Shown here: one piece after another, positions 1 to 47,400 of the stretch
Layout of the letters: every line of letters begins with the position of its first letter
Numbering within the stretch: the stretch's first letter is position 1
Assembly: GCA_030065935.1 (NCBI GenBank)
Contig: JASJCP010000063.1
Coordinates: 1 to 47,400 of the forward strand
DNA: 47,400 nucleotides
From: Xenococcaceae cyanobacterium MO_167.B27
GTDB taxonomy: Bacteria > Cyanobacteriota > Cyanobacteriia > Cyanobacteriales > Xenococcaceae
Direction of reading: 5' to 3'
Translations under genes and position numbers: made by a program
Notes under the pieces: model-generated
Told to the model about the DNA's origin: nothing
The model's database searches: none
The model's input: only the letters and a program-made list of their open reading frames with translations

Positions 1-2
1 TT

Positions 3-137
3 ACCTCTAGTACTGGCACTATTGGTGCTAGAGTGATCTTCGACCCTGGAATTGAGAGTGTTGGAGAAGTGATTGCGGTGATCGAGAATGTTTCTCCTGA
101 ATTAAGCTTAGACGATTCTGAATTCCTATTTATCTAA
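3..137 (+). CDS. C-terminal end of a probable RTX-type calcium-binding protein (partial)
   Basis: An open frame enters from the left edge and ends at the TAA at 135-137, giving 44 residues. The tail has the form G-T-I-G-A-R ... V-I-A-V-I-E-N-V ... D-S-E-F-L-F-I. Many cyanobacterial hemolysin-type (RTX) calcium-binding proteins end in a similar way, with a short VIAVLxNV strand and a final [D/N]FxFI. No glycine-rich nonapeptide repeat lies inside the window, so the family call rests on the tail alone and is tentative. The gene is co-directional with the TIGR03032 gene that follows after about 90 bases. Confidence 0.35.
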   Translation, partial: TSSTGTIGARVIFDPGIESVGEVIAVIENVSPELSLDDSEFLFI

Positions 138-230
138 GTCTAATGACATAATGAAATGAGCGTCGGGGTAATTCCTCAATTCCCCGACAAAGATATCTCC
201 TCTTTTTTATTCCAATTGATGTGAGTAGCC

Positions 231-1286
231 ATGACCCAAGTCGATAGCAAAAAAAAACCATCTCTAGAAATTAAAGGTTCTCAAAACCTTGCTAGTTGGT
301 TAGTAAAACAACAAGTAAGCCTTGCTTTTACTACTTATCAAGCAGGAAAAATCTTTTTTATTGGTGTACAACCAGATGGAAGCTTATCTATTTTTGAGCG
401 GACTTTTAATCGTTGTATGGGTCTTTGGGCTACTCCTCAAACTATTTGGCTGAGTTCTCTTTATCAGTTGTGGCGATTAGAAAACGCCCTGGAACCAAAT
501 CAACTACATCAAGGTTATGATCGCCTGTATATTCCTCAGATGGGCTACACTACAGGCAATCTTGATATTCATGATGTGGTGATAGACAAAGATGGTCAAG
601 TAATTTTTGTTAATACCTTATTTAGTTGTTTAGCAACTATTAGTGATACTCATAGTTTTATCCCTCTGTGGAAACCCAAATTTGTTTCTAAGTTAGTACC
701 CCAAGACCGTTGTCATCTCAATGGTTTAGCCTTAGAAAATGGTGCGACTCGTTACGTTACCGCAGTAGGTCAAACTGATACCCCTGATGGTTGGCGCGAA
801 ACTAGAAAGGGTGGTGGTTGTGTTATTGATGTTCCCAGTAATGAAATAGTTGCTACTGGTTTTTCTATGCCTCATTCTCCTAGAGTATATCGAGAGCGTT
901 TATGGTTGCATAATTCTGGTACAGGCTATTTTGGCATAGTAGATGTTAAAACAGGTAAGTTTGAGCCATTAACTTTTTGCCCTGGATATCTGCGAGGACT
1001 GGCTTTTATTAATGATTATGCAGTGGTAGGAATTTCTAAACCACGGGAGCATAAAACCTTTTCTGGTTTACCTCTCGACGATAATTTAGCAGCTAACAAA
1101 ACTGAGCCTTACTGTGGACTGTTAGTAATTGACCTGACTACAGGGAAAATGGTTCATTCTTTACTAATCGAGGGAATAGTCACTGAATTATACGATGTGG
1201 CAATTTTACCAGGAGTCAAACGCCCGATGAATCTTGGCTTTAAATCGAAAGAAATTCGTCAGATGATCAATATTGGTTCTATATAA
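231..1286 (+). CDS. TIGR03032 family protein (DUF4915-like)
   Basis: 351 residues, a normal full length for the TIGR03032 family of proteins of unknown function. The N-terminal signature is visible: LASWLVKQQVSLAFTTYQAG near residues 21-40, then FERTFNRCMGLW near 55-66. Further conserved blocks include DIHDVVIDKDGQVIFVNT, RCHLNGLALENG and MPHSPRVYRERLWLHNSGTG. Repeated W/H-rich strands of this kind suggest a beta-propeller-like fold, which is inference. There is no signal peptide or membrane segment, so a cytoplasmic protein is expected. The ATG at 231 is followed by a lysine-rich stretch and is the only reasonable start. It follows the putative RTX protein on the same strand; a functional link is possible but not shown. 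Family call is strong, function unknown. Confidence 0.85.
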   Translation: MTQVDSKKKPSLEIKGSQNLASWLVKQQVSLAFTTYQAGKIFFIGVQPDGSLSIFERTFNRCMGLWATPQTIWLSSLYQLWRLENALEPNQLHQGYDRLYIPQMGYTTGNLDIHDVVIDKDGQVIFVNTLFSCLATISDTHSFIPLWKPKFVSKLVPQDRCHLNGLALENGATRYVTAVGQTDTPDGWRETRKGGGCVIDVPSNEIVATGFSMPHSPRVYRERLWLHNSGTGYFGIVDVKTGKFEPLTFCPGYLRGLAFINDYAVVGISKPREHKTFSGLPLDDNLAANKTEPYCGLLVIDLTTGKMVHSLLIEGIVTELYDVAILPGVKRPMNLGFKSKEIRQMINIGSI

Positions 1287-1300
1287 ACTGGAGAACGAGA

Positions 1301-1341
1301 AGCACAGAAATCCTACACTATTACTTTCAGATATCTGTGCT
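1301..1341. terminator. Inverted repeat between convergent genes
   Basis: AGCACAGA at 1301-1308 pairs perfectly with TCTGTGCT at 1334-1341, an 8-bp stem with a 25-base loop. It lies between the convergent TIGR03032 and DUF3747 genes. No T-run follows on either strand, so terminator function is only suggested by position. Confidence 0.3.
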
Positions 1342-1381
1342 AGTTTAGTGGAAAGTGTTTGATGATGGTTGGCTTTGGACT

Positions 1382-1987
1382 CTACTTTGTCGCACCTACA
1401 ACCGCAGGACAGTTATATTCTTGAGTTGAATTCATAGCTACTGAATTTCCGCTCAAATAAAAGTGTTCTGTTTGTTGTCCTTGATAGGTACGCTTAGTCA
1501 ATTGCCAACCTTTATTTAAAAAGATTTTTAGCGAACCTTCTACAATCCCGTGAGTTTTACCAATATACAGCCTTGGAACTTTGGGGTCACGATGAATTCC
1601 TACTAAATGCAATTCTCCTCCTTCTTCCACGATGTCGATCAGGTAGTCCATACCTAAGTCTTTTCCATCTAGACGAATTGAGTAGCCATTACTATCAGTA
1701 CTGCGTTTGCAGACACGAGTAAAATCAAACTCTAGTAACAGAGGATCGATCGCAACAGGATTACTTCCATGTTCGCTCCAACATCTTCTTTTATAGGGGA
1801 TTTGCTCCACCACCATGAGAGTATAACCATGGCGATAAGGAGTAGCAATTATCGCCACATTCTCTTCTTGGATACTTGTTTCGCCAAAATTAACTGCATT
1901 AGTAGGCTGAAAAGAATCAACAGAGATCGCGCCCACTATAAACACGAACGGAGTTAAATAATTATGCAACTTCCGTAATACTTTCAT
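1382..1987 (-). CDS. DUF3747 domain-containing secreted protein
   Basis: 201 residues. A hydrophobic N-terminal segment around residues 12-25 looks like a signal peptide or anchor. The rest matches the cyanobacterial DUF3747 family: FGET near residue 34, IIATPY near 46-51, VVEQIP and CWSEHGSNPVAIDPLLLEFD near 68-88, then VCKRSTDSNGYSIRL, and the conserved C-terminal KIFLNKGWQLTKRTYQGQ. Known members are exported proteins of unknown function restricted to cyanobacteria. The start ATG at 1985-1987 is the first in frame and places the signal peptide correctly. It is convergent with the TIGR03032 gene and has more than 600 bases of non-coding DNA upstream, so it is probably its own transcription unit. 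Confidence 0.85.
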   Translation of the reverse strand: MKVLRKLHNYLTPFVFIVGAISVDSFQPTNAVNFGETSIQEENVAIIATPYRHGYTLMVVEQIPYKRRCWSEHGSNPVAIDPLLLEFDFTRVCKRSTDSNGYSIRLDGKDLGMDYLIDIVEEGGELHLVGIHRDPKVPRLYIGKTHGIVEGSLKIFLNKGWQLTKRTYQGQQTEHFYLSGNSVAMNSTQEYNCPAVVGATK

Positions 1988-2595
1988 GACATCTCCTATA
2001 TATTTATATGATTTAATTAGGAGACATTATTTCTGTTCACTATCCTCACCAAAAAATTAGTTACTAACAATTCACAACAAAAAACTCCCCATCAATTATG
2101 TATGGGCAATTACATTTTTTATTGGAATAGTAAATACTTAATTAATTAATTAATTCAACTTAGTTTCGATATCTGTAATATAGTCGATGTTTTTCCTTAA
2201 TGTGTTCAGTATTTTTGCTGAATTTTGATTTTTTTTGTAGTTACATTTACTATAATTACGATTATTTCATAAAAATATTATTATCTATAAGTATTCGTAC
2301 TTCCCAAAAAATCGGGACAATTAAGCAATTATCCCTACTTAATCAAAGGATGAGGAAAAAAGTAATAAGTAATAAGTAATAAATAATAAGTATTACTCTC
2401 CCTGTTCCTGCACTACCCCGAATCTCCCACCACCGAAGGTGCGCGTTCGGTGAAGGGCGACGAAGTCTAGCGACTTCCCTAGTCCCCTCGCCCGATTCCC
2501 CCTCCTCTCTTGACCAGTGCCATAGTCAGGCTTTCTTTAAATAGAAATGCTATTATCCTTGTAAAGGCGCAAGTCAGCTTCTTGTGGAGTTAAGA
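1988..2595. other. Non-coding interval with repeats between DUF3747 gene and pdhA
   Basis: No credible gene is visible. The part near 1988-2330 is very AT-rich and should hold the promoter of the DUF3747 gene, though I could not pick boxes with confidence. 2361-2394 is a heptamer tandem repeat. 2400-2510 is C-rich, with short self-complementary G+C clusters (ACCGAAGGTGCGCGTTCGGT near 2431-2450) of the kind scattered through cyanobacterial intergenic DNA. Confidence 0.6.
2361..2394. repeat. Heptamer tandem repeat (AGTAATA)n
   Basis: About five units of period 7: three AGTAATA, then AATAATA and AGTATTA. It belongs to the short tandemly repeated repetitive (STRR) type known in cyanobacteria. 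Other heptamer arrays occur at 11619, 14171, 14227, 30337, 35421 and 41163 in this window. Confidence 0.75.
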
Positions 2596-3627
2596 TTAAT
2601 CTCCGGCAAAAACATAGCGGTATAATTCCCCTGGATTAGGTTCAGGGCTAGATTCAGCAAATTCTACTGCATCTTCAACAATAGCTTTAACTTTATCGTC
2701 AATGGCTTTTAACTCTGCTGCTGTGGCTAAATTACGTTTTGCTAAATCTGCTGCTAATCTTTTAATTGGGTCACGGGCTGCCCAAAACTCTTTTTCTTCC
2801 TGAGAGCGTAACTCATCAGGGTCAGCAAGAGAGTGTCCTCGGAAACGATAAGTTAAGGCTTCGATAAGGGTGGGTCCTTCTCCAGCACGGGCGCGGGCTA
2901 TAGCTTCTTGCGCCACACCCCGAACCGCTAATACGTCCATACCATCAACTTCGTGACCAGCCATGTTGAAAACAGTAGCTTTTTTAAAAATTTCTGGCTG
3001 AGAAGTAGCACGCTCATGAGCCATTCCGATCGCCCATTTATTATTTTCTACCACATAAATAATGGGTAACTTCCACAATGCAGCCATATTTAAACATTCA
3101 AAAAACTGACCATTGTTACTTGCTCCATCACCAAAAAAGCAAGCTGTAACTTGATCCGCGCTCTTATCTCCCAAAGCATCTTTACGATACTTAGATTGGA
3201 ATGCTGCACCAGTAGCAACAGGGATCCCTTCAGCGACAAAGGCGTAGCCCCCTAAAAGATTATGTTGAGAAGAAAACATATGCATTGAGCCACCCCGACC
3301 TTTACTACAGCCAGTTTCTTTCCCAAACAATTCTGCCATCACTTCTCTAGCAGAAACACCAGCACTCAAAGCGTGAACGTGATCACGGTAAGTACTGCTC
3401 ACAAAGTCTTCATCTCTTCGCATGGCTCGAATTACCCCAGTAGAGACGGCTTCTTGACCGTTGTAGAGGTGGACGAAACCAAACATTTTTCCTCGATAGT
3501 ACATTTCCGCGCACTTGTCTTCAAAGAAGCGTCCTAACACCATATCTTCATAGAGCATTAAGCCTTCTTCTTTCGTTATTTTGACGGAACTGGTGTCAAA
3601 TTTTGGTAAAGTTCTTTCAGCAACCAT
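2596..3627 (-). CDS. pdhA: Pyruvate dehydrogenase E1 component, alpha subunit
   Basis: 343 residues, the usual length for cyanobacterial PdhA. The E1-alpha subunit binds thiamine diphosphate and, with E1-beta, decarboxylates pyruvate and passes the acetyl group to the E2 lipoyl domain, feeding acetyl-CoA into lipid synthesis. The ThDP/Mg motif is visible as [20 protein letters not shown] followed by VVENN. Other family blocks are [21 protein letters not shown], the DHVHALSAG loop, GRGGSMHMF and [13 protein letters not shown]. The start ATG at 3625-3627 lies before the lysine- and serine-rich N terminus typical of the family. The E1-beta gene is not adjacent, which is normal in cyanobacteria where pdhA and pdhB are separate. 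It appears monocistronic, with large non-coding gaps on both sides. Confidence 0.96.
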
Positions 3628-4049
3628 AGGGTCTGTAGTGTTTCAATCTAAAAAGTAAATTGTACTACTGTATTATCTTATAGGGAATTGTCGGGTATTT
3701 AATTGCTAGACTGGAAGTTATGTAAAGTTATCTGAAGAAGGGTCTTACTTTTGTTGGTTTCAAGGCGATCTCAGCTTCGCTTCCGCACTGCGTGGTCTGC
3801 TTCGCAGGCGCTGCGCGGCCGCTTCTCTCTAACTTTAAGGCTTTATTTGAATGTAGGTATAGATATTCCATTATAGGAATAATATAAGATAAACATTAGA
3901 TAAAAATGAAATTGTAAATAAACTTATAATTTTACAAAAATAAAGTAAGAAAAAGAGAATTGGTATTCCCTTTTACAACTATTGGGGATCAGAAGTGTTA
4001 GCTTATTTAAAGAAATAGTAAACAAAGTTTTTAAACGCTTCAATAAATT
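3628..4049. other. Non-coding interval, divergent promoter region of pdhA and the DUF1830 gene
   Basis: No gene is visible. The two flanking genes diverge from here, so both promoters should lie inside. 3765-3830 is a G+C-rich island of overlapping short palindromes (CTTCGC/GCGAAG-type and GCGCGGCCGC) in otherwise AT-rich DNA, a typical dispersed cyanobacterial intergenic repeat. No promoter box could be assigned with confidence. Confidence 0.55.
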
Positions 4050-4421
4050 ATGTCTCAACTAATTGACTCCTTACCAAATGAACAAAATACTCGTCTTTTG
4101 TGTTGTTACGTAAATGCCACTGACCGCATTCAAGTAGCCAGAATCACTAATATTCCTAATTGGTACTTTGAAAGAGTGGTTTTCCCTGGTCAGAGACTAG
4201 TTTTTGAGGCAATTCCTCAAGCATTATTAGAAATTCACTGCGGAATGATGGCTAGCGCGATCCTATCCGACAGAATACCCTGTGAACGTCTTTGTATAGA
4301 AGAAGCAAAAGAGGATACTAATAATTCTTCCCTCACGCAAAAAGCTTCCTTAGACCACAGCAAAACTAACCATAATAATTTTGTGGATCGCTCAAACACC
4401 AAGCAGATAGTCAGTGTTTAA
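4050..4421 (+). CDS. DUF1830 domain-containing protein
   Basis: 123 residues. The N-terminal 80 residues carry the DUF1830 signature: LLCCYVNATDRIQVARITNI, then NWYFERVVFPGQRLVFEA near residues 38-55, and ending with IPCERLCIEE. Known members are short, soluble, cyanobacterium-specific proteins of unknown function. The C-terminal 35 residues are polar (Ser/Asn/Lys/Thr) and probably disordered. The start is the only ATG upstream of the domain. A strong intrinsic terminator follows at 4468-4502, so this is a single-gene transcript. No signal peptide or membrane segment. Confidence 0.85.
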   Translation: MSQLIDSLPNEQNTRLLCCYVNATDRIQVARITNIPNWYFERVVFPGQRLVFEAIPQALLEIHCGMMASAILSDRIPCERLCIEEAKEDTNNSSLTQKASLDHSKTNHNNFVDRSNTKQIVSV

Positions 4422-4467
4422 AACTACATAAATTATCGGTAAAAAAAATTTAGAAATCAATATTAAA

Positions 4468-4502
4468 CTGGGGTTGTTCAATATAACAATCCCATTTTTT
4501 TT
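4468..4502 (+). terminator. Intrinsic terminator of the DUF1830 gene
   Basis: TGGGGTTGTT at 4468-4477 pairs with AACAATCCCA at 4484-4493 (10 pairs, one G-U) around a 6-base loop. It is followed directly by nine T residues at 4494-4502. This is a textbook Rho-independent terminator about 45 bases after the stop codon. Confidence 0.9.
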
Positions 4503-4565
4503 AGGCATGAGAAAATAGATAAATAGCTATAGACTAGTTCAAGAATTAATTTTTGGTGACGAAAT

Positions 4566-5003
4566 TTGAATTTACCTTCATTTCTCTGGTTGTGGAAAAT
4601 TGCAGCTTGGTCAATGGGATTGACCATTCTTGCCTATGGAATATTATTGGTATCTGGTAGTGTAGTCTGGTATGCTCGCAAGAACAGAGTACGTCTATCT
4701 TCTTGGCTGAGGAGTTTTCACTACACCTCTGGTATCGTCATGGTTTTACTAGTATTACTATTGCTGGCGATCGGATTGATTGGAACTATAGGTTATTATG
4801 GCAGTCTGGGACACTCACCCCATTTAGTAGCTGGAATAGTTATGGTATTACTGACTTTATTGTCTGCTTGGAGTGCAACTCAGATTAATGGCAGAAATAT
4901 CTGGGCTAGAAATCTACACCTAACTATTAACGTTGTATTATTTGGGGGATTAATTTTTGTGTCTCTAACAGGGTGGCAAGTCGTACAAAAGTATTTACCA
5001 TAA
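4566..5003 (+). CDS. DUF4079 domain-containing integral membrane protein
   Basis: 145 residues starting at a TTG codon. The N-terminal string NLPSFLWLWKIAAWSMG is the conserved beginning of this cyanobacterial family, which supports TTG as the start because no ATG or GTG fits. Four hydrophobic segments are visible near residues 10-32, 54-76, 85-103 and 118-137, separated by conserved HYTSG, GSLGHSPHLVAG and SATQINGRNIWARNLHL, and ending GWQVVQKYLP. The conserved histidines around membrane helices recall cytochrome b561-type folds, but heme binding is inference. The kinase-GUN4 gene follows 56 bases downstream on the same strand and may be co-transcribed. Function unknown. Confidence 0.8.
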   Translation: MNLPSFLWLWKIAAWSMGLTILAYGILLVSGSVVWYARKNRVRLSSWLRSFHYTSGIVMVLLVLLLLAIGLIGTIGYYGSLGHSPHLVAGIVMVLLTLLSAWSATQINGRNIWARNLHLTINVVLFGGLIFVSLTGWQVVQKYLP

Positions 5004-5059
5004 AAGTACTTAATTTTAGTTCTAAGGGCATCACTTACAACTTGAAATAACATAAGCTA

Positions 5060-6370
5060 ATGATTTGGAAACCAGGAGTAGCAATACAAGGAGGTAAATA
5101 TGTGATAGAAGAAGTTTTAGGGGTAGGGGGTTTTGGCGTTACCTATCGTGCTAAAGATACATTTCTAGATAAGTTAGTAGCAATTAAAACAGCCAACGAT
5201 TTGATTCAAACTAAGCCCAATTTTGATAAACAGCAAGAAAAATTTGTCCAAGAAGCCTTCCGCCTTGCTAAATGTAGCCATACTCACATTATCAAAGTTA
5301 ATGATGTTTGTCGCGAAGAGAAATTGTGGTGCATGGTTATGGAATATGTTACTGGCGGTGACTTGGAACAAAAAGTAATACATCAAGGGATTTTAGCTTC
5401 CCAATCTGCTCTAAAATACATTCAGCAAATTGGGGATGCTTTAACCTATATTCATCAACAAGGTTTATTACATCGTGATGTAAAACCATCTAATATCATG
5501 TTACGACAAGATACAGGGGAAGCAGTATTAATTGATTTTGGTTTAGCAAGGGAATTTGTTGATGGTAAAGTTTTAACCCATACTAATGCTAGGACAGAAT
5601 GCTATGCTCCTATCGAACAATATGAAGTTAGAGCTAAACGAGGAGCTTATACTGATGTTTATGCTTTAGCTGCTACTTGTTATTTTCTGTTAACGGGAGA
5701 ACAACCCCTACCTGCTCAATTTCGCTACCAAGGAGCAAAATTAATTCCTCCAAAACAACATAATCCCCAAATCAGCGATCGCCTTAATCAAGCTATTCTC
5801 CAAGGAATGAAACTCGCTCCCGAGCAACGCCCTCAATCTATACCAGAGTGGTTCACCATATTATTGAATACAACAAATCATAAAGTTTTAGATTTAGAAA
5901 CAAAATACAGCCGTTTAAAAGCATTATTAGTAGCCCAAAACTGGCAACAAGCAGATGAAGAAACTTATGATTTGATGCTAAAGATAGCTAATAGAGTTAA
6001 AGAAGGTTGGTTAGATTACGAATCAACTCAAAAACTTCCCTGTGATTTCCTAGAATCTATAGACCGTCTTTGGGTAGAACATAGTAACGGTCGTTTTGGC
6101 TTCTCTGTACAAAAACGTATTTGGCAAAAACTCGGGGGAAAAATCGATTACAAGACAGAATGTTCCTTGGGAGAGCATCTGGGATGGCGAGATAGTAATG
6201 GTTGGCTTGATAGTAGTGCTATTAACTATACTCTAAATGCACCTGTAGGACATTTGCCTTGGAATGGACATCTTCCTCAAGGACAGCTAAAACAAGTAGG
6301 TTTGCTGGGGAGTTATGCAAGATGGTGGAGTTGCCTAATTTTGTCGCGCTGCGGGGAATGTAGTTTTTAA
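5060..6370 (+). CDS. Serine/threonine protein kinase with C-terminal GUN4 domain
   Basis: 436 residues. The N-terminal Hanks-type kinase domain covers about residues 14-270: glycine loop GVGGFGVTY at 21-29, lysine K43 in VAIK, catalytic loop HRDVKPSN with D140, and DFGLARE with D159. The motif set is complete, so it should be an active kinase. Residues of about 283-430 form a GUN4 domain (YSRLKALLVAQNWQQADEET, then IDRLWVEHSNGRFGFSVQKR, and GHLPWNGHLPQG). Stand-alone GUN4 binds porphyrins and stimulates Mg-chelatase, so the fusion may link tetrapyrrole sensing to phosphorylation, which is inference. No membrane segment. It ends one base before the stop of the convergent EamA gene, so the two transcripts must overlap or be terminated inside coding sequence. 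Confidence 0.92.
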   Translation: MIWKPGVAIQGGKYVIEEVLGVGGFGVTYRAKDTFLDKLVAIKTANDLIQTKPNFDKQQEKFVQEAFRLAKCSHTHIIKVNDVCREEKLWCMVMEYVTGGDLEQKVIHQGILASQSALKYIQQIGDALTYIHQQGLLHRDVKPSNIMLRQDTGEAVLIDFGLAREFVDGKVLTHTNARTECYAPIEQYEVRAKRGAYTDVYALAATCYFLLTGEQPLPAQFRYQGAKLIPPKQHNPQISDRLNQAILQGMKLAPEQRPQSIPEWFTILLNTTNHKVLDLETKYSRLKALLVAQNWQQADEETYDLMLKIANRVKEGWLDYESTQKLPCDFLESIDRLWVEHSNGRFGFSVQKRIWQKLGGKIDYKTECSLGEHLGWRDSNGWLDSSAINYTLNAPVGHLPWNGHLPQGQLKQVGLLGSYARWWSCLILSRCGECSF

Positions 6371-7345
6371 TTATTTATCTGAGAATTTAGGAAGCGGGAA
6401 TTTTTTGGCTAACTGTTCTCGTTGGTTGATGAGATAAATACTAACAAGAGTCAGACAAACTCCTATCGATTGTATGGGACTGAGGATTTCTGACAAAATT
6501 AAGTTGCCAAATAGCAGAGCAAAGACGGGAGTTAGAAAGGTTAAAGAACTTAGACTGGTAAGATTGCCTAGTGATGCGAGATAGAAAAATATCCCATAGG
6601 CGATCGCGCTACCTAAAACAGTAGCATAAGCTAAAGCTAGCCAGCCTGAGAGGTCGATATTGACCCATTGTTCTGATTCTTGCCACACCGAAATCATAAA
6701 TAGCGGAATTCCACCAAGAATCATGTGCCAACCCGTAGCAACCACAGGATCGCAGTGACGGGAAACGTAGGGAATTAAGACTGTACCCACCGCCATAGAT
6801 AAGGAAGCTAGGAGCATCAGCCACTCACCATTATCAAATAATCCGAGTAAGTCTAAATTTACTGCTGTTAAATCTCCTTGGAAAATACTATAAATCCAGC
6901 GATCAGGCAATCCAATTAAACTAATGCCCAAAATCCCCATAATTAAGCCTAAAAATCCAAAAATACCAATTACTTCCCCAAATAGCCAACTAGATAGTAA
7001 AGCTACTGCTATAGGTTGAGAATCAATCATTACAGAACCCAATCCCGCATTGGTACGCACTAATCCTGCTGCCAGAAATCCCTGGAACATCGCTCCGTCT
7101 ATCACTGCAAATAAAATAATCCAGAACCAAGCTTTCCAGGTTTTGGGTTGAGGACGTTTTAAGATAATGGCAACAATTAGAACTAAAATACCAGCAGGTA
7201 CTAAACGGACTCCTGCCATAAAAAAAGGAGTTGTGTAAGGAATTACTCCTTTCATTGCTACCATTGCAGTTCCCCACAAAAAGAAGGGAGCAATAAATAT
7301 CAAGGGTGTCAGAGGAAAAATGGTTTTTTTATAACTTAGTTCCAT
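6371..7345 (-). CDS. EamA/DMT superfamily permease
   Basis: 324 residues with about ten hydrophobic helices in two homologous halves, the EamA (DUF6) architecture of the drug/metabolite transporter superfamily. The conserved first helix with FFLWGTAMVAMKGV is present, followed by PFFMAGVRLVPAGILVL. The second half has the typical YFLASLGNLTSLSSLTFLTPVFALLFG near the C-terminal third. Substrate cannot be read from sequence; relatives export amino acids, metabolites or sugars. The start at 7343-7345 places a short cytoplasmic tail before helix 1. The stop abuts the convergent kinase gene with no spacer, so no independent terminator is possible between them. Confidence 0.88.
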   Translation of the reverse strand: MELSYKKTIFPLTPLIFIAPFFLWGTAMVAMKGVIPYTTPFFMAGVRLVPAGILVLIVAIILKRPQPKTWKAWFWIILFAVIDGAMFQGFLAAGLVRTNAGLGSVMIDSQPIAVALLSSWLFGEVIGIFGFLGLIMGILGISLIGLPDRWIYSIFQGDLTAVNLDLLGLFDNGEWLMLLASLSMAVGTVLIPYVSRHCDPVVATGWHMILGGIPLFMISVWQESEQWVNIDLSGWLALAYATVLGSAIAYGIFFYLASLGNLTSLSSLTFLTPVFALLFGNLILSEILSPIQSIGVCLTLVSIYLINQREQLAKKFPLPKFSDK

Positions 7346-7597
7346 GTAGTTCGGGTTATGAGAAAATTAATTAACTTAAATTTTAATCAAATTTGTACTT
7401 TTGTTAACTAAATTTAAACATAGATTTGGTAGATGGGGGCAAATAAGTATTTATATACTGATAAAAAACTCAGATTAACATTAAAATTAGCTTAATCTCG
7501 CAGAAGCGGAACACCCGTATGGGAAGCATCGTTGGTGGAATCCCTCCCGCTTAAAAGCAAAGTCGATAGGCTTTAAGTCTCATCGTAGATATAATGA
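7346..7597. other. Non-coding interval upstream of the EamA gene
   Basis: AT-rich promoter region of the EamA gene near 7346-7490. After 7500 the base composition changes (CGGAACACCCGTATGGG near 7508-7524). This part is probably debris belonging to the TnpB remnant that follows, and contains no readable frame. Confidence 0.45.
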
Positions 7598-7849
7598 GGA
7601 AAATATTTTGCTCAGGTTGACCATAAGTACACCAGTCAAATTTGTCCTGAATGTGGTACTCATACAGGGAAAAAGGAACTTAATCAAAGAATTCATTTTT
7701 GTCCTGAATGTGGATACTCTACTTCAAGAGATCATGCTAGTGGTCGAGTGATTTTAAATCGAGGATTAAAATCAGTAGTACGGCTGGATGAGTCGGAAAG
7801 GAAACTGTCTGCTGAATGCGTACTGCCAGGGATAGCAATATCTAGGTAA
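7598..7849 (+). pseudogene. Remnant of an IS200/IS605-type TnpB, zinc-ribbon end only
   Basis: Reading frame 2 from the GGA at 7598 to TAA at 7847-7849 gives about 83 residues, starting just after an in-frame TGA. It contains YTSQICPECG, then HFCPECGYSTSRDHASGRV. This is the C-terminal zinc ribbon (CPxCG...CPxCGY) and the final RuvC aspartate motif (RDxNA; here RDHA) of a TnpB nuclease. The RuvC-I and RuvC-II parts are missing, so this is a truncated, dead copy. A weak hairpin near 7891-7920 (CCACAC/GTGTGG) looks like the right end of the same element. It sits immediately upstream of sppA. Confidence 0.75.
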
Positions 7850-7890
7850 GTGCAACGCAGAAAATTCTATTCGCGAGAGTAGAAGCCCAC

Positions 7891-7921
7891 ACCCTCTCTT
7901 TACTAAAAGTCAGTGTGTGGA
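7891..7921 (+). repeat. Probable right-end hairpin of the TnpB remnant
   Basis: GAAGCCCACACC is followed by a CAGTGTGTGG arm, giving a CCACAC/GTGTGG stem. IS200/IS605 elements end with such a GAAGCCC-stem-GGG hairpin, as at 38949-38972 in this window. A GTG inside the second arm opens a longer frame for sppA but is not a credible start. Confidence 0.5.
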
Positions 7922-7975
7922 GAAATCACTCTTTATATTGCCTTGATAGTTCTATTTTTTAAACATATCTGTATA

Positions 7976-8803
7976 ATGATCTGGCCCTTTAGAAAAAAAA
8001 CCCGCAAACAAATAGCAAGAATTGAGATTACAGGGGCTATTGGTTCTGATACTCGCAACCATGTCCTGAAAGCTTTTAAAATCATAGAAGAAAAGAAATT
8101 CCCTGCTCTTCTATTACGTATTGATTCTCCTGGAGGAACAGTAGGAGATTCTCAAGAAATTTACTCTGCACTACAAAAGCTGCAAGAAGAAAAAGATGTT
8201 AAGGTTGTAGCCAGCTTCGGTAATATTTCTGCTTCTGGGGGAGTATATATCGGTGTGGGAGCAAAACACATAGTAGCTAACCCAGGAACAATCACTGGTA
8301 GCATCGGAGTAATCCTCAGAGGAAATAACTTAGAAAGGTTACTAGATAAAATTGGTGTTTCTTTCAAGACTATCAAATCAGGACCCTATAAAGATATTTT
8401 GTCTTTTGATCGTCAACTAACCGAAGAAGAAGAAAGAATCTTGCAAGAACTAATAGATACTAGTTACGACCAGTTCGTCAAAACTGTAGCAGAAGGACGC
8501 AACCTAGAAGTTGAAAGAGTTAAGACCTTCGCTGATGGCAGAATTTTTACAGGAGAACAAGCTCTGGAATTGGGAGTAGTAGATCGCCTGGGGACAGAAG
8601 AAGACGCTCGTCGTTGGGCTGCGGAATTAGCAGGACTCGACCCAGAGAAAGCAGAATGTTTCACCATCGAAGAACCAAAGTCCTTGGTAAATCGTTTTCT
8701 ACCAGGAAGAAGCCAAACCAAATCCAGTATCGCTGCTGGAATAGATTGGGTAGAATTTGAACTAGCAACTTCTGGTCAACCCCTCTGGTTATATAGACCT
8801 TAA
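7976..8803 (+). CDS. sppA: Signal peptide peptidase SppA, short form (S49 family)
   Basis: 275 residues from the ATG at 7976. A longer frame opens at GTG 7913, but that codon lies in an IS hairpin and adds 21 residues absent from family members, which begin M-[V/I]-W-P-F. S49 proteases of this size form oligomeric domes that degrade cleaved signal peptides or other membrane-associated peptides using a Ser-Lys dyad. The nucleophile serine is in ISASGGVYIG (conserved SASGG) and the lysine in IKSGPYKDIL. The substrate-groove motif LLLRIDSPGGTVGDSQEIY is present. There is no membrane helix, so it is soluble or peripheral. aroH follows 37 bases after the stop, so the pair is probably an operon. 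The upstream IS debris may have replaced its native promoter. Confidence 0.9.
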   Translation: MIWPFRKKTRKQIARIEITGAIGSDTRNHVLKAFKIIEEKKFPALLLRIDSPGGTVGDSQEIYSALQKLQEEKDVKVVASFGNISASGGVYIGVGAKHIVANPGTITGSIGVILRGNNLERLLDKIGVSFKTIKSGPYKDILSFDRQLTEEEERILQELIDTSYDQFVKTVAEGRNLEVERVKTFADGRIFTGEQALELGVVDRLGTEEDARRWAAELAGLDPEKAECFTIEEPKSLVNRFLPGRSQTKSSIAAGIDWVEFELATSGQPLWLYRP

Positions 8804-8827
8804 TTAATATTGTTGGCAAGATTTAGT

Positions 8828-8832
8828 GGAGG
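8828..8832 (+). promoter_or_regulatory. Shine-Dalgarno that decides the aroH start
   Basis: GGAGG lies 8 bases upstream of GTG 8841. The upstream GTG at 8826 overlaps this site and has no such sequence before it. Confidence 0.75.
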
Positions 8833-8840
8833 AAAAAATT

Positions 8841-9248
8841 GTGGAGTGGAAAGTAAGGGGAATTAGAGGTGCAACTACCGTTACGGAAAACAGTATTGAA
8901 GCAATTAAAGAAGCAGTGACAGAGTTACTTGATAAAATTGAAGCTCACAATCAATTTGACTCTGAAGATATCATCTGCGTGTTTTTTACTGTTACTTGCG
9001 ATCTAAACTCCCTCTTTCCTGCTGCGATTGCCCGTCATCGTCCTGGTTGGGATAAAGTACCTCTGCTAGATTTACAACAAATGTATGTCCCTGGAAGTTT
9101 AGAACGTTGTATCAGAGTTCTGATTCAGGTCAATAGTCTTAAGCCTCAATCGGGAATAGTTCATTGCTATTTGCGTAATGCTGAACAATTACGCCCTGAT
9201 TTAACAGGATGTTTAGAGTCAAGCACCCGGTCTAGGGACTGGGCATAA
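8841..9248 (+). CDS. aroH: Chorismate mutase, AroH class
   Basis: 135 residues from GTG 8841. Another GTG at 8826 is in frame, but the one at 8841 has a GGAGG ribosome-binding site at 8828-8832 with 8-base spacing, and its product begins VEWKVRGIRGATTV like known AroH proteins. AroH converts chorismate to prephenate, the first committed step to Phe and Tyr. The family blocks are GIRGATTV, the ED-IICVFFTVTCDLNSLFPA segment, and PLLDLQQMYVPGSLERCIRVLI. It is a trimeric pseudo-alpha-beta barrel in Bacillus subtilis, with about 127 residues. It lies 37 bases after sppA on the same strand. Confidence 0.93.
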   Translation: MEWKVRGIRGATTVTENSIEAIKEAVTELLDKIEAHNQFDSEDIICVFFTVTCDLNSLFPAAIARHRPGWDKVPLLDLQQMYVPGSLERCIRVLIQVNSLKPQSGIVHCYLRNAEQLRPDLTGCLESSTRSRDWA

Positions 9249-9288
9249 TTGCTTATACTATTTTGCGACAACAATAGTACATAATAAC

Positions 9289-9345
9289 TTGTAGGTGATA
9301 ATTCATGAATTACCCCTACAAAACGTGATCTGTGACAAACATTTT
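9289..9345. repeat. Dispersed palindromic repeat, copy A
   Basis: The core TAATTCATGAATTA is palindromic and flanked by GTAGGTGA and CCCCTAC. It is followed by AAAACGTGATCTGTGACAAA. The reverse complement aligns over about 57 bases with copy B at 12664-12722, including the ATGTTTG-side flank. Copy C at 43010-43067 has the same flank with a different palindromic core. Confidence 0.75.
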
Positions 9346-9370
9346 GGGAAAGGGTTTGGTACAGGTTGTA

Positions 9371-9527
9371 ATATCAAATCACTTTAAATATGCTGCGTAT
9401 TAATCACCCTTGTCCCCCTTGTCTTCCTTGTCTCCGTGTCCATCATCTGTAGCAATCTTAAAGGGAAACGATATTATCCATTTATTGTTGATGCCTTATG
9501 TGCATCAAACATTTAGTGATTTGATAT
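9371..9527. mobile_element. Possible MITE with 13-bp terminal inverted repeats
   Basis: ATATCAAATCACT at 9371-9383 is a perfect inverted match to AGTGATTTGATAT at 9515-9527, bounding a 157-base segment with no coding capacity. The inside carries CATCTGTAGCAA-CTTAAA, which recurs near 28110-28130. Size, terminal inverted repeats and lack of an ORF fit a MITE, but target-site duplication is not evident and no second full copy is in the window. Confidence 0.4.
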
Positions 9528-9618
9528 AAGTCCTTATTCTGTATCCATACCCGCTCCTGAGCATTGACTTTTAGCGTGATTTATGATATTGCAGTATATA
9601 TGATTTATAGCTTAATGT

Positions 9619-9717
9619 ATGTTACCTGTTAAAGAGATTGACGAAGGTATAGACTCAATCCGTAAAACTAAAGCTAAAGACTTTTCTAATTTGATGCCTC
9701 GACCTGGTTGGGAATAG
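9619..9717 (+). CDS. Small open frame, 32 codons, unrecognised
   Basis: ATG at 9619 to TAG at 9715-9717 encodes MLPVKEIDEGIDSIRKTKAK and ends PRPGWE. The composition (charged, helix-like) looks more protein-like than neighbouring DNA, but no ribosome-binding site is obvious. It could be a small gene or the worn end of a larger one. I do not recognise it. Confidence 0.2.
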   Translation: MLPVKEIDEGIDSIRKTKAKDFSNLMPRPGWE

Positions 9718-9998
9718 TATCAGGTGAGTATCTGACTATAGTCATAATTCTCGAATCATCTCAAAAAGACACTTCTGTTTTAGAGAATTACTAATTAAGT
9801 TAATAGGATTTTACTCAGTTGCTAAAATGCAGTCTTTGGAAAGATTAAGCAATAGGTAACTATGATACTCTATTACCCTCCAGACTTTTAGCTCAGTTAT
9901 GACTCAATCATGTTTACTATTTTGCAATCAAATAAACTTTATAATCAAATAAGGAGAGGCTGCAAATCACTCTTTGAAAGTGAAAAACAGCAGTTTTT

Positions 9999-10991
9999 AT
10001 GAGTAGGATTAAACAGTGGAAAGCTCAGAAGCTATTAAAACAATATCAACAAGGTAATCGCAACTTTATTAAGATAAAATTAACTCAAGTTAACTTGCAA
10101 AAAGTAAATCTCAATGGTATTAATTTAAGTGAAAGTAAATTGCTTAAAATTGATTTACAACAAGCCCAGCTTATTAACGCTAATTTTACTAAAGCAAACC
10201 TGTATCAAGTAAAACTAGATCAGGCGCAATTAGTAGATGCTAATTTTTTTCAAGGTAATTTAACAGAAACTTCGTGGTTAAAATCTGATTTGACGGGAGC
10301 AAATTTCAGTGGAGCGTTAATGAATCAAGCTCAACTCTCTGAAGCTGTAATGATTCATTGTAATTTAGTCAAAACCCAACTGAAAGATAGTGAATGTCTG
10401 AAAACTAACTTGACAGGTTCTAGTCTTACAGGAGCAATTTTCACAGATGCTAATTGTCAAGAAGCTATCTTGACAAAAACAGTTTTAACAAATGCTAATT
10501 TAGTAGGAATTAACTTAAAAAATGCTATCGTAATTCGGGCATATTTACACAATAGCAATCTGCAACAAGCTAATTTAGAAGGTGCAGACTTACGTTTTTC
10601 TGATTTGAGAAATGCGGATTTGACTGGAGCTAATCTCAGTTATGCCAACTTAGAAAATGTTAATCTCACAGGTGCAAATTTGACTGGAGCTAATCTCAGT
10701 TATGCCAACTTAACAGCAGCAAAGTTAACTAGCGCGAATTTACAACAAGTAATCTTACAGGAAACCAACTTAACAGGAACAAATTTACTTAATGCCAATT
10801 TAGATCAAGCGGACTTATCCCGAGCCATTCTCACCCAAGCAGGACTTTTGTTTACCAATCTTACGGATGCTAACCTAACAGGAGCAGACTTAACTAAGGC
10901 TAATCTTATTGGTGCAGACTTATCTGGTACTAACTTATGGCAAGTTTCCTGGCAAAAAACTATTATGCCCAACGGAAAAACTACTAAATAG
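9999..10991 (+). CDS. Pentapeptide repeat protein
   Basis: 330 residues. From about residue 30 to 320 almost the whole protein follows the A(D/N)LXX pentapeptide pattern (for example LTGANLSYANLENVNLTGAN), which folds into a right-handed quadrilateral beta-helix. The first 28 residues are basic (KQWKAQKLLKQYQQGNRNF), a short capping helix common in cyanobacterial members. There is no signal peptide, so it is cytoplasmic or thylakoid-associated. The role cannot be deduced: some relatives mimic DNA and protect gyrase, but most cyanobacterial ones are uncharacterised. An identical stretch of more than 30 bases occurs at about 10619-10652 and 10679-10712, showing that the array grew by unit duplication. 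Confidence 0.92.
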   Translation: MSRIKQWKAQKLLKQYQQGNRNFIKIKLTQVNLQKVNLNGINLSESKLLKIDLQQAQLINANFTKANLYQVKLDQAQLVDANFFQGNLTETSWLKSDLTGANFSGALMNQAQLSEAVMIHCNLVKTQLKDSECLKTNLTGSSLTGAIFTDANCQEAILTKTVLTNANLVGINLKNAIVIRAYLHNSNLQQANLEGADLRFSDLRNADLTGANLSYANLENVNLTGANLTGANLSYANLTAAKLTSANLQQVILQETNLTGTNLLNANLDQADLSRAILTQAGLLFTNLTDANLTGADLTKANLIGADLSGTNLWQVSWQKTIMPNGKTTK

Positions 10992-11137
10992 CCAATGAAC
11001 TTGTTATATTGTAGTTTGATAATAAAAGTTAACAAATTCTACTTCAACAAGGATTACTCGTCCTCTTGAGAAGAGTTTTTGACTATGTTATATCTAAATA
11101 GCTCGATTAAATTATTTCTAAGGAGTAAATCGAACGA

Positions 11138-11524
11138 ATGGAAAAAATGGGAACTCACCTGGTTGTAGATGCGTGGCAAGCACCAGCAGAGCTACTCAAT
11201 GATCCAGAGAAAATCCGTGCTGCGATGATAGACGCTATCGCTGCTGGAGAAGCTACCCTCATAGACTTATGTCTTCACCAGTTTAGTCCCCACGGGGTTA
11301 CTGCAACAGCAACCTTAGCAGAATCTCATATTGCTATTCATACTTGGCCAGAATACGGTTATTTTGCAGCAGACTTATTTTTCTGTGGTCAAGGTAAACC
11401 TGTAGTAGCGATGGAAGTTTTACAAAAAGCTCTACAAGCCAAACAAGTAAAAATGCAGCAGATAGAGCGAGGTTTTCCTAGAGAAAGTATTAAGCAACAA
11501 TTAGAAGCCTCCATCTCTTTGTAA
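11138..11524 (+). CDS. speD: S-adenosylmethionine decarboxylase proenzyme
   Basis: 128 residues, the class 1B (SpeH-like) form. The enzyme makes decarboxylated AdoMet, the aminopropyl donor for spermidine. The proenzyme self-cleaves between E62 and S63 in LAESHIAIHTWPE, turning S63 into the pyruvoyl cofactor. His and Cys active-site residues follow in HTWPEYGYFAADLFFCG. AGGAG at 11121-11125 supports ATG 11138 over the ATG at 11147, which would be 21 bases from it. The gene ends in a long palindrome at 11571-11592 that may terminate it, and it converges with the NYN gene. No spermidine synthase is adjacent. Confidence 0.96.
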   Translation: MEKMGTHLVVDAWQAPAELLNDPEKIRAAMIDAIAAGEATLIDLCLHQFSPHGVTATATLAESHIAIHTWPEYGYFAADLFFCGQGKPVVAMEVLQKALQAKQVKMQQIERGFPRESIKQQLEASISL

Positions 11525-11570
11525 TATAAACCTACTCTAATGTGCTATTAGTTTCCAGTCTTAATAGTCA

Positions 11571-11592
11571 GGGTTAATTCCTGAATTAACCC
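11571..11592. terminator. Perfect palindrome between speD and the NYN gene
   Basis: GGGTTAATTC at 11571-11580 pairs with GAATTAACCC at 11583-11592 around two bases. It lies between two convergent genes. It resembles the GGGGTAATTCATGAATTACCCC cores of the dispersed repeats, so it may be both a repeat copy and a bidirectional terminator. No long T-run follows. Confidence 0.5.
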
Positions 11593-11618
11593 TACTAGCC
11601 TTTAAATAACCATCAATG

Positions 11619-11647
11619 AACAATTAACAATTAGCAATTATCAATTA
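11619..11647. repeat. Heptamer tandem repeat (ACAATTA)n at the 3' end of the NYN gene
   Basis: Four period-7 units (ACAATTA, ACAATTA, GCAATTA, TCAATTA) overlap the stop codon of the NYN gene at 11645-11647. Confidence 0.6.
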
Positions 11648-12418
11648 TTTATTTTCTTTAAGCGATAGATAATAGACGTTGTCTTTTTGAGTGATTTCGA
11701 TTGTATCTGTACAATTTTTTTTAAGGAATTTAGTAACAGATTTATCTAGTTTATTACCTTTAATAACTTCAGATAGAGATTGTTGATAGTCTTTTTTAAA
11801 CTCTTGAGATAATAGACTCACTGTAACTGGCTTGACAGAGCTACGCTTGAGTTTACTGAGAGTTAATTCGATTTTATTTTGGAGTATTTTTTTTAGCTCT
11901 TGACTTGAGGGTTTGCTGGTTTGAGTTTTCTGGGTATTTTTTTTTGTCTTATTATTAATTGTTGAGACTGTATAAGTACAATTGTCGGCAAAGCTGTGAC
12001 AATAAATATTCCCGGATTGTTGATAAACTTTATAAGTTTTACATCCTTGTCTCTGTAGAGTTTGATGTAAATAATCGAAAATAGAGTCCTGAGAAACTAT
12101 AGCTATCTCTACTATTTGAGGATGCTGCAATAATAGGGATACCCCTAGGGTTAAAATTTGAGCATCAGCAGCATTTTTTTCTTTTGGCACATGAATTAAT
12201 TGGTATCTTTGTTGATGTAAATGTGTATCTAATTGTGCGATCGCACTATTGCGCCAATTGGCTACAGCAAATTTAATTGTGATGGGATATTTACAGTAAG
12301 ATTGAAGGTGCTGTTCTAAGTCTAATTTGAGAGCAAAGTTTTCTACATCTAGTAAGATAGCTGCCGTTGGTGGTAAATTACGAGAAAATAAATAACGTTC
12401 TGAATTAAAATATGTCAT
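11645..12418 (-). CDS. NYN (PIN-like) nuclease domain protein with LOTUS-like C-terminal domain
   Basis: 257 residues. Residues 18-135 fit a NYN domain, a PIN-like ribonuclease fold with acidic metal ligands: ILLDVENF (D24), KNAADAQI (D85) and IVSQDSIF (D111, the SGDSDF position). About 45 residues of polar, lysine/threonine/serine-rich linker follow. Residues of about 180-255 (KPVTVSLLSQEFKKDYQQSL, then KLDKSVTKFLKKN and a final strand) fit an OST-HTH/LOTUS winged helix, a domain that binds RNA and often follows NYN. The combination suggests an RNA-cleaving or RNA-processing factor, which is inference. There is no toxin-antitoxin partner beside it. Start ATG at 12416-12418 is the only good one. 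It is convergent with speD and starts its own unit. Confidence 0.7.
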   Translation of the reverse strand: MTYFNSERYLFSRNLPPTAAILLDVENFALKLDLEQHLQSYCKYPITIKFAVANWRNSAIAQLDTHLHQQRYQLIHVPKEKNAADAQILTLGVSLLLQHPQIVEIAIVSQDSIFDYLHQTLQRQGCKTYKVYQQSGNIYCHSFADNCTYTVSTINNKTKKNTQKTQTSKPSSQELKKILQNKIELTLSKLKRSSVKPVTVSLLSQEFKKDYQQSLSEVIKGNKLDKSVTKFLKKNCTDTIEITQKDNVYYLSLKENK

Positions 12419-12913
12419 ATTATTTTAGACATTGAAATCTCTAATTTTTGGCGTTAACTTTTTCTCTCTTCTTAAGTCATCTACAGAGATTACCATATTT
12501 TAAAATGATGAGAACAGTAAACTTACAAACAAGTTAATCTCTCGCTGTTTCCGTCAAATTTCATACAAAGCTGACTTTAAATATTTCTTCCTAAGATGGC
12601 AATTTCATTAGTCTTTGAATGGTATATTTATCAATTACTATTGAAACATAGTAATACCAATTCAAAAAATGTTGGCTACAGATCATGTTTTGTGGGGGTA
12701 ATTCATGAATTAGATCTACAAGGTCTTAGAAATCTACCCCTGATTTGGCTAGACAATTCACATTAGATGTAAATTCCCCCCCAAGAGCGATCGCTCCAAT
12801 GAGAAAAGCCCATTCTGGGTTACAGCATTAATATTGAACTTGACACAATAGCTGTTACGCTTCGTAATCTACTGCTATAATTCCTACTTGCACGCTAAGA
12901 GGTTAGAAGCAGC
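12419..12913. other. Non-coding interval, divergent promoters of the NYN gene and purD
   Basis: No gene. It contains dispersed repeat copy B (12664-12722), a HIP1 octamer near 12787, and should contain both divergent promoters. The AT-rich stretch at 12850-12905 directly precedes purD. Confidence 0.55.
12664..12722. repeat. Dispersed palindromic repeat, copy B
   Basis: AAAAAATGTTGGCTACAGAT is followed by CATGTTTTGTGGGGG and TAATTCATGAATTA. It is the inverse orientation of copy A at 9289-9345 and shares its flank with copy C at 43010-43067. Confidence 0.75.
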
Positions 12914-14182
12914 ATGAAAATACTAGTTGTCGGCAATGGAGGAAGAGAACACACGATCGCTTGGACACTATTAAAATCCCCTAATGTTGAGGCGGTTTAC
13001 TGCACTCCTGGCAACGGTGGTACGGCAACTATGGCAAACTGTTTTAATCTGGATCTTGCAGTGGATGATTTTGATGCGATCGCCAAAGCGGTTAAAGAAC
13101 AAGATATTTCCCTAGTAGTAGTAGGACCAGAAATACCTCTATCTCTAGGCATTACCGACTATCTTCAACAACATAATATAGCTGTATTTGGTCCAGATAA
13201 AGCAGGAGCGCAATTAGAGTCTAGTAAATCTTGGGCAAAGAATTTAATGATTGAAGCCCAAATTCCCACAGCCAAATCGGCAACTTTTACAGATGCTACT
13301 TTAGCTAAAGCTTACATTCAAGAGCAAGGCGCGCCCATTGTAGTTAAAGCGGACAGTCTCGCAGCAGGAAAAGGGGTCATTGTAGCGATGACTACAGAAG
13401 AAGCAGTAGCAGGAATCGATAGTTTGTTTGCACAAGGTTTTACTACTTTGGTGATAGAAGAATTTTTAGAAGGGGAAGAAGCTTCGATTTTAGCCATAAC
13501 TGATGGTCAAACTATTCGTCCTTTGATACCATCCCAAGACCACAAACGCATTGGAGAACGAGATACAGGGAAAAATACAGGGGGAATGGGAACTTACGCC
13601 CCTGCGCCAATTGTCACCCCAGAATTGATGGAGCAAATTCAAACAGAAGTTTTAGAGCCTACTATTGCAGTATTACAAAAGCGAGGAATTGACTATCGAG
13701 GGGTGGTTTATGCTGGTTTGATGATTAGTCCCACTCTTAAGCCCAAGGTATTAGAATTTAACTGTCGTTTTGGCGACCCTGAAACTCAAGTAGTTTTACC
13801 CCTACTTGATACCCCCCTAGACGAATTACTTATAGCTTGTACTCAACAGAAATTAGCCCAACAACCTCCTATTAAATGGAAGTCTGGTAGCGCAGTGTGT
13901 GTAGTTGCTGCTTCTGGTGGTTATCCTGATGCTTACGAAAAAGGAAAGGTGATATCTGGAATTGAGTCCGCTACGGCTCAAGGTGCAATCGTGTTTCACG
14001 CAGGAACAACTTTTAAAGATGGTCAATTAATCACTAGTGGGGGTAGAGTGTTGGGAATTACCGCTTTAGGGGAAAATTTAAAAGATGCGATTTCTCAGGT
14101 TTATCCTGCTGTAGAATCTATTAGTTTTGAGGGAATGTATTATCGTCGTGATATTGCCCATCGCGCCCTTTCTAATTTCTAA
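12914..14182 (+). CDS. purD: Phosphoribosylamine-glycine ligase (GAR synthetase)
   Basis: 422 residues, normal length. PurD ligates glycine to phosphoribosylamine with ATP, the second step of de novo purine synthesis. The N-terminal domain opens with VVGNGGREHTIAWTL. The ATP-grasp region has VKADSLAAGKGVIVA near residues 148-162 and VLEFNCRFGDPETQ near 273-286, and the PSQDHKRIGERDTGKNTGGM loop is present. The start ATG at 12914 is followed at once by the conserved N terminus. The last codons (TCT AAT TTC TAA) lie inside a heptamer repeat array, so the C-terminal SNF was shaped by repeat growth. It is monocistronic and convergent with pth. Confidence 0.97.
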   Translation: MKILVVGNGGREHTIAWTLLKSPNVEAVYCTPGNGGTATMANCFNLDLAVDDFDAIAKAVKEQDISLVVVGPEIPLSLGITDYLQQHNIAVFGPDKAGAQLESSKSWAKNLMIEAQIPTAKSATFTDATLAKAYIQEQGAPIVVKADSLAAGKGVIVAMTTEEAVAGIDSLFAQGFTTLVIEEFLEGEEASILAITDGQTIRPLIPSQDHKRIGERDTGKNTGGMGTYAPAPIVTPELMEQIQTEVLEPTIAVLQKRGIDYRGVVYAGLMISPTLKPKVLEFNCRFGDPETQVVLPLLDTPLDELLIACTQQKLAQQPPIKWKSGSAVCVVAASGGYPDAYEKGKVISGIESATAQGAIVFHAGTTFKDGQLITSGGRVLGITALGENLKDAISQVYPAVESISFEGMYYRRDIAHRALSNF

Positions 14183-14386
14183 TTCCTAATTACTAATTTT
14201 CCTATGGGACTAGTAATAGCGTACCTAGTAATTACTAATTACTAATTCCCCATTCCCTATTCCCAATCCCCAATCACCCCGGGAGGAGACTTAATATATC
14301 TAGGTATTGAACCCAAAATAGATCGGTTTTGTAATGAAGTCTCCGAACCGCCCCAATCACCATTCCCCAATCCCCATTCCCTATTC
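14171..14386. repeat. Heptamer repeat arrays filling the purD-pth gap
   Basis: 14171-14198 is (TCTAATT)n with variants. 14227-14280 is ATTACTA units decaying into ATTCCCC, ATTCCCT, ATTCCCA and ATCCCCA. 14353-14386 continues the CCCATTC-type units. Both stop codons flanking the gap, purD TAA at 14180-14182 and pth TAG at 14381-14383, lie inside these arrays. A unique stretch at about 14285-14345 separates them. Confidence 0.7.
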
Positions 14387-14995
14387 TGAAACGGTTTTAC
14401 TGTTGTAAAGACTCATAGCTTTTTCCATCCCTTCTTTGAGGCTACACTCAACAGCTTTAACCGATAGATACAAAACTTCCTCTATTACGGTGGTTTCTTT
14501 AGGGGTAAACTTTCCTAAAACATGAGAGATAGTTTGTTTGTTCCCATCAGATTTACCAATACCAACTCGTAAACGAGGAAAATTTTGACTACCGAGATGA
14601 GAAATAATTGATTTCATCCCATTATGCCCACCAGCCGAACCTGACAGCCTAATTCTTAATCTTCCGACAGGTAAATCCATATCATCGTAGATGACTAATA
14701 CTGAGTGGGGTGGGATTTTATACCAATCCGTTACGGCTCTTACCGCTTGTCCTGAGCGATTCATATAAGTAAGTGGTTTTAACAAGCGGATTTTATTGCC
14801 GTAGGGAGATAATCCTTCGCAAAATACCCCCTGAAAGCGTTTATTTTCCTTCCATGACATCTGCCAAGCCTTAGCTAAAGTATCAACAGCCTCAAAACCG
14901 ATATTGTGTCTAGTACGGTCATATTTTGGTTCTGGGTTGCCTAAGCCGACAATTAATTCAGGAATAATTGATTTTGTTTTGCTTTCTGAGGACAT
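14381..14995 (-). CDS. pth: Peptidyl-tRNA hydrolase
   Basis: 204 residues. Pth releases peptides from peptidyl-tRNAs that fall off the ribosome. All family marks are present: IVGLGNPEPKYDRTRHNIGF with the catalytic histidine, PLTYMNRSGQAV with the conserved asparagine, and DDMDLPVGRLRIRLSGSAGG followed by HNGMKSI. The first ATG in frame at 14993-14995 gives a short serine/lysine-rich leader before the core. The DUF2811 gene ends 14 bases upstream on the same strand, so the two are probably one operon, DUF2811 first. It converges with purD across repeat arrays. Confidence 0.96.
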   Translation of the reverse strand: MSSESKTKSIIPELIVGLGNPEPKYDRTRHNIGFEAVDTLAKAWQMSWKENKRFQGVFCEGLSPYGNKIRLLKPLTYMNRSGQAVRAVTDWYKIPPHSVLVIYDDMDLPVGRLRIRLSGSAGGHNGMKSIISHLGSQNFPRLRVGIGKSDGNKQTISHVLGKFTPKETTVIEEVLYLSVKAVECSLKEGMEKAMSLYNSKTVSE

Positions 14996-15009
14996 GATAC
15001 AAGCGATCG

Positions 15010-15234
15010 CTAATTAGACTGTTGGAATAAACTCTCTAGATAGACTCTGGCACAAGTGCGATAGTTTTGTGAAGTCTCATTATTTTGACCTCCACTATTT
15101 TGTAACAAAAACAAAGACAAGGCTGCTGCAAAAACCCGGTCTTGATCCCAAGTGGGATGGGTTTCTAGATAACTTTTGAGGGATTGATGTAACTCCTCTG
15201 GTATTTCCGCCATAATACTAACTGCTGATTTCAT
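15010..15234 (-). CDS. DUF2811 domain-containing small protein
   Basis: 74 residues. The core VSIMAEIPEELHQSLKSYLE, then THPTWDQDRVFAAALSLFLL, and the C-terminal CARVYLESLFQ match DUF2811, a short cyanobacterial family of unknown function. The pattern resembles ribbon-helix-helix or CopG-like small proteins, but this is only a resemblance. The start at 15232-15234 gives MKSAVSIMAE; the inner ATG (MAEIPEE) is an alternative. It lies 14 bases upstream of pth and is likely co-transcribed with it. Confidence 0.8.
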   Translation of the reverse strand: MKSAVSIMAEIPEELHQSLKSYLETHPTWDQDRVFAAALSLFLLQNSGGQNNETSQNYRTCARVYLESLFQQSN

Positions 15235-15799
15235 ATTAAAATTTCTCGCTCCTGCTAATTGAGTTTTATTAAGTAGCTTTTAGTATCCACGCTTTTAGCT
15301 TTTGAGAGTTTTAAGGGCTTAAGACTCCACTTGTAGGTGAAACTTGATCGGGTTTAAAATCCCAATTGCCAAACTAACTAAAGTGCGTTATAGCTAATAG
15401 CTAAGAAGTTTTATCCTCAGTCATGAGGATTTTGCTAGAGATGTTCTTTCAGAAAAAATCTGAGATTTAATCTCCTAGCTGGACTATTTTCATCTAACAG
15501 GGGGTGGGTTTGTCAATGCTAAAAAATGTTAACAAAATCGCGATCGCATTTTTTTACTAACGGAATAATGGGCATTTAAAGGTGTTTTTTGTAACTTTTC
15601 TTCATAAAAATTGGTTATTTTGGGACTCCATTTCTGTCATTGAGAAAAATCCCCTATTGTTGAATCAACAATTGATTCTATCGTTATTTCCTGTGGAAAA
15701 GTCTGGGTAAAATGTGGAAAACTTTATCACAGTTTGTGGAAATAGTGGGGAATCTATGGGGTAAATCCCAGAGAAAAAATAAGAATTAATAATTTTTTC
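15235..15799. other. Non-coding interval upstream of DUF2811-pth
   Basis: 565 bases, no gene seen. It should hold the promoter of the DUF2811-pth operon. A clean hairpin sits at 15413-15430 (ATCCTCA, loop GTCA, TGAGGAT). A HIP1 site is near 15541. Runs of T around 15540-15640 and AT-rich DNA near the 3' end of the Crp/Fnr gene are otherwise featureless. Confidence 0.5.
15413..15430. promoter_or_regulatory. Short perfect hairpin upstream of DUF2811-pth
   Basis: ATCCTCA-GTCA-TGAGGAT, a 7-bp stem with a tetraloop. It lies about 180 bases upstream of the DUF2811 start. It could be a 5'-leader hairpin or an operator; the sequence alone does not decide. Confidence 0.3.
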
Positions 15800-16501
15800 T
15801 CAATGTCGAATATCTGGCACGCAAATAGAGTTGTCATCTCGAATCGTAATCAAACCTTGACGACGCAATTTACCCATAAGACGAGTCACTGTCACGCGAG
15901 TCGAACCAATACTACTACCAATTTGAGCATGAGTCAGAATGTAAGGCAGACAGTAGCCTTGTTCATAAGGTTCACCATATTCTTCAATCAGGAGATTGAT
16001 AAAACTCATCAAACGGTCAATAGTCCGCCTCTGACCCAAAGCACTAAGCCATAATAGTTTACGCTGATGTTGATATCTCAAAGCTTCATAAACTTCTTTA
16101 CGAAAATGAGGCCAATTATCTAAATCATGCCAGTATAACCAAATTACATGAGTGCCATCTAGATGAGAGTAAGCTTGAAGATCGTAACAAGACTGAGCAA
16201 CTATTTCAAAAGGTTGACCAGCAGGAACAAAACCTAAAAAAGTTTCTTCAGGAAAGTCCTCATTAGACTCTGGAGAATCAATAATATCAGAAGCATTTTC
16301 ATTGACTGAATTTAACTGAGTTGTTTTTCCTGCTAAACGAATCACTCCTTTATTGACTAGATATAATAAACCAGGACGAGCAGGGATAAGCTCGTCCTTT
16401 CTAAAAATACGATCTCGATAGTGTATTTGCGCCCAATCAACGATTCGTTGCCATGTTAAAAAAGGGCGAGATGCCTCAGAAGAGCGATCAAAAAATTGCA
16501 T
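15800..16501 (-). CDS. Crp/Fnr family transcriptional regulator
   Basis: 233 residues. The C-terminal winged helix-turn-helix is clear at about residues 188-222: ILTHAQIGSSIGSTRVTVTR then LMGKLRRQGLITI, the SRxTVSR recognition helix of the Crp/Fnr family. The N-terminal part is a divergent cNMP-type sensor domain (KGVIRL, FLGFVPAGQPFEI), without the usual GExxLL...RxA cAMP pocket that I can see. It is not NtcA, whose sequence is much more conserved. An acidic insert (SDIIDSPESNEDFPEE) lies near residues 91-106. Regulator of unknown signal. It is divergent from the DALR gene across 45 bases, so the two share a promoter region. Confidence 0.85.
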   Translation of the reverse strand: MQFFDRSSEASRPFLTWQRIVDWAQIHYRDRIFRKDELIPARPGLLYLVNKGVIRLAGKTTQLNSVNENASDIIDSPESNEDFPEETFLGFVPAGQPFEIVAQSCYDLQAYSHLDGTHVIWLYWHDLDNWPHFRKEVYEALRYQHQRKLLWLSALGQRRTIDRLMSFINLLIEEYGEPYEQGYCLPYILTHAQIGSSIGSTRVTVTRLMGKLRRQGLITIRDDNSICVPDIRH

Positions 16502-16546
16502 AGTGTGGAGGCAAAATAATTAATGTAAACGCATATTTGATTTTAC

Positions 16547-17557
16547 ATGGATAGCAATGTAGCAAAAAACACTTTTTCCTATAAGTTTTTTAAACTAAAT
16601 TTTGTTAACAACAATCTGGGCATCAAACAACTTTTACAACAACAGTTATTACAAGCAATTGATCTCTATCGCCAACAGAATAACATCTGGCATAATTGGG
16701 ATAGCATTCTATTTTCTCTCCCTGAGAAGCTAATTTTACGTAAGATCAATAGACAGAAAATTACAACAAATCGGGATTTTACCTCTGGCTCTTTTCCTGA
16801 TGATTGGGTTTATCGTTGTGCTATTGCCTTTCCTTTGGCAAATTTTTGTGGTGTAAAACCATTAGAGATGGCACAAGAATTAGTAAGGTTTTTTCCTGAA
16901 GCCAATCTTGATTGGGCTACAAAATCACACCTCAAAGTAATGATTAAAGTGCTTTCTCCTGGTTGGATTGATTTTAGAATCGAGCTTGATTATTTAGGAG
17001 TTTGGTTACAACAATTGATTTTAGAACTAGAATGCCATCGAGGTCATAGAATTGGACAAGACACTTGTCATGAAAGTTTACAAACTGTAGCAGAAAAACC
17101 GAATTTGTTTCCTGTAAATTATTATCATGCTCGTTGTTGTTCCCTTCTGAAACTGGGAGAACGAGAAGGATTAATTAAATTATATAATCATAACTTTGAG
17201 AGTTTATCTTGGCAGATAAGTAAACCCAATCCTATGATTTGGTTTGATGCTGGTGAAAGTTTTTTACTAACTCAGCCTCAAGAATTAAATTTATTGTATT
17301 CTATATTACTTATATTGGATCATTGTGACGCTATGCCTCAAGCCAAGCCAGTGAAGGAAAAAACTTGGCTCAACTGTGGATTAAACTTAAGTGAAGCTTT
17401 CGAGCAATTTATGATTACTTGTCATTTTTGTGGAGAAATTAAACAGCAAAATCCTCCGTTAGCCCTAGCAAGACTAGGATTAATTGCTTTAGCACAGTGG
17501 TGTTTGTCCAAGCTACTGCGGGAAAAGTTACAGATAGCTTCTTTGAGAGAGTTGTAA
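16547..17557 (+). CDS. DALR anticodon-binding domain protein, no catalytic domain
   Basis: 336 residues. The C-terminal part (from about residue 190, with YHARCCSLLKLGEREGLI, and the final PPLALARLGLIALAQWCLSK) matches the DALR anticodon-binding fold of arginyl-tRNA synthetase. No HIGH or KMSKS motif is present, so it cannot be a synthetase. Residues 60-150 (WVYRCAIAFPLANFCGVKPL ... ) resemble an ArgRS N-terminal Add-like segment; this is a weak impression. Such orphan DALR proteins are known in cyanobacteria with no established role. Start ATG 16547 lies 45 bases from the divergent Crp/Fnr gene. No signal peptide. Confidence 0.75.
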   Translation: MDSNVAKNTFSYKFFKLNFVNNNLGIKQLLQQQLLQAIDLYRQQNNIWHNWDSILFSLPEKLILRKINRQKITTNRDFTSGSFPDDWVYRCAIAFPLANFCGVKPLEMAQELVRFFPEANLDWATKSHLKVMIKVLSPGWIDFRIELDYLGVWLQQLILELECHRGHRIGQDTCHESLQTVAEKPNLFPVNYYHARCCSLLKLGEREGLIKLYNHNFESLSWQISKPNPMIWFDAGESFLLTQPQELNLLYSILLILDHCDAMPQAKPVKEKTWLNCGLNLSEAFEQFMITCHFCGEIKQQNPPLALARLGLIALAQWCLSKLLREKLQIASLREL

Positions 17558-17591
17558 CTGGAGAAAAGAGGTTGATAAACTACCAGCACCT

Positions 17592-17618
17592 ATCAATCAG
17601 ACCGCAGGTCTGATTGAT
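17592..17618 (-). repeat. Right-end hairpin of the lone TnpB element
   Basis: ATCAATCAGACC at 17592-17603 pairs perfectly with GGTCTGATTGAT at 17607-17618 around GCA. It overlaps the tnpB stop codon at 17597-17599. IS200/IS605 elements carry such a subterminal hairpin at the right end. Confidence 0.75.
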
Positions 17619-18874
17619 GAGGAACTGGTTTTCAGTAGCCCTAGGTTGTCACCGTCTTGAACGGGTTGCTCATGGGGGAAACCCCCAAGACCGCACCCGT
17701 CCGCAAATAGGTTAAGTTGGATATATTCTCGTACTCCAAAACTTACTCTACAAGCTAAACCTGAACCTCCAGGCGTGTTTATAGAACGCCCCAAAGCAGC
17801 TATATTCAAAGCTCCCTGATAATCAGGGTCACATCTATTTAGACATTCAGGATTGATACATCTGAAAGATTTTCCATTTCTGTTGCCAATGTGCAGACAT
17901 TTGTGGCAGCTAACAGATGTGTAGGCTGGATTTACCAAGATTAAAGGGACGCTTTTCAAGACACACTTGTAGGTCAAAAATTGCCTCAACATATAGAAAC
18001 TCCAGTTATTGCTGTGCCTTCTTTCTGTCTTAGACCTTGGCTTTTGATTAGTGCGCTCTCTAATTCCTGTAAGGTCTTCAATAGCAATGGCTTGACCGTT
18101 AGTTGCTGCTTTATCTACTAAACGGCGTGATATTACATGGTTTACGTGTTGCTGAAATCTTTTCTCCTTGCCTGATAACCGTTGCAAAAGTTGTCTGCAT
18201 CTTCTGCGACTACTTCTTGTGCCTGACGAAGCTTTTTTTTGGAGAATTAATCTCAACCACGCATAATGGTTACGCTTGGCTTTTAGCTTTTGTCCATCCC
18301 ATTTATCTCCTTCTGATGTATGACAAATATCGACTCTTCCTAGATCACACCCTAAAACCTTCTTTGTAGTGAAACGGTCTGGAACATCATGCTCTAGGTT
18401 GATATGAATGTAATAGTCCCCGTTTCTACGTTTAACCAAAGTTGCTGCCTTGGGGTCTTGTCCTTTAAGGATTCCTCTTTGGTAATTTCCAATATGCAAA
18501 GGAATTTTTACTCGGTTTTTTAGTAATTTAATACTAATAGACCAATCTGATTCTCTAAAGCTAAATATCCTGGCATCATAGGTAGCAGAAGTAGGGCTAA
18601 ACTTTCTAAGGTTACGATTTTTTTGCTTGACAGTTTTTCTGTTACTGCAAACCCTTCTTAATGCTTGGATAGCAAGATTAGCTGATAAACCAAATTGTTC
18701 TCTAACCTGGTTGTAAACCAGTTTTTGCATTTTGGTTTTGTTGGTTAGGTCTTTGGGAGTATTGGCGTTTACCCATTCACAGGCAGCAGCAAACATAAAT
18801 AATGTCTCGTCAATCTCTGCACTTATGTTTTTATCTACTTGGAGTTTGCAGGCTACTGTGGTGATTGCTTTCAT
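17597..18874 (-). CDS. tnpB: TnpB RNA-guided nuclease of an IS200/IS605-type element
   Basis: 425 residues from ATG at 18872-18874. A GTG seven codons upstream is in frame but unlikely, since MKAITTVACKLQ is a typical TnpB start. The RuvC-like active site is intact: D177 in LGCDLGR, E266 in IAIEDLTG, and D351 in CDPDYQGALNI. The zinc ribbon is C323-x2-C326 with C339, C344 and C348, the second half spaced as CINPEC. No tnpA is beside it, so it is a lone tnpB (IS1341-like arrangement) needing a transposase in trans. The 3' end overlaps a nested hairpin and the right-end hairpin. It is inserted between the DALR gene and glcD. Confidence 0.9.
   Translation of the reverse strand: MKAITTVACKLQVDKNISAEIDETLFMFAAACEWVNANTPKDLTNKTKMQKLVYNQVREQFGLSANLAIQALRRVCSNRKTVKQKNRNLRKFSPTSATYDARIFSFRESDWSISIKLLKNRVKIPLHIGNYQRGILKGQDPKAATLVKRRNGDYYIHINLEHDVPDRFTTKKVLGCDLGRVDICHTSEGDKWDGQKLKAKRNHYAWLRLILQKKASSGTRSSRRRCRQLLQRLSGKEKRFQQHVNHVISRRLVDKAATNGQAIAIEDLTGIRERTNQKPRSKTERRHSNNWSFYMLRQFLTYKCVLKSVPLILVNPAYTSVSCHKCLHIGNRNGKSFRCINPECLNRCDPDYQGALNIAALGRSINTPGGSGLACRVSFGVREYIQLNLFADGCGLGGFPHEQPVQDGDNLGLLKTSSSSIRPAV
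17620..17705 (-). ncRNA. Candidate reRNA (omega RNA) scaffold overlapping the tnpB 3' end
   Basis: A nested structure is visible inside the last codons: ACGGGT at 17661-17666 pairs with ACCCGT at 17695-17700, enclosing GGGGG-AAA-CCCCC at 17674-17686. TnpB guide RNAs come from the 3' end of the gene and the right end. Position and structure fit, but transcription is not shown. Confidence 0.4.
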
Positions 18875-19330
18875 AAGAGTTATTTTATCACCCACAGTAC
18901 TAAAAGTAAATTCGACGAACAGCGGAAGCTATGAAAAGTAAAGTCAGAGGCAATGCAGAGTTGATCGAGACTGAAGAACCGCTAGTTTTTTCTGATGTAA
19001 GTGGATATGATAAGGTGCTAACCATGCAGATGTCGGCTTATTGTAGAGTTGCTTCTCCCCTAAATGAGAGAGGCAATCGTTTTGCTCCTGATAGGTCAGC
19101 CAGTCGAGACTATACAGCAGCAGCAATTGTAAGGGGGCTTAAATGTGAGTAACAATAAGCTCTGGTAGTGATTGCCATAATTTTTTCGCTGATTCTCTCG
19201 ATCTATCTCCCACAAAACAACCAACAATTTCTCTAACCCACCTTCGGCACGTCAAGATGTAATATAAAGAAATACGCGATTGACAGGGATAGGGCGGTGC
19301 CGAAGGCAACAGCTTCGCTGGTCGCCAGTA

Positions 19331-19429
19331 GGGGATTCTTTAGGTTATGCGATCGCTGATGCTTTTCACGCAGTATATTACGAACCAACTACCAAAAAGG
19401 GCAGATATGACTCTAAACGTAATAAATAG
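19331..19429 (+). pseudogene. C-terminal fragment of an unrecognised gene
   Basis: In frame to TAG at 19427-19429: GDSLGYAIADAFHAVYYEPT followed by TKKGRYDSKRNK. It reads like a natural protein C terminus (amphipathic helix then basic tail) but no start or upstream part is present. I do not recognise the family. A HIP1 site is embedded in it. Confidence 0.25.
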
Positions 19430-19509
19430 TTACAAATAAACCCCTGAATTTTCTTGACAACAAGCTAAACTTCGTCTATTCTGTCTGTCGTGTGAGGAGC
19501 GAACCAGAT

Positions 19510-19550
19510 AAGAGAGTCGAGACGAAACAAGGCAAGTCGTCGGCTCTCTT
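19510..19550 (-). terminator. Terminator-like hairpin downstream of glcD
   Basis: AAGAGAG at 19510-19516 pairs with CTCTCTT at 19544-19550, with partial GAC/GTC pairing inside. It starts seven bases beyond the glcD stop on the minus strand. The T-tract on that strand is poor, so efficiency is uncertain. Confidence 0.45.
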
Positions 19551-19556
19551 TCTGAT

Positions 19557-21041
19557 CTAATACAATTGGGCATCCTTTATTGAGGCTTTTTGTTGAGCAT
19601 TGGCTCTTTCGCCACAAGTACGAGGAGTGGGAAACATTTTACCTGGATTAGCTAGTCCTTTAAGGTTAAAGCTTTCTCGGATATAGCCCATAGTTTCTAA
19701 GTCGGTTTCATTGAACATATAAGGCATATAGCAGTTTTTATCTGCACCGATACCATGTTCTCCTGATAAACTTCCTCCCGACTCCACACAGAGTTTGAGA
19801 ATTGCTCCTCCTAATTCTTCCACTTTCGAGAATGCTCCTGATACAGAATTATCATATAGAATCAGAGGATGAAGATTACCATCACCAGCATGAAAGACAT
19901 TAGCAATTTTATAACCAAAGCGATCGCTTAAAGCTTGAATTTCTGTTAATACCTTGGCTAATTGAGTGCGAGGAATCACCCCATCTTGCACAAAATAGTC
20001 AGGGCTGATGTTTCCTGCTGCTGCAAAAGCTGCTTTTCTTCCTTTCCAGAGTTTATTACGAGTTTCCTGGTCATTAGCAGAGGTAATATTTCTCGCACCA
20101 TTATCTTGACATATTTGGGCTACTTTCTTTTTATTGGCTGCTACTTCTACTGCTAAACCATCTAACTCAACTAACAAGATAGCTTCTGCATCACGAGGAT
20201 AACAATTGGTAGCGACAGTATCTTCTACAGCATTAATAGTGAGGTTATCCATGATTTCCATTCCCGCAGGTATAATACCATCACTGATAATTCCTGCCAC
20301 GGCTGCACCAGATGCTTCGATACTAGGGAAATCAGCCAGCATAACGCAAACTGACTCGGGACGCTTGAGAATCCGCAGGGTTACTTCTGTAGCAATGCCT
20401 AATGTTCCTTCTGAGCCGACAAAAACCCCTGTAATATCATATCCAGGCATTTCTGGGACTTTTCCTCCCACATCCACAATTTCTCCATCGGGAAGGACTA
20501 TTTTTAACCCCATTACGTGATTAGTTGTGACTCCGTATTTGAGACAGTGGACACCACCGGAATTTTCTGCCACATTACCACCGATAGAACAAATAATTTG
20601 ACTTGAAGGGTCGGGGGCGTAATAAAAACCAGCACCGCTAACAGTTTGAGTCACCCAATTATTAATGATTCCTGGTTGGACTGTAATACGATGATTATCC
20701 AAATCAAGATCTAATACTTGGTTCATTCTGGCTGTGACAATTAAGACGCAATCTTCTACAGGTAATGCGCCTCCAGATAATCCTGTACCTGCGCCCCTAG
20801 CTACCCAAGGAATGTCATTATCGTGGCAAATCTTGACCGCAGCAGCTACTTGTTCTGTGGTACGAGGCAATACTACAATAGCAGGTCTTTGACGATAGTT
20901 GGCTAAACCATCACACTCATAGGTAAGTACTTCTTCTTTGCGCCGAATGACTGCATCTTTAGCGATCGCCTGTTCTAGTTGTTTTATAATGGGTTGCCAT
21001 TTATCCTGAGTCGAGGCAAAAATTTTATTAAAAATAGTCAT
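19557..21041 (-). CDS. glcD: Glycolate oxidase/dehydrogenase subunit GlcD (FAD-linked oxidase)
   Basis: 494 residues from ATG at 21039-21041. The frame is open to 21095, but MTIFNKIF is preceded by a GGA-type ribosome-binding sequence about 6-9 bases upstream and matches the usual length. GlcD oxidises glycolate to glyoxylate in photorespiration. The FAD domain carries VARGAGTGLSGGALP, CSIGGNVAENSGG followed by VHCLKYGVTTNHVMGL, and EMPGYDITGVFVGSEGTLGI. The C-terminal cap has NVFHAGDGNLHPLI with metal-binding histidines and SGEHGIGADKN. In cyanobacteria a GlcD-GlcF dehydrogenase is expected; glcF is not nearby. D-lactate dehydrogenase is the main alternative substrate class. It follows DUF212 and crtE on the same strand. 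Confidence 0.9.
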   Translation of the reverse strand: MTIFNKIFASTQDKWQPIIKQLEQAIAKDAVIRRKEEVLTYECDGLANYRQRPAIVVLPRTTEQVAAAVKICHDNDIPWVARGAGTGLSGGALPVEDCVLIVTARMNQVLDLDLDNHRITVQPGIINNWVTQTVSGAGFYYAPDPSSQIICSIGGNVAENSGGVHCLKYGVTTNHVMGLKIVLPDGEIVDVGGKVPEMPGYDITGVFVGSEGTLGIATEVTLRILKRPESVCVMLADFPSIEASGAAVAGIISDGIIPAGMEIMDNLTINAVEDTVATNCYPRDAEAILLVELDGLAVEVAANKKKVAQICQDNGARNITSANDQETRNKLWKGRKAAFAAAGNISPDYFVQDGVIPRTQLAKVLTEIQALSDRFGYKIANVFHAGDGNLHPLILYDNSVSGAFSKVEELGGAILKLCVESGGSLSGEHGIGADKNCYMPYMFNETDLETMGYIRESFNLKGLANPGKMFPTPRTCGERANAQQKASIKDAQLY

Positions 21042-21098
21042 GAGTATTCCATTGATGCTATCTCTTTCTTCAATTGTGTGGTAATTTCGCAACAAAAA

Positions 21099-21554
21099 TC
21101 ACAGCCAATGAAAAGAGAGCATAGAAATACTAATACCGAGAGATAGTCCTACTAAAACTTGAAAAGGTGTATGTCCTAGTAGCTCTTTGAGTCTTTCTTC
21201 ATTAAGATTGTGTTTTTCTTGGAATAGTTCATCCACAATTTGATTGAGAAGTTTAGCTTGTTTACCAGCAGCTTGACGCACTCCTGCTGCATCGTACATG
21301 ACAATTACGGCAAAGAGACAGGCGATCGCAAAATCAGGAGATGACCAGCCCATAGTTTTACCAATTCCTGTGGCTAAAGCTCCCACCAGTGCAGAATGCG
21401 CGCTCGGCATTCCCCCAGTACTTATAAGATAGCGGAAATTAACCTTACGATGTTTAACTAGTTCGATGACCATTTTCAGTCCTTGAGCCGTAAAACAAGC
21501 CAGGAGTGCCACCACTAATGTCTGATTGTGGAATATTTCAGCAACTTCTTCCAT
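21099..21554 (-). CDS. DUF212 divergent PAP2 family membrane protein
   Basis: 151 residues. The family signature GGMPSAHSALVGALATGIG is present near residues 47-65, together with MYDAAGVRQAAGKQAKLLN and ELLGHTPFQVLVG. Hydrophobic segments near 12-26, 54-68, 78-92 and 130-150 make it an integral membrane protein. The PSAHS motif is that of PAP2-type acid phosphatases and haloperoxidases, so a phosphatase acting on a lipid or isoprenoid diphosphate is plausible but unproven. It lies 36 bases downstream of crtE and is very likely co-transcribed with it, an arrangement I recall as common in cyanobacteria. glcD starts 57 bases further on. Confidence 0.88.
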   Translation of the reverse strand: MEEVAEIFHNQTLVVALLACFTAQGLKMVIELVKHRKVNFRYLISTGGMPSAHSALVGALATGIGKTMGWSSPDFAIACLFAVIVMYDAAGVRQAAGKQAKLLNQIVDELFQEKHNLNEERLKELLGHTPFQVLVGLSLGISISMLSFHWL

Positions 21555-21590
21555 TTGTCTATAATATGTGATGAGTTTTACAACATTGTA

Positions 21591-22520
21591 TTAGTGGTTA
21601 CGAGTTACAATAAATTTTGCGATCGCTCTTAAGGGTTCAGCCTTTTCGCCATAGGATTGTAATTGGGCAATGGCATCATCTATCAGTTTTTGGGCTTGCT
21701 CTTGAGACTTTTCTAATCCCCAAAGACTAGGATAAGTAGCTTTCTGAGCTTGCAAGTCTTTACCAGCAGTTTTACCTAATTGCTCATCAGTGGCAGTAAT
21801 ATCTAAAATATCATCAACTATCTGGAAAGCCAAACCTATATCTTGAGCATACTTTGATAATTTAGCGATATCTTCCTCACAAGCCCCTGCTAAAATTGCT
21901 CCTGATACTACGGAAGTTTCTAACAAAGCTCCTGTTTTATGAGTATGAATAAAGCTGAGAGTTTCTGGGGTAATATCGGTTTTCCCTTCTGATTCTAGGT
22001 CTAATACTTGACCTCCCACTAATCCAGCAGCACCAACAGTACGTCCCAACCTAGCGACAACTTGAATCAGCCGTGAGGCTGGAACATCTTTAGTTGCAGT
22101 AGCTACATACTCAAAAGCATAGGCTAATAATCCGTCACCAGCCAGAATTGCAATGTCTTCTCCATAAACTTTGTGGTTAGTAAGTTTTCCTCGACGATAA
22201 TCATCATTGTCCATAGCTGGTAAATCATCGTGAATCAAAGACATAGTATGAATCATCTCTAATCCACAGGCGGTAGGCATTGCCATAGCTAAAGTTCCAC
22301 CCATGAGCTTGCAGGTAGCTAAACAAAGAATTGGACGAAGGCGTTTCCCCCCTGCGAGCAAAGAATAACGCATTGCTTCGTAAATTTTTTCGGGTTTTTC
22401 GAGAGGGAGCGACCGATCTAAAGCCGTTTCTACTAGGATTTTATGTTCTTTGAGATAACTATTAAGGTCAAATGTTGGGCTTTGTTCTTGCTCAAGGGAT
22501 TTTTCGTCCGTTTTTACCAT
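21591..22520 (-). CDS. crtE: Geranylgeranyl diphosphate synthase
   Basis: 309 residues. It condenses isopentenyl units to make C20 geranylgeranyl diphosphate for carotenoids, the chlorophyll phytyl tail and quinones. Both aspartate-rich motifs are visible: first [18 protein letters not shown] (FARM), second [20 protein letters not shown] (SARM). The GGKRLRP motif near residues 57-63 and the [16 protein letters not shown] block are also present. The charged N-terminal leader ([20 protein letters not shown]) is typical of cyanobacterial CrtE. The start ATG at 22518-22520 is the only one before the core. It is first in a probable operon with DUF212. Confidence 0.95.
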
Positions 22521-22715
22521 ATCTAGATTTGATGAATCGACTTGCTTTACATTATTACCTGATTTGAGTCACTCCTCAAAATTGTCTTTAGATATTTTCT
22601 TTCAGGTATGGAATGTAGGATATGAGTGGGATGTATAGTGATAATCTATCTAGATTCTGAAACAATAGTCTTTAGGGCGATTTCTACTCTTGATTTTTTT
22701 AATTGATGACACGCC

Positions 22716-25700
22716 CTAGTTATTAGCGCATTGTGTGGGGTTTTGCCAAGGATCATAGCCCGTAACATTATTGACATCAGCCACAAGTTCTACTTTACCG
22801 TTTTCATTTATAGTCCAGCCAGTAGCTTCCACAATTTGGGGAGTAGGATCAGGAACGGAAAAAGAAGATGAACTTATTTCAGAAGAGTTATTTGGTGCTG
22901 GAGGAAGCTCTACCCAATCTGGTGGGATAGGATTTATTTGCAGAGCTTCTAAATTGTTGGGAGCGATACCGCCCCTCCCAGTGAAGGTAAATTCACTCTT
23001 GCTTTCTGCTATTCCTGGAGTACAAAGACGGGAAATTTGTGTATTTAAAGGTTGGTTGGGTAAAATAAATGTTTCCCGAATAGGGTCTATTTCTAAGGTA
23101 TTAATATTTATCTGACCATTTAAGTTAGGATTGGTCTGGGAAACAGCAATAATATCGTTGTTTAGTGTTGCTTCTTGTCTAGTTTCAATACCAAAAATAC
23201 CTACTGCATTAATGTTGATTTGACCTCCACTACCAGAAAAGGCATTAGCAGTAATATCGTTGTTTTCATCAGGGATAGCTACCAGAAATAAGGTGTCAAT
23301 AGTAATATTTCCTCCATTTCCTCCAGTTTCTTGTAAACCTGCACTGGTAGATATACTACCACTACTAGCTAAAAATATTAATTCATCTACTGCTAGCGTA
23401 ATATTTCCTCCATTTCCTCCCGCAGATTCAGCAACAATGCGTCCTCCATTTTCAAGCTGAAGAGAATCTACTACGATATTTAATGTGCCTGCATTTCCTG
23501 AACCTTCAATTTCAATGGTATTGAATACTGGCACTACCCGAATCAGAGGAATATCAAAGCGATTTAAAATTGGCTCTCCAGAATCATTTGTTAAAGTTTC
23601 TATCTGAAAACCTGTTTCGATAAAATTATTGACCCCTATTTGAGCTTGATCACGAATTCTTAATTCTGGAGTTGTAATATTTATATTTCCTGCATCTCCT
23701 ATACCACCAGTACGACTCAATAAACCACTTTCTAATCCACTTACTTCTACTAACTTGTTAGCATTAATTTCTAAAGTTCCTGCTGTTGCTTCACTATTTG
23801 TTTGGGTTGAAATTTGAGCATTATTGGTAACAAACAAAGAACCAGTAGTGATGTTTAAATCCCCTGCATTTCCAGTGGGAATTTCTTGAGTTCGTTCGTC
23901 TATTAAACTTCCTGTATTAATTACACTACCAAATTGTTGATTAGTGCCAACTACCTCTACAGACTCAGAGGCATTTATGATTATACTCCCACCATCACCA
24001 TCACTAAAAGTAAAAGCTAGTATCTGTCCTCCATCTTGAAGTACCAATTTGCCAGTTTCGATCTCAATTGAGCCACCATCCTCGCTTCCTTCTGTTGCTG
24101 CTCTTAATTGACTTGCAGCGTCACCTCCCGCTGAGATACCAATTATCTGGACAGACTCGCTAGCATTCACAATTAGATTACCACCACTACCCCCGCCAAA
24201 GGTATCAACACTTATCTCTGCCCCATCTCTGACCAACAATTTATTAGTGTTAATCCTTAAATCTCCCCCATTACCTGTGGCATTTGCTGTGGAGCGAGAA
24301 GATAAAGCACTAGGGATAGAGAAGCCCTCATTAGAAATACCGCCAATGCCAACTACTTTCACTGCTTCTGAAGCATTTACTTCTATGGTGCCACCCTGAC
24401 CCTCACCGAAGGTAGAAGCTGATACTTCCCCTCCATCTAGAATTTCTAATCGCTGAGTGTTGATTTGGATAGTACCACCATTTCCTACAAAACTCTGAAT
24501 TGCTAATTGACTAGATTGTTGATTAGAGTTTACGCCTTTTACTGTGACCAATTCTGAAGCATTAATGATTATATTTCCTGTTCCCGCTTCGTTAGAGAGT
24601 AATTCTGGAAAAGGGAACAAATCAGATGATAAAATTCGTGCGCCGTCTTCGATGGTAAGTTTTCGGGTTGAAATATCTATATTCCCAGATGAACCTTGTC
24701 CTTGAGTTACATTAAATAGTGCGCTAGGGTTTCCAGTAGCAGAGGTTCCACTCAAAAGTATCTCCTCAGAAGCAGATATATCTATTGCTCCTCCGACTTC
24801 TGCTCCGATATTGAAACTAACAATCTGCGCTCCTTCTCTAAGAGTTATTTGTCTTCCCTGAATCTGAATTTCACCAGCTTGTTCATTGCTTATATTTAAA
24901 ACAAAAGCTTCTTGGGATAGAAGAATATTTTGAAAGTCTTGTACCTCCTCATAGCCCAATGACCAGCCTGGATTAGTAGAAGTGAGACTAACAAAACTAT
25001 TATCTGCCACACTTCCTAACTCGATTCTTCCTTCTTCTACCGTAAGATTACCTGCTTCGAGTTCTAAATTACCTCCTACCAGTGCCAGAGTTTGATTTTG
25101 TTGCACCTCAAGTCCTGCGGGGAATCCAAAAAAATTGCTTCCAGCTTGAGAGCGATTAACGATCTTTCCTGGCTCTTTGCCGTACTGTAAACCCAAAGGT
25201 ATATTGATAGTCAATAGCGGTGGTACTTCGGGATTACTGGCACTAAAGGCAAAGTTGTTATCGAAAATCACACTATCCGCAGTACTGGCAATAAAAGAAC
25301 CATTAACATCCAACTGGGCATTTTCTCCAAAAATAATCCCATTAGGATTAATTAAGAACAAGTCAGCATTCCCCAATACTCCCAGTGTCCCTAAAATATT
25401 CGAGGCATTATTCCCTGTCACACGGCTGAAAATATTTTGAAAGTCACTGCCTTGAAAATAAACTTGCTGTCCTTGGTTAATACTAAATTCTAAAAAACTA
25501 TGAAATAGATTAGCTCCTCGCTCTGCTCCCCCTTCAATGATATCGGCTGGCAGATCATTTACCATACCAGGGGTGACAACAGAATTTTCCGAGTTTAAAC
25601 TAGTATCTGGTGTAATTTCAGCCAGAAGTTGCGAGTTTTTTCCACCAAAACCTGGAAACCACAGTGTTAATATTCCACTCATGGTTAGAACGCCTAACAA

Positions 25701-25802
25701 GTTATACCATTTCCATTTAAGTTGGCGACTTTTGACTGACGAGAGGACTGGGGAGAAAGTGTAGCAGTAATGTTGGCAATTGGTGTTATACTGTTCAATC
25801 AT
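22716..25802 (-). CDS. Two-partner secretion adhesin, filamentous haemagglutinin N-terminal domain (TpsA)
   Basis: 1028 residues from ATG at 25800-25802. A GTG two codons upstream is in frame, but AGGAG lies 5 bases before the ATG. A long signal peptide carries a hydrophobic core near residues 34-52. The TPS domain follows, with FSINQGQQVYF and the conserved NPNGIIFG at about 152-159. Residues of about 250-900 are beta-helix repeats of GNAGxI/GGNGGxI type. The end has LCTPGIAESKSEFTFTGRGG, a Cys-containing C-terminal block seen in many cyanobacterial TpsA proteins. It should be exported through a TpsB porin, but none is nearby. Likely role: surface adhesin or aggregation factor. Repeats of the 25819-26093 region fill its upstream side. 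Confidence 0.9.
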   Translation of the reverse strand: MIEQYNTNCQHYCYTFSPVLSSVKSRQLKWKWYNLLGVLTMSGILTLWFPGFGGKNSQLLAEITPDTSLNSENSVVTPGMVNDLPADIIEGGAERGANLFHSFLEFSINQGQQVYFQGSDFQNIFSRVTGNNASNILGTLGVLGNADLFLINPNGIIFGENAQLDVNGSFIASTADSVIFDNNFAFSASNPEVPPLLTINIPLGLQYGKEPGKIVNRSQAGSNFFGFPAGLEVQQNQTLALVGGNLELEAGNLTVEEGRIELGSVADNSFVSLTSTNPGWSLGYEEVQDFQNILLSQEAFVLNISNEQAGEIQIQGRQITLREGAQIVSFNIGAEVGGAIDISASEEILLSGTSATGNPSALFNVTQGQGSSGNIDISTRKLTIEDGARILSSDLFPFPELLSNEAGTGNIIINASELVTVKGVNSNQQSSQLAIQSFVGNGGTIQINTQRLEILDGGEVSASTFGEGQGGTIEVNASEAVKVVGIGGISNEGFSIPSALSSRSTANATGNGGDLRINTNKLLVRDGAEISVDTFGGGSGGNLIVNASESVQIIGISAGGDAASQLRAATEGSEDGGSIEIETGKLVLQDGGQILAFTFSDGDGGSIIINASESVEVVGTNQQFGSVINTGSLIDERTQEIPTGNAGDLNITTGSLFVTNNAQISTQTNSEATAGTLEINANKLVEVSGLESGLLSRTGGIGDAGNINITTPELRIRDQAQIGVNNFIETGFQIETLTNDSGEPILNRFDIPLIRVVPVFNTIEIEGSGNAGTLNIVVDSLQLENGGRIVAESAGGNGGNITLAVDELIFLASSGSISTSAGLQETGGNGGNITIDTLFLVAIPDENNDITANAFSGSGGQININAVGIFGIETRQEATLNNDIIAVSQTNPNLNGQININTLEIDPIRETFILPNQPLNTQISRLCTPGIAESKSEFTFTGRGGIAPNNLEALQINPIPPDWVELPPAPNNSSEISSSSFSVPDPTPQIVEATGWTINENGKVELVADVNNVTGYDPWQNPTQCANN

Positions 25803-25818
25803 GATCACTCCTGAAATA

Positions 25819-25868
25819 CCAAGAAATTCATTTCTTGGCTGAAATTGAAAGTCCGTTGAAACGGACTT
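25819..25868. repeat. Double-hairpin repeat, copy 1
   Basis: CCAAGAAAT-TC-ATTTCTTGG at 25819-25838, then AAGTCCGTT-GA-AACGGACTT at 25849-25868. Both stems are perfect 9-mers. It lies in the leader of the adhesin gene. The following 33 bases (TATCAGACAG...TTATTCTCTGGAAA) recur after copy 4. Confidence 0.85.
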
Positions 25869-25919
25869 ATACTATCAGACAGATAATTTATTCTCTGGAA
25901 ACTAGTCAGTAAAAAATAA

Positions 25920-26107
25920 GGTTTTCAGCCAAAGATTTAGAGTTTTGAAACCAGAATTGCGATCGCTTTTTCTAGTTTGGGTGACAAAAATTGGCTAAAA
26001 ATTGACCGCTTTTTCCTATTGTTCTCCTAACAGCGATAAATCACCAAGAAATCAATTTCTTGGCTCATAGCTCAAGTCCTCTCAAGAGGACTTCAATTTA
26101 GTTTTAG
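25920..26107. repeat. Duplicated block, unit 1
   Basis: Starts GGTTTTCAGCC, includes GAAACCAGAATTGCGATCGC and GATAAATCACCAAGAAATCA, and ends TTTAGTTTTA. It aligns with 26189-26374 at an offset of about 268 bases, with scattered substitutions and small indels. Confidence 0.8.
26044..26093. repeat. Double-hairpin repeat, copy 2
   Basis: CCAAGAAAT-CA-ATTTCTTGG at 26044-26063, then AAGTCCTCT-CA-AGAGGACTT at 26074-26093. The first stem is the same as copy 1, while the second stem has a different inner half. Confidence 0.85.
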
Positions 26108-26188
26108 TAGGTTGGGTTTAAGGATGAAACCCAACCCACACCAAGAAACAAACAATAGCAGTAGCTCCCAAAATCACCACAGAATCAG

Positions 26189-26374
26189 GTTTTCAGCCGA
26201 GGAATTAGAGTTCTGAAACCAGAATTGCGATCGCTATTTGGAGTTGGGGTCACAAAAATCTGCTGAAAATTGACCGATGTTTCCGATTGTTGTCCTAGAG
26301 CGATAAATCACCAAGAAATCAATTTCTTGGCTAATAGCTCAACTCCTCTCAAGAGGACTTCAATTGAGTTTTAA
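26189..26374. repeat. Duplicated block, unit 2
   Basis: Second copy of the block at 25920-26107. The HIP1 octamer and the double-hairpin repeat (copy 3) are kept in both. Confidence 0.8.
26311..26360. repeat. Double-hairpin repeat, copy 3
   Basis: CCAAGAAAT-CA-ATTTCTTGG at 26311-26330, then AACTCCTCT-CA-AGAGGACTT at 26341-26360 with a single C/C mismatch in the second stem. Confidence 0.85.
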
Positions 26375-26495
26375 TCACAGTTAGAGTCTATTTTAATAGA
26401 CTTATGATATTAGCCTTAAACTTCAGTTTGAGGCGGTATGGGTTACAGGTGCAAGATTATGAGTAGAAACTAGATTGCAAACTTGTCCTACAAGA

Positions 26496-26545
26496 CCAAA
26501 AAATTTATTTCTTGGCTAAAATTCAAAGTCCGTTTCAACGGACTT
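26496..26545. repeat. Double-hairpin repeat, copy 4, downstream of the metalloprotease gene
   Basis: CCAAAAAAT-TT-ATTTCTTGG at 26496-26515 with one mismatch, then AAGTCCGTT-TC-AACGGACTT at 26526-26545. It lies 37 bases past the metalloprotease stop and could act as its terminator. The adjoining TATCAGACAG...CTCTGGAAA stretch repeats that after copy 1. Confidence 0.8.
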
Positions 26546-26581
26546 TAAGTATCAGACAGAGAATTTATTCTCTGGAAAAGC

Positions 26582-28024
26582 TTAAGATATCAACCGTCGG
26601 CGAGTTGCCAACAAGCCCCCAGCACCAAAGATTAGCAAAGGCACTATAGTTGAAGATTCTGGGACTGAGGTGGGTGCAGTAGCTAAATCTGCACAAGGAT
26701 TAAGTGAGAGTTGTCCGTCAGCTTGTCCCTCATCGAAAGCCACTTCAGCAACAGCAAGAACATCAACAGCAGAAGGACATTTCCTTTCTCCAAAGGTGAT
26801 AGTTTCTAAGCCCACTGGTGTAGGAGTGTTAGGTAAATCTGTGTCCAGAGCGATATGAATAAAGGGTTCAAAATCCGTAGGAATTTCGTTACCATCGTTA
26901 GTAACAATGTTTCCATTGCTGAAACTATCATCATCAACCGCTTCAGAGTTAGTTCTAGTTGTTCCTAATGCGTGCTGAAGTTCGTGTAGGGCAACAGAGA
27001 ATAAATCCACAACCAAGATGTTTTCATCATCTTGTTGCAGGGGAAATTGGCTATTGTTTGCAAAAGAGCTACGCCCAATATTTATTCCTGCAAGAGAGCC
27101 TTCTCCATCCCTTTCTGTAAGTGTTGTAGCAGAGCCAAACACCTCACTGTCAAGGGGATTGTCATCCAAAAAGAATTGAATAGTCTCGTCTGTACCATCT
27201 CCATCAATATCGAACACTAAATCTTCTTGACTGTTGAAGACAATAGTTCCAGAACTCGGGAATTGAGCTCCCTGATTTATGATTGTTCCATCTTCAAAGA
27301 TTGCAGGAATGAAAATAGCAGCCAAGCCATCTATTTCGATCTCTTCAGGGGTTATACTGATAAAAGTTTCTTCAAATTCGTTAATCTCTGAGGACGGTGC
27401 ATCAGGGTTAAAAGTCGCTTCTACATCCGGTGTATCAGGAATCTCAAAAAAATCGATAATAAACTGTTGAGATTCACCTTCCCCAAAAGTCAAGGCATTT
27501 GTTATAGATGGATTAGCCGTAGATGTAAGTAGAAATAGGTCGTTAGTTTGTTGAAATTGCTGTATAAGAAGAGACTCATCTCCTTGAAGTGGGTCATCTT
27601 CTTGCAGTTCGCTTGCAAGAGATACTAAGCCAAAATCAGCCCAAGCAACATTGATTTGAATATCCTCAAACTCAGGCAATGCTTGTGTCCAGACATCAGC
27701 AGCAGTGTTGACCAAATCCAGTAAACTTCCATCCCCATTACTGATTACATTGTCAGGAAGATTAGTATTGTCTATGATGCTAAACTCGTCGTCAAAAGTT
27801 AATATTGTTCCATCCCCAAACACATTAGAACCTTCAAGAAGAGCTATACCAGCACCACCTGTAACTGGACCGGTTGGTGGTGGTATTTCTTGTTCTCCTA
27901 GGACAATTCCAGCTTGAGCTTTTGATGTCATACCACTCCAGCCCAGCAGAGTAATCATAGCTGTAAATCCCACACGAACTAAGGGAGTATAAAATAGCCC
28001 AGAGCCTAATTTATTAAATTTCAT
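26582..28024 (-). CDS. Secreted PEP-CTERM zinc metalloprotease (NF038122-like)
   Basis: 480 residues from ATG at 28022-28024, chosen because MKFNKLGSGLFYTPLVRVGF leads directly into a signal peptide with a likely cleavage after SKAQA. An ATG six codons upstream (MEQKCE) would put acidic residues first. The zinc site HELQHALG (H347, E348, H351) is visible in VDLFSVALHELQHALG, the NF038122 family pattern. The rest is acidic and aspartate-rich, suggesting calcium binding. The C terminus VPESSTIVPLLIFGAGGLLA plus TRRRLIS is a PEP-CTERM sorting signal (PES variant): motif, helix, basic tail. It should be exported and processed by an exosortase, which is not in the window. Its substrate is unknown. 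The neighbouring adhesin is a candidate partner only by position. Confidence 0.85.
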   Translation of the reverse strand: MKFNKLGSGLFYTPLVRVGFTAMITLLGWSGMTSKAQAGIVLGEQEIPPPTGPVTGGAGIALLEGSNVFGDGTILTFDDEFSIIDNTNLPDNVISNGDGSLLDLVNTAADVWTQALPEFEDIQINVAWADFGLVSLASELQEDDPLQGDESLLIQQFQQTNDLFLLTSTANPSITNALTFGEGESQQFIIDFFEIPDTPDVEATFNPDAPSSEINEFEETFISITPEEIEIDGLAAIFIPAIFEDGTIINQGAQFPSSGTIVFNSQEDLVFDIDGDGTDETIQFFLDDNPLDSEVFGSATTLTERDGEGSLAGINIGRSSFANNSQFPLQQDDENILVVDLFSVALHELQHALGTTRTNSEAVDDDSFSNGNIVTNDGNEIPTDFEPFIHIALDTDLPNTPTPVGLETITFGERKCPSAVDVLAVAEVAFDEGQADGQLSLNPCADLATAPTSVPESSTIVPLLIFGAGGLLATRRRLIS

Positions 28025-28218
28025 CTCACACTTCTGCTCCATTGTTTATCTTGTTGTTATTACCAATTCCCGCTCATTACTGCTACAGCTATTTCTCCTT
28101 GTCCCGAGCCTCATCTGTAGCAAACTTAAATCAAAATGGTATTACACCAAATCCTGTTTACATATCCCACATATATCTACAGCTTCAATAACTCTCCGCA
28201 GGAAAGGGGGGATTTTCA

Positions 28219-28247
28219 GTAGGGGCAAGGCACTGCCTCGCACTTAC
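28219..28247. repeat. Dispersed palindrome with AGGCACTGCCT core
   Basis: GTAGGGGCAAGGCACTGCCT runs on to CGCACTTAC. The AGGCA/TGCCT core is self-complementary and the outer parts pair imperfectly. This is a type scattered through cyanobacterial intergenic DNA. Confidence 0.5.
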
Positions 28248-28396
28248 TTATTAGGCTAATAGATGTTATCTGATTGGATATGTCCCCCATTCCCGTACCG
28301 CATCAGTATCAAAAGTGGGTTTTCTGAATCGGATTTACTGTTAGGGGCGTTTTCAACACCACCAATACCTTTTTTTATACTATTTAGACTTGGTTA

Positions 28397-28478
28397 ATAA
28401 AAGCGGAAAATTTCAGGTGTTTTAATATTGTGTAGTGAGCCTTGAGTTGATAAAAGGGGAAAATTTCAGGTGTTTTTG
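28397..28478. repeat. Pair of about 30-bp direct repeats upstream of the dynamin cluster
   Basis: TAATAAAAGCGGAAAATTTC plus AGGTGTTTT at 28397-28425, and TGATAAAAGGGGAAAATTTC plus AGGTGTTTTT at 28449-28478. The spacing is 53 bases, about five helical turns, and they lie 186-238 bases before the first dynamin start. Confidence 0.6.
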
Positions 28479-28650
28479 CAAGAGTTCACTGTATTTTCAG
28501 GGTATTTCCCACTGCTAAACCTATCAAATACCAGCACATCGTAATGCAATTGAGAGACTGGAATATTGAAAATTTAATATCTGGAGCCAAAAAATAGCTA
28601 ATCTAGTTCTAATGTTAAGAGATGAACCATTATTGAACTGACAATAACCA

Positions 28651-28654
28651 GGAG
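28651..28654 (+). promoter_or_regulatory. Shine-Dalgarno supporting the TTG start of the first dynamin
   Basis: GGAG (in CCAGGAGATAGC) is 9 bases before the TTG at 28664. No ATG or GTG nearer the conserved region is as well placed. Confidence 0.6.
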
Positions 28655-28663
28655 ATAGCAGTC

Positions 28664-30124
28664 TTGAGAGGAAAAGCGGATTCATTTTTACCTCTTGATT
28701 ACAAAAAAACTTTATTTAAGCTGATAGAGGTGCTGCGAAAGCTAAAAGATTTCGCTATTAAACTACAATTGTCAGAATTAGAAACTGATATTGAGGAAAT
28801 TATCCAAAAACTGGCTCATGATAGTTTTTCTCTGGCTGTTGTAGGAGAATTCAAGCGAGGAAAAAGCACTTTTCTCAATGCTTTACTAGGGGCTGATATT
28901 TTACCATCTGATGTTTTGCCTACCACAGCAGCTATTAACCGAGTTACTTATGGTTTAACATCAAGAGTCAAGCTGATTTTTCGTGATGGTAGAGAGGAAT
29001 TTATTGAAATAGCACAATTAAAAGATTATGTTACCCAATTAACCCCAGAATCAGAACAAATAGCTTCACAGATACAAGAGGCTATAGTTTATTATCCTGT
29101 TTCCTACTGTCGCAATAATAATCTTGATTTGATTGATACACCAGGATTAAGTGATCGAGCAAATTTGACTCGAATTACTCTTTCAGTTCTGCCTCAAGTT
29201 GATGCTGCTATCTTTGTGATGATGGCGCAGTCTCCTCTATCTACAACGGAATCTAATTTTTTAACTGAAAATTTACTAACTCAAGATTTAGGTAAAGTAA
29301 TCTTTGTCATTACAGGAATCGATTTATGTCAATCTCCTGAAGACATAACCAAAGTTATTCAGTATGTAAAAAAACAACTGCAAAAGATAATCATTGAATA
29401 TGCTAAAGTCCACTTTGAGCCAAATTCAAGAGAATATCAGAGTTATATTCGCAAAATCGGCGAATTAAAAGTTTTTGGTGTATCTGCTAATCAAGCTTTG
29501 CAAGGCAAAGTCACAGGAGATGAAGATTTGCTCAAGCAAAGTCGATTTCCTGCTTTTGAAGCTAGTTTGAAACGGTTTTTAGAGCAAGAAAAAGGCATAA
29601 TTTTACTTCAAATTCCCACTTATAAAGCGATCGCATATTCTCAAAGAATTTTACAAGGGATTGACTCAAAAAATTCTGACTTGCTCCAACAACAAGAAGA
29701 ATTAGAACAGATTTATCAAAAAGAACTTGCTAGATTAAAAACTCAAGAAGATAATTACCGTCAACAATTGAGTGATCTGATTTCTCCCGAAATACTCAAA
29801 ATTCAAGAGCAAAAAGTTGAGCAACGAGTCAAGAGGGAAAGAGCCAAAGTCTTAATTGAAATCGAACAGAAAAAACTCCCCCAAATGACAGCAGAAATCC
29901 AAGAGATTTTAGCAGAGGTTTATAGTATATCCGACCAATTGAGGTCTGTTACAGGACAAATTTGTTATAGTTGCAGTCGCATCAACCGAGTAAATGCTAA
30001 ATTTTGTATTTACTGTGGTACTCAGATTAGTTGTCCCAACTGTAATGCCAAACTTACTACTCAAGCTTCATATTGTAGTAAATGTGGACAAAAACTAAAA
30101 TTTAGTCCAAAACCCCAAAAATAA
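28664..30124 (+). CDS. Short dynamin-like GTPase with C-terminal double zinc ribbon
   Basis: 486 residues from a TTG start. The G domain is clear: G1 GEFKRGKST at 61-69, a G2 threonine near 87, G3 DTPG at 158-161 and G4 TGID at 217-220 (canonical T/NKxD, so the Lys is replaced by Gly). A helical part at about 320-420 is rich in Gln, Glu and Lys. Residues 434-474 hold four Cys pairs (CYSC, CIYC, CPNC, CSKC), a double zinc ribbon. There is no hydrophobic paddle or membrane helix, unlike full bacterial dynamins of about 690 residues. The G domain is highly similar to that of the next gene, so they are tandem paralogues. Role unknown; regulator or partner of the larger dynamin is a reasonable guess. 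Confidence 0.88.
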   Translation: MRGKADSFLPLDYKKTLFKLIEVLRKLKDFAIKLQLSELETDIEEIIQKLAHDSFSLAVVGEFKRGKSTFLNALLGADILPSDVLPTTAAINRVTYGLTSRVKLIFRDGREEFIEIAQLKDYVTQLTPESEQIASQIQEAIVYYPVSYCRNNNLDLIDTPGLSDRANLTRITLSVLPQVDAAIFVMMAQSPLSTTESNFLTENLLTQDLGKVIFVITGIDLCQSPEDITKVIQYVKKQLQKIIIEYAKVHFEPNSREYQSYIRKIGELKVFGVSANQALQGKVTGDEDLLKQSRFPAFEASLKRFLEQEKGIILLQIPTYKAIAYSQRILQGIDSKNSDLLQQQEELEQIYQKELARLKTQEDNYRQQLSDLISPEILKIQEQKVEQRVKRERAKVLIEIEQKKLPQMTAEIQEILAEVYSISDQLRSVTGQICYSCSRINRVNAKFCIYCGTQISCPNCNAKLTTQASYCSKCGQKLKFSPKPQK

Positions 30125-30437
30125 TGATATTTTAAGCTCCAAATCCTAAAATTGGATAAAACAAAACAAGAAACTTACTGAATCTGCCTATTGTTAGAGT
30201 TTAGCCAAAGTAAAACTGCCCTTTTGCATAATTCCTATGACTAAAACATAAGTAGTTATGCACAATTAATTTGATACTTGAGATAGGTGGAGCGGTGTTA
30301 GGAAAAAATGGAATGTACAAATATGCTGAGTTACTGAACTGATAACTGATAACTGATAACTGATAACTGATAACTGATAACTGATAACTGATTACTGATT
30401 ACTGATTACTGATAATTGATCTCGGAGTATCACAATA
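30125..30437. other. Interval between the first two dynamin genes
   Basis: 313 bases without a gene. It is mainly a heptamer repeat array at 30337-30419. No terminator or promoter is obvious in the rest. The downstream gene has CTCGGAG at 30421-30427, about 10 bases before its ATG. Confidence 0.6.
30337..30419. repeat. Heptamer tandem repeat (AACTGAT)n
   Basis: About eight AACTGAT units followed by three TACTGAT-type units and a decayed end. It is the longest heptamer array in the window and ends within 20 bases of the second dynamin start codon. Confidence 0.85.
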
Positions 30438-32498
30438 ATGACAGCAGAACAATTAGATATTGAATATCAATCTACTTTTGGTGGTGTACAAAAAGCGATT
30501 ATCTCTTTGGTAGGAGACTTAAAACAACTTAAAAAATTTTCCCAACAGCTTAAGCTAGACCAATCAATCCCTCTAATTGATGATGTAATTGAGAGAGTAC
30601 AAAATAAATCCTTCTCAGTAGCGATCGTTGGTGAGTTTAAACGAGGTAAAAGTACTTTTATTAATGCCCTATTGGGTCAGGATATTTTACCCTCTGATAT
30701 TTTACCTTGTTCTGCGACTCTCAACCGCGTTACTTATGGTGTAACTCCTTCGGTCAAGGTTATTTTTAAAGACCAAACTGAAACAGAAGTTGGGATTGAT
30801 CAATTAGAAGATTACGTTACTAAGTTGACTTTTGAGTCTGAAGATACTGCTGCCAAAGTTAAAGAGGCTATTGTTTATTATCCTGTACATTACTGTCAAA
30901 ACAATGTAGATATTATTGATACTCCTGGGTTAAATGACGAATCTAATATGGATGAAGTTACCTTATCCGTATTACCCCAAGTCGATGCTGCCATCATGGT
31001 TATTTTGGCACAAGCTCCTTTTGCTGAATCAGAAAGAAAATTTTTAGAAGAAAAACTCTTAACCAATGATTTAGGAAGAATTATTTTTGTAGTTAATGGT
31101 ATTGATAATTTTAAGCGGGCAGGAGATGCAGAGCGGGTAATTCAAAATATTCAACAGCGCATTCAAAAAATGGTAATAGACCGCGCTAAAGAACAATATG
31201 GCGAAAATTCTCCAGAATATGAAGTATATCTCAAAAAAATCGGTACTCCCAAAGTATTTGGCATCTCCGCTTATCAGGCATTAGAAGCCAAGGAAAATAA
31301 CAACTCAGAATTACTGACGGAAAGTCGGTTTCCTGAATTTGAAGCATCTTTAGAAAAGTTTTTAACAGAAGAAAGAGGAGCAACCTTTTTACAAGTACCC
31401 GTCAACCGTGTTATTGCTTCTGCTGATGAAATTCTTGCTACCCTGGATATCAAAGAAAATGCTTTGGGGATGAAACAGCAAGAATTTCAAGCTAAATATC
31501 AGGCATCTGTGGCAGAAATCACTGAATTACGCCAAAAAAATGCCCAAGAAATGCGTAATATTGATACAGCAGCGATTGAAGTAAAAAGAAGAGTTCGTCC
31601 TTTAGTAGCAGAATTTTCTGGTAAATTAAAGCGAGCAGCAGAAAGTGCGGTAGATTCTGCCAATATTGAGCCTGGAGAATTGAAAAACGCGAAAGCTGTC
31701 AGCGAAAAACTAGGTAAGGTAGTCGCTGAAGCAGTGCAAAAGACTGTTCAACAGCAATCTGAAAAAATCCAAAAGGAAATTGAAATTGGTTTAGTCAAAG
31801 AAGTAACTCGATTACAAAATTTTGCTAATGATGTGGTGGGAGTACTGCAAAAAATCGAAATGCAGTTTGTTTCTATTGAAGCCTCCAGCAAAGCCCAAGT
31901 TAATGCCACAGGAGAAGGTATTACTGCTGCTTTAGCTGTATTTACAGGATTTGGTGGTATTTGGTCTGGATATAAAGAAGCTGGAATTAAAGGTGCTGCG
32001 GTAGGTGCTGCGGGAAGCTTTGGCACATTTTTTGCTGCTGGTGTAGTAGCAGGAATTATTGGCTTACCAGTTACTTTTCCCATAGTAGTAGCAGTGGGGG
32101 TTTTATCGGTATTTACAGGACGCAAATTAGTTAAAACAGTTTTTGGTGGTGAACAAGTCAGAAATTTCAAAAATAACTATAAACAAGCAGCAGTTCAAGA
32201 AATTGAAAGCAGGTTAAGGGAAGCTAAAATCGAACAAACTACCAACCAACAAATCAGCGAAACTTTTGACAAGCTAAAACAAACCATCCGTCAAGAAGTA
32301 GATGCACTTTTGGATAATACCCAAAATACCCTAGCTGATATTAGTGCCAAACGGGAACGAGATGAAGTGATGACAGAACAAGAGCATCAGGAAATTCAGG
32401 AAATGAGGCAGCAAACTGAACGGATTTTAGGTAGCGCCCAAGGTTTATCTCGTCAGTTAATGCAAAAGGTCAATTTAGCTGATAAATTAATTGCTTAA
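30438..32498 (+). CDS. Bacterial dynamin-like protein (BDLP type)
   Basis: 686 residues, close to the 693 of the crystallised Nostoc punctiforme BDLP. The G domain has G1 GEFKRGKST at 65-73, G3 DTPG at 161-164 and G4 NGID at 220-223. Long helical segments (about 320-480 and 580-686) would form the neck and trunk. A hydrophobic stretch at about 493-562 (GITAALAVFTGFGGIWSGYK, then TFFAAGVVAGIIGLPVTFP and IVVAVGVLSVF) is the membrane-inserting paddle. Family members tubulate and fuse membranes using GTP. GGAG near 30423-30427 fits the ATG at 30438. It follows a zinc-ribbon paralogue and precedes an M48 peptidase by 43 bases. Confidence 0.93.
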   Translation: MTAEQLDIEYQSTFGGVQKAIISLVGDLKQLKKFSQQLKLDQSIPLIDDVIERVQNKSFSVAIVGEFKRGKSTFINALLGQDILPSDILPCSATLNRVTYGVTPSVKVIFKDQTETEVGIDQLEDYVTKLTFESEDTAAKVKEAIVYYPVHYCQNNVDIIDTPGLNDESNMDEVTLSVLPQVDAAIMVILAQAPFAESERKFLEEKLLTNDLGRIIFVVNGIDNFKRAGDAERVIQNIQQRIQKMVIDRAKEQYGENSPEYEVYLKKIGTPKVFGISAYQALEAKENNNSELLTESRFPEFEASLEKFLTEERGATFLQVPVNRVIASADEILATLDIKENALGMKQQEFQAKYQASVAEITELRQKNAQEMRNIDTAAIEVKRRVRPLVAEFSGKLKRAAESAVDSANIEPGELKNAKAVSEKLGKVVAEAVQKTVQQQSEKIQKEIEIGLVKEVTRLQNFANDVVGVLQKIEMQFVSIEASSKAQVNATGEGITAALAVFTGFGGIWSGYKEAGIKGAAVGAAGSFGTFFAAGVVAGIIGLPVTFPIVVAVGVLSVFTGRKLVKTVFGGEQVRNFKNNYKQAAVQEIESRLREAKIEQTTNQQISETFDKLKQTIRQEVDALLDNTQNTLADISAKRERDEVMTEQEHQEIQEMRQQTERILGSAQGLSRQLMQKVNLADKLIA

Positions 32499-32541
32499 TT
32501 CCGATTAATTACTCATTTTTTATCTCTTTCCGTTCTTCATA

Positions 32542-33558
32542 ATGAAAGATCTATCTTCTGACAATCCGACGGCAAAAATTGATTTGTCTTTTGACCGCTA
32601 TCTCCAAACTAGAGCCAGAGAAATTGATTCTCATCTGGTAGGGGGAATTCCTGATTATGCCTTTTCCTTGGATCAGAAATTGCGCCAACAACTAGCAGCA
32701 ATGGGTCCAGTAAGAGCGATCGCAAAATCTCTAGTTTCCATGGCAGTACCGATTTATCGTCAAGTGCAGCAGATGGAAGCTGTAGCCGTCAGTCCCCAAC
32801 AATATCCTGAAATTTATGCTTTAGGAGAAGAATGCGCTCATCGCCTGGGAATTGGCATTCCCCAAATCTTTGTCTATTATTCTCCTTCAATTAATGCTTA
32901 TACCATTGCCACAGATGATGTAGAACCAATTGTCATTCTTTCTAGTGCTATTGTTGAAGCTTTAACCCCAGAAGAATTAAAGTTTGTCATTGGTCACGAA
33001 TGCGGACATATTCATAACCTTCATGGAGTATATAACACCGCAGTGGAATTAATGACCAATACTATGGCAGCAGTTATTTTACAATCTGTTCCTGGTTTGG
33101 GAATTCTCAAAATCTTGCTACAAGGGGGCTTACTACTGTTTTTCTCCCGTTGGAGTCGTTGTGCCGAAATAACCTGCGATCGTGCTGGCTTAATTTGTTC
33201 CCGCGATCTCTATACGGCGCAAATGGCTTTGGCAAAACTAGCCACTGGTGGAGTGAATAAATTAGATCGGATCAATCTGGAAGAATACATCAAACAAATA
33301 TCCCAAGTGCAAGCTACTCCTGTACGTCTCTTGGAGTTGACTCGCTCTCATCCCTTGCTTCATAAAAGGATTGAGGCTCTAAGATTATTTGCTGAATGCG
33401 AGGTTTTAGGTAGTTGGTGTGAGGAGATGACAATTAATAACCCTCGTAATAAACAGGAAACAGATCGACTTTGCGAGGAATTTATCAAGGTTTTGGCAAC
33501 AGGATATCAATCCCGCAAATCCTCTATGTCTCAACCAAGAGAAATTGAGATTCAATAA
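32542..33558 (+). CDS. M48 family metallopeptidase
   Basis: 338 residues. The zinc site HECGH (H152, E153, H156) sits in LKFVIGHECGHIHNLHGVYN, and the third ligand is E209 in CAEITCDRAGL, a standard M48 layout (HEXXH plus ExxxD). A hydrophobic segment at about 172-202 lies between the two, as in HtpX and OMA1-like members. The downstream SHPLLHKRIEALR is the family C-terminal motif. M48 enzymes degrade or clip membrane proteins under stress. It lies 43 bases after one dynamin and one base before another, so co-transcription is very likely. By analogy with OMA1 and OPA1 it may act on a neighbouring dynamin; that is inference. Confidence 0.92.
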   Translation: MKDLSSDNPTAKIDLSFDRYLQTRAREIDSHLVGGIPDYAFSLDQKLRQQLAAMGPVRAIAKSLVSMAVPIYRQVQQMEAVAVSPQQYPEIYALGEECAHRLGIGIPQIFVYYSPSINAYTIATDDVEPIVILSSAIVEALTPEELKFVIGHECGHIHNLHGVYNTAVELMTNTMAAVILQSVPGLGILKILLQGGLLLFFSRWSRCAEITCDRAGLICSRDLYTAQMALAKLATGGVNKLDRINLEEYIKQISQVQATPVRLLELTRSHPLLHKRIEALRLFAECEVLGSWCEEMTINNPRNKQETDRLCEEFIKVLATGYQSRKSSMSQPREIEIQ

Positions 33559-33559
33559 A

Positions 33560-35335
33560 ATGAACTTAACCAAAACAATTAGATACGACCCTCAAGAATT
33601 ACGACAAGAGTTCGGCAATATACTTAATAGCCTATCTCAGAAGCTAGAAGTAGATCCGATTAAGCAAGCTCTTGGTACAGACTTAACTCAAAAAATTGCT
33701 TCAACCGTAAATATTGTCACCAAAAGACTCCAAGGAAATTTTTCTTTGGTAGTTGTGGGAGATTTCAAGAGAGGTAAATCAACTCTGATTAATGCTTTAG
33801 TGGGAGAAGAGGTTGTTACTACTAATGTCACTCCTGAAACAGTTACCATTAATTACGTTGAGTATGGAACAGAAAATAATATTGAGGCTATTCTCAAGGA
33901 TGGAGGAAGAGTTAAGTTAACTCCAGAAGAACTTTATGCAGAACAGTTAGAACCAATCTTAAAAGAACTACCCCCCATTAAGCACCTCAAAATTACAACT
34001 CCTATAGAATGGTTGCAAGGGCTTTCTCTAATTGATACCCCTGGTACAGGGGATATTTTTGAAAGATTTGATCGGGATGTGCAATCTATTTTAGAACAGG
34101 CTGATGCGGTGATTTTTACTATTTCCGCCCTTTCTCCTCTTTCTCTATCAGAACAAAATTTTTTACAACTATCTCTATTACCCCAGGATTTTCCCAAAGT
34201 CTTTTTTGTGATCAATATGTTAGATTACCCTCGCAGTGAGTCGGAAGCACAACGGCTTTTGAGTGCAATTCAAACTAAAATTGATCGCTTGTTTCCTCAA
34301 GCCCAAGTGTTTGGTATTAGTGCTGTAGATGAGTTTTGTCGGCTTCAGTCTTTACCTAGACCCAATCCTGAGCGAGAAGAAATCTTAGCAACAGCTTTTG
34401 CAGATTTTCGACAATCACTAGAAGATTCTATCCTATTGAATCGAGATTTGATTCATCTTTACCGTCTTGCTAGTCAAATAGATCGGGATTTGAATCATTG
34501 GAAATCACAAATTCTATTACTACGTCAGGGAATGCAGTCAACTCAGGTAGAATTAGGAAAAGCGATAGCTGAATGTCAAGATGATTCTTCCCAATTATTT
34601 GCTCAAATCAAACAACATAAACAGCAAATGAGTCAGGAGATTGAGCAATTATCAAAGGAAACTCAACTATGGTTACAAGAATTTCTGGATCGCTTTGAAA
34701 CAGAAGCGATTAATTCCCTATCTCAATATCAATTAGCTCCACTCCGTCGTCATTATCCTTTCTTTTTTGCTGATTCTCTTCAAAAAGCAATTACCTCTTG
34801 TCTGGACATTCATCGCCCGAAAATTATTGCGAGTCTAGATCGAGCAGCCCAGAATATTGTGCAAGAAATCCATTTATTGAGCGATTATTATTCAGAAACT
34901 CGCGAATTAACTGATTTTTCTCTGGTTCAGCAGCAATGGACTAATCTAGATACCTTACAGATGATGATGAGGATGACTCCTCTAGGAGCGATCGCAGATT
35001 TGTTAATCCATAGAATCAAGGAATCTGATACCAGTCCGAAAGTAACAGATTATCAGAAACAACTCCAAAATTCTTTTCCTCAACTTAGAACCTCGATTAT
35101 GGAACAAGTTGAATCAATCTATTTGGGTATTACTGAGGAACTTGAGACACAAATAGATAATATCTATCAACAAGAAATCGAATCTTCTATCTCCGCTCTG
35201 CAACAGGCTCAAAGTTTATCTAGTCAAGGAGAACAAAAAGTAACCAAAACCAATGAAAGCTTAGGTAATGCCTTGTCTATTTTGAGTGAAGTTCACCACA
35301 CTTTGAATAATTTTAAACAAAAACTTTGGGATTAA
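33560..35335 (+). CDS. Dynamin-like GTPase, third of the cluster
   Basis: 591 residues from ATG 33560, one base after the peptidase stop at 33556-33558. A TTG at 33545 is in frame but overlaps the peptidase. G1 GDFKRGKST at 67-75, G3 DTPG at 159-162 and G4 NMLD at 219-222. It is more distant from the other two. The C-terminal part is helical with coiled-coil-like Gln/Glu patterns (about 320-400 and 500-580). No strong membrane helix is seen; a short hydrophobic stretch near 470-485 (MMMRMTPLGAIADLLI) could touch membrane. The near-zero spacing suggests translational coupling to the M48 peptidase. Confidence 0.9.
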   Translation: MNLTKTIRYDPQELRQEFGNILNSLSQKLEVDPIKQALGTDLTQKIASTVNIVTKRLQGNFSLVVVGDFKRGKSTLINALVGEEVVTTNVTPETVTINYVEYGTENNIEAILKDGGRVKLTPEELYAEQLEPILKELPPIKHLKITTPIEWLQGLSLIDTPGTGDIFERFDRDVQSILEQADAVIFTISALSPLSLSEQNFLQLSLLPQDFPKVFFVINMLDYPRSESEAQRLLSAIQTKIDRLFPQAQVFGISAVDEFCRLQSLPRPNPEREEILATAFADFRQSLEDSILLNRDLIHLYRLASQIDRDLNHWKSQILLLRQGMQSTQVELGKAIAECQDDSSQLFAQIKQHKQQMSQEIEQLSKETQLWLQEFLDRFETEAINSLSQYQLAPLRRHYPFFFADSLQKAITSCLDIHRPKIIASLDRAAQNIVQEIHLLSDYYSETRELTDFSLVQQQWTNLDTLQMMMRMTPLGAIADLLIHRIKESDTSPKVTDYQKQLQNSFPQLRTSIMEQVESIYLGITEELETQIDNIYQQEIESSISALQQAQSLSSQGEQKVTKTNESLGNALSILSEVHHTLNNFKQKLWD

Positions 35336-35420
35336 ATTAGAGGTTGCTGAAAAAGTAACCGCAAAAATTAACAATAATCATCTTGTTTAATTTTCTAACT
35401 AATTAAACTGACTTAATATA

Positions 35421-35441
35421 ACAACTAACAACTAACAACTA
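35421..35441. repeat. Heptamer tandem repeat (ACAACTA)3
   Basis: Three exact units, in the gap between the third dynamin and the membrane protein. Confidence 0.7.
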
Positions 35442-35507
35442 AATTCGATTTCTATCGAGCTAGTTAATCTGGTACAATAGCCTAAAATTATCTCTAAAAT
35501 TAAGGCA

Positions 35508-37172
35508 TTGTCTATTTTAAAATCTAAATTTTATGCTTGGCTTATCCTCAGTATTATAGTTTCGATTCTATTTAGTTGTGCTGGATTAAAGCTCAGTTTT
35601 CAATCTATATATACTATCCAAGATGATGCGAGACAGCACATTTTTTGGATGCAGCAATTTAGCGAGAGAGATTTGTTTCAAGGAGATTTAATTGGTAACT
35701 ATTTTAAATCAGTTTCTCCGTGGGGATTTACTACTTTATACAAACTGGTTAACCATCTGGGAATAGATATATTCTGGTTTAATAAAATATCCCCTTTACT
35801 AATTGGTATTGCCACAACAATCTACTGTTTTATAGTATGTTTAGAGTTTATACCTGTCCCCTTAGCAGGATTTTTTAGTAGTTTGTTACTCAATCAGAAT
35901 TTATGGATGGTTGATGATTTATCTTCTGGTACACCCAGAGCTTTCATTTATCCTTTATTACTAGCTTTTATTTATTATTTACTTAAACAAAAGACATTTT
36001 TGTGTGTCTCAGCAATTTTGTTACAAGGTTTATTTTATCCTCCAGCAGTCTTACTATCTGCTACTATTTTATTGATTAATTTTTTGAGAAAGCGAACTGC
36101 AAAAACTATTTACTTATATGGCTGGTTAACTGCAATTATAATTTTAAGTTTTTATGCTTTTAAAACTTCGGATTTTGGTGAGATTATTACAGTCAGTCAA
36201 GCGAAGTTACTACCAGAATTTAGTGCCACGGGAAGAAGTGCTTTTTTTACAGATTCTTGGTCAGAGTTTTGGTTAACAGCTAGAAGAAGTGGCTTATTTC
36301 CTATCGAATGGCAATATAGTTTGATGTGTTCTTATGGCTTACTTGTATTGTGGCTACCATCTTTGCCTAAGATATTTCCTCTCGGACAAAAAATAAATCG
36401 TAAGCTACTAATTTTAGGAGATGTTTTCCTGGCTTCTGTAATAATGTTTATTTTGGCTCATGTATTTTTATTTCGATTACATTTACCTGGTCGCTACACT
36501 CAGCATAGTATTAGAATTATTATTGCTTTACTAGATGGGATAGTATTAAGTATTGTTTTTAATTATGCTGCTAGAAAAATTAATTATTATTTTAAATCCT
36601 ATCATACTTTATATAAAACTGTTATCTTAATTTTATTAACTTGCTTATTACTATTGCCTACTTATGCGGTACAAAGCTATCCTAATCGTTTGGGGTATGT
36701 TACAGGAAAATCCCCTCAACTCTATGAATTTTTACAACAGCAGCCCAAAGATTCTGTAATTGCTACTATTAGTGAAGAAGCAAATTTTATTCCTAGCTTT
36801 ACAGGGCGATCTGTTTTAGTAGCCGAGGAATATGGAATACCTTATCATCAGGGATACTATCAAGAATTTAGCCAAAGAGTACAACATTTAATCACAGCGC
36901 AATACAGTGTCAACTTGGCAACTATTACTGATTTTATTCGCAAATATAATATAAATCTGTGGCTGCTAGACCAAAATGCTTTTGAACTAGAATATTTAAA
37001 AAGTAATCAATGGTTAATGCAGTTTCAGCCAGCTACAAATGATGCAATTAAAATTTTACAGCAAAAGCAGCAGCCTATATTATACCAAAAAGGCGGGGAA
37101 TTACGCGATCGCTGTATTCTATTTAAAAAGCAAAATCTAATCTTATTGTCTGCTAAATGTATTACCCAATAA
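35508..37172 (+). CDS. Polytopic membrane protein, possible GT-C type glycosyltransferase
   Basis: 554 residues from a TTG start preceded by AAGG. About ten hydrophobic helices cover residues 8-400, followed by a soluble C-terminal part of about 150 residues. The first extracytoplasmic loop has IQDDARQHIFWMQQF with D39 and D40, placed where GT-C glycosyltransferases carry their catalytic acidic residues. I do not recognise a named family. Its soluble tail (CITQ end; NWLLDQNAFEL-type strand) has no clear motif. A GT39-like transferase follows after an IS insertion, so both may serve in cell-envelope or protein glycosylation. Start is uncertain because the codon is TTG. Confidence 0.65.
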   Translation: MSILKSKFYAWLILSIIVSILFSCAGLKLSFQSIYTIQDDARQHIFWMQQFSERDLFQGDLIGNYFKSVSPWGFTTLYKLVNHLGIDIFWFNKISPLLIGIATTIYCFIVCLEFIPVPLAGFFSSLLLNQNLWMVDDLSSGTPRAFIYPLLLAFIYYLLKQKTFLCVSAILLQGLFYPPAVLLSATILLINFLRKRTAKTIYLYGWLTAIIILSFYAFKTSDFGEIITVSQAKLLPEFSATGRSAFFTDSWSEFWLTARRSGLFPIEWQYSLMCSYGLLVLWLPSLPKIFPLGQKINRKLLILGDVFLASVIMFILAHVFLFRLHLPGRYTQHSIRIIIALLDGIVLSIVFNYAARKINYYFKSYHTLYKTVILILLTCLLLLPTYAVQSYPNRLGYVTGKSPQLYEFLQQQPKDSVIATISEEANFIPSFTGRSVLVAEEYGIPYHQGYYQEFSQRVQHLITAQYSVNLATITDFIRKYNINLWLLDQNAFELEYLKSNQWLMQFQPATNDAIKILQQKQQPILYQKGGELRDRCILFKKQNLILLSAKCITQ

Positions 37173-37250
37173 GAATAAGAGAGAATTATTAAAGAACTGA
37201 GCAGGAATTCCCGTCCCGTTCAGGATCGATCAGCGAGGGCTAGATTTACG

Positions 37251-37661
37251 CTATTTCCCTTGGCACTCAGTAATATATCTTCTAATGACTTCGGCAGATA
37301 CATTTCCCGCAGTACCAACATAGTAAGCAGAAGTCCAGAGCTTGTCTTTTCCACATATCTTTTTTAGTTTAGGAAACTTTTGGCGCAAAAACCTAGATGT
37401 ATAACCTTTGAGCAAATTGGCAATATTAGCAGGAGAATATCTGGGTGGTGCAGAGATAAAAACATGAACGTGGTCTATGTCTGTTTCTAAAGCTAATAAC
37501 CTTAGTTGATGACGTTCACAGCACTCTTCTATCAATCGCTTAGTTTCCGCTTCAACATCTCCAACCAATATCTTGCGCCTATATTTGGGAATCCAGACCA
37601 AATGATAAGCAATTGAATAGTGGGTATATCTTGTTTTACCCTCCTGTGATACTTGACTCAT
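37251..37661 (-). CDS. tnpA: IS200/IS605 transposase TnpA (Y1 HUH)
   Basis: 136 residues from ATG at 37659-37661 (MSQVSQEG); an ATG 11 codons upstream would overlap tnpB. TnpA is a single-strand HUH transposase that cuts and joins at TTAC-like targets using hairpin ends. H64-V65-H66 in DIDHVHVFIS is the HUH motif. Y129 in EVIRRYITEC is the catalytic tyrosine. SIAYHLVWIPKYRRKIL near 16-32 is the family N terminus. The protein is intact. Confidence 0.95.
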   Translation of the reverse strand: MSQVSQEGKTRYTHYSIAYHLVWIPKYRRKILVGDVEAETKRLIEECCERHQLRLLALETDIDHVHVFISAPPRYSPANIANLLKGYTSRFLRQKFPKLKKICGKDKLWTSAYYVGTAGNVSAEVIRRYITECQGK

Positions 37662-37688
37662 TTTATTGATGTATATTATTTTAATAAA

Positions 37689-38936
37689 ATGCAAACCACT
37701 AAGATATATAGATTACCATACCAAAAACCAGAAGTCTTTGAGAGACTAAAAGCTGCTCAAATGGAAGCAGCAAAAGTTTGGAATGAATGTACCCAAGCTC
37801 ATAGGAAATGTCGCATTAATCAAACACCTTGGCTGAACCAAACTGCTTTGCAGAAACTAACCAAGGGAAAATATCAACTGCATTCCCAATCAGTGCAGAT
37901 GGTAATTCAGGCATTTTTAGCCAATATTGATAGCACCAGAGCTAATCGTAAAGCTCTAATCAAAAACATGAAATATCCTTGGAGAACGAAGCGGTTTTAT
38001 CCTGTAGCTTGGGCTGCTCAATCAGTCAAATACGAGTTAGGCATACTGACTTTACCGATGGGTCGTGGTAGAAAATCACTATCCTTTAAGTTGGATTTAG
38101 ACTTTCTACCTGGTGCAGTATCTTTGGTCTGGAATCGTGGTTTTGAAATTCATATCAAACAGGAGGTGCAATTAGAGAAGAAAAAAACAACAGGAAACAA
38201 AGCAACTATTGATTTAGGAGAAATACATATATCTGCTGTTACTACTAACACAGGTCAAGGATTGATTGTTAGTGGTAGAGGGATTCGTTCTCTGAAGCGA
38301 CAAAGAAATATTGCTTTAGCCAAATTACAAGGCAAGCAATCCCGATGCACTAAATATTCTAAAAGATGGAAAAAGTTACAAAAAGCTAAAAATAAGTTTT
38401 GTCTCAGAAATTCTAGACAAATCAGAGAATATAGACATCAAGCTACTCGTCAGGTTGTTGAGTTTTGCAGAACTCATGACGTGGATACGGTCTTTATTGG
38501 CAATCCCGATGGTGTCAGAAAGAAGAATTGTGGAAGATGTCACAATCAAAGAATGGCACAGTGGGAATATGGTAAAGATATTGACTATCTAACATACAAG
38601 TTTAAAATGGCTGGTATTTCAGTTCTAATTGGAAACGAAAGAGGTACATCCAGCACTTGTCCCGAATGTGGGCATCGACATAAACCAAAAGGTAGAACTT
38701 GGAACTGTCCAAAATGTAGCTATAAGAAAAAGCATAGAGATATTACAGGTTCTCTCAATATGCACAATCTTGCTTTTGGAGAAAAAACTAAATATCCTGA
38801 AACTATCAAGTATCTACGACCAGTTATTACTGGAAGTAGTAGATGGCTCGACACCGCCCAAAGTAGTCTAACACTAACTAATACCACAAGCACCTCTGTT
38901 CGAGGGAAATCATTTGATTTTTGCCCAAAGTATTAG
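37689..38936 (+). CDS. tnpB: TnpB protein of the IS200/IS605 element, altered RuvC-II site
   Basis: 415 residues from ATG 37689 (MQTTKIYRLP); the frame is open upstream but that part overlaps tnpA. D175 in ATIDLGE is RuvC-I and D351 in KHRDITGSLNM is RuvC-III. The position where TnpB usually has Glu reads VFIGNPDGVRKK, with N272 in its place. E317 in IGNERGTSS just before the zinc ribbon could be an alternative acidic residue. Zinc ribbon: CPECG and CPKCSY. It shares little with the lone TnpB at 17597. The 3' end includes an AACACTA...TAGTGTT inverted repeat typical of a guide-RNA scaffold. Confidence 0.92.
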   Translation: MQTTKIYRLPYQKPEVFERLKAAQMEAAKVWNECTQAHRKCRINQTPWLNQTALQKLTKGKYQLHSQSVQMVIQAFLANIDSTRANRKALIKNMKYPWRTKRFYPVAWAAQSVKYELGILTLPMGRGRKSLSFKLDLDFLPGAVSLVWNRGFEIHIKQEVQLEKKKTTGNKATIDLGEIHISAVTTNTGQGLIVSGRGIRSLKRQRNIALAKLQGKQSRCTKYSKRWKKLQKAKNKFCLRNSRQIREYRHQATRQVVEFCRTHDVDTVFIGNPDGVRKKNCGRCHNQRMAQWEYGKDIDYLTYKFKMAGISVLIGNERGTSSTCPECGHRHKPKGRTWNCPKCSYKKKHRDITGSLNMHNLAFGEKTKYPETIKYLRPVITGSSRWLDTAQSSLTLTNTTSTSVRGKSFDFCPKY

Positions 38937-38942
38937 TGTTGT
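38867..38942 (+). ncRNA. Candidate reRNA scaffold at the 3' end of tnpB
   Basis: AACACTAACTAATAC near 38869-38883 pairs, with a two-base bulge, to GTATTAGTGTT near 38929-38941. The stem overlaps the stop codon and leads into the right-end hairpin. This matches the position of TnpB guide RNAs. Expression is not shown. Confidence 0.4.
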
Positions 38943-38948
38943 TTAGAA

Positions 38949-38972
38949 GCCCGTGCGCGTAAATGCGCACGG
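38949..38972 (+). repeat. Right-end hairpin of the tnpA/tnpB element
   Basis: CCCGTGCGC-GTAAAT-GCGCACGGG, a perfect 9-bp stem preceded by GAAG and followed by AGTGTCAC. It is the usual IS200/IS605 right-end fold recognised by TnpA. Confidence 0.85.
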
Positions 38973-39123
38973 GAGTGTCACTAATATAATAGTATCCTTA
39001 ACGGTTGATAGCTGTTTTCAGACTCATTAGGTTTTTCCCTTTCTCCCTTACCCTAGATATAGCCAAGGTTTACCTAACCTAACCAACAATTGCTATATAT
39101 TCATATATCAAGCTACAGAAATT

Positions 39124-41076
39124 GTGAAACAAATTTTTCTTGTTGTTAAGTCTATGTTCTCTTCTAACACTAGACAGATTGCATTAGACTTATTAATTTT
39201 AATCTTACCCTTGGGGTTCATGACTTTGGGTTTAGGAATGTACGGTTTATATGAACCCCACGAAAGTCATTTTGCAATGGTAGGGAGGGAAATGGTTTTA
39301 AGAGGAGACTGGATAACTCCCCATCTCAATGGAGCACCCTATCTTAATAAACCACCATTACTATATTGGTTAATTGCTATTTCTACAAGCATTTTGGGAA
39401 ATACAGAATTTGCAGTAAGATTACCTGTTGCGATCGCAGGTTGGTTAGGAGTAGTATTAGTTTGGCGATGGAGTAGAGACTTATGGGGAATTGATGCCAG
39501 TCGTATTGCAGTTTTGATGATGTCTGTTACTTTGGGATGGTTTATTTTTACCCATCAAGTATTAATTGATGTCCTCTTAACTACTCTAATGTTAGGGAGT
39601 AATTATTTATTTGGGAAATTTTTATCTAATCCTAAATCTTGGTTATATTTATTTAGTTGTTGTTTCTGTTTAGCATTAGGTTTACTCGCCAAAGGATTAA
39701 TTGCTGTCATTCCTGTTGTAACTATTTGGGTCATAATAGGAGCGATTAAATATAAATTTGCTAATTTTAGTTATCTCAAATTCTTCTCGGGACTGTTACT
39801 AATACTTGCTTTAGTACTACCTTGGTTTATCGCTGTAGAAAAAGCCAACCCAGGATTTATCCGCTATTTTATTATAAATGAACATTTAGCTCGCTTGTTA
39901 GATAAACGTTTTCCTCCTGACTATGAAGTTTCCCGAACTAGTATTCAAGGATATTTAGGTTTGACTGCTATCTGGTGTTTTCCTTGGATACTGTTTTTAC
40001 CAGCAGTTACTCAAAATATTTGTAAAAAAATAACCCAAAAATATCGCAAAAATTTAGTAGTAAAAGACCAAAACAATCTCAATAATATTTTATTATTAAC
40101 CCTGGCTTTTTTGTTGCCAATAATTATATTTATACCCGTCCCTTCTCGTCTAGTTTATTATAGCCTCCCTGCTCTTCCTCCTTACATTATTCTTTGTGCT
40201 GGCTTCTACAGTGATAAGTTAGCACTCAATCCCCAAAAATCAGTATTGCGTAGTCCAATAAATCCCCAAATAACTAGTCATCTAGTTTATGGATTAATTT
40301 TTATCTTACTTGGTATATGTTTTTGCTTGTTATTAATATTTTTTCCCAACTTAACTACTTCATTACCAGCAATCAATCAGCAACCAGCAATTAAAAGTTT
40401 TATCATCACAATAGCTATTATCTTGGCTCTCGGATGGTTAATTGCTGGAACTGAGATGTTACGTCACAATGCTAGAAATTCTATTAGAGTTTTAGTAGTA
40501 AGTTTAGCAATCATTTACTTAACTTCTATCATGGGCTTTGTTTTCCATCAAAATATTCGTTCTAGTAAAAATCTTGTATATATAGCAGAAGAAAAACTTT
40601 GGCTTAATCCTGATACTTTATGGATTTTTGAAGGTTCGAGAGAAGTGGGAACAGCAGCAGGAATTAGTTATTATCTTAATCAAGGAAAAGACTATGTTAA
40701 AAATCAAATTTTAGACAAAAATTCTGGTCAGCTTCCTGCGGGATGGAGAGAAGGAAAAGAAGATAAAGTTTATCGTACTGTATTAATTTTAGCTGATGGT
40801 GGTGCTAATCGTATTCCCCCCAAATTTCCAGGGAAACAACCTTATTATTTAATTAATAAACAACAATTACAATCTTACTGGTTTAGCGATCGCCCTGTAG
40901 TCTTTGTCACCGATTTTTTGCGGAATCCCCAAGATATTAATGACCCTTTTAATATTAATTTACCCCCAGGAGCTAGCAATCCTTTCTTTACTGTGGGTCA
41001 ACGAAGAATTTATGGTAATCAAATTGCTGAACTGTTATATCGTTACAATCTGTTGTTAAATTTGGATAATCAATAG
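39124..41076 (+). CDS. GT39/ArnT-like glycosyltransferase, membrane protein
   Basis: 650 residues from a GTG start. The N-terminal signature is clear: YEPHESHFAMVGREMVLRGD, then WITPHLNGAPYLNKPPLLYW, the ArnT/PMT (GT39, GT-C) pattern with the acidic pair in the first loop. About eleven hydrophobic helices follow to residue 450, then a soluble C-terminal domain of about 170 residues. The family moves sugars from polyprenyl-phosphate donors onto lipids or proteins on the outer side of the membrane. The substrate is unknown; lipid A modification is only one option in cyanobacteria. It is probably the functional neighbour of the 35508 membrane protein, with an IS inserted between. Confidence 0.88.
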   Translation: MKQIFLVVKSMFSSNTRQIALDLLILILPLGFMTLGLGMYGLYEPHESHFAMVGREMVLRGDWITPHLNGAPYLNKPPLLYWLIAISTSILGNTEFAVRLPVAIAGWLGVVLVWRWSRDLWGIDASRIAVLMMSVTLGWFIFTHQVLIDVLLTTLMLGSNYLFGKFLSNPKSWLYLFSCCFCLALGLLAKGLIAVIPVVTIWVIIGAIKYKFANFSYLKFFSGLLLILALVLPWFIAVEKANPGFIRYFIINEHLARLLDKRFPPDYEVSRTSIQGYLGLTAIWCFPWILFLPAVTQNICKKITQKYRKNLVVKDQNNLNNILLLTLAFLLPIIIFIPVPSRLVYYSLPALPPYIILCAGFYSDKLALNPQKSVLRSPINPQITSHLVYGLIFILLGICFCLLLIFFPNLTTSLPAINQQPAIKSFIITIAIILALGWLIAGTEMLRHNARNSIRVLVVSLAIIYLTSIMGFVFHQNIRSSKNLVYIAEEKLWLNPDTLWIFEGSREVGTAAGISYYLNQGKDYVKNQILDKNSGQLPAGWREGKEDKVYRTVLILADGGANRIPPKFPGKQPYYLINKQQLQSYWFSDRPVVFVTDFLRNPQDINDPFNINLPPGASNPFFTVGQRRIYGNQIAELLYRYNLLLNLDNQ

Positions 41077-41162
41077 GGAATGGGGTCTGGGGATTGATTG
41101 TTGTTATTACTGATTACTTATTACTTCATCATCCTTGATCCTTCATCCTTCTTACTGAATGC

Positions 41163-41307
41163 TGATGAGTGATGAGTGATGAGTGATGAGTGAAAGGGGG
41201 ATTAGGGAGACCCAACTCGTTGCGAAGCTAGTGGGGAATTGGGGTTGATTGTTACTGAATACTAATTACTGAATGCTGATTACTGATGACTGATTACTGA
41301 TGACTGA
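41163..41307. repeat. Heptamer repeat arrays upstream of psbZ
   Basis: (TGATGAG)4 at 41163-41192, then a unique part with TCGTTGCGAAGC, then ACTGAAT, GCTGATT, ACTGATG and ACTGATT units of period 7 at about 41252-41307. Similar units occur at 30337-30419. Confidence 0.7.
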
Positions 41308-41417
41308 AAGGGCGATCGCTGTTTTTGAGGAGTAAAATGTAATCTTTGGTCACAAAACGCAAGATATCTTCTCAGAAGTATCAATATTTGGTAGCTTAAT
41401 AGTCAGGAAAAATTTAA

Positions 41418-41438
41418 CTAAATAAAAATTTTATTTAG
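41418..41438. promoter_or_regulatory. Perfect palindrome in the psbZ leader
   Basis: CTAAATAAAA-A-TTTTATTTAG, 10-bp arms around one base, ending 42 bases before the psbZ ATG. It may be an operator, an mRNA leader hairpin, or both. The AT content makes chance more likely than for G+C-rich palindromes. Confidence 0.4.
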
Positions 41439-41480
41439 GACAAGCGTGAATTTAGTGTGCTATTTAAGGAGAATCAAACT

Positions 41481-41669
41481 ATGACTATTCTATTTCAGTT
41501 GGTACTTACCCTTCTGGTAATCTTTTCTTTTGTGATGGTAGTTGGTGTTCCTGTTGCTTACGCCTCCCCTCAAAATTGGGAGCAGTCCAAAACTCTGATC
41601 TATCTTGGTTCTGGAATCTGGACTATTTTAGTAGTTGCTGTTGCTGTGCTGAACTTCTTTGTAATCTAG
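41481..41669 (+). CDS. psbZ: Photosystem II protein PsbZ (Ycf9)
   Basis: 62 residues, exactly the family length, starting at ATG 41481 ([20 protein letters not shown]). An open frame extends to 41457, but AAGGAG at 41466-41471 is 9 bases before 41481 and the shorter start matches known PsbZ. Two transmembrane helices are visible (about 5-26 and 39-60), joined by the conserved [15 protein letters not shown] loop. PsbZ sits at the edge of the photosystem II core and stabilises its interaction with antenna proteins. In Synechocystis I recall it next to ribH; here about 0.7 kb of non-coding DNA separates the two. Confidence 0.97.
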
Positions 41670-41711
41670 AAACAGAAAACTTGATTACTCTTTAATAAAT
41701 GCGATCGAGAA

Positions 41712-41737
41712 ATCCTCATCCCCTAGTGGGTGAGGAT
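41712..41737 (+). terminator. Hairpin downstream of psbZ
   Basis: ATCCTCA at 41712-41718 pairs with TGAGGAT at 41731-41737, extended by CCC/GGG. It lies 43 bases past the psbZ stop. No T-run follows, so it may instead be part of the IS-like end next to it. Confidence 0.45.
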
Positions 41738-41762
41738 CAAAGCTCAAGGTATAAGTACTTGG

Positions 41763-41790
41763 GAAGCCCCGATCTTTTAAGTCGGGGAGG
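41763..41790 (+). repeat. IS200/IS605 right-end-like hairpin without an adjacent tnpB
   Basis: GGGAAGCCCCGA, loop, TCGGGGAGG: a 6-bp G+C stem (CCCCGA/TCGGGG) in the GAAGCCC...GGGGAGG context typical of these right ends. ACGGTT-TT-AACCGT follows at 41803-41816. No transposase remains upstream, since psbZ is there, so this is a solo end. Confidence 0.55.
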
Positions 41791-41824
41791 AACAATCTTG
41801 AGACGGTTTTAACCGTGGGTGAAA

Positions 41825-42345
41825 TATACAAAAAAAATACAAAATATTTATACAGCAAGAGTTCTAGCCATTGTATAATAAGCTCAAGCTGAATCAAGGA
41901 AAGGCACTTTTTAAGCTGAAGTAAACGGTTATCCAGTAGGCTAGTATCTGGCGAGTAGATACGCAAACCAGCTAGAAGTCTAGATAAAAAAGACTTTGTG
42001 GGGCAGGGGTGGGAGATAAAACCATCCAGGGACAGGGAAATCCTGACAATGAAATTTGGTTGAACAAGTTCCATTTATCTTGTGCATAAGTTGAACTAAA
42101 GTAGGTCAAAGAGTAAGTATGTAAGCCTGCCTTAGAGGTTCGAGATTAATATCAGTCCCTCGCTAAACGAGAAGGGATATTAGTTTCAGGGCTAGCACAA
42201 CACCCAGATTTATTGGTTGAGCGAAAGCTTCGCGGATTTATCGCCAGGTGAGCTTACCCGCAACGCTATGTTATAAGTAAAGCTGGTTGTGTACCCACCC
42301 GAGCAACTAAGAGACTAGGGGGTAGAGTAAACAAGATTTTTCTCA
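41825..42345 (+). ncRNA. Candidate structured non-coding RNA, mobile-element type (HEARO/omega-like suspected)
   Basis: About 500 bases, more G+C-balanced than the flanks, with many short stems: a GGTGG/CCATC stem near 42008-42028, CAGG-GAAAT-CCTG near 42036-42048, a long bulged stem at 42147-42182 (TAATAT...ATATTA outer, CTCG/CGAG inner), and GCGAA/TTCGC near 42222-42234. It contains single-strand-like conserved-looking stretches such as AAGCCTGCCTTAGAGGTTCG and GTGTACCCACCCGAGCAACT. It does not match tmRNA, RNase P RNA, 6S RNA or a group II intron domain V as I know them. The HEARO family (IscB omega RNA, often orphan in cyanobacteria) is my leading guess, from general resemblance only. The strand is assumed. 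Confidence 0.4.
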
Positions 42346-42409
42346 TCCTCTAAATCTTCAACCTGAAAATTAAACGCGATCGCTGTTTATTCACTAGATT
42401 TGTTAAATT

Positions 42410-42967
42410 ATGACTGTATTTGAGGGGACTTTTGCCCAAGATTCATCGAAATTCCGTTTTGCAATTATTATTGGTCGTTTCAATGATTTAGTAACTGATA
42501 AACTACTATCGGGTTGTCAAGACTGTCTCAAGCGTCACGGTGTTGATGTGGATCCTCATGGAACTCAAATAGACTATATCTGGGTTCCTGGTAGCTTTGA
42601 GTTATCTATGATGGCGCGTCAAATGGCAATTTCTGGTCGTTATGATGCGGTTATTTGCCTTGGTGCGGTTATTCGTGGACAAACACCTCATTTTGATTAT
42701 GTATCCGCAGAAGCAGCTAAAGGAATCGCTGCTGCTAGTTTTCAAACTGGTGTTCCTGTAATCTTTGGAGTGCTAACAGTAGATACAATGCAACAAGCCC
42801 TAGAAAGAGCCGGAATTAAAGCTAATCTAGGTTGGAATTATGCCTTAAACGCCTTGGAAATGGCTAGCTTAATGCAACAAGTCAGAGGAAATATAGCAAC
42901 ACCCTCTGCTTTACCAGAAGCAACTATACCTTCTCTTCCGCAACAAAACTTAATTAATTCTGATTGA
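42410..42967 (+). CDS. ribH: 6,7-dimethyl-8-ribityllumazine synthase
   Basis: 185 residues. RibH condenses 5-amino-6-ribitylaminouracil with dihydroxybutanone phosphate in riboflavin synthesis and forms a 60-mer or smaller shell. Motifs: [19 protein letters not shown], the substrate-binding [15 protein letters not shown] near residues 61-75, [14 protein letters not shown] with the catalytic histidine near 87-100, and [20 protein letters not shown]. The N terminus has the usual short MTVFEGTF leader. The C-terminal 25 residues after about 160 are Ser/Pro/Ala-rich and variable. Start ATG 42410 has no strong ribosome-binding site. Confidence 0.96.
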
Positions 42968-43009
42968 TTACTGTATCTGGGGTGTAAGCCATAAACCCAA
43001 TACCAAATC

Positions 43010-43067
43010 CAAAAATGTTTGCGACACATACAATTTATGTGGGGACGTAGCATTCTACGTCCCTACA
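43010..43067. repeat. Dispersed palindromic repeat, copy C with a different core
   Basis: AAAAATGTTTGCGACACATA followed by CAATTTATGTGG matches the flank of copies A and B. The palindromic core is GGGACGTAG-CATT-CTACGTCCC at 43042-43063 instead of the AATTCATGAATT core. Confidence 0.65.
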
Positions 43068-43123
43068 ATTTATCTGTAAAAATACCCAGGTAAAATTATT
43101 GATACCTACATTTTTCTTCTCTG

Positions 43124-43999
43124 TTACCTATTAGCTGTCACCTCTAACTTATCTACAGGCTTTGACTTTGTAACTTTCCATAGACCTAATCCGATAAAAC
43201 CAACAATCAAGGTTAAGATACTGTTGGGTTCAGGGACTTTAGTACAAGGATCGTTAGTTTGTGTTGCTTGAGAACAAGTAAGGTTCAAACTACTAACTTC
43301 GAGTCTGACTTCAGTATCAGTAGTGAATGTTTGGGAAAAATTACCACTTAAGTTAATAGCACCAAACTCTTGATTACCTCCAAAACCAGGATCTCCAGAG
43401 CCATCAAAGCGGACATTATCAGTAGCATCAGCAAAGAGGAAATCATTATCAAAATCTAACAGATTGGTGGTTAAATTCCCCTGTGCCAGAAAACCACCTA
43501 AAAAACTATCATCACTGTTATCTAGTAGGGAAAAACGGACTCCACTGAAGTTAGAAACTGAGCCATCCTCAACACTATCAACGATATTGCGTAGGAATAA
43601 ATCTACCTCAAAGTCAAAGCTTAAAGTTTCATTTTCTGCAATCAAGAAGCTACTACTGGTAAAAGAGAAAGCATCCCCAACACCAAAATAATTATCTCCA
43701 TCCCCTGTAACGTCAGTCTGAAAGTCTAAATCGATTACAGTGTCATTATTTTCATCAATGATAAAAGATAAAGTTCCATCCGCATTAGCATCAACTGTGC
43801 TATCTTCACTCCCCGTGAAGGCTATTGAATCGCGAATGCTATCAGCATCAGGATTTTGTGGTGTAAGGCTAAAATCAGAGAGACGAATGAAAGCGAAAGC
43901 TTCCGCAAAAGTTGCTGCTTGAGTGGGTAATTCTCCCCATAAAGTACAGCTAATTAAAGAACTTGCAGTAACTAGAGCAATTTTAAAAGACAATTTCAT
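43124..43999 (-). CDS. Secreted PEP-CTERM protein of unknown function
   Basis: 291 residues from ATG at 43997-43999; an upstream ATG adds 11 residues before the signal peptide and is less likely. The N-terminal MKLSFKIALVTASSLISCTL then LWGELPTQAAT is a signal peptide with probable cleavage after QAA. The body is acidic, with Asp-rich loops (DANADGTL, DVTGDGDNYFGVGD) that suggest calcium binding, and beta-rich. The C terminus VPEPNSILTLIVGFIGLGLW then KVTKSK is a PEP-CTERM signal: motif, transmembrane helix, basic tail. It should be sorted by an exosortase encoded elsewhere. Two cysteines in LTCSQATQTNDPC may form a disulfide. No enzymatic motif. Confidence 0.85.
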   Translation of the reverse strand: MKLSFKIALVTASSLISCTLWGELPTQAATFAEAFAFIRLSDFSLTPQNPDADSIRDSIAFTGSEDSTVDANADGTLSFIIDENNDTVIDLDFQTDVTGDGDNYFGVGDAFSFTSSSFLIAENETLSFDFEVDLFLRNIVDSVEDGSVSNFSGVRFSLLDNSDDSFLGGFLAQGNLTTNLLDFDNDFLFADATDNVRFDGSGDPGFGGNQEFGAINLSGNFSQTFTTDTEVRLEVSSLNLTCSQATQTNDPCTKVPEPNSILTLIVGFIGLGLWKVTKSKPVDKLEVTANR

Positions 44000-44248
44000 T
44001 GTTAAAAAAATTTCTAAATTTATATAACTCAATCAGAGATAGTTTCTGGGAAAAAGCGATCGCTCACAAGTCCCTGATGCACAATGACGAGAGCCAGTAA
44101 CTTTTGTTCCGATTTCTGAGCGCGGAATTCGCGGATATCTGTAAGGATGGATGTAGCAAGCTAAGTCCCTACTTGACTCTACAACCCCGATTCTCTACAT
44201 TGTTATGTGGTTAGTCTGCAATCAAATCCGAGCTTTAATAAAATTGTC

Positions 44249-45685
44249 ATGACCTTAACTGTCTATAACACTCTTACCCGTCGCAAAGAACCGTTTAAAA
44301 CCATAGAATCCAATAAAGTGCGGATGTATTGCTGTGGCATTACTGTATATGACTATTGCCATTTAGGTCATGCTCGGACTTGTTTAGTATGGGATATAGT
44401 GCGAAGTTATCTGCAATGGTCTGGTTACGCAGTCAACTATATCCAGAATTTTACTGATATTGACGATAAAATCTTGAATCGTGCCAAAAAAGAAGGCTCA
44501 TCTATGGAAAATGTCGCCGAACGCTTCATTAAGGCATATTTTGAAGATATGGAACGATTAGGAATCAAGAAAGCTGATGCTTATCCCCGCGCAACCCATA
44601 CCCTAGATGGTATCAAGCGATTAGTTGCAGAATTGGAACAAAAAGGCTTTGCATATCCAGCAGCAGGAGATGTATATTACTCCGTCAGACAGTTTTCTGA
44701 ATACGGTAAATTATCAGGTAGAAAATTAGAAGATCTGCAAGCAGGGGCTAGTGGTAGGGTAGAAAACCCCGAAATAACCAAGAAAAAAGACCCCTTTGAT
44801 TTTGCTTTGTGGAAAGCAGCTAAAGCTGGTGAACCCTCCTGGGAGTCTCCTTGGGGTGCTGGTCGTCCAGGTTGGCATATAGAATGTTCTGCTATGGTCA
44901 GAGATAGACTGGGAGAAACTATTGATATTCATGTTGGTGGCAGCGATCTAACTTTTCCCCATCACGAAAATGAAATCGCCCAGTCAGAAGCAGCAACCGG
45001 AAAACCTCTCGCTAACTATTGGATGCACAACGGGATGGTAAAAGTTGACGGAGAAAAAATGTCTAAATCTCTGGGAAACTTTATTACTATTCGAGACTTA
45101 CTAGATAAATCTGTTGAGCCAATGGCAGTGCGTTTGTTTATTTTACAGACACATTACCGCAAACCTGTTGACTTTACTAAGGAAGCTATTGAATCTGCTA
45201 CTCATGGTTGGGAAACTTTGAAGGAAGGATTACTATTTGGCGATCGCTTTGGCAACCAGTTAGGATTTACTAATGCAGCAAAAGATGATACCTTAACCCA
45301 GAAGTTCCAAGATGCAGTAGACGATGATTTTAACTTTTGTGGTGGGTTAGCAGTGTTGTTTGAAGTAGCTAAAGAATTACGCAAAGAAGGTAATATCCTA
45401 GTCCATCAGGGTAAAACCGAAACTAACCCCAAACAGTTAGAAACTCAATGGCGTACTTTAGTGGAATTAGCTGGAGTGTTAGGTTTTTCGGCACAACTAG
45501 AAGCAGAAACAGATCATAGTGAAGATGATTTAACTGATGCTGAAATTGAAGCTTTAATACAGCAGCGCGCTGAAGCTAGAAAAGCTAAAAATTGGGCAGA
45601 AAGCGATCGCATTAGAGATGAACTCAAAGCAAAAGGTATTAGTTTAATTGATACCAAAGAAGGCACAACTTGGCATCATGGATAA
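44249..45685 (+). CDS. cysS: Cysteinyl-tRNA synthetase
   Basis: 478 residues from ATG 44249 (MTLTVYNTLTRRKEPF). The frame opens 14 codons earlier, but those residues are absent in the family. CysS charges tRNA-Cys. The class I signatures are HLGH in YDYCHLGHART and KMSKS in DGEKMSKSLGNF. The zinc site cysteine is in the conserved RMYCCGITVYDY, and GWHIECSAM carries the second. The C-terminal tail has the anticodon-stem binding helix (LIQQRAEARKAKNWAESDRI) and ends LIDTKEGTTWH. A double-hairpin repeat (copy 5) follows and phoH comes next on the same strand. Confidence 0.97.
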   Translation: MTLTVYNTLTRRKEPFKTIESNKVRMYCCGITVYDYCHLGHARTCLVWDIVRSYLQWSGYAVNYIQNFTDIDDKILNRAKKEGSSMENVAERFIKAYFEDMERLGIKKADAYPRATHTLDGIKRLVAELEQKGFAYPAAGDVYYSVRQFSEYGKLSGRKLEDLQAGASGRVENPEITKKKDPFDFALWKAAKAGEPSWESPWGAGRPGWHIECSAMVRDRLGETIDIHVGGSDLTFPHHENEIAQSEAATGKPLANYWMHNGMVKVDGEKMSKSLGNFITIRDLLDKSVEPMAVRLFILQTHYRKPVDFTKEAIESATHGWETLKEGLLFGDRFGNQLGFTNAAKDDTLTQKFQDAVDDDFNFCGGLAVLFEVAKELRKEGNILVHQGKTETNPKQLETQWRTLVELAGVLGFSAQLEAETDHSEDDLTDAEIEALIQQRAEARKAKNWAESDRIRDELKAKGISLIDTKEGTTWHHG

Positions 45686-45704
45686 TATCCTTCTTGTCTA
45701 ATTA

Positions 45705-45756
45705 CCAAGAAATAAAATTCTTGGCGCTTTACAGAAAAGTCCTCTCAAGAGGACTT
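45705..45756. repeat. Double-hairpin repeat, copy 5, between cysS and phoH
   Basis: CCAAGAA-ATAAAA-TTCTTGG at 45705-45724, then AAGTCCTCT-CA-AGAGGACTT at 45737-45756, extended to AAAAGTCC/GGACTTTT. It lies 20 bases past the cysS stop and ends in a short T-run, so it could terminate cysS. Confidence 0.8.
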
Positions 45757-45895
45757 TTATCTGGTTTTCATAACAAAGAGTTATAGTCTATTCATCATGT
45801 CTCTTTTGAATTAATAACTTCAGGCTAATAAATCTGGATCGACTAAAAACTATAATCTAAAACTATATTATTATGAGTCCCAAGAATTTTACCAA

Positions 45896-46852
45896 ATGTC
45901 CGAAATTTCCCAAACAATTCAATTACCTAGCATCGAAAGTGCGATCGCCTTAGCAGGAATAGGAGAAGCCAATTTACCAATAATCTCTCGTCACACGGGG
46001 GTAAAAATGGTGTTGCGAGGACAGCAATTACTGATTTTGGGACAAGAAAAAGCAGTAGCGCGGACAATGAGTATAGTAAGATCGCTCCATGACTTGTGGG
46101 AAGAAGGAAAACCCCTCTCAGAAGCAGATTTGATGACAGCATTTCAAGCTGTAGATACGGGTAGAATCGAAGAATATCAGGAATTGCAAAAAGATGTTTT
46201 GGCTCGCACTAGAAAAGGAGAATTAATTAGAGCTAAAACCTTTAAACAAAAACAATACGTCAAAGCGATTCAAAATCACGATATAACTTTCTGTATAGGT
46301 CCTGCTGGAACAGGTAAAACATTTTTAGCAGCAGTATTAGCCGTAAAAACCCTCCTCAATGATGAATGCGATCGCATTATTCTAACTCGTCCAGCAGTAG
46401 AAGCAGGAGAAAAGTTAGGCTTTCTCCCAGGAGACTTACAACAAAAAGTTAATCCTTTCTTACGTCCTCTTTACGATGCGTTGTATGAATTTATTGATGC
46501 GGAAAAGATACCAGACTTGATGGAGAGAGGCAAAATTGAAGTTGCTCCCCTAGCTTATATGCGAGGACGCACTTTATCAAATGCTTTTGTCATCGTAGAT
46601 GAAGCCCAAAATACCACCCCTGCTCAATTAAAGATGGTTTTAACCCGTCTCGGCTTTGGCTCAAAGATGGTAGTAACAGGGGACATTACTCAAACTGATT
46701 TACCCAAACAGCAAGATTCTGGTTTAATTGTGGCGACTAGAATTCTGAAATCAGTAGAAGGTATTGCTTTTTGTCACTTCTCTCAAGCGGATGTAGTGCG
46801 TCATCCCCTAGTACAGAAAATAGTTGCTGCTTACGAAAAATTTGAGCGATAA
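45896..46852 (+). CDS. phoH: PhoH-like ATPase
   Basis: 318 residues, the usual PhoH length. The Walker A motif is GPAGTGKT in FCIGPAGTGKTFLAAVLAVK near residues 133-152; Walker B is VIVDEAQN near 233-240; GDITQTDLPKQQDSGL follows as the sensor. An N-terminal KH-like segment is suggested by ALAGIGEANLPIISRHTGVK. PhoH proteins are predicted RNA helicase-like ATPases, sometimes phosphate-regulated, and their cellular role in cyanobacteria is unclear. No Pho box was recognised upstream. The start ATG at 45896 is close to a tract of A and T without a clear ribosome-binding site. Confidence 0.93.
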   Translation: MSEISQTIQLPSIESAIALAGIGEANLPIISRHTGVKMVLRGQQLLILGQEKAVARTMSIVRSLHDLWEEGKPLSEADLMTAFQAVDTGRIEEYQELQKDVLARTRKGELIRAKTFKQKQYVKAIQNHDITFCIGPAGTGKTFLAAVLAVKTLLNDECDRIILTRPAVEAGEKLGFLPGDLQQKVNPFLRPLYDALYEFIDAEKIPDLMERGKIEVAPLAYMRGRTLSNAFVIVDEAQNTTPAQLKMVLTRLGFGSKMVVTGDITQTDLPKQQDSGLIVATRILKSVEGIAFCHFSQADVVRHPLVQKIVAAYEKFER

Positions 46853-46990
46853 AGTTGATCAGTAATAAAAGAAGTTATTTGTAATCTAAATATTAAGCAA
46901 AGATTTCTGACAAACTCTATTAATATAAAATAATTTTAACTAAATCTTGTCTCACCCAGTTGATAGCCCTTGGGACAAGGAAAATTATTT

Positions 46991-47368
46991 ATGGAAAATA
47001 AGATTAAAAATAATACTAAGGTCATCGATCTGGCCATTAGACTTTTTATCCTTGGCTTAATTGCTGCTTGGTGCTTTGTCTTAATTCGCCCATTTATAGC
47101 GATTATACTTTGGGCAGCAGTCTTAGCAATTGGTTTGTTTCCCATTTTCCTATGGCTCAAGGCAAGGTTGGGAGGAAAAGCTAAATTGACAGTAATAATC
47201 ATTAGTTTGATTGGTATTGGCATTACTATTGGTCCTGTTAGCTTTATCGCAACAGTCTTAGTTAGCAATAGAACTCTTGCAAAAGTTTTTCGTGGTATAA
47301 TCAGAGATTTTGTAATTTTTGCTCTTGGTGGTTTCGCTACGCAAGTGGGTTTTAATAGTACAACTTAA
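46991..47368 (+). pseudogene. AI-2E family transporter, N-terminal fragment
   Basis: 125 residues from ATG 46991 (AAGGA at 46976-46980). The first 95 residues match the start of cyanobacterial AI-2E-type permeases: IDLAIRLFILGLIAAWCFVL, then IRPFIAIILWAAVLAIGLFP, then GGKAKLTVIIISLIGIGITIGP, with three hydrophobic helices. After about residue 97 (VLVSNRTL) the frame reads into sequence unlike the family and stops at 47366-47368, whereas normal members have about 350 residues. None of the three frames continues the family after 47290, so this looks like a truncation by rearrangement rather than a simple frameshift. The window ends 32 bases later. Confidence 0.6.
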
Positions 47369-47400
47369 AAACTTGATTGGAACTGGTACAAAAGTTTTTT

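What the first reader, a model, noticed from the sequence alone, without database searches (positions are those of the whole stretch)
28664..35335. Cluster of three dynamin-like GTPases with an M48 metallopeptidase
Two adjacent paralogous dynamins (28664 and 30438), an M48 peptidase (32542) and a third dynamin (33560) run on one strand. The peptidase and the third dynamin are 1 base apart, and the peptidase follows the second dynamin by 43 bases. All G1 and G3 motifs and the HECGH zinc site are intact. Established: bacterial dynamins remodel membranes, some are linked to phage resistance or membrane stress, and mitochondrial OMA1 (M48) cleaves the dynamin OPA1. Inference: the peptidase may clip one of these dynamins, giving a proteolytically controlled membrane-remodelling or defence module.
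Basis: partly seen in the sequence, partly recalled or inferred. Interest (0 to 1): 0.75.

Follow-up and report, generated by a model that had tools for sequence, protein, structure and literature searches.

The report
Conserved dynamin–peptidase–dynamin gene module
A metal-dependent protein-cutting enzyme gene is wedged between two membrane-reshaping dynamin genes in this cyanobacterium, and the same rare trio recurs in the same order in distant bacteria, once with the enzyme's active site lost, which suggests an undescribed membrane-response system of unproven function.

Summary
In detail: D1 (28664-30124), D2 (30438-32498), M48 (32542-33558) and D3 (33560-35335) lie on one strand, GTPase and zinc motifs intact. 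The core is D2-M48-D3. M48 orthologues are rare (2 of 195 order genomes, 2 of 386 phylum, 4 of 217 in another family), but all 7 cyanobacterial loci found keep D2-M48-D3 in order and strand. In the three samples searched for both, full-length D3 occurs only in the M48 genomes. An eighth copy, on an integrase-bearing human-gut scaffold labelled 'Bacteriophage sp.', keeps the order, but its M48-like protein has lost all three zinc ligands. In three of four Nostocales loci a caspase-WD40 or CHAT-WD40 gene lies convergent with D3 (once behind a Uma2 gene), and two Nostocales genomes carry caspase-dynamin fusions whose caspases pass the EACC1-associated model. I favour a horizontally spread membrane-effector module in which the M48 protein gates a D2:D3 pair, perhaps in defence or cell fate. 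Cleavage of a dynamin is untested; the window itself has no caspase or evident defence context. No description surfaced in the papers listed.

The parts
28664..30124 (+). D1: dynamin-like G domain and neck, 486 aa, TTG start, no membrane paddle; loosely linked accessory
   Evidence: (Dynamin_N 1.2e-31)
29963..30088 (+). D1 C-terminal double zinc ribbon (four CxxC), residues 434-475
   Evidence: DZR 34.0 bits, cut-off 27.3; CxxC pairs also end the accessory dynamin in Hyella, Goleter, G469 and G593 and the 120-aa split-off ORF in G582; none in Vasconcelosia's
30337..30420 (.). 7-base tandem repeat (AACTGAT-like) between D1 and D2
30438..32498 (+). D2: full BDLP-type dynamin, 686 aa; closest solved relative is Nostoc BDLP 2j68
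   Evidence: (Dynamin_N 1.3e-30; PF21808 helical domain 30.2 bits, cut-off 28.3)
32055..32111 (+). D2 hydrophobic segment (residues 540-558), the putative membrane paddle
   Evidence: Kyte-Doolittle 2.39; at least 2.0 in all 7 cyanobacterial D2
32542..33558 (+). M48-family zinc metallopeptidase, 338 aa, with its own N-terminal block (about residues 8-60) shared by all 8 module members
   Evidence: 83.2 bits, cut-off 20.3; only fold match at E<=0.001: HtpX domain 3cqb
32995..33009 (+). M48 zinc motif HECGH, residues 152-156; third ligand E209 at 33166-33168
   Evidence: invariant in 7 cyanobacterial members, replaced by CECGR and D in the gut member
33560..35335 (+). D3: dynamin-like GTPase, 591 aa, no hydrophobic paddle; partner of M48 in genome surveys
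   Evidence: (1.6e-18)

Best explanation
D2-M48-D3 is a rare, horizontally spread functional module. D2 (with membrane paddle) and D3 (without) form a heterotypic dynamin pair that acts on a membrane; the M48 protein docks on the pair through its specific N-terminal block and gates its assembly. In the cyanobacterial versions the active peptidase probably does this by proteolysis when triggered by stress or infection; in the gut version the dead M48 fold can only do it by binding. D1-like zinc-ribbon dynamins are accessories, and in two Nostocales genomes an EACC1-type caspase is fused to a D2-like dynamin, which points to a membrane response in defence or cell fate. SHOWN: gene order, co-occurrence in the samples, selection, intact or lost catalytic residues, fusions. 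INFERRED, with rough probabilities: the three genes form one functional unit 0.9; D2:D3 heterotypic pair 0.65; M48 acts physically on the dynamins 0.6; M48 cleaves D2 or D3 0.35; defence or cell-fate role 0.45.
For: Order and strand D2-M48-D3 in 7 of 7 cyanobacterial loci and on the gut scaffold L076. M48 and D3 in the same genomes: 2 and 2 of 195 (at E<=1e-45, 35), 2 and 2 of 386, 4 and 4 of 217, plus one C-terminal D3 fragment in an assembly with 38% contamination. In the own family M48 (E<=1e-45) and D2/D1 (E<=1e-60) are in the same 2 of 27 genomes. dN/dS 0.05-0.25 for all three genes in three genome pairs (five of seven loci). M48 N-terminal block and D3 recognisable even in the gut member that lost its zinc ligands. 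Most bacterial dynamin genes are paired in operons and Cj-DLP1/2 form a 2:2 hetero-tetramer (PMC6104087, passages). Caspase-dynamin fusions: G593 L045:3664-5889 (741 aa, inside the cluster) and Goleter L075:2039-5047 (1002 aa, other contig); both pass NF047832 caspase_w_EACC1 (156.7 and 168 bits, cut-off 140), caspase His/Cys present. Caspase-WD40 (G469, G593) or CHAT-WD40 (G582) gene convergent with D3 in 3 of 4 Nostocales loci. Integrase on the gut element.
Against: No biochemical data. No caspase on the window contig (10 own-genome matches, all elsewhere) or on Hyella's 13-kb contig (its 2 lie elsewhere), and none noticed by eye among the Vasconcelosia ORFs (only two of the neighbours scanned). 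The window's neighbours are housekeeping genes (PurD, Pth, CysS, PhoH, RibH) and IS605-type genes. The four Nostocales carriers have 3-10 caspases each, so some proximity is expected, and they are related to each other; in G469 a Uma2 gene stands between D3 and the caspase-WD40 gene. The Goleter fusion lacks a DTPG motif. The gut M48 is dead by sequence, against cleavage as the universal mechanism. D2-type dynamins also occur without M48 or D3 (4 of 4 such loci looked at). The gut evidence is one unverified 8.8-kb scaffold. D3 absences rest on 3-6 scored candidates per genome.
Confidence: 0.42

Rival explanations
1. Membrane-stress and repair module: dynamins tether or seal damaged cytoplasmic or thylakoid membrane, and the M48 peptidase, like HtpX, removes damaged or mislocalised membrane proteins at the same place without cutting the dynamins.
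For: M48 fold resembles the HtpX domain (3cqb, E 5.5e-4) and, more weakly, ZMPSTE24/Ste24 (E 2e-3 and above); B. subtilis DynA acts in membrane surveillance (PMC8844932, abstract start and passages); the window neighbourhood is housekeeping, not a defence island.
Against: All HtpX models are far below their cut-offs (best 52.7 of 245 bits); no HtpX-like N-terminal pair of hydrophobic segments; a general stress function does not fit presence in 2 of 27 family genomes or a dead peptidase.
Confidence: 0.27
2. The M48 protein is mainly a structural adaptor or chaperone for the D2:D3 pair; its peptidase activity is ancestral or serves self-processing only.
For: The gut member keeps similarity over 315 aa (27%, E 4e-36), operon position and N-terminal block while H152, H156 and E209 are replaced. 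Inactive peptidase domains in effector position are common in conflict systems (PMC7159879, passages).
Against: All zinc ligands are invariant in 7 of 7 cyanobacterial members (57-85% identical to the window's), with M48 dN/dS 0.08-0.24 in the three pairs tested, which is unlikely if catalysis did nothing there.
Confidence: 0.2
3. Chance neighbours or hitchhiking: the genes sit together without functional interplay.
For: The module is rare and could spread as one DNA segment.
Against: Same order in Pleurocapsales, Nodosilineales and Nostocales and, at 27% M48 identity, in a gut element, with differing flanks; D3 with M48 overlap in 217 genomes has P 6e-8 by hypergeometric count, ignoring relatedness.
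Confidence: 0.05

Closest known systems
Nostoc BDLP (2j68) and cyanobacterial tandem BDLPs (clades Tandem A and B, PMC5827413)
   Same: D2 has the G domain, bacterial helical domain and hydrophobic paddle segment; dynamins lie in tandem; the best PDB sequence match of D1, D2 and D3 is BDLP
   Different: 'Protease', 'peptidase' and 'zinc' occur 0 times in the main text of that review; M48 and D3 are extra. Clade assignment was not tested here
Cj-DLP1/Cj-DLP2 heterotypic pair (PMC6104087)
   Same: Two unlike dynamins encoded side by side; D3's model matches BDLP best and the Cj-DLP structures next, by Foldseek (TMq 0.31-0.44)
   Different: The Cj operon passages read name a beta-lactamase-like partner, no M48 gene; sequence similarity is weak
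Eleos (LeoA/LeoBC) dynamin-like defence
   Same: Superfamily-level hits of D1-D3 to the PADLOC LeoA and LeoBC models
   Different: NCBIfam LeoA subfamily scores 21.0, 23.4 and 16 bits, cut-off 325; I recall no M48 in Eleos
HtpX and other M48 peptidases; mitochondrial OMA1 with OPA1
   Same: M48 fold and HExxH plus E site; the OMA1 parallel is functional only and recalled
   Different: Not HtpX by curated cut-offs; no N-terminal transmembrane pair; own N- and C-terminal extensions; OMA1 itself was not compared
EACC1-caspase two-gene conflict system (PMC7159879)
   Same: In G469 and G593 a 126-133-aa gene overlaps the start of a caspase-WD40 gene beside the module; five caspases tested, two of them the dynamin fusions, pass the EACC1-associated caspase model
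   Different: 'Dynamin' and 'M48' occur 0 times in the held main text; the small protein has one sub-threshold EACC1 hit in G593 (14.5 of 23.6 bits) and none in G469 or Goleter; none of this is in the window

Membership tests
Bacterial dynamin-like proteins (D1, D2, D3) | Dynamin_N G domain with G1 and G3 motifs | tested here: met
   110.5, 107.1 and 67.8 bits, cut-off 27; GxxxxGKS and DTPG in all three
Bacterial dynamin-like proteins (D2) | Bacterial helical domain PF21808 and hydrophobic paddle | tested here: met
   30.2 bits, cut-off 28.3; hydropathy 2.39 at 540-558
Bacterial dynamin-like proteins (D1, D3) | Helical domain PF21808 and hydrophobic paddle | tested here: not met
   no PF21808 hit; no strong hydrophobic segment outside the G domain; D1 ends in a zinc ribbon; D3 is mostly helical after the G domain by prediction
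Peptidase family M48 | PF01435 match, HExxH and third ligand Glu | tested here: met
HtpX | Curated HtpX equivalog cut-offs | tested here: not met
   best 52.7 bits, cut-off 245
HtpX | N-terminal transmembrane pair before the catalytic domain | tested here: not met
   (hydropathy only): no N-terminal segment above 1.4 except residues 49-67 (1.51) in Vasconcelosia; the hydrophobic stretch around 173-201 is present in 3 of 7 members
OMA1-OPA1-type proteolytic control | M48 peptidase cleaves a dynamin | not testable with these tools
   no biochemistry; the gut member is catalytically dead by sequence
Eleos (LeoA/LeoBC) | LeoA subfamily cut-off (NF041922, 325 bits) | tested here: not met
   21.0 (D1), 23.4 (D2), 16 (D3) bits
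Eleos (LeoA/LeoBC) | PADLOC LeoA and LeoBC profile matches | tested here: inconclusive
   LeoA E 7e-26 to 8e-18, LeoBC E 1e-20 to 4e-6; no curated cut-off shown; all 6 dynamin-type GTPases tested hit both models
EACC1-caspase two-gene system | EACC1-associated caspase at the locus | tested here: not met
   window: no Peptidase_C14 on contig C247. Relatives: NF047832 passed by G469 and G593 caspase-WD40, Goleter caspase-WD40 and both fusions; EACC1 itself not met in any of three small proteins

The most novel reading that the evidence does not exclude
A new class of protease-gated dynamin effectors exists in bacteria: membrane-remodelling dynamin pairs controlled by a dedicated peptidase-fold subunit, either an M48 protein in the operon (active, or decayed to a dead adaptor) or an EACC1-type caspase fused to the dynamin. 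It would be spread by mobile elements and used in anti-phage defence or programmed cell death, a bacterial parallel of OMA1-OPA1 and of caspase-gasdermin.
Probability: 0.27. Interest if true: 0.88.

Novelty: new variant of a known kind. Interest (0 to 1): 0.68.

Why it matters
What switches bacterial dynamins on is, to my knowledge, largely open. A conserved peptidase-fold partner between two dynamins, in both active and dead natural versions, gives a ready-made pair of constructs to separate binding from cleavage. If proteolysis gates these dynamins, control of dynamins by an M48 enzyme would exist in bacteria as well as mitochondria, and caspase-dynamin fusions would add membrane remodelling to the possible outputs of bacterial caspase systems.

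Tried and rejected
Generic M48: the 28 best non-orthologous M48 loci in the order sample (33-39% identity) have no dynamin within about 1.5 kb, so this is not a general M48-dynamin linkage. Plasmids: no M48 orthologue among 18 records hit (all at about 32% identity or less); D2 and D3 hits are distant dynamins. IMG/VR scans with the gut M48, D3 and D2 and with alignment A2 found nothing; no plasmid match and no second phage record for the gut M48. Rows left out: G604 has a C-terminal D3 fragment on two contigs; the one looked at (L074) has a 143-aa ORF and no module, not counted as D3. Goleter (L038 = L043 = G584) and Hyella (L034 = L036 = G162) are counted once each.

Gene trees to prove transfer were not built: with three groups and no outgroup an unrooted tree says nothing. 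M48 puts Vasconcelosia nearer the Pleurocapsales copies (72-74%) than the Nostocales ones (60-62%), D2 the other way (57% and 61-64%); left unexplained. dS exceeds 1 for window-Hyella by NG86, so those ratios are rough. Structure models are of moderate quality (M48 pLDDT 67, D3 70), so Foldseek results are used only for fold class. Co-occurrence P values ignore relatedness. The caspase-dynamin fusion count (2) is a lower bound: only 5 candidates per genome were scored and the list was cut.

Literature: ten searches; no listed title or abstract start links an M48 peptidase or a caspase to a bacterial dynamin, but several lists were cut (8 of 2,128 papers, 8 of 35, 10 of 20) and subscription papers are mostly not held. 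Passages only were read of PMC5827413, PMC9950537, PMC7159879, PMC8195603, PMC6104087, PMC8844932 and PMC11811056.

Full report
OBSERVATION. D1 is 486 aa: a dynamin G domain and neck followed by a double zinc ribbon. D2 is a full BDLP-type dynamin with helical domain and a strongly hydrophobic segment. The M48 protein has HECGH and the downstream glutamate. D3 is a dynamin without a paddle. In the own genome a search with D2 (E <= 0.001) finds only these three.

CONSERVATION. Orthologues of this M48 (E <= 1e-45) are rare: own and G162 of 195 order genomes, own and G469 of 386 phylum genomes, own and G162 of 27 family genomes, and G469, G582, G584, G593 of 217 genomes of another family, f33. 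A scan of 84,980 species genomes, limited to two short peptide patterns, gave Hyella patelloides, Vasconcelosia minhoensis and Goleter apudmare. All seven read D2-M48-D3 on one strand. In the order window, Hyella, Vasconcelosia, Goleter, G469, G582, G593 the D2-M48 gaps are 43, 99, -1, 77, 191, 82 and 862 bases; the M48-D3 gaps are 1, 711 (a GNAT gene inserted), 175, 2, 2, 6 and 8. The 28 best other M48 loci of the order sample have no dynamin within about 1.5 kb. Each of the seven loci has a further dynamin within 5 kb; in Vasconcelosia it is downstream on the other strand, in the rest upstream on the same strand.

CO-OCCURRENCE. D3 was searched separately (3-6 candidates scored per genome). 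In the same 195 genomes it is in the same two; in the 386, by profile, in the same two; in the 217, in the same four plus a C-terminal fragment in a 38%-contaminated assembly without the module at the contig looked at. In the family of the window, D2 and D1 (E <= 1e-60) occur only in the two M48 carriers; neither three incomplete same-genus assemblies (76-81%) nor Hyella's congener has them. More distant dynamins in those 25 genomes were not sought. D2-type dynamins do occur without M48: four such loci, chosen from the list, show D2 next to another dynamin and neither M48 nor D3. D2 is thus a wider type, and M48 with D3 is the specific addition.

SELECTION AND RESIDUES. For three genome pairs dN/dS is 0.05-0.10 for D2, 0.08-0.24 for M48 and 0.15-0.22 for D3 (one YN00 estimate for D3 failed). 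Zinc ligands and G1/G3 motifs are invariant in the seven loci.

GUT ELEMENT. A D3 search of phage records hit MT836781.1, an unverified 8.8-kb 'Bacteriophage sp.' scaffold from human faeces. It carries D2 (39% identical over 675 columns), an M48-like protein (27% over 315) and D3 (26%), with gaps of 15 and 19 bases, then a tyrosine integrase, HTH genes and a PemK/MazF gene. D2 starts 174 bases from the scaffold end, so an upstream dynamin could not be seen. The integrase is closest to those in Subdoligranulum and Monoglobus records (71% and 68%), so a Clostridia host is inferred. The M48-like protein has C, R and D in place of H152, H156 and E209, and Pfam no longer recognises it. Its N-terminal block (NP...F..Y...R.R....H.VGG..DYAF..D) is kept. 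Its D2 also lacks the G4 aspartate seen in the window D2 (my reading).

NEIGHBOURS. In three of four Nostocales loci a protease-WD40 gene lies convergent with D3: caspase in G593 (353 bases away) and in G469 (behind a Uma2 gene), CHAT in G582 (42 bases away; PADLOC model only). In G469 and G593 a 126-133-aa protein gene overlaps the start of the caspase gene (75% identical to each other). G593 also has, inside the cluster, a 741-aa caspase-dynamin fusion; Goleter has on another contig a 1002-aa caspase fused to a D2-like dynamin, divergent from a caspase-WD40 gene and a small protein 89% identical to that of G469. All five caspases tested pass the EACC1-associated caspase model (147.8-168 bits, cut-off 140). 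The small protein sits where EACC1 would, but only the G593 copy has a sub-threshold EACC1 hit and the other two have none. Caspase counts are own 10, G162 2, G469 9, G582 3, G584 9, G593 10; by my estimate a given 10-kb stretch holds one by chance with about 1% probability in the rich genomes. 'Dynamin' and 'M48' do not occur in the held main texts of two conflict-system papers, nor 'protease' or 'peptidase' in the 2018 review of cyanobacterial dynamins.

WINDOW CONTEXT. No caspase lies on the window contig. Of 25 window ORFs scanned with Pfam (of 37 of at least 120 aa), the neighbours are housekeeping genes, a TPS-domain protein, a PMT_2 mannosyltransferase-like gene and IS605-type genes. 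This does not support a defence island here.

HOW IT MAY WORK. Bacterial dynamins are usually paired and Cj-DLP1/2 form a tethering hetero-tetramer (passages of PMC6104087); DynA delays phage lysis (passages of PMC8844932). By analogy D2 and D3 form the working pair. The M48 protein, between them at every locus found and kept even when dead, is most simply a subunit of the same machine; its N-terminal block is the candidate docking surface. In cyanobacteria the intact site implies proteolysis matters, of D2, D3 or another target. Hydropathy gives no sign of an HtpX-like N-terminal membrane anchor. The caspase fusions suggest that peptidase control of D2-type dynamins has arisen more than once, and in a protein family tied to conflict systems. 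Proteolytic cleavage and defence remain inferences.

VERDICT. The module is a new variant of the bacterial dynamin-pair kind, not Eleos or HtpX by the cut-offs tested. The OMA1-OPA1 idea is a fair hypothesis, weakened as a general rule by the dead gut member.

Noticed in passing
L076:2248-3225 (MT836781.1): M48-like protein between two dynamins with all three zinc ligands replaced, on an integrase-bearing gut scaffold labelled phage; it may be bacterial mobile DNA, not a phage.
   Followed up: partly
L075:2039-5047 and L045:3664-5889: Caspase-dynamin fusion proteins (1002 and 741 aa) with EACC1-type caspase domains; the Goleter one has no DTPG motif.
   Followed up: partly
L037:5549-6139 and L081:8768-9298: Related small proteins (196 and 176 aa, 47% identical) ending in a zinc ribbon, each beside D2-type dynamins; in Vasconcelosia the extra dynamin itself lacks a zinc ribbon.
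   Followed up: partly
L081:876-6926: A KAP-type NTPase gene and a 1542-aa WD40-repeat protein run directly into a tandem of D2-type dynamins in genome G538.
   Followed up: no
L078:2559-7908: Cyanobacterial plasmid with cas1, cas2 and then a dynamin on the same strand.
   Followed up: no
L077:2837-9503: Lysinibacillus plasmid with three consecutive dynamin genes (999, 641 and 574 aa by annotated coordinates), no M48 annotated; a predicted fexA gene lies nearby.
   Followed up: no
window 26582-28042 (-): 486-aa protein upstream of D1 with an HELQH zinc-protease-like motif and a C-terminal PEP-CTERM-like end (motif names recalled); no Pfam hit at E 0.001.
   Followed up: no
window 30337-30420: Seven-base tandem repeat between D1 and D2.
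   Followed up: no
window 37251-38936 and 17597-18895: IS200/IS605-type genes on both sides of the module (TnpA and TnpB about 2 kb downstream, TnpB alone about 10 kb upstream).
   Followed up: no
L034:3585-4058 and L034:7847-8806: In Hyella a GNAT acetyltransferase gene lies between M48 and D3, and an orange carotenoid protein gene between D1 and D2.
   Followed up: partly
L037:8998-9975 versus L037:6860-8998: Vasconcelosia M48 is nearest the Pleurocapsales copies while its D2 is nearer the Nostocales ones, as if the genes had partly separate histories.
   Followed up: no
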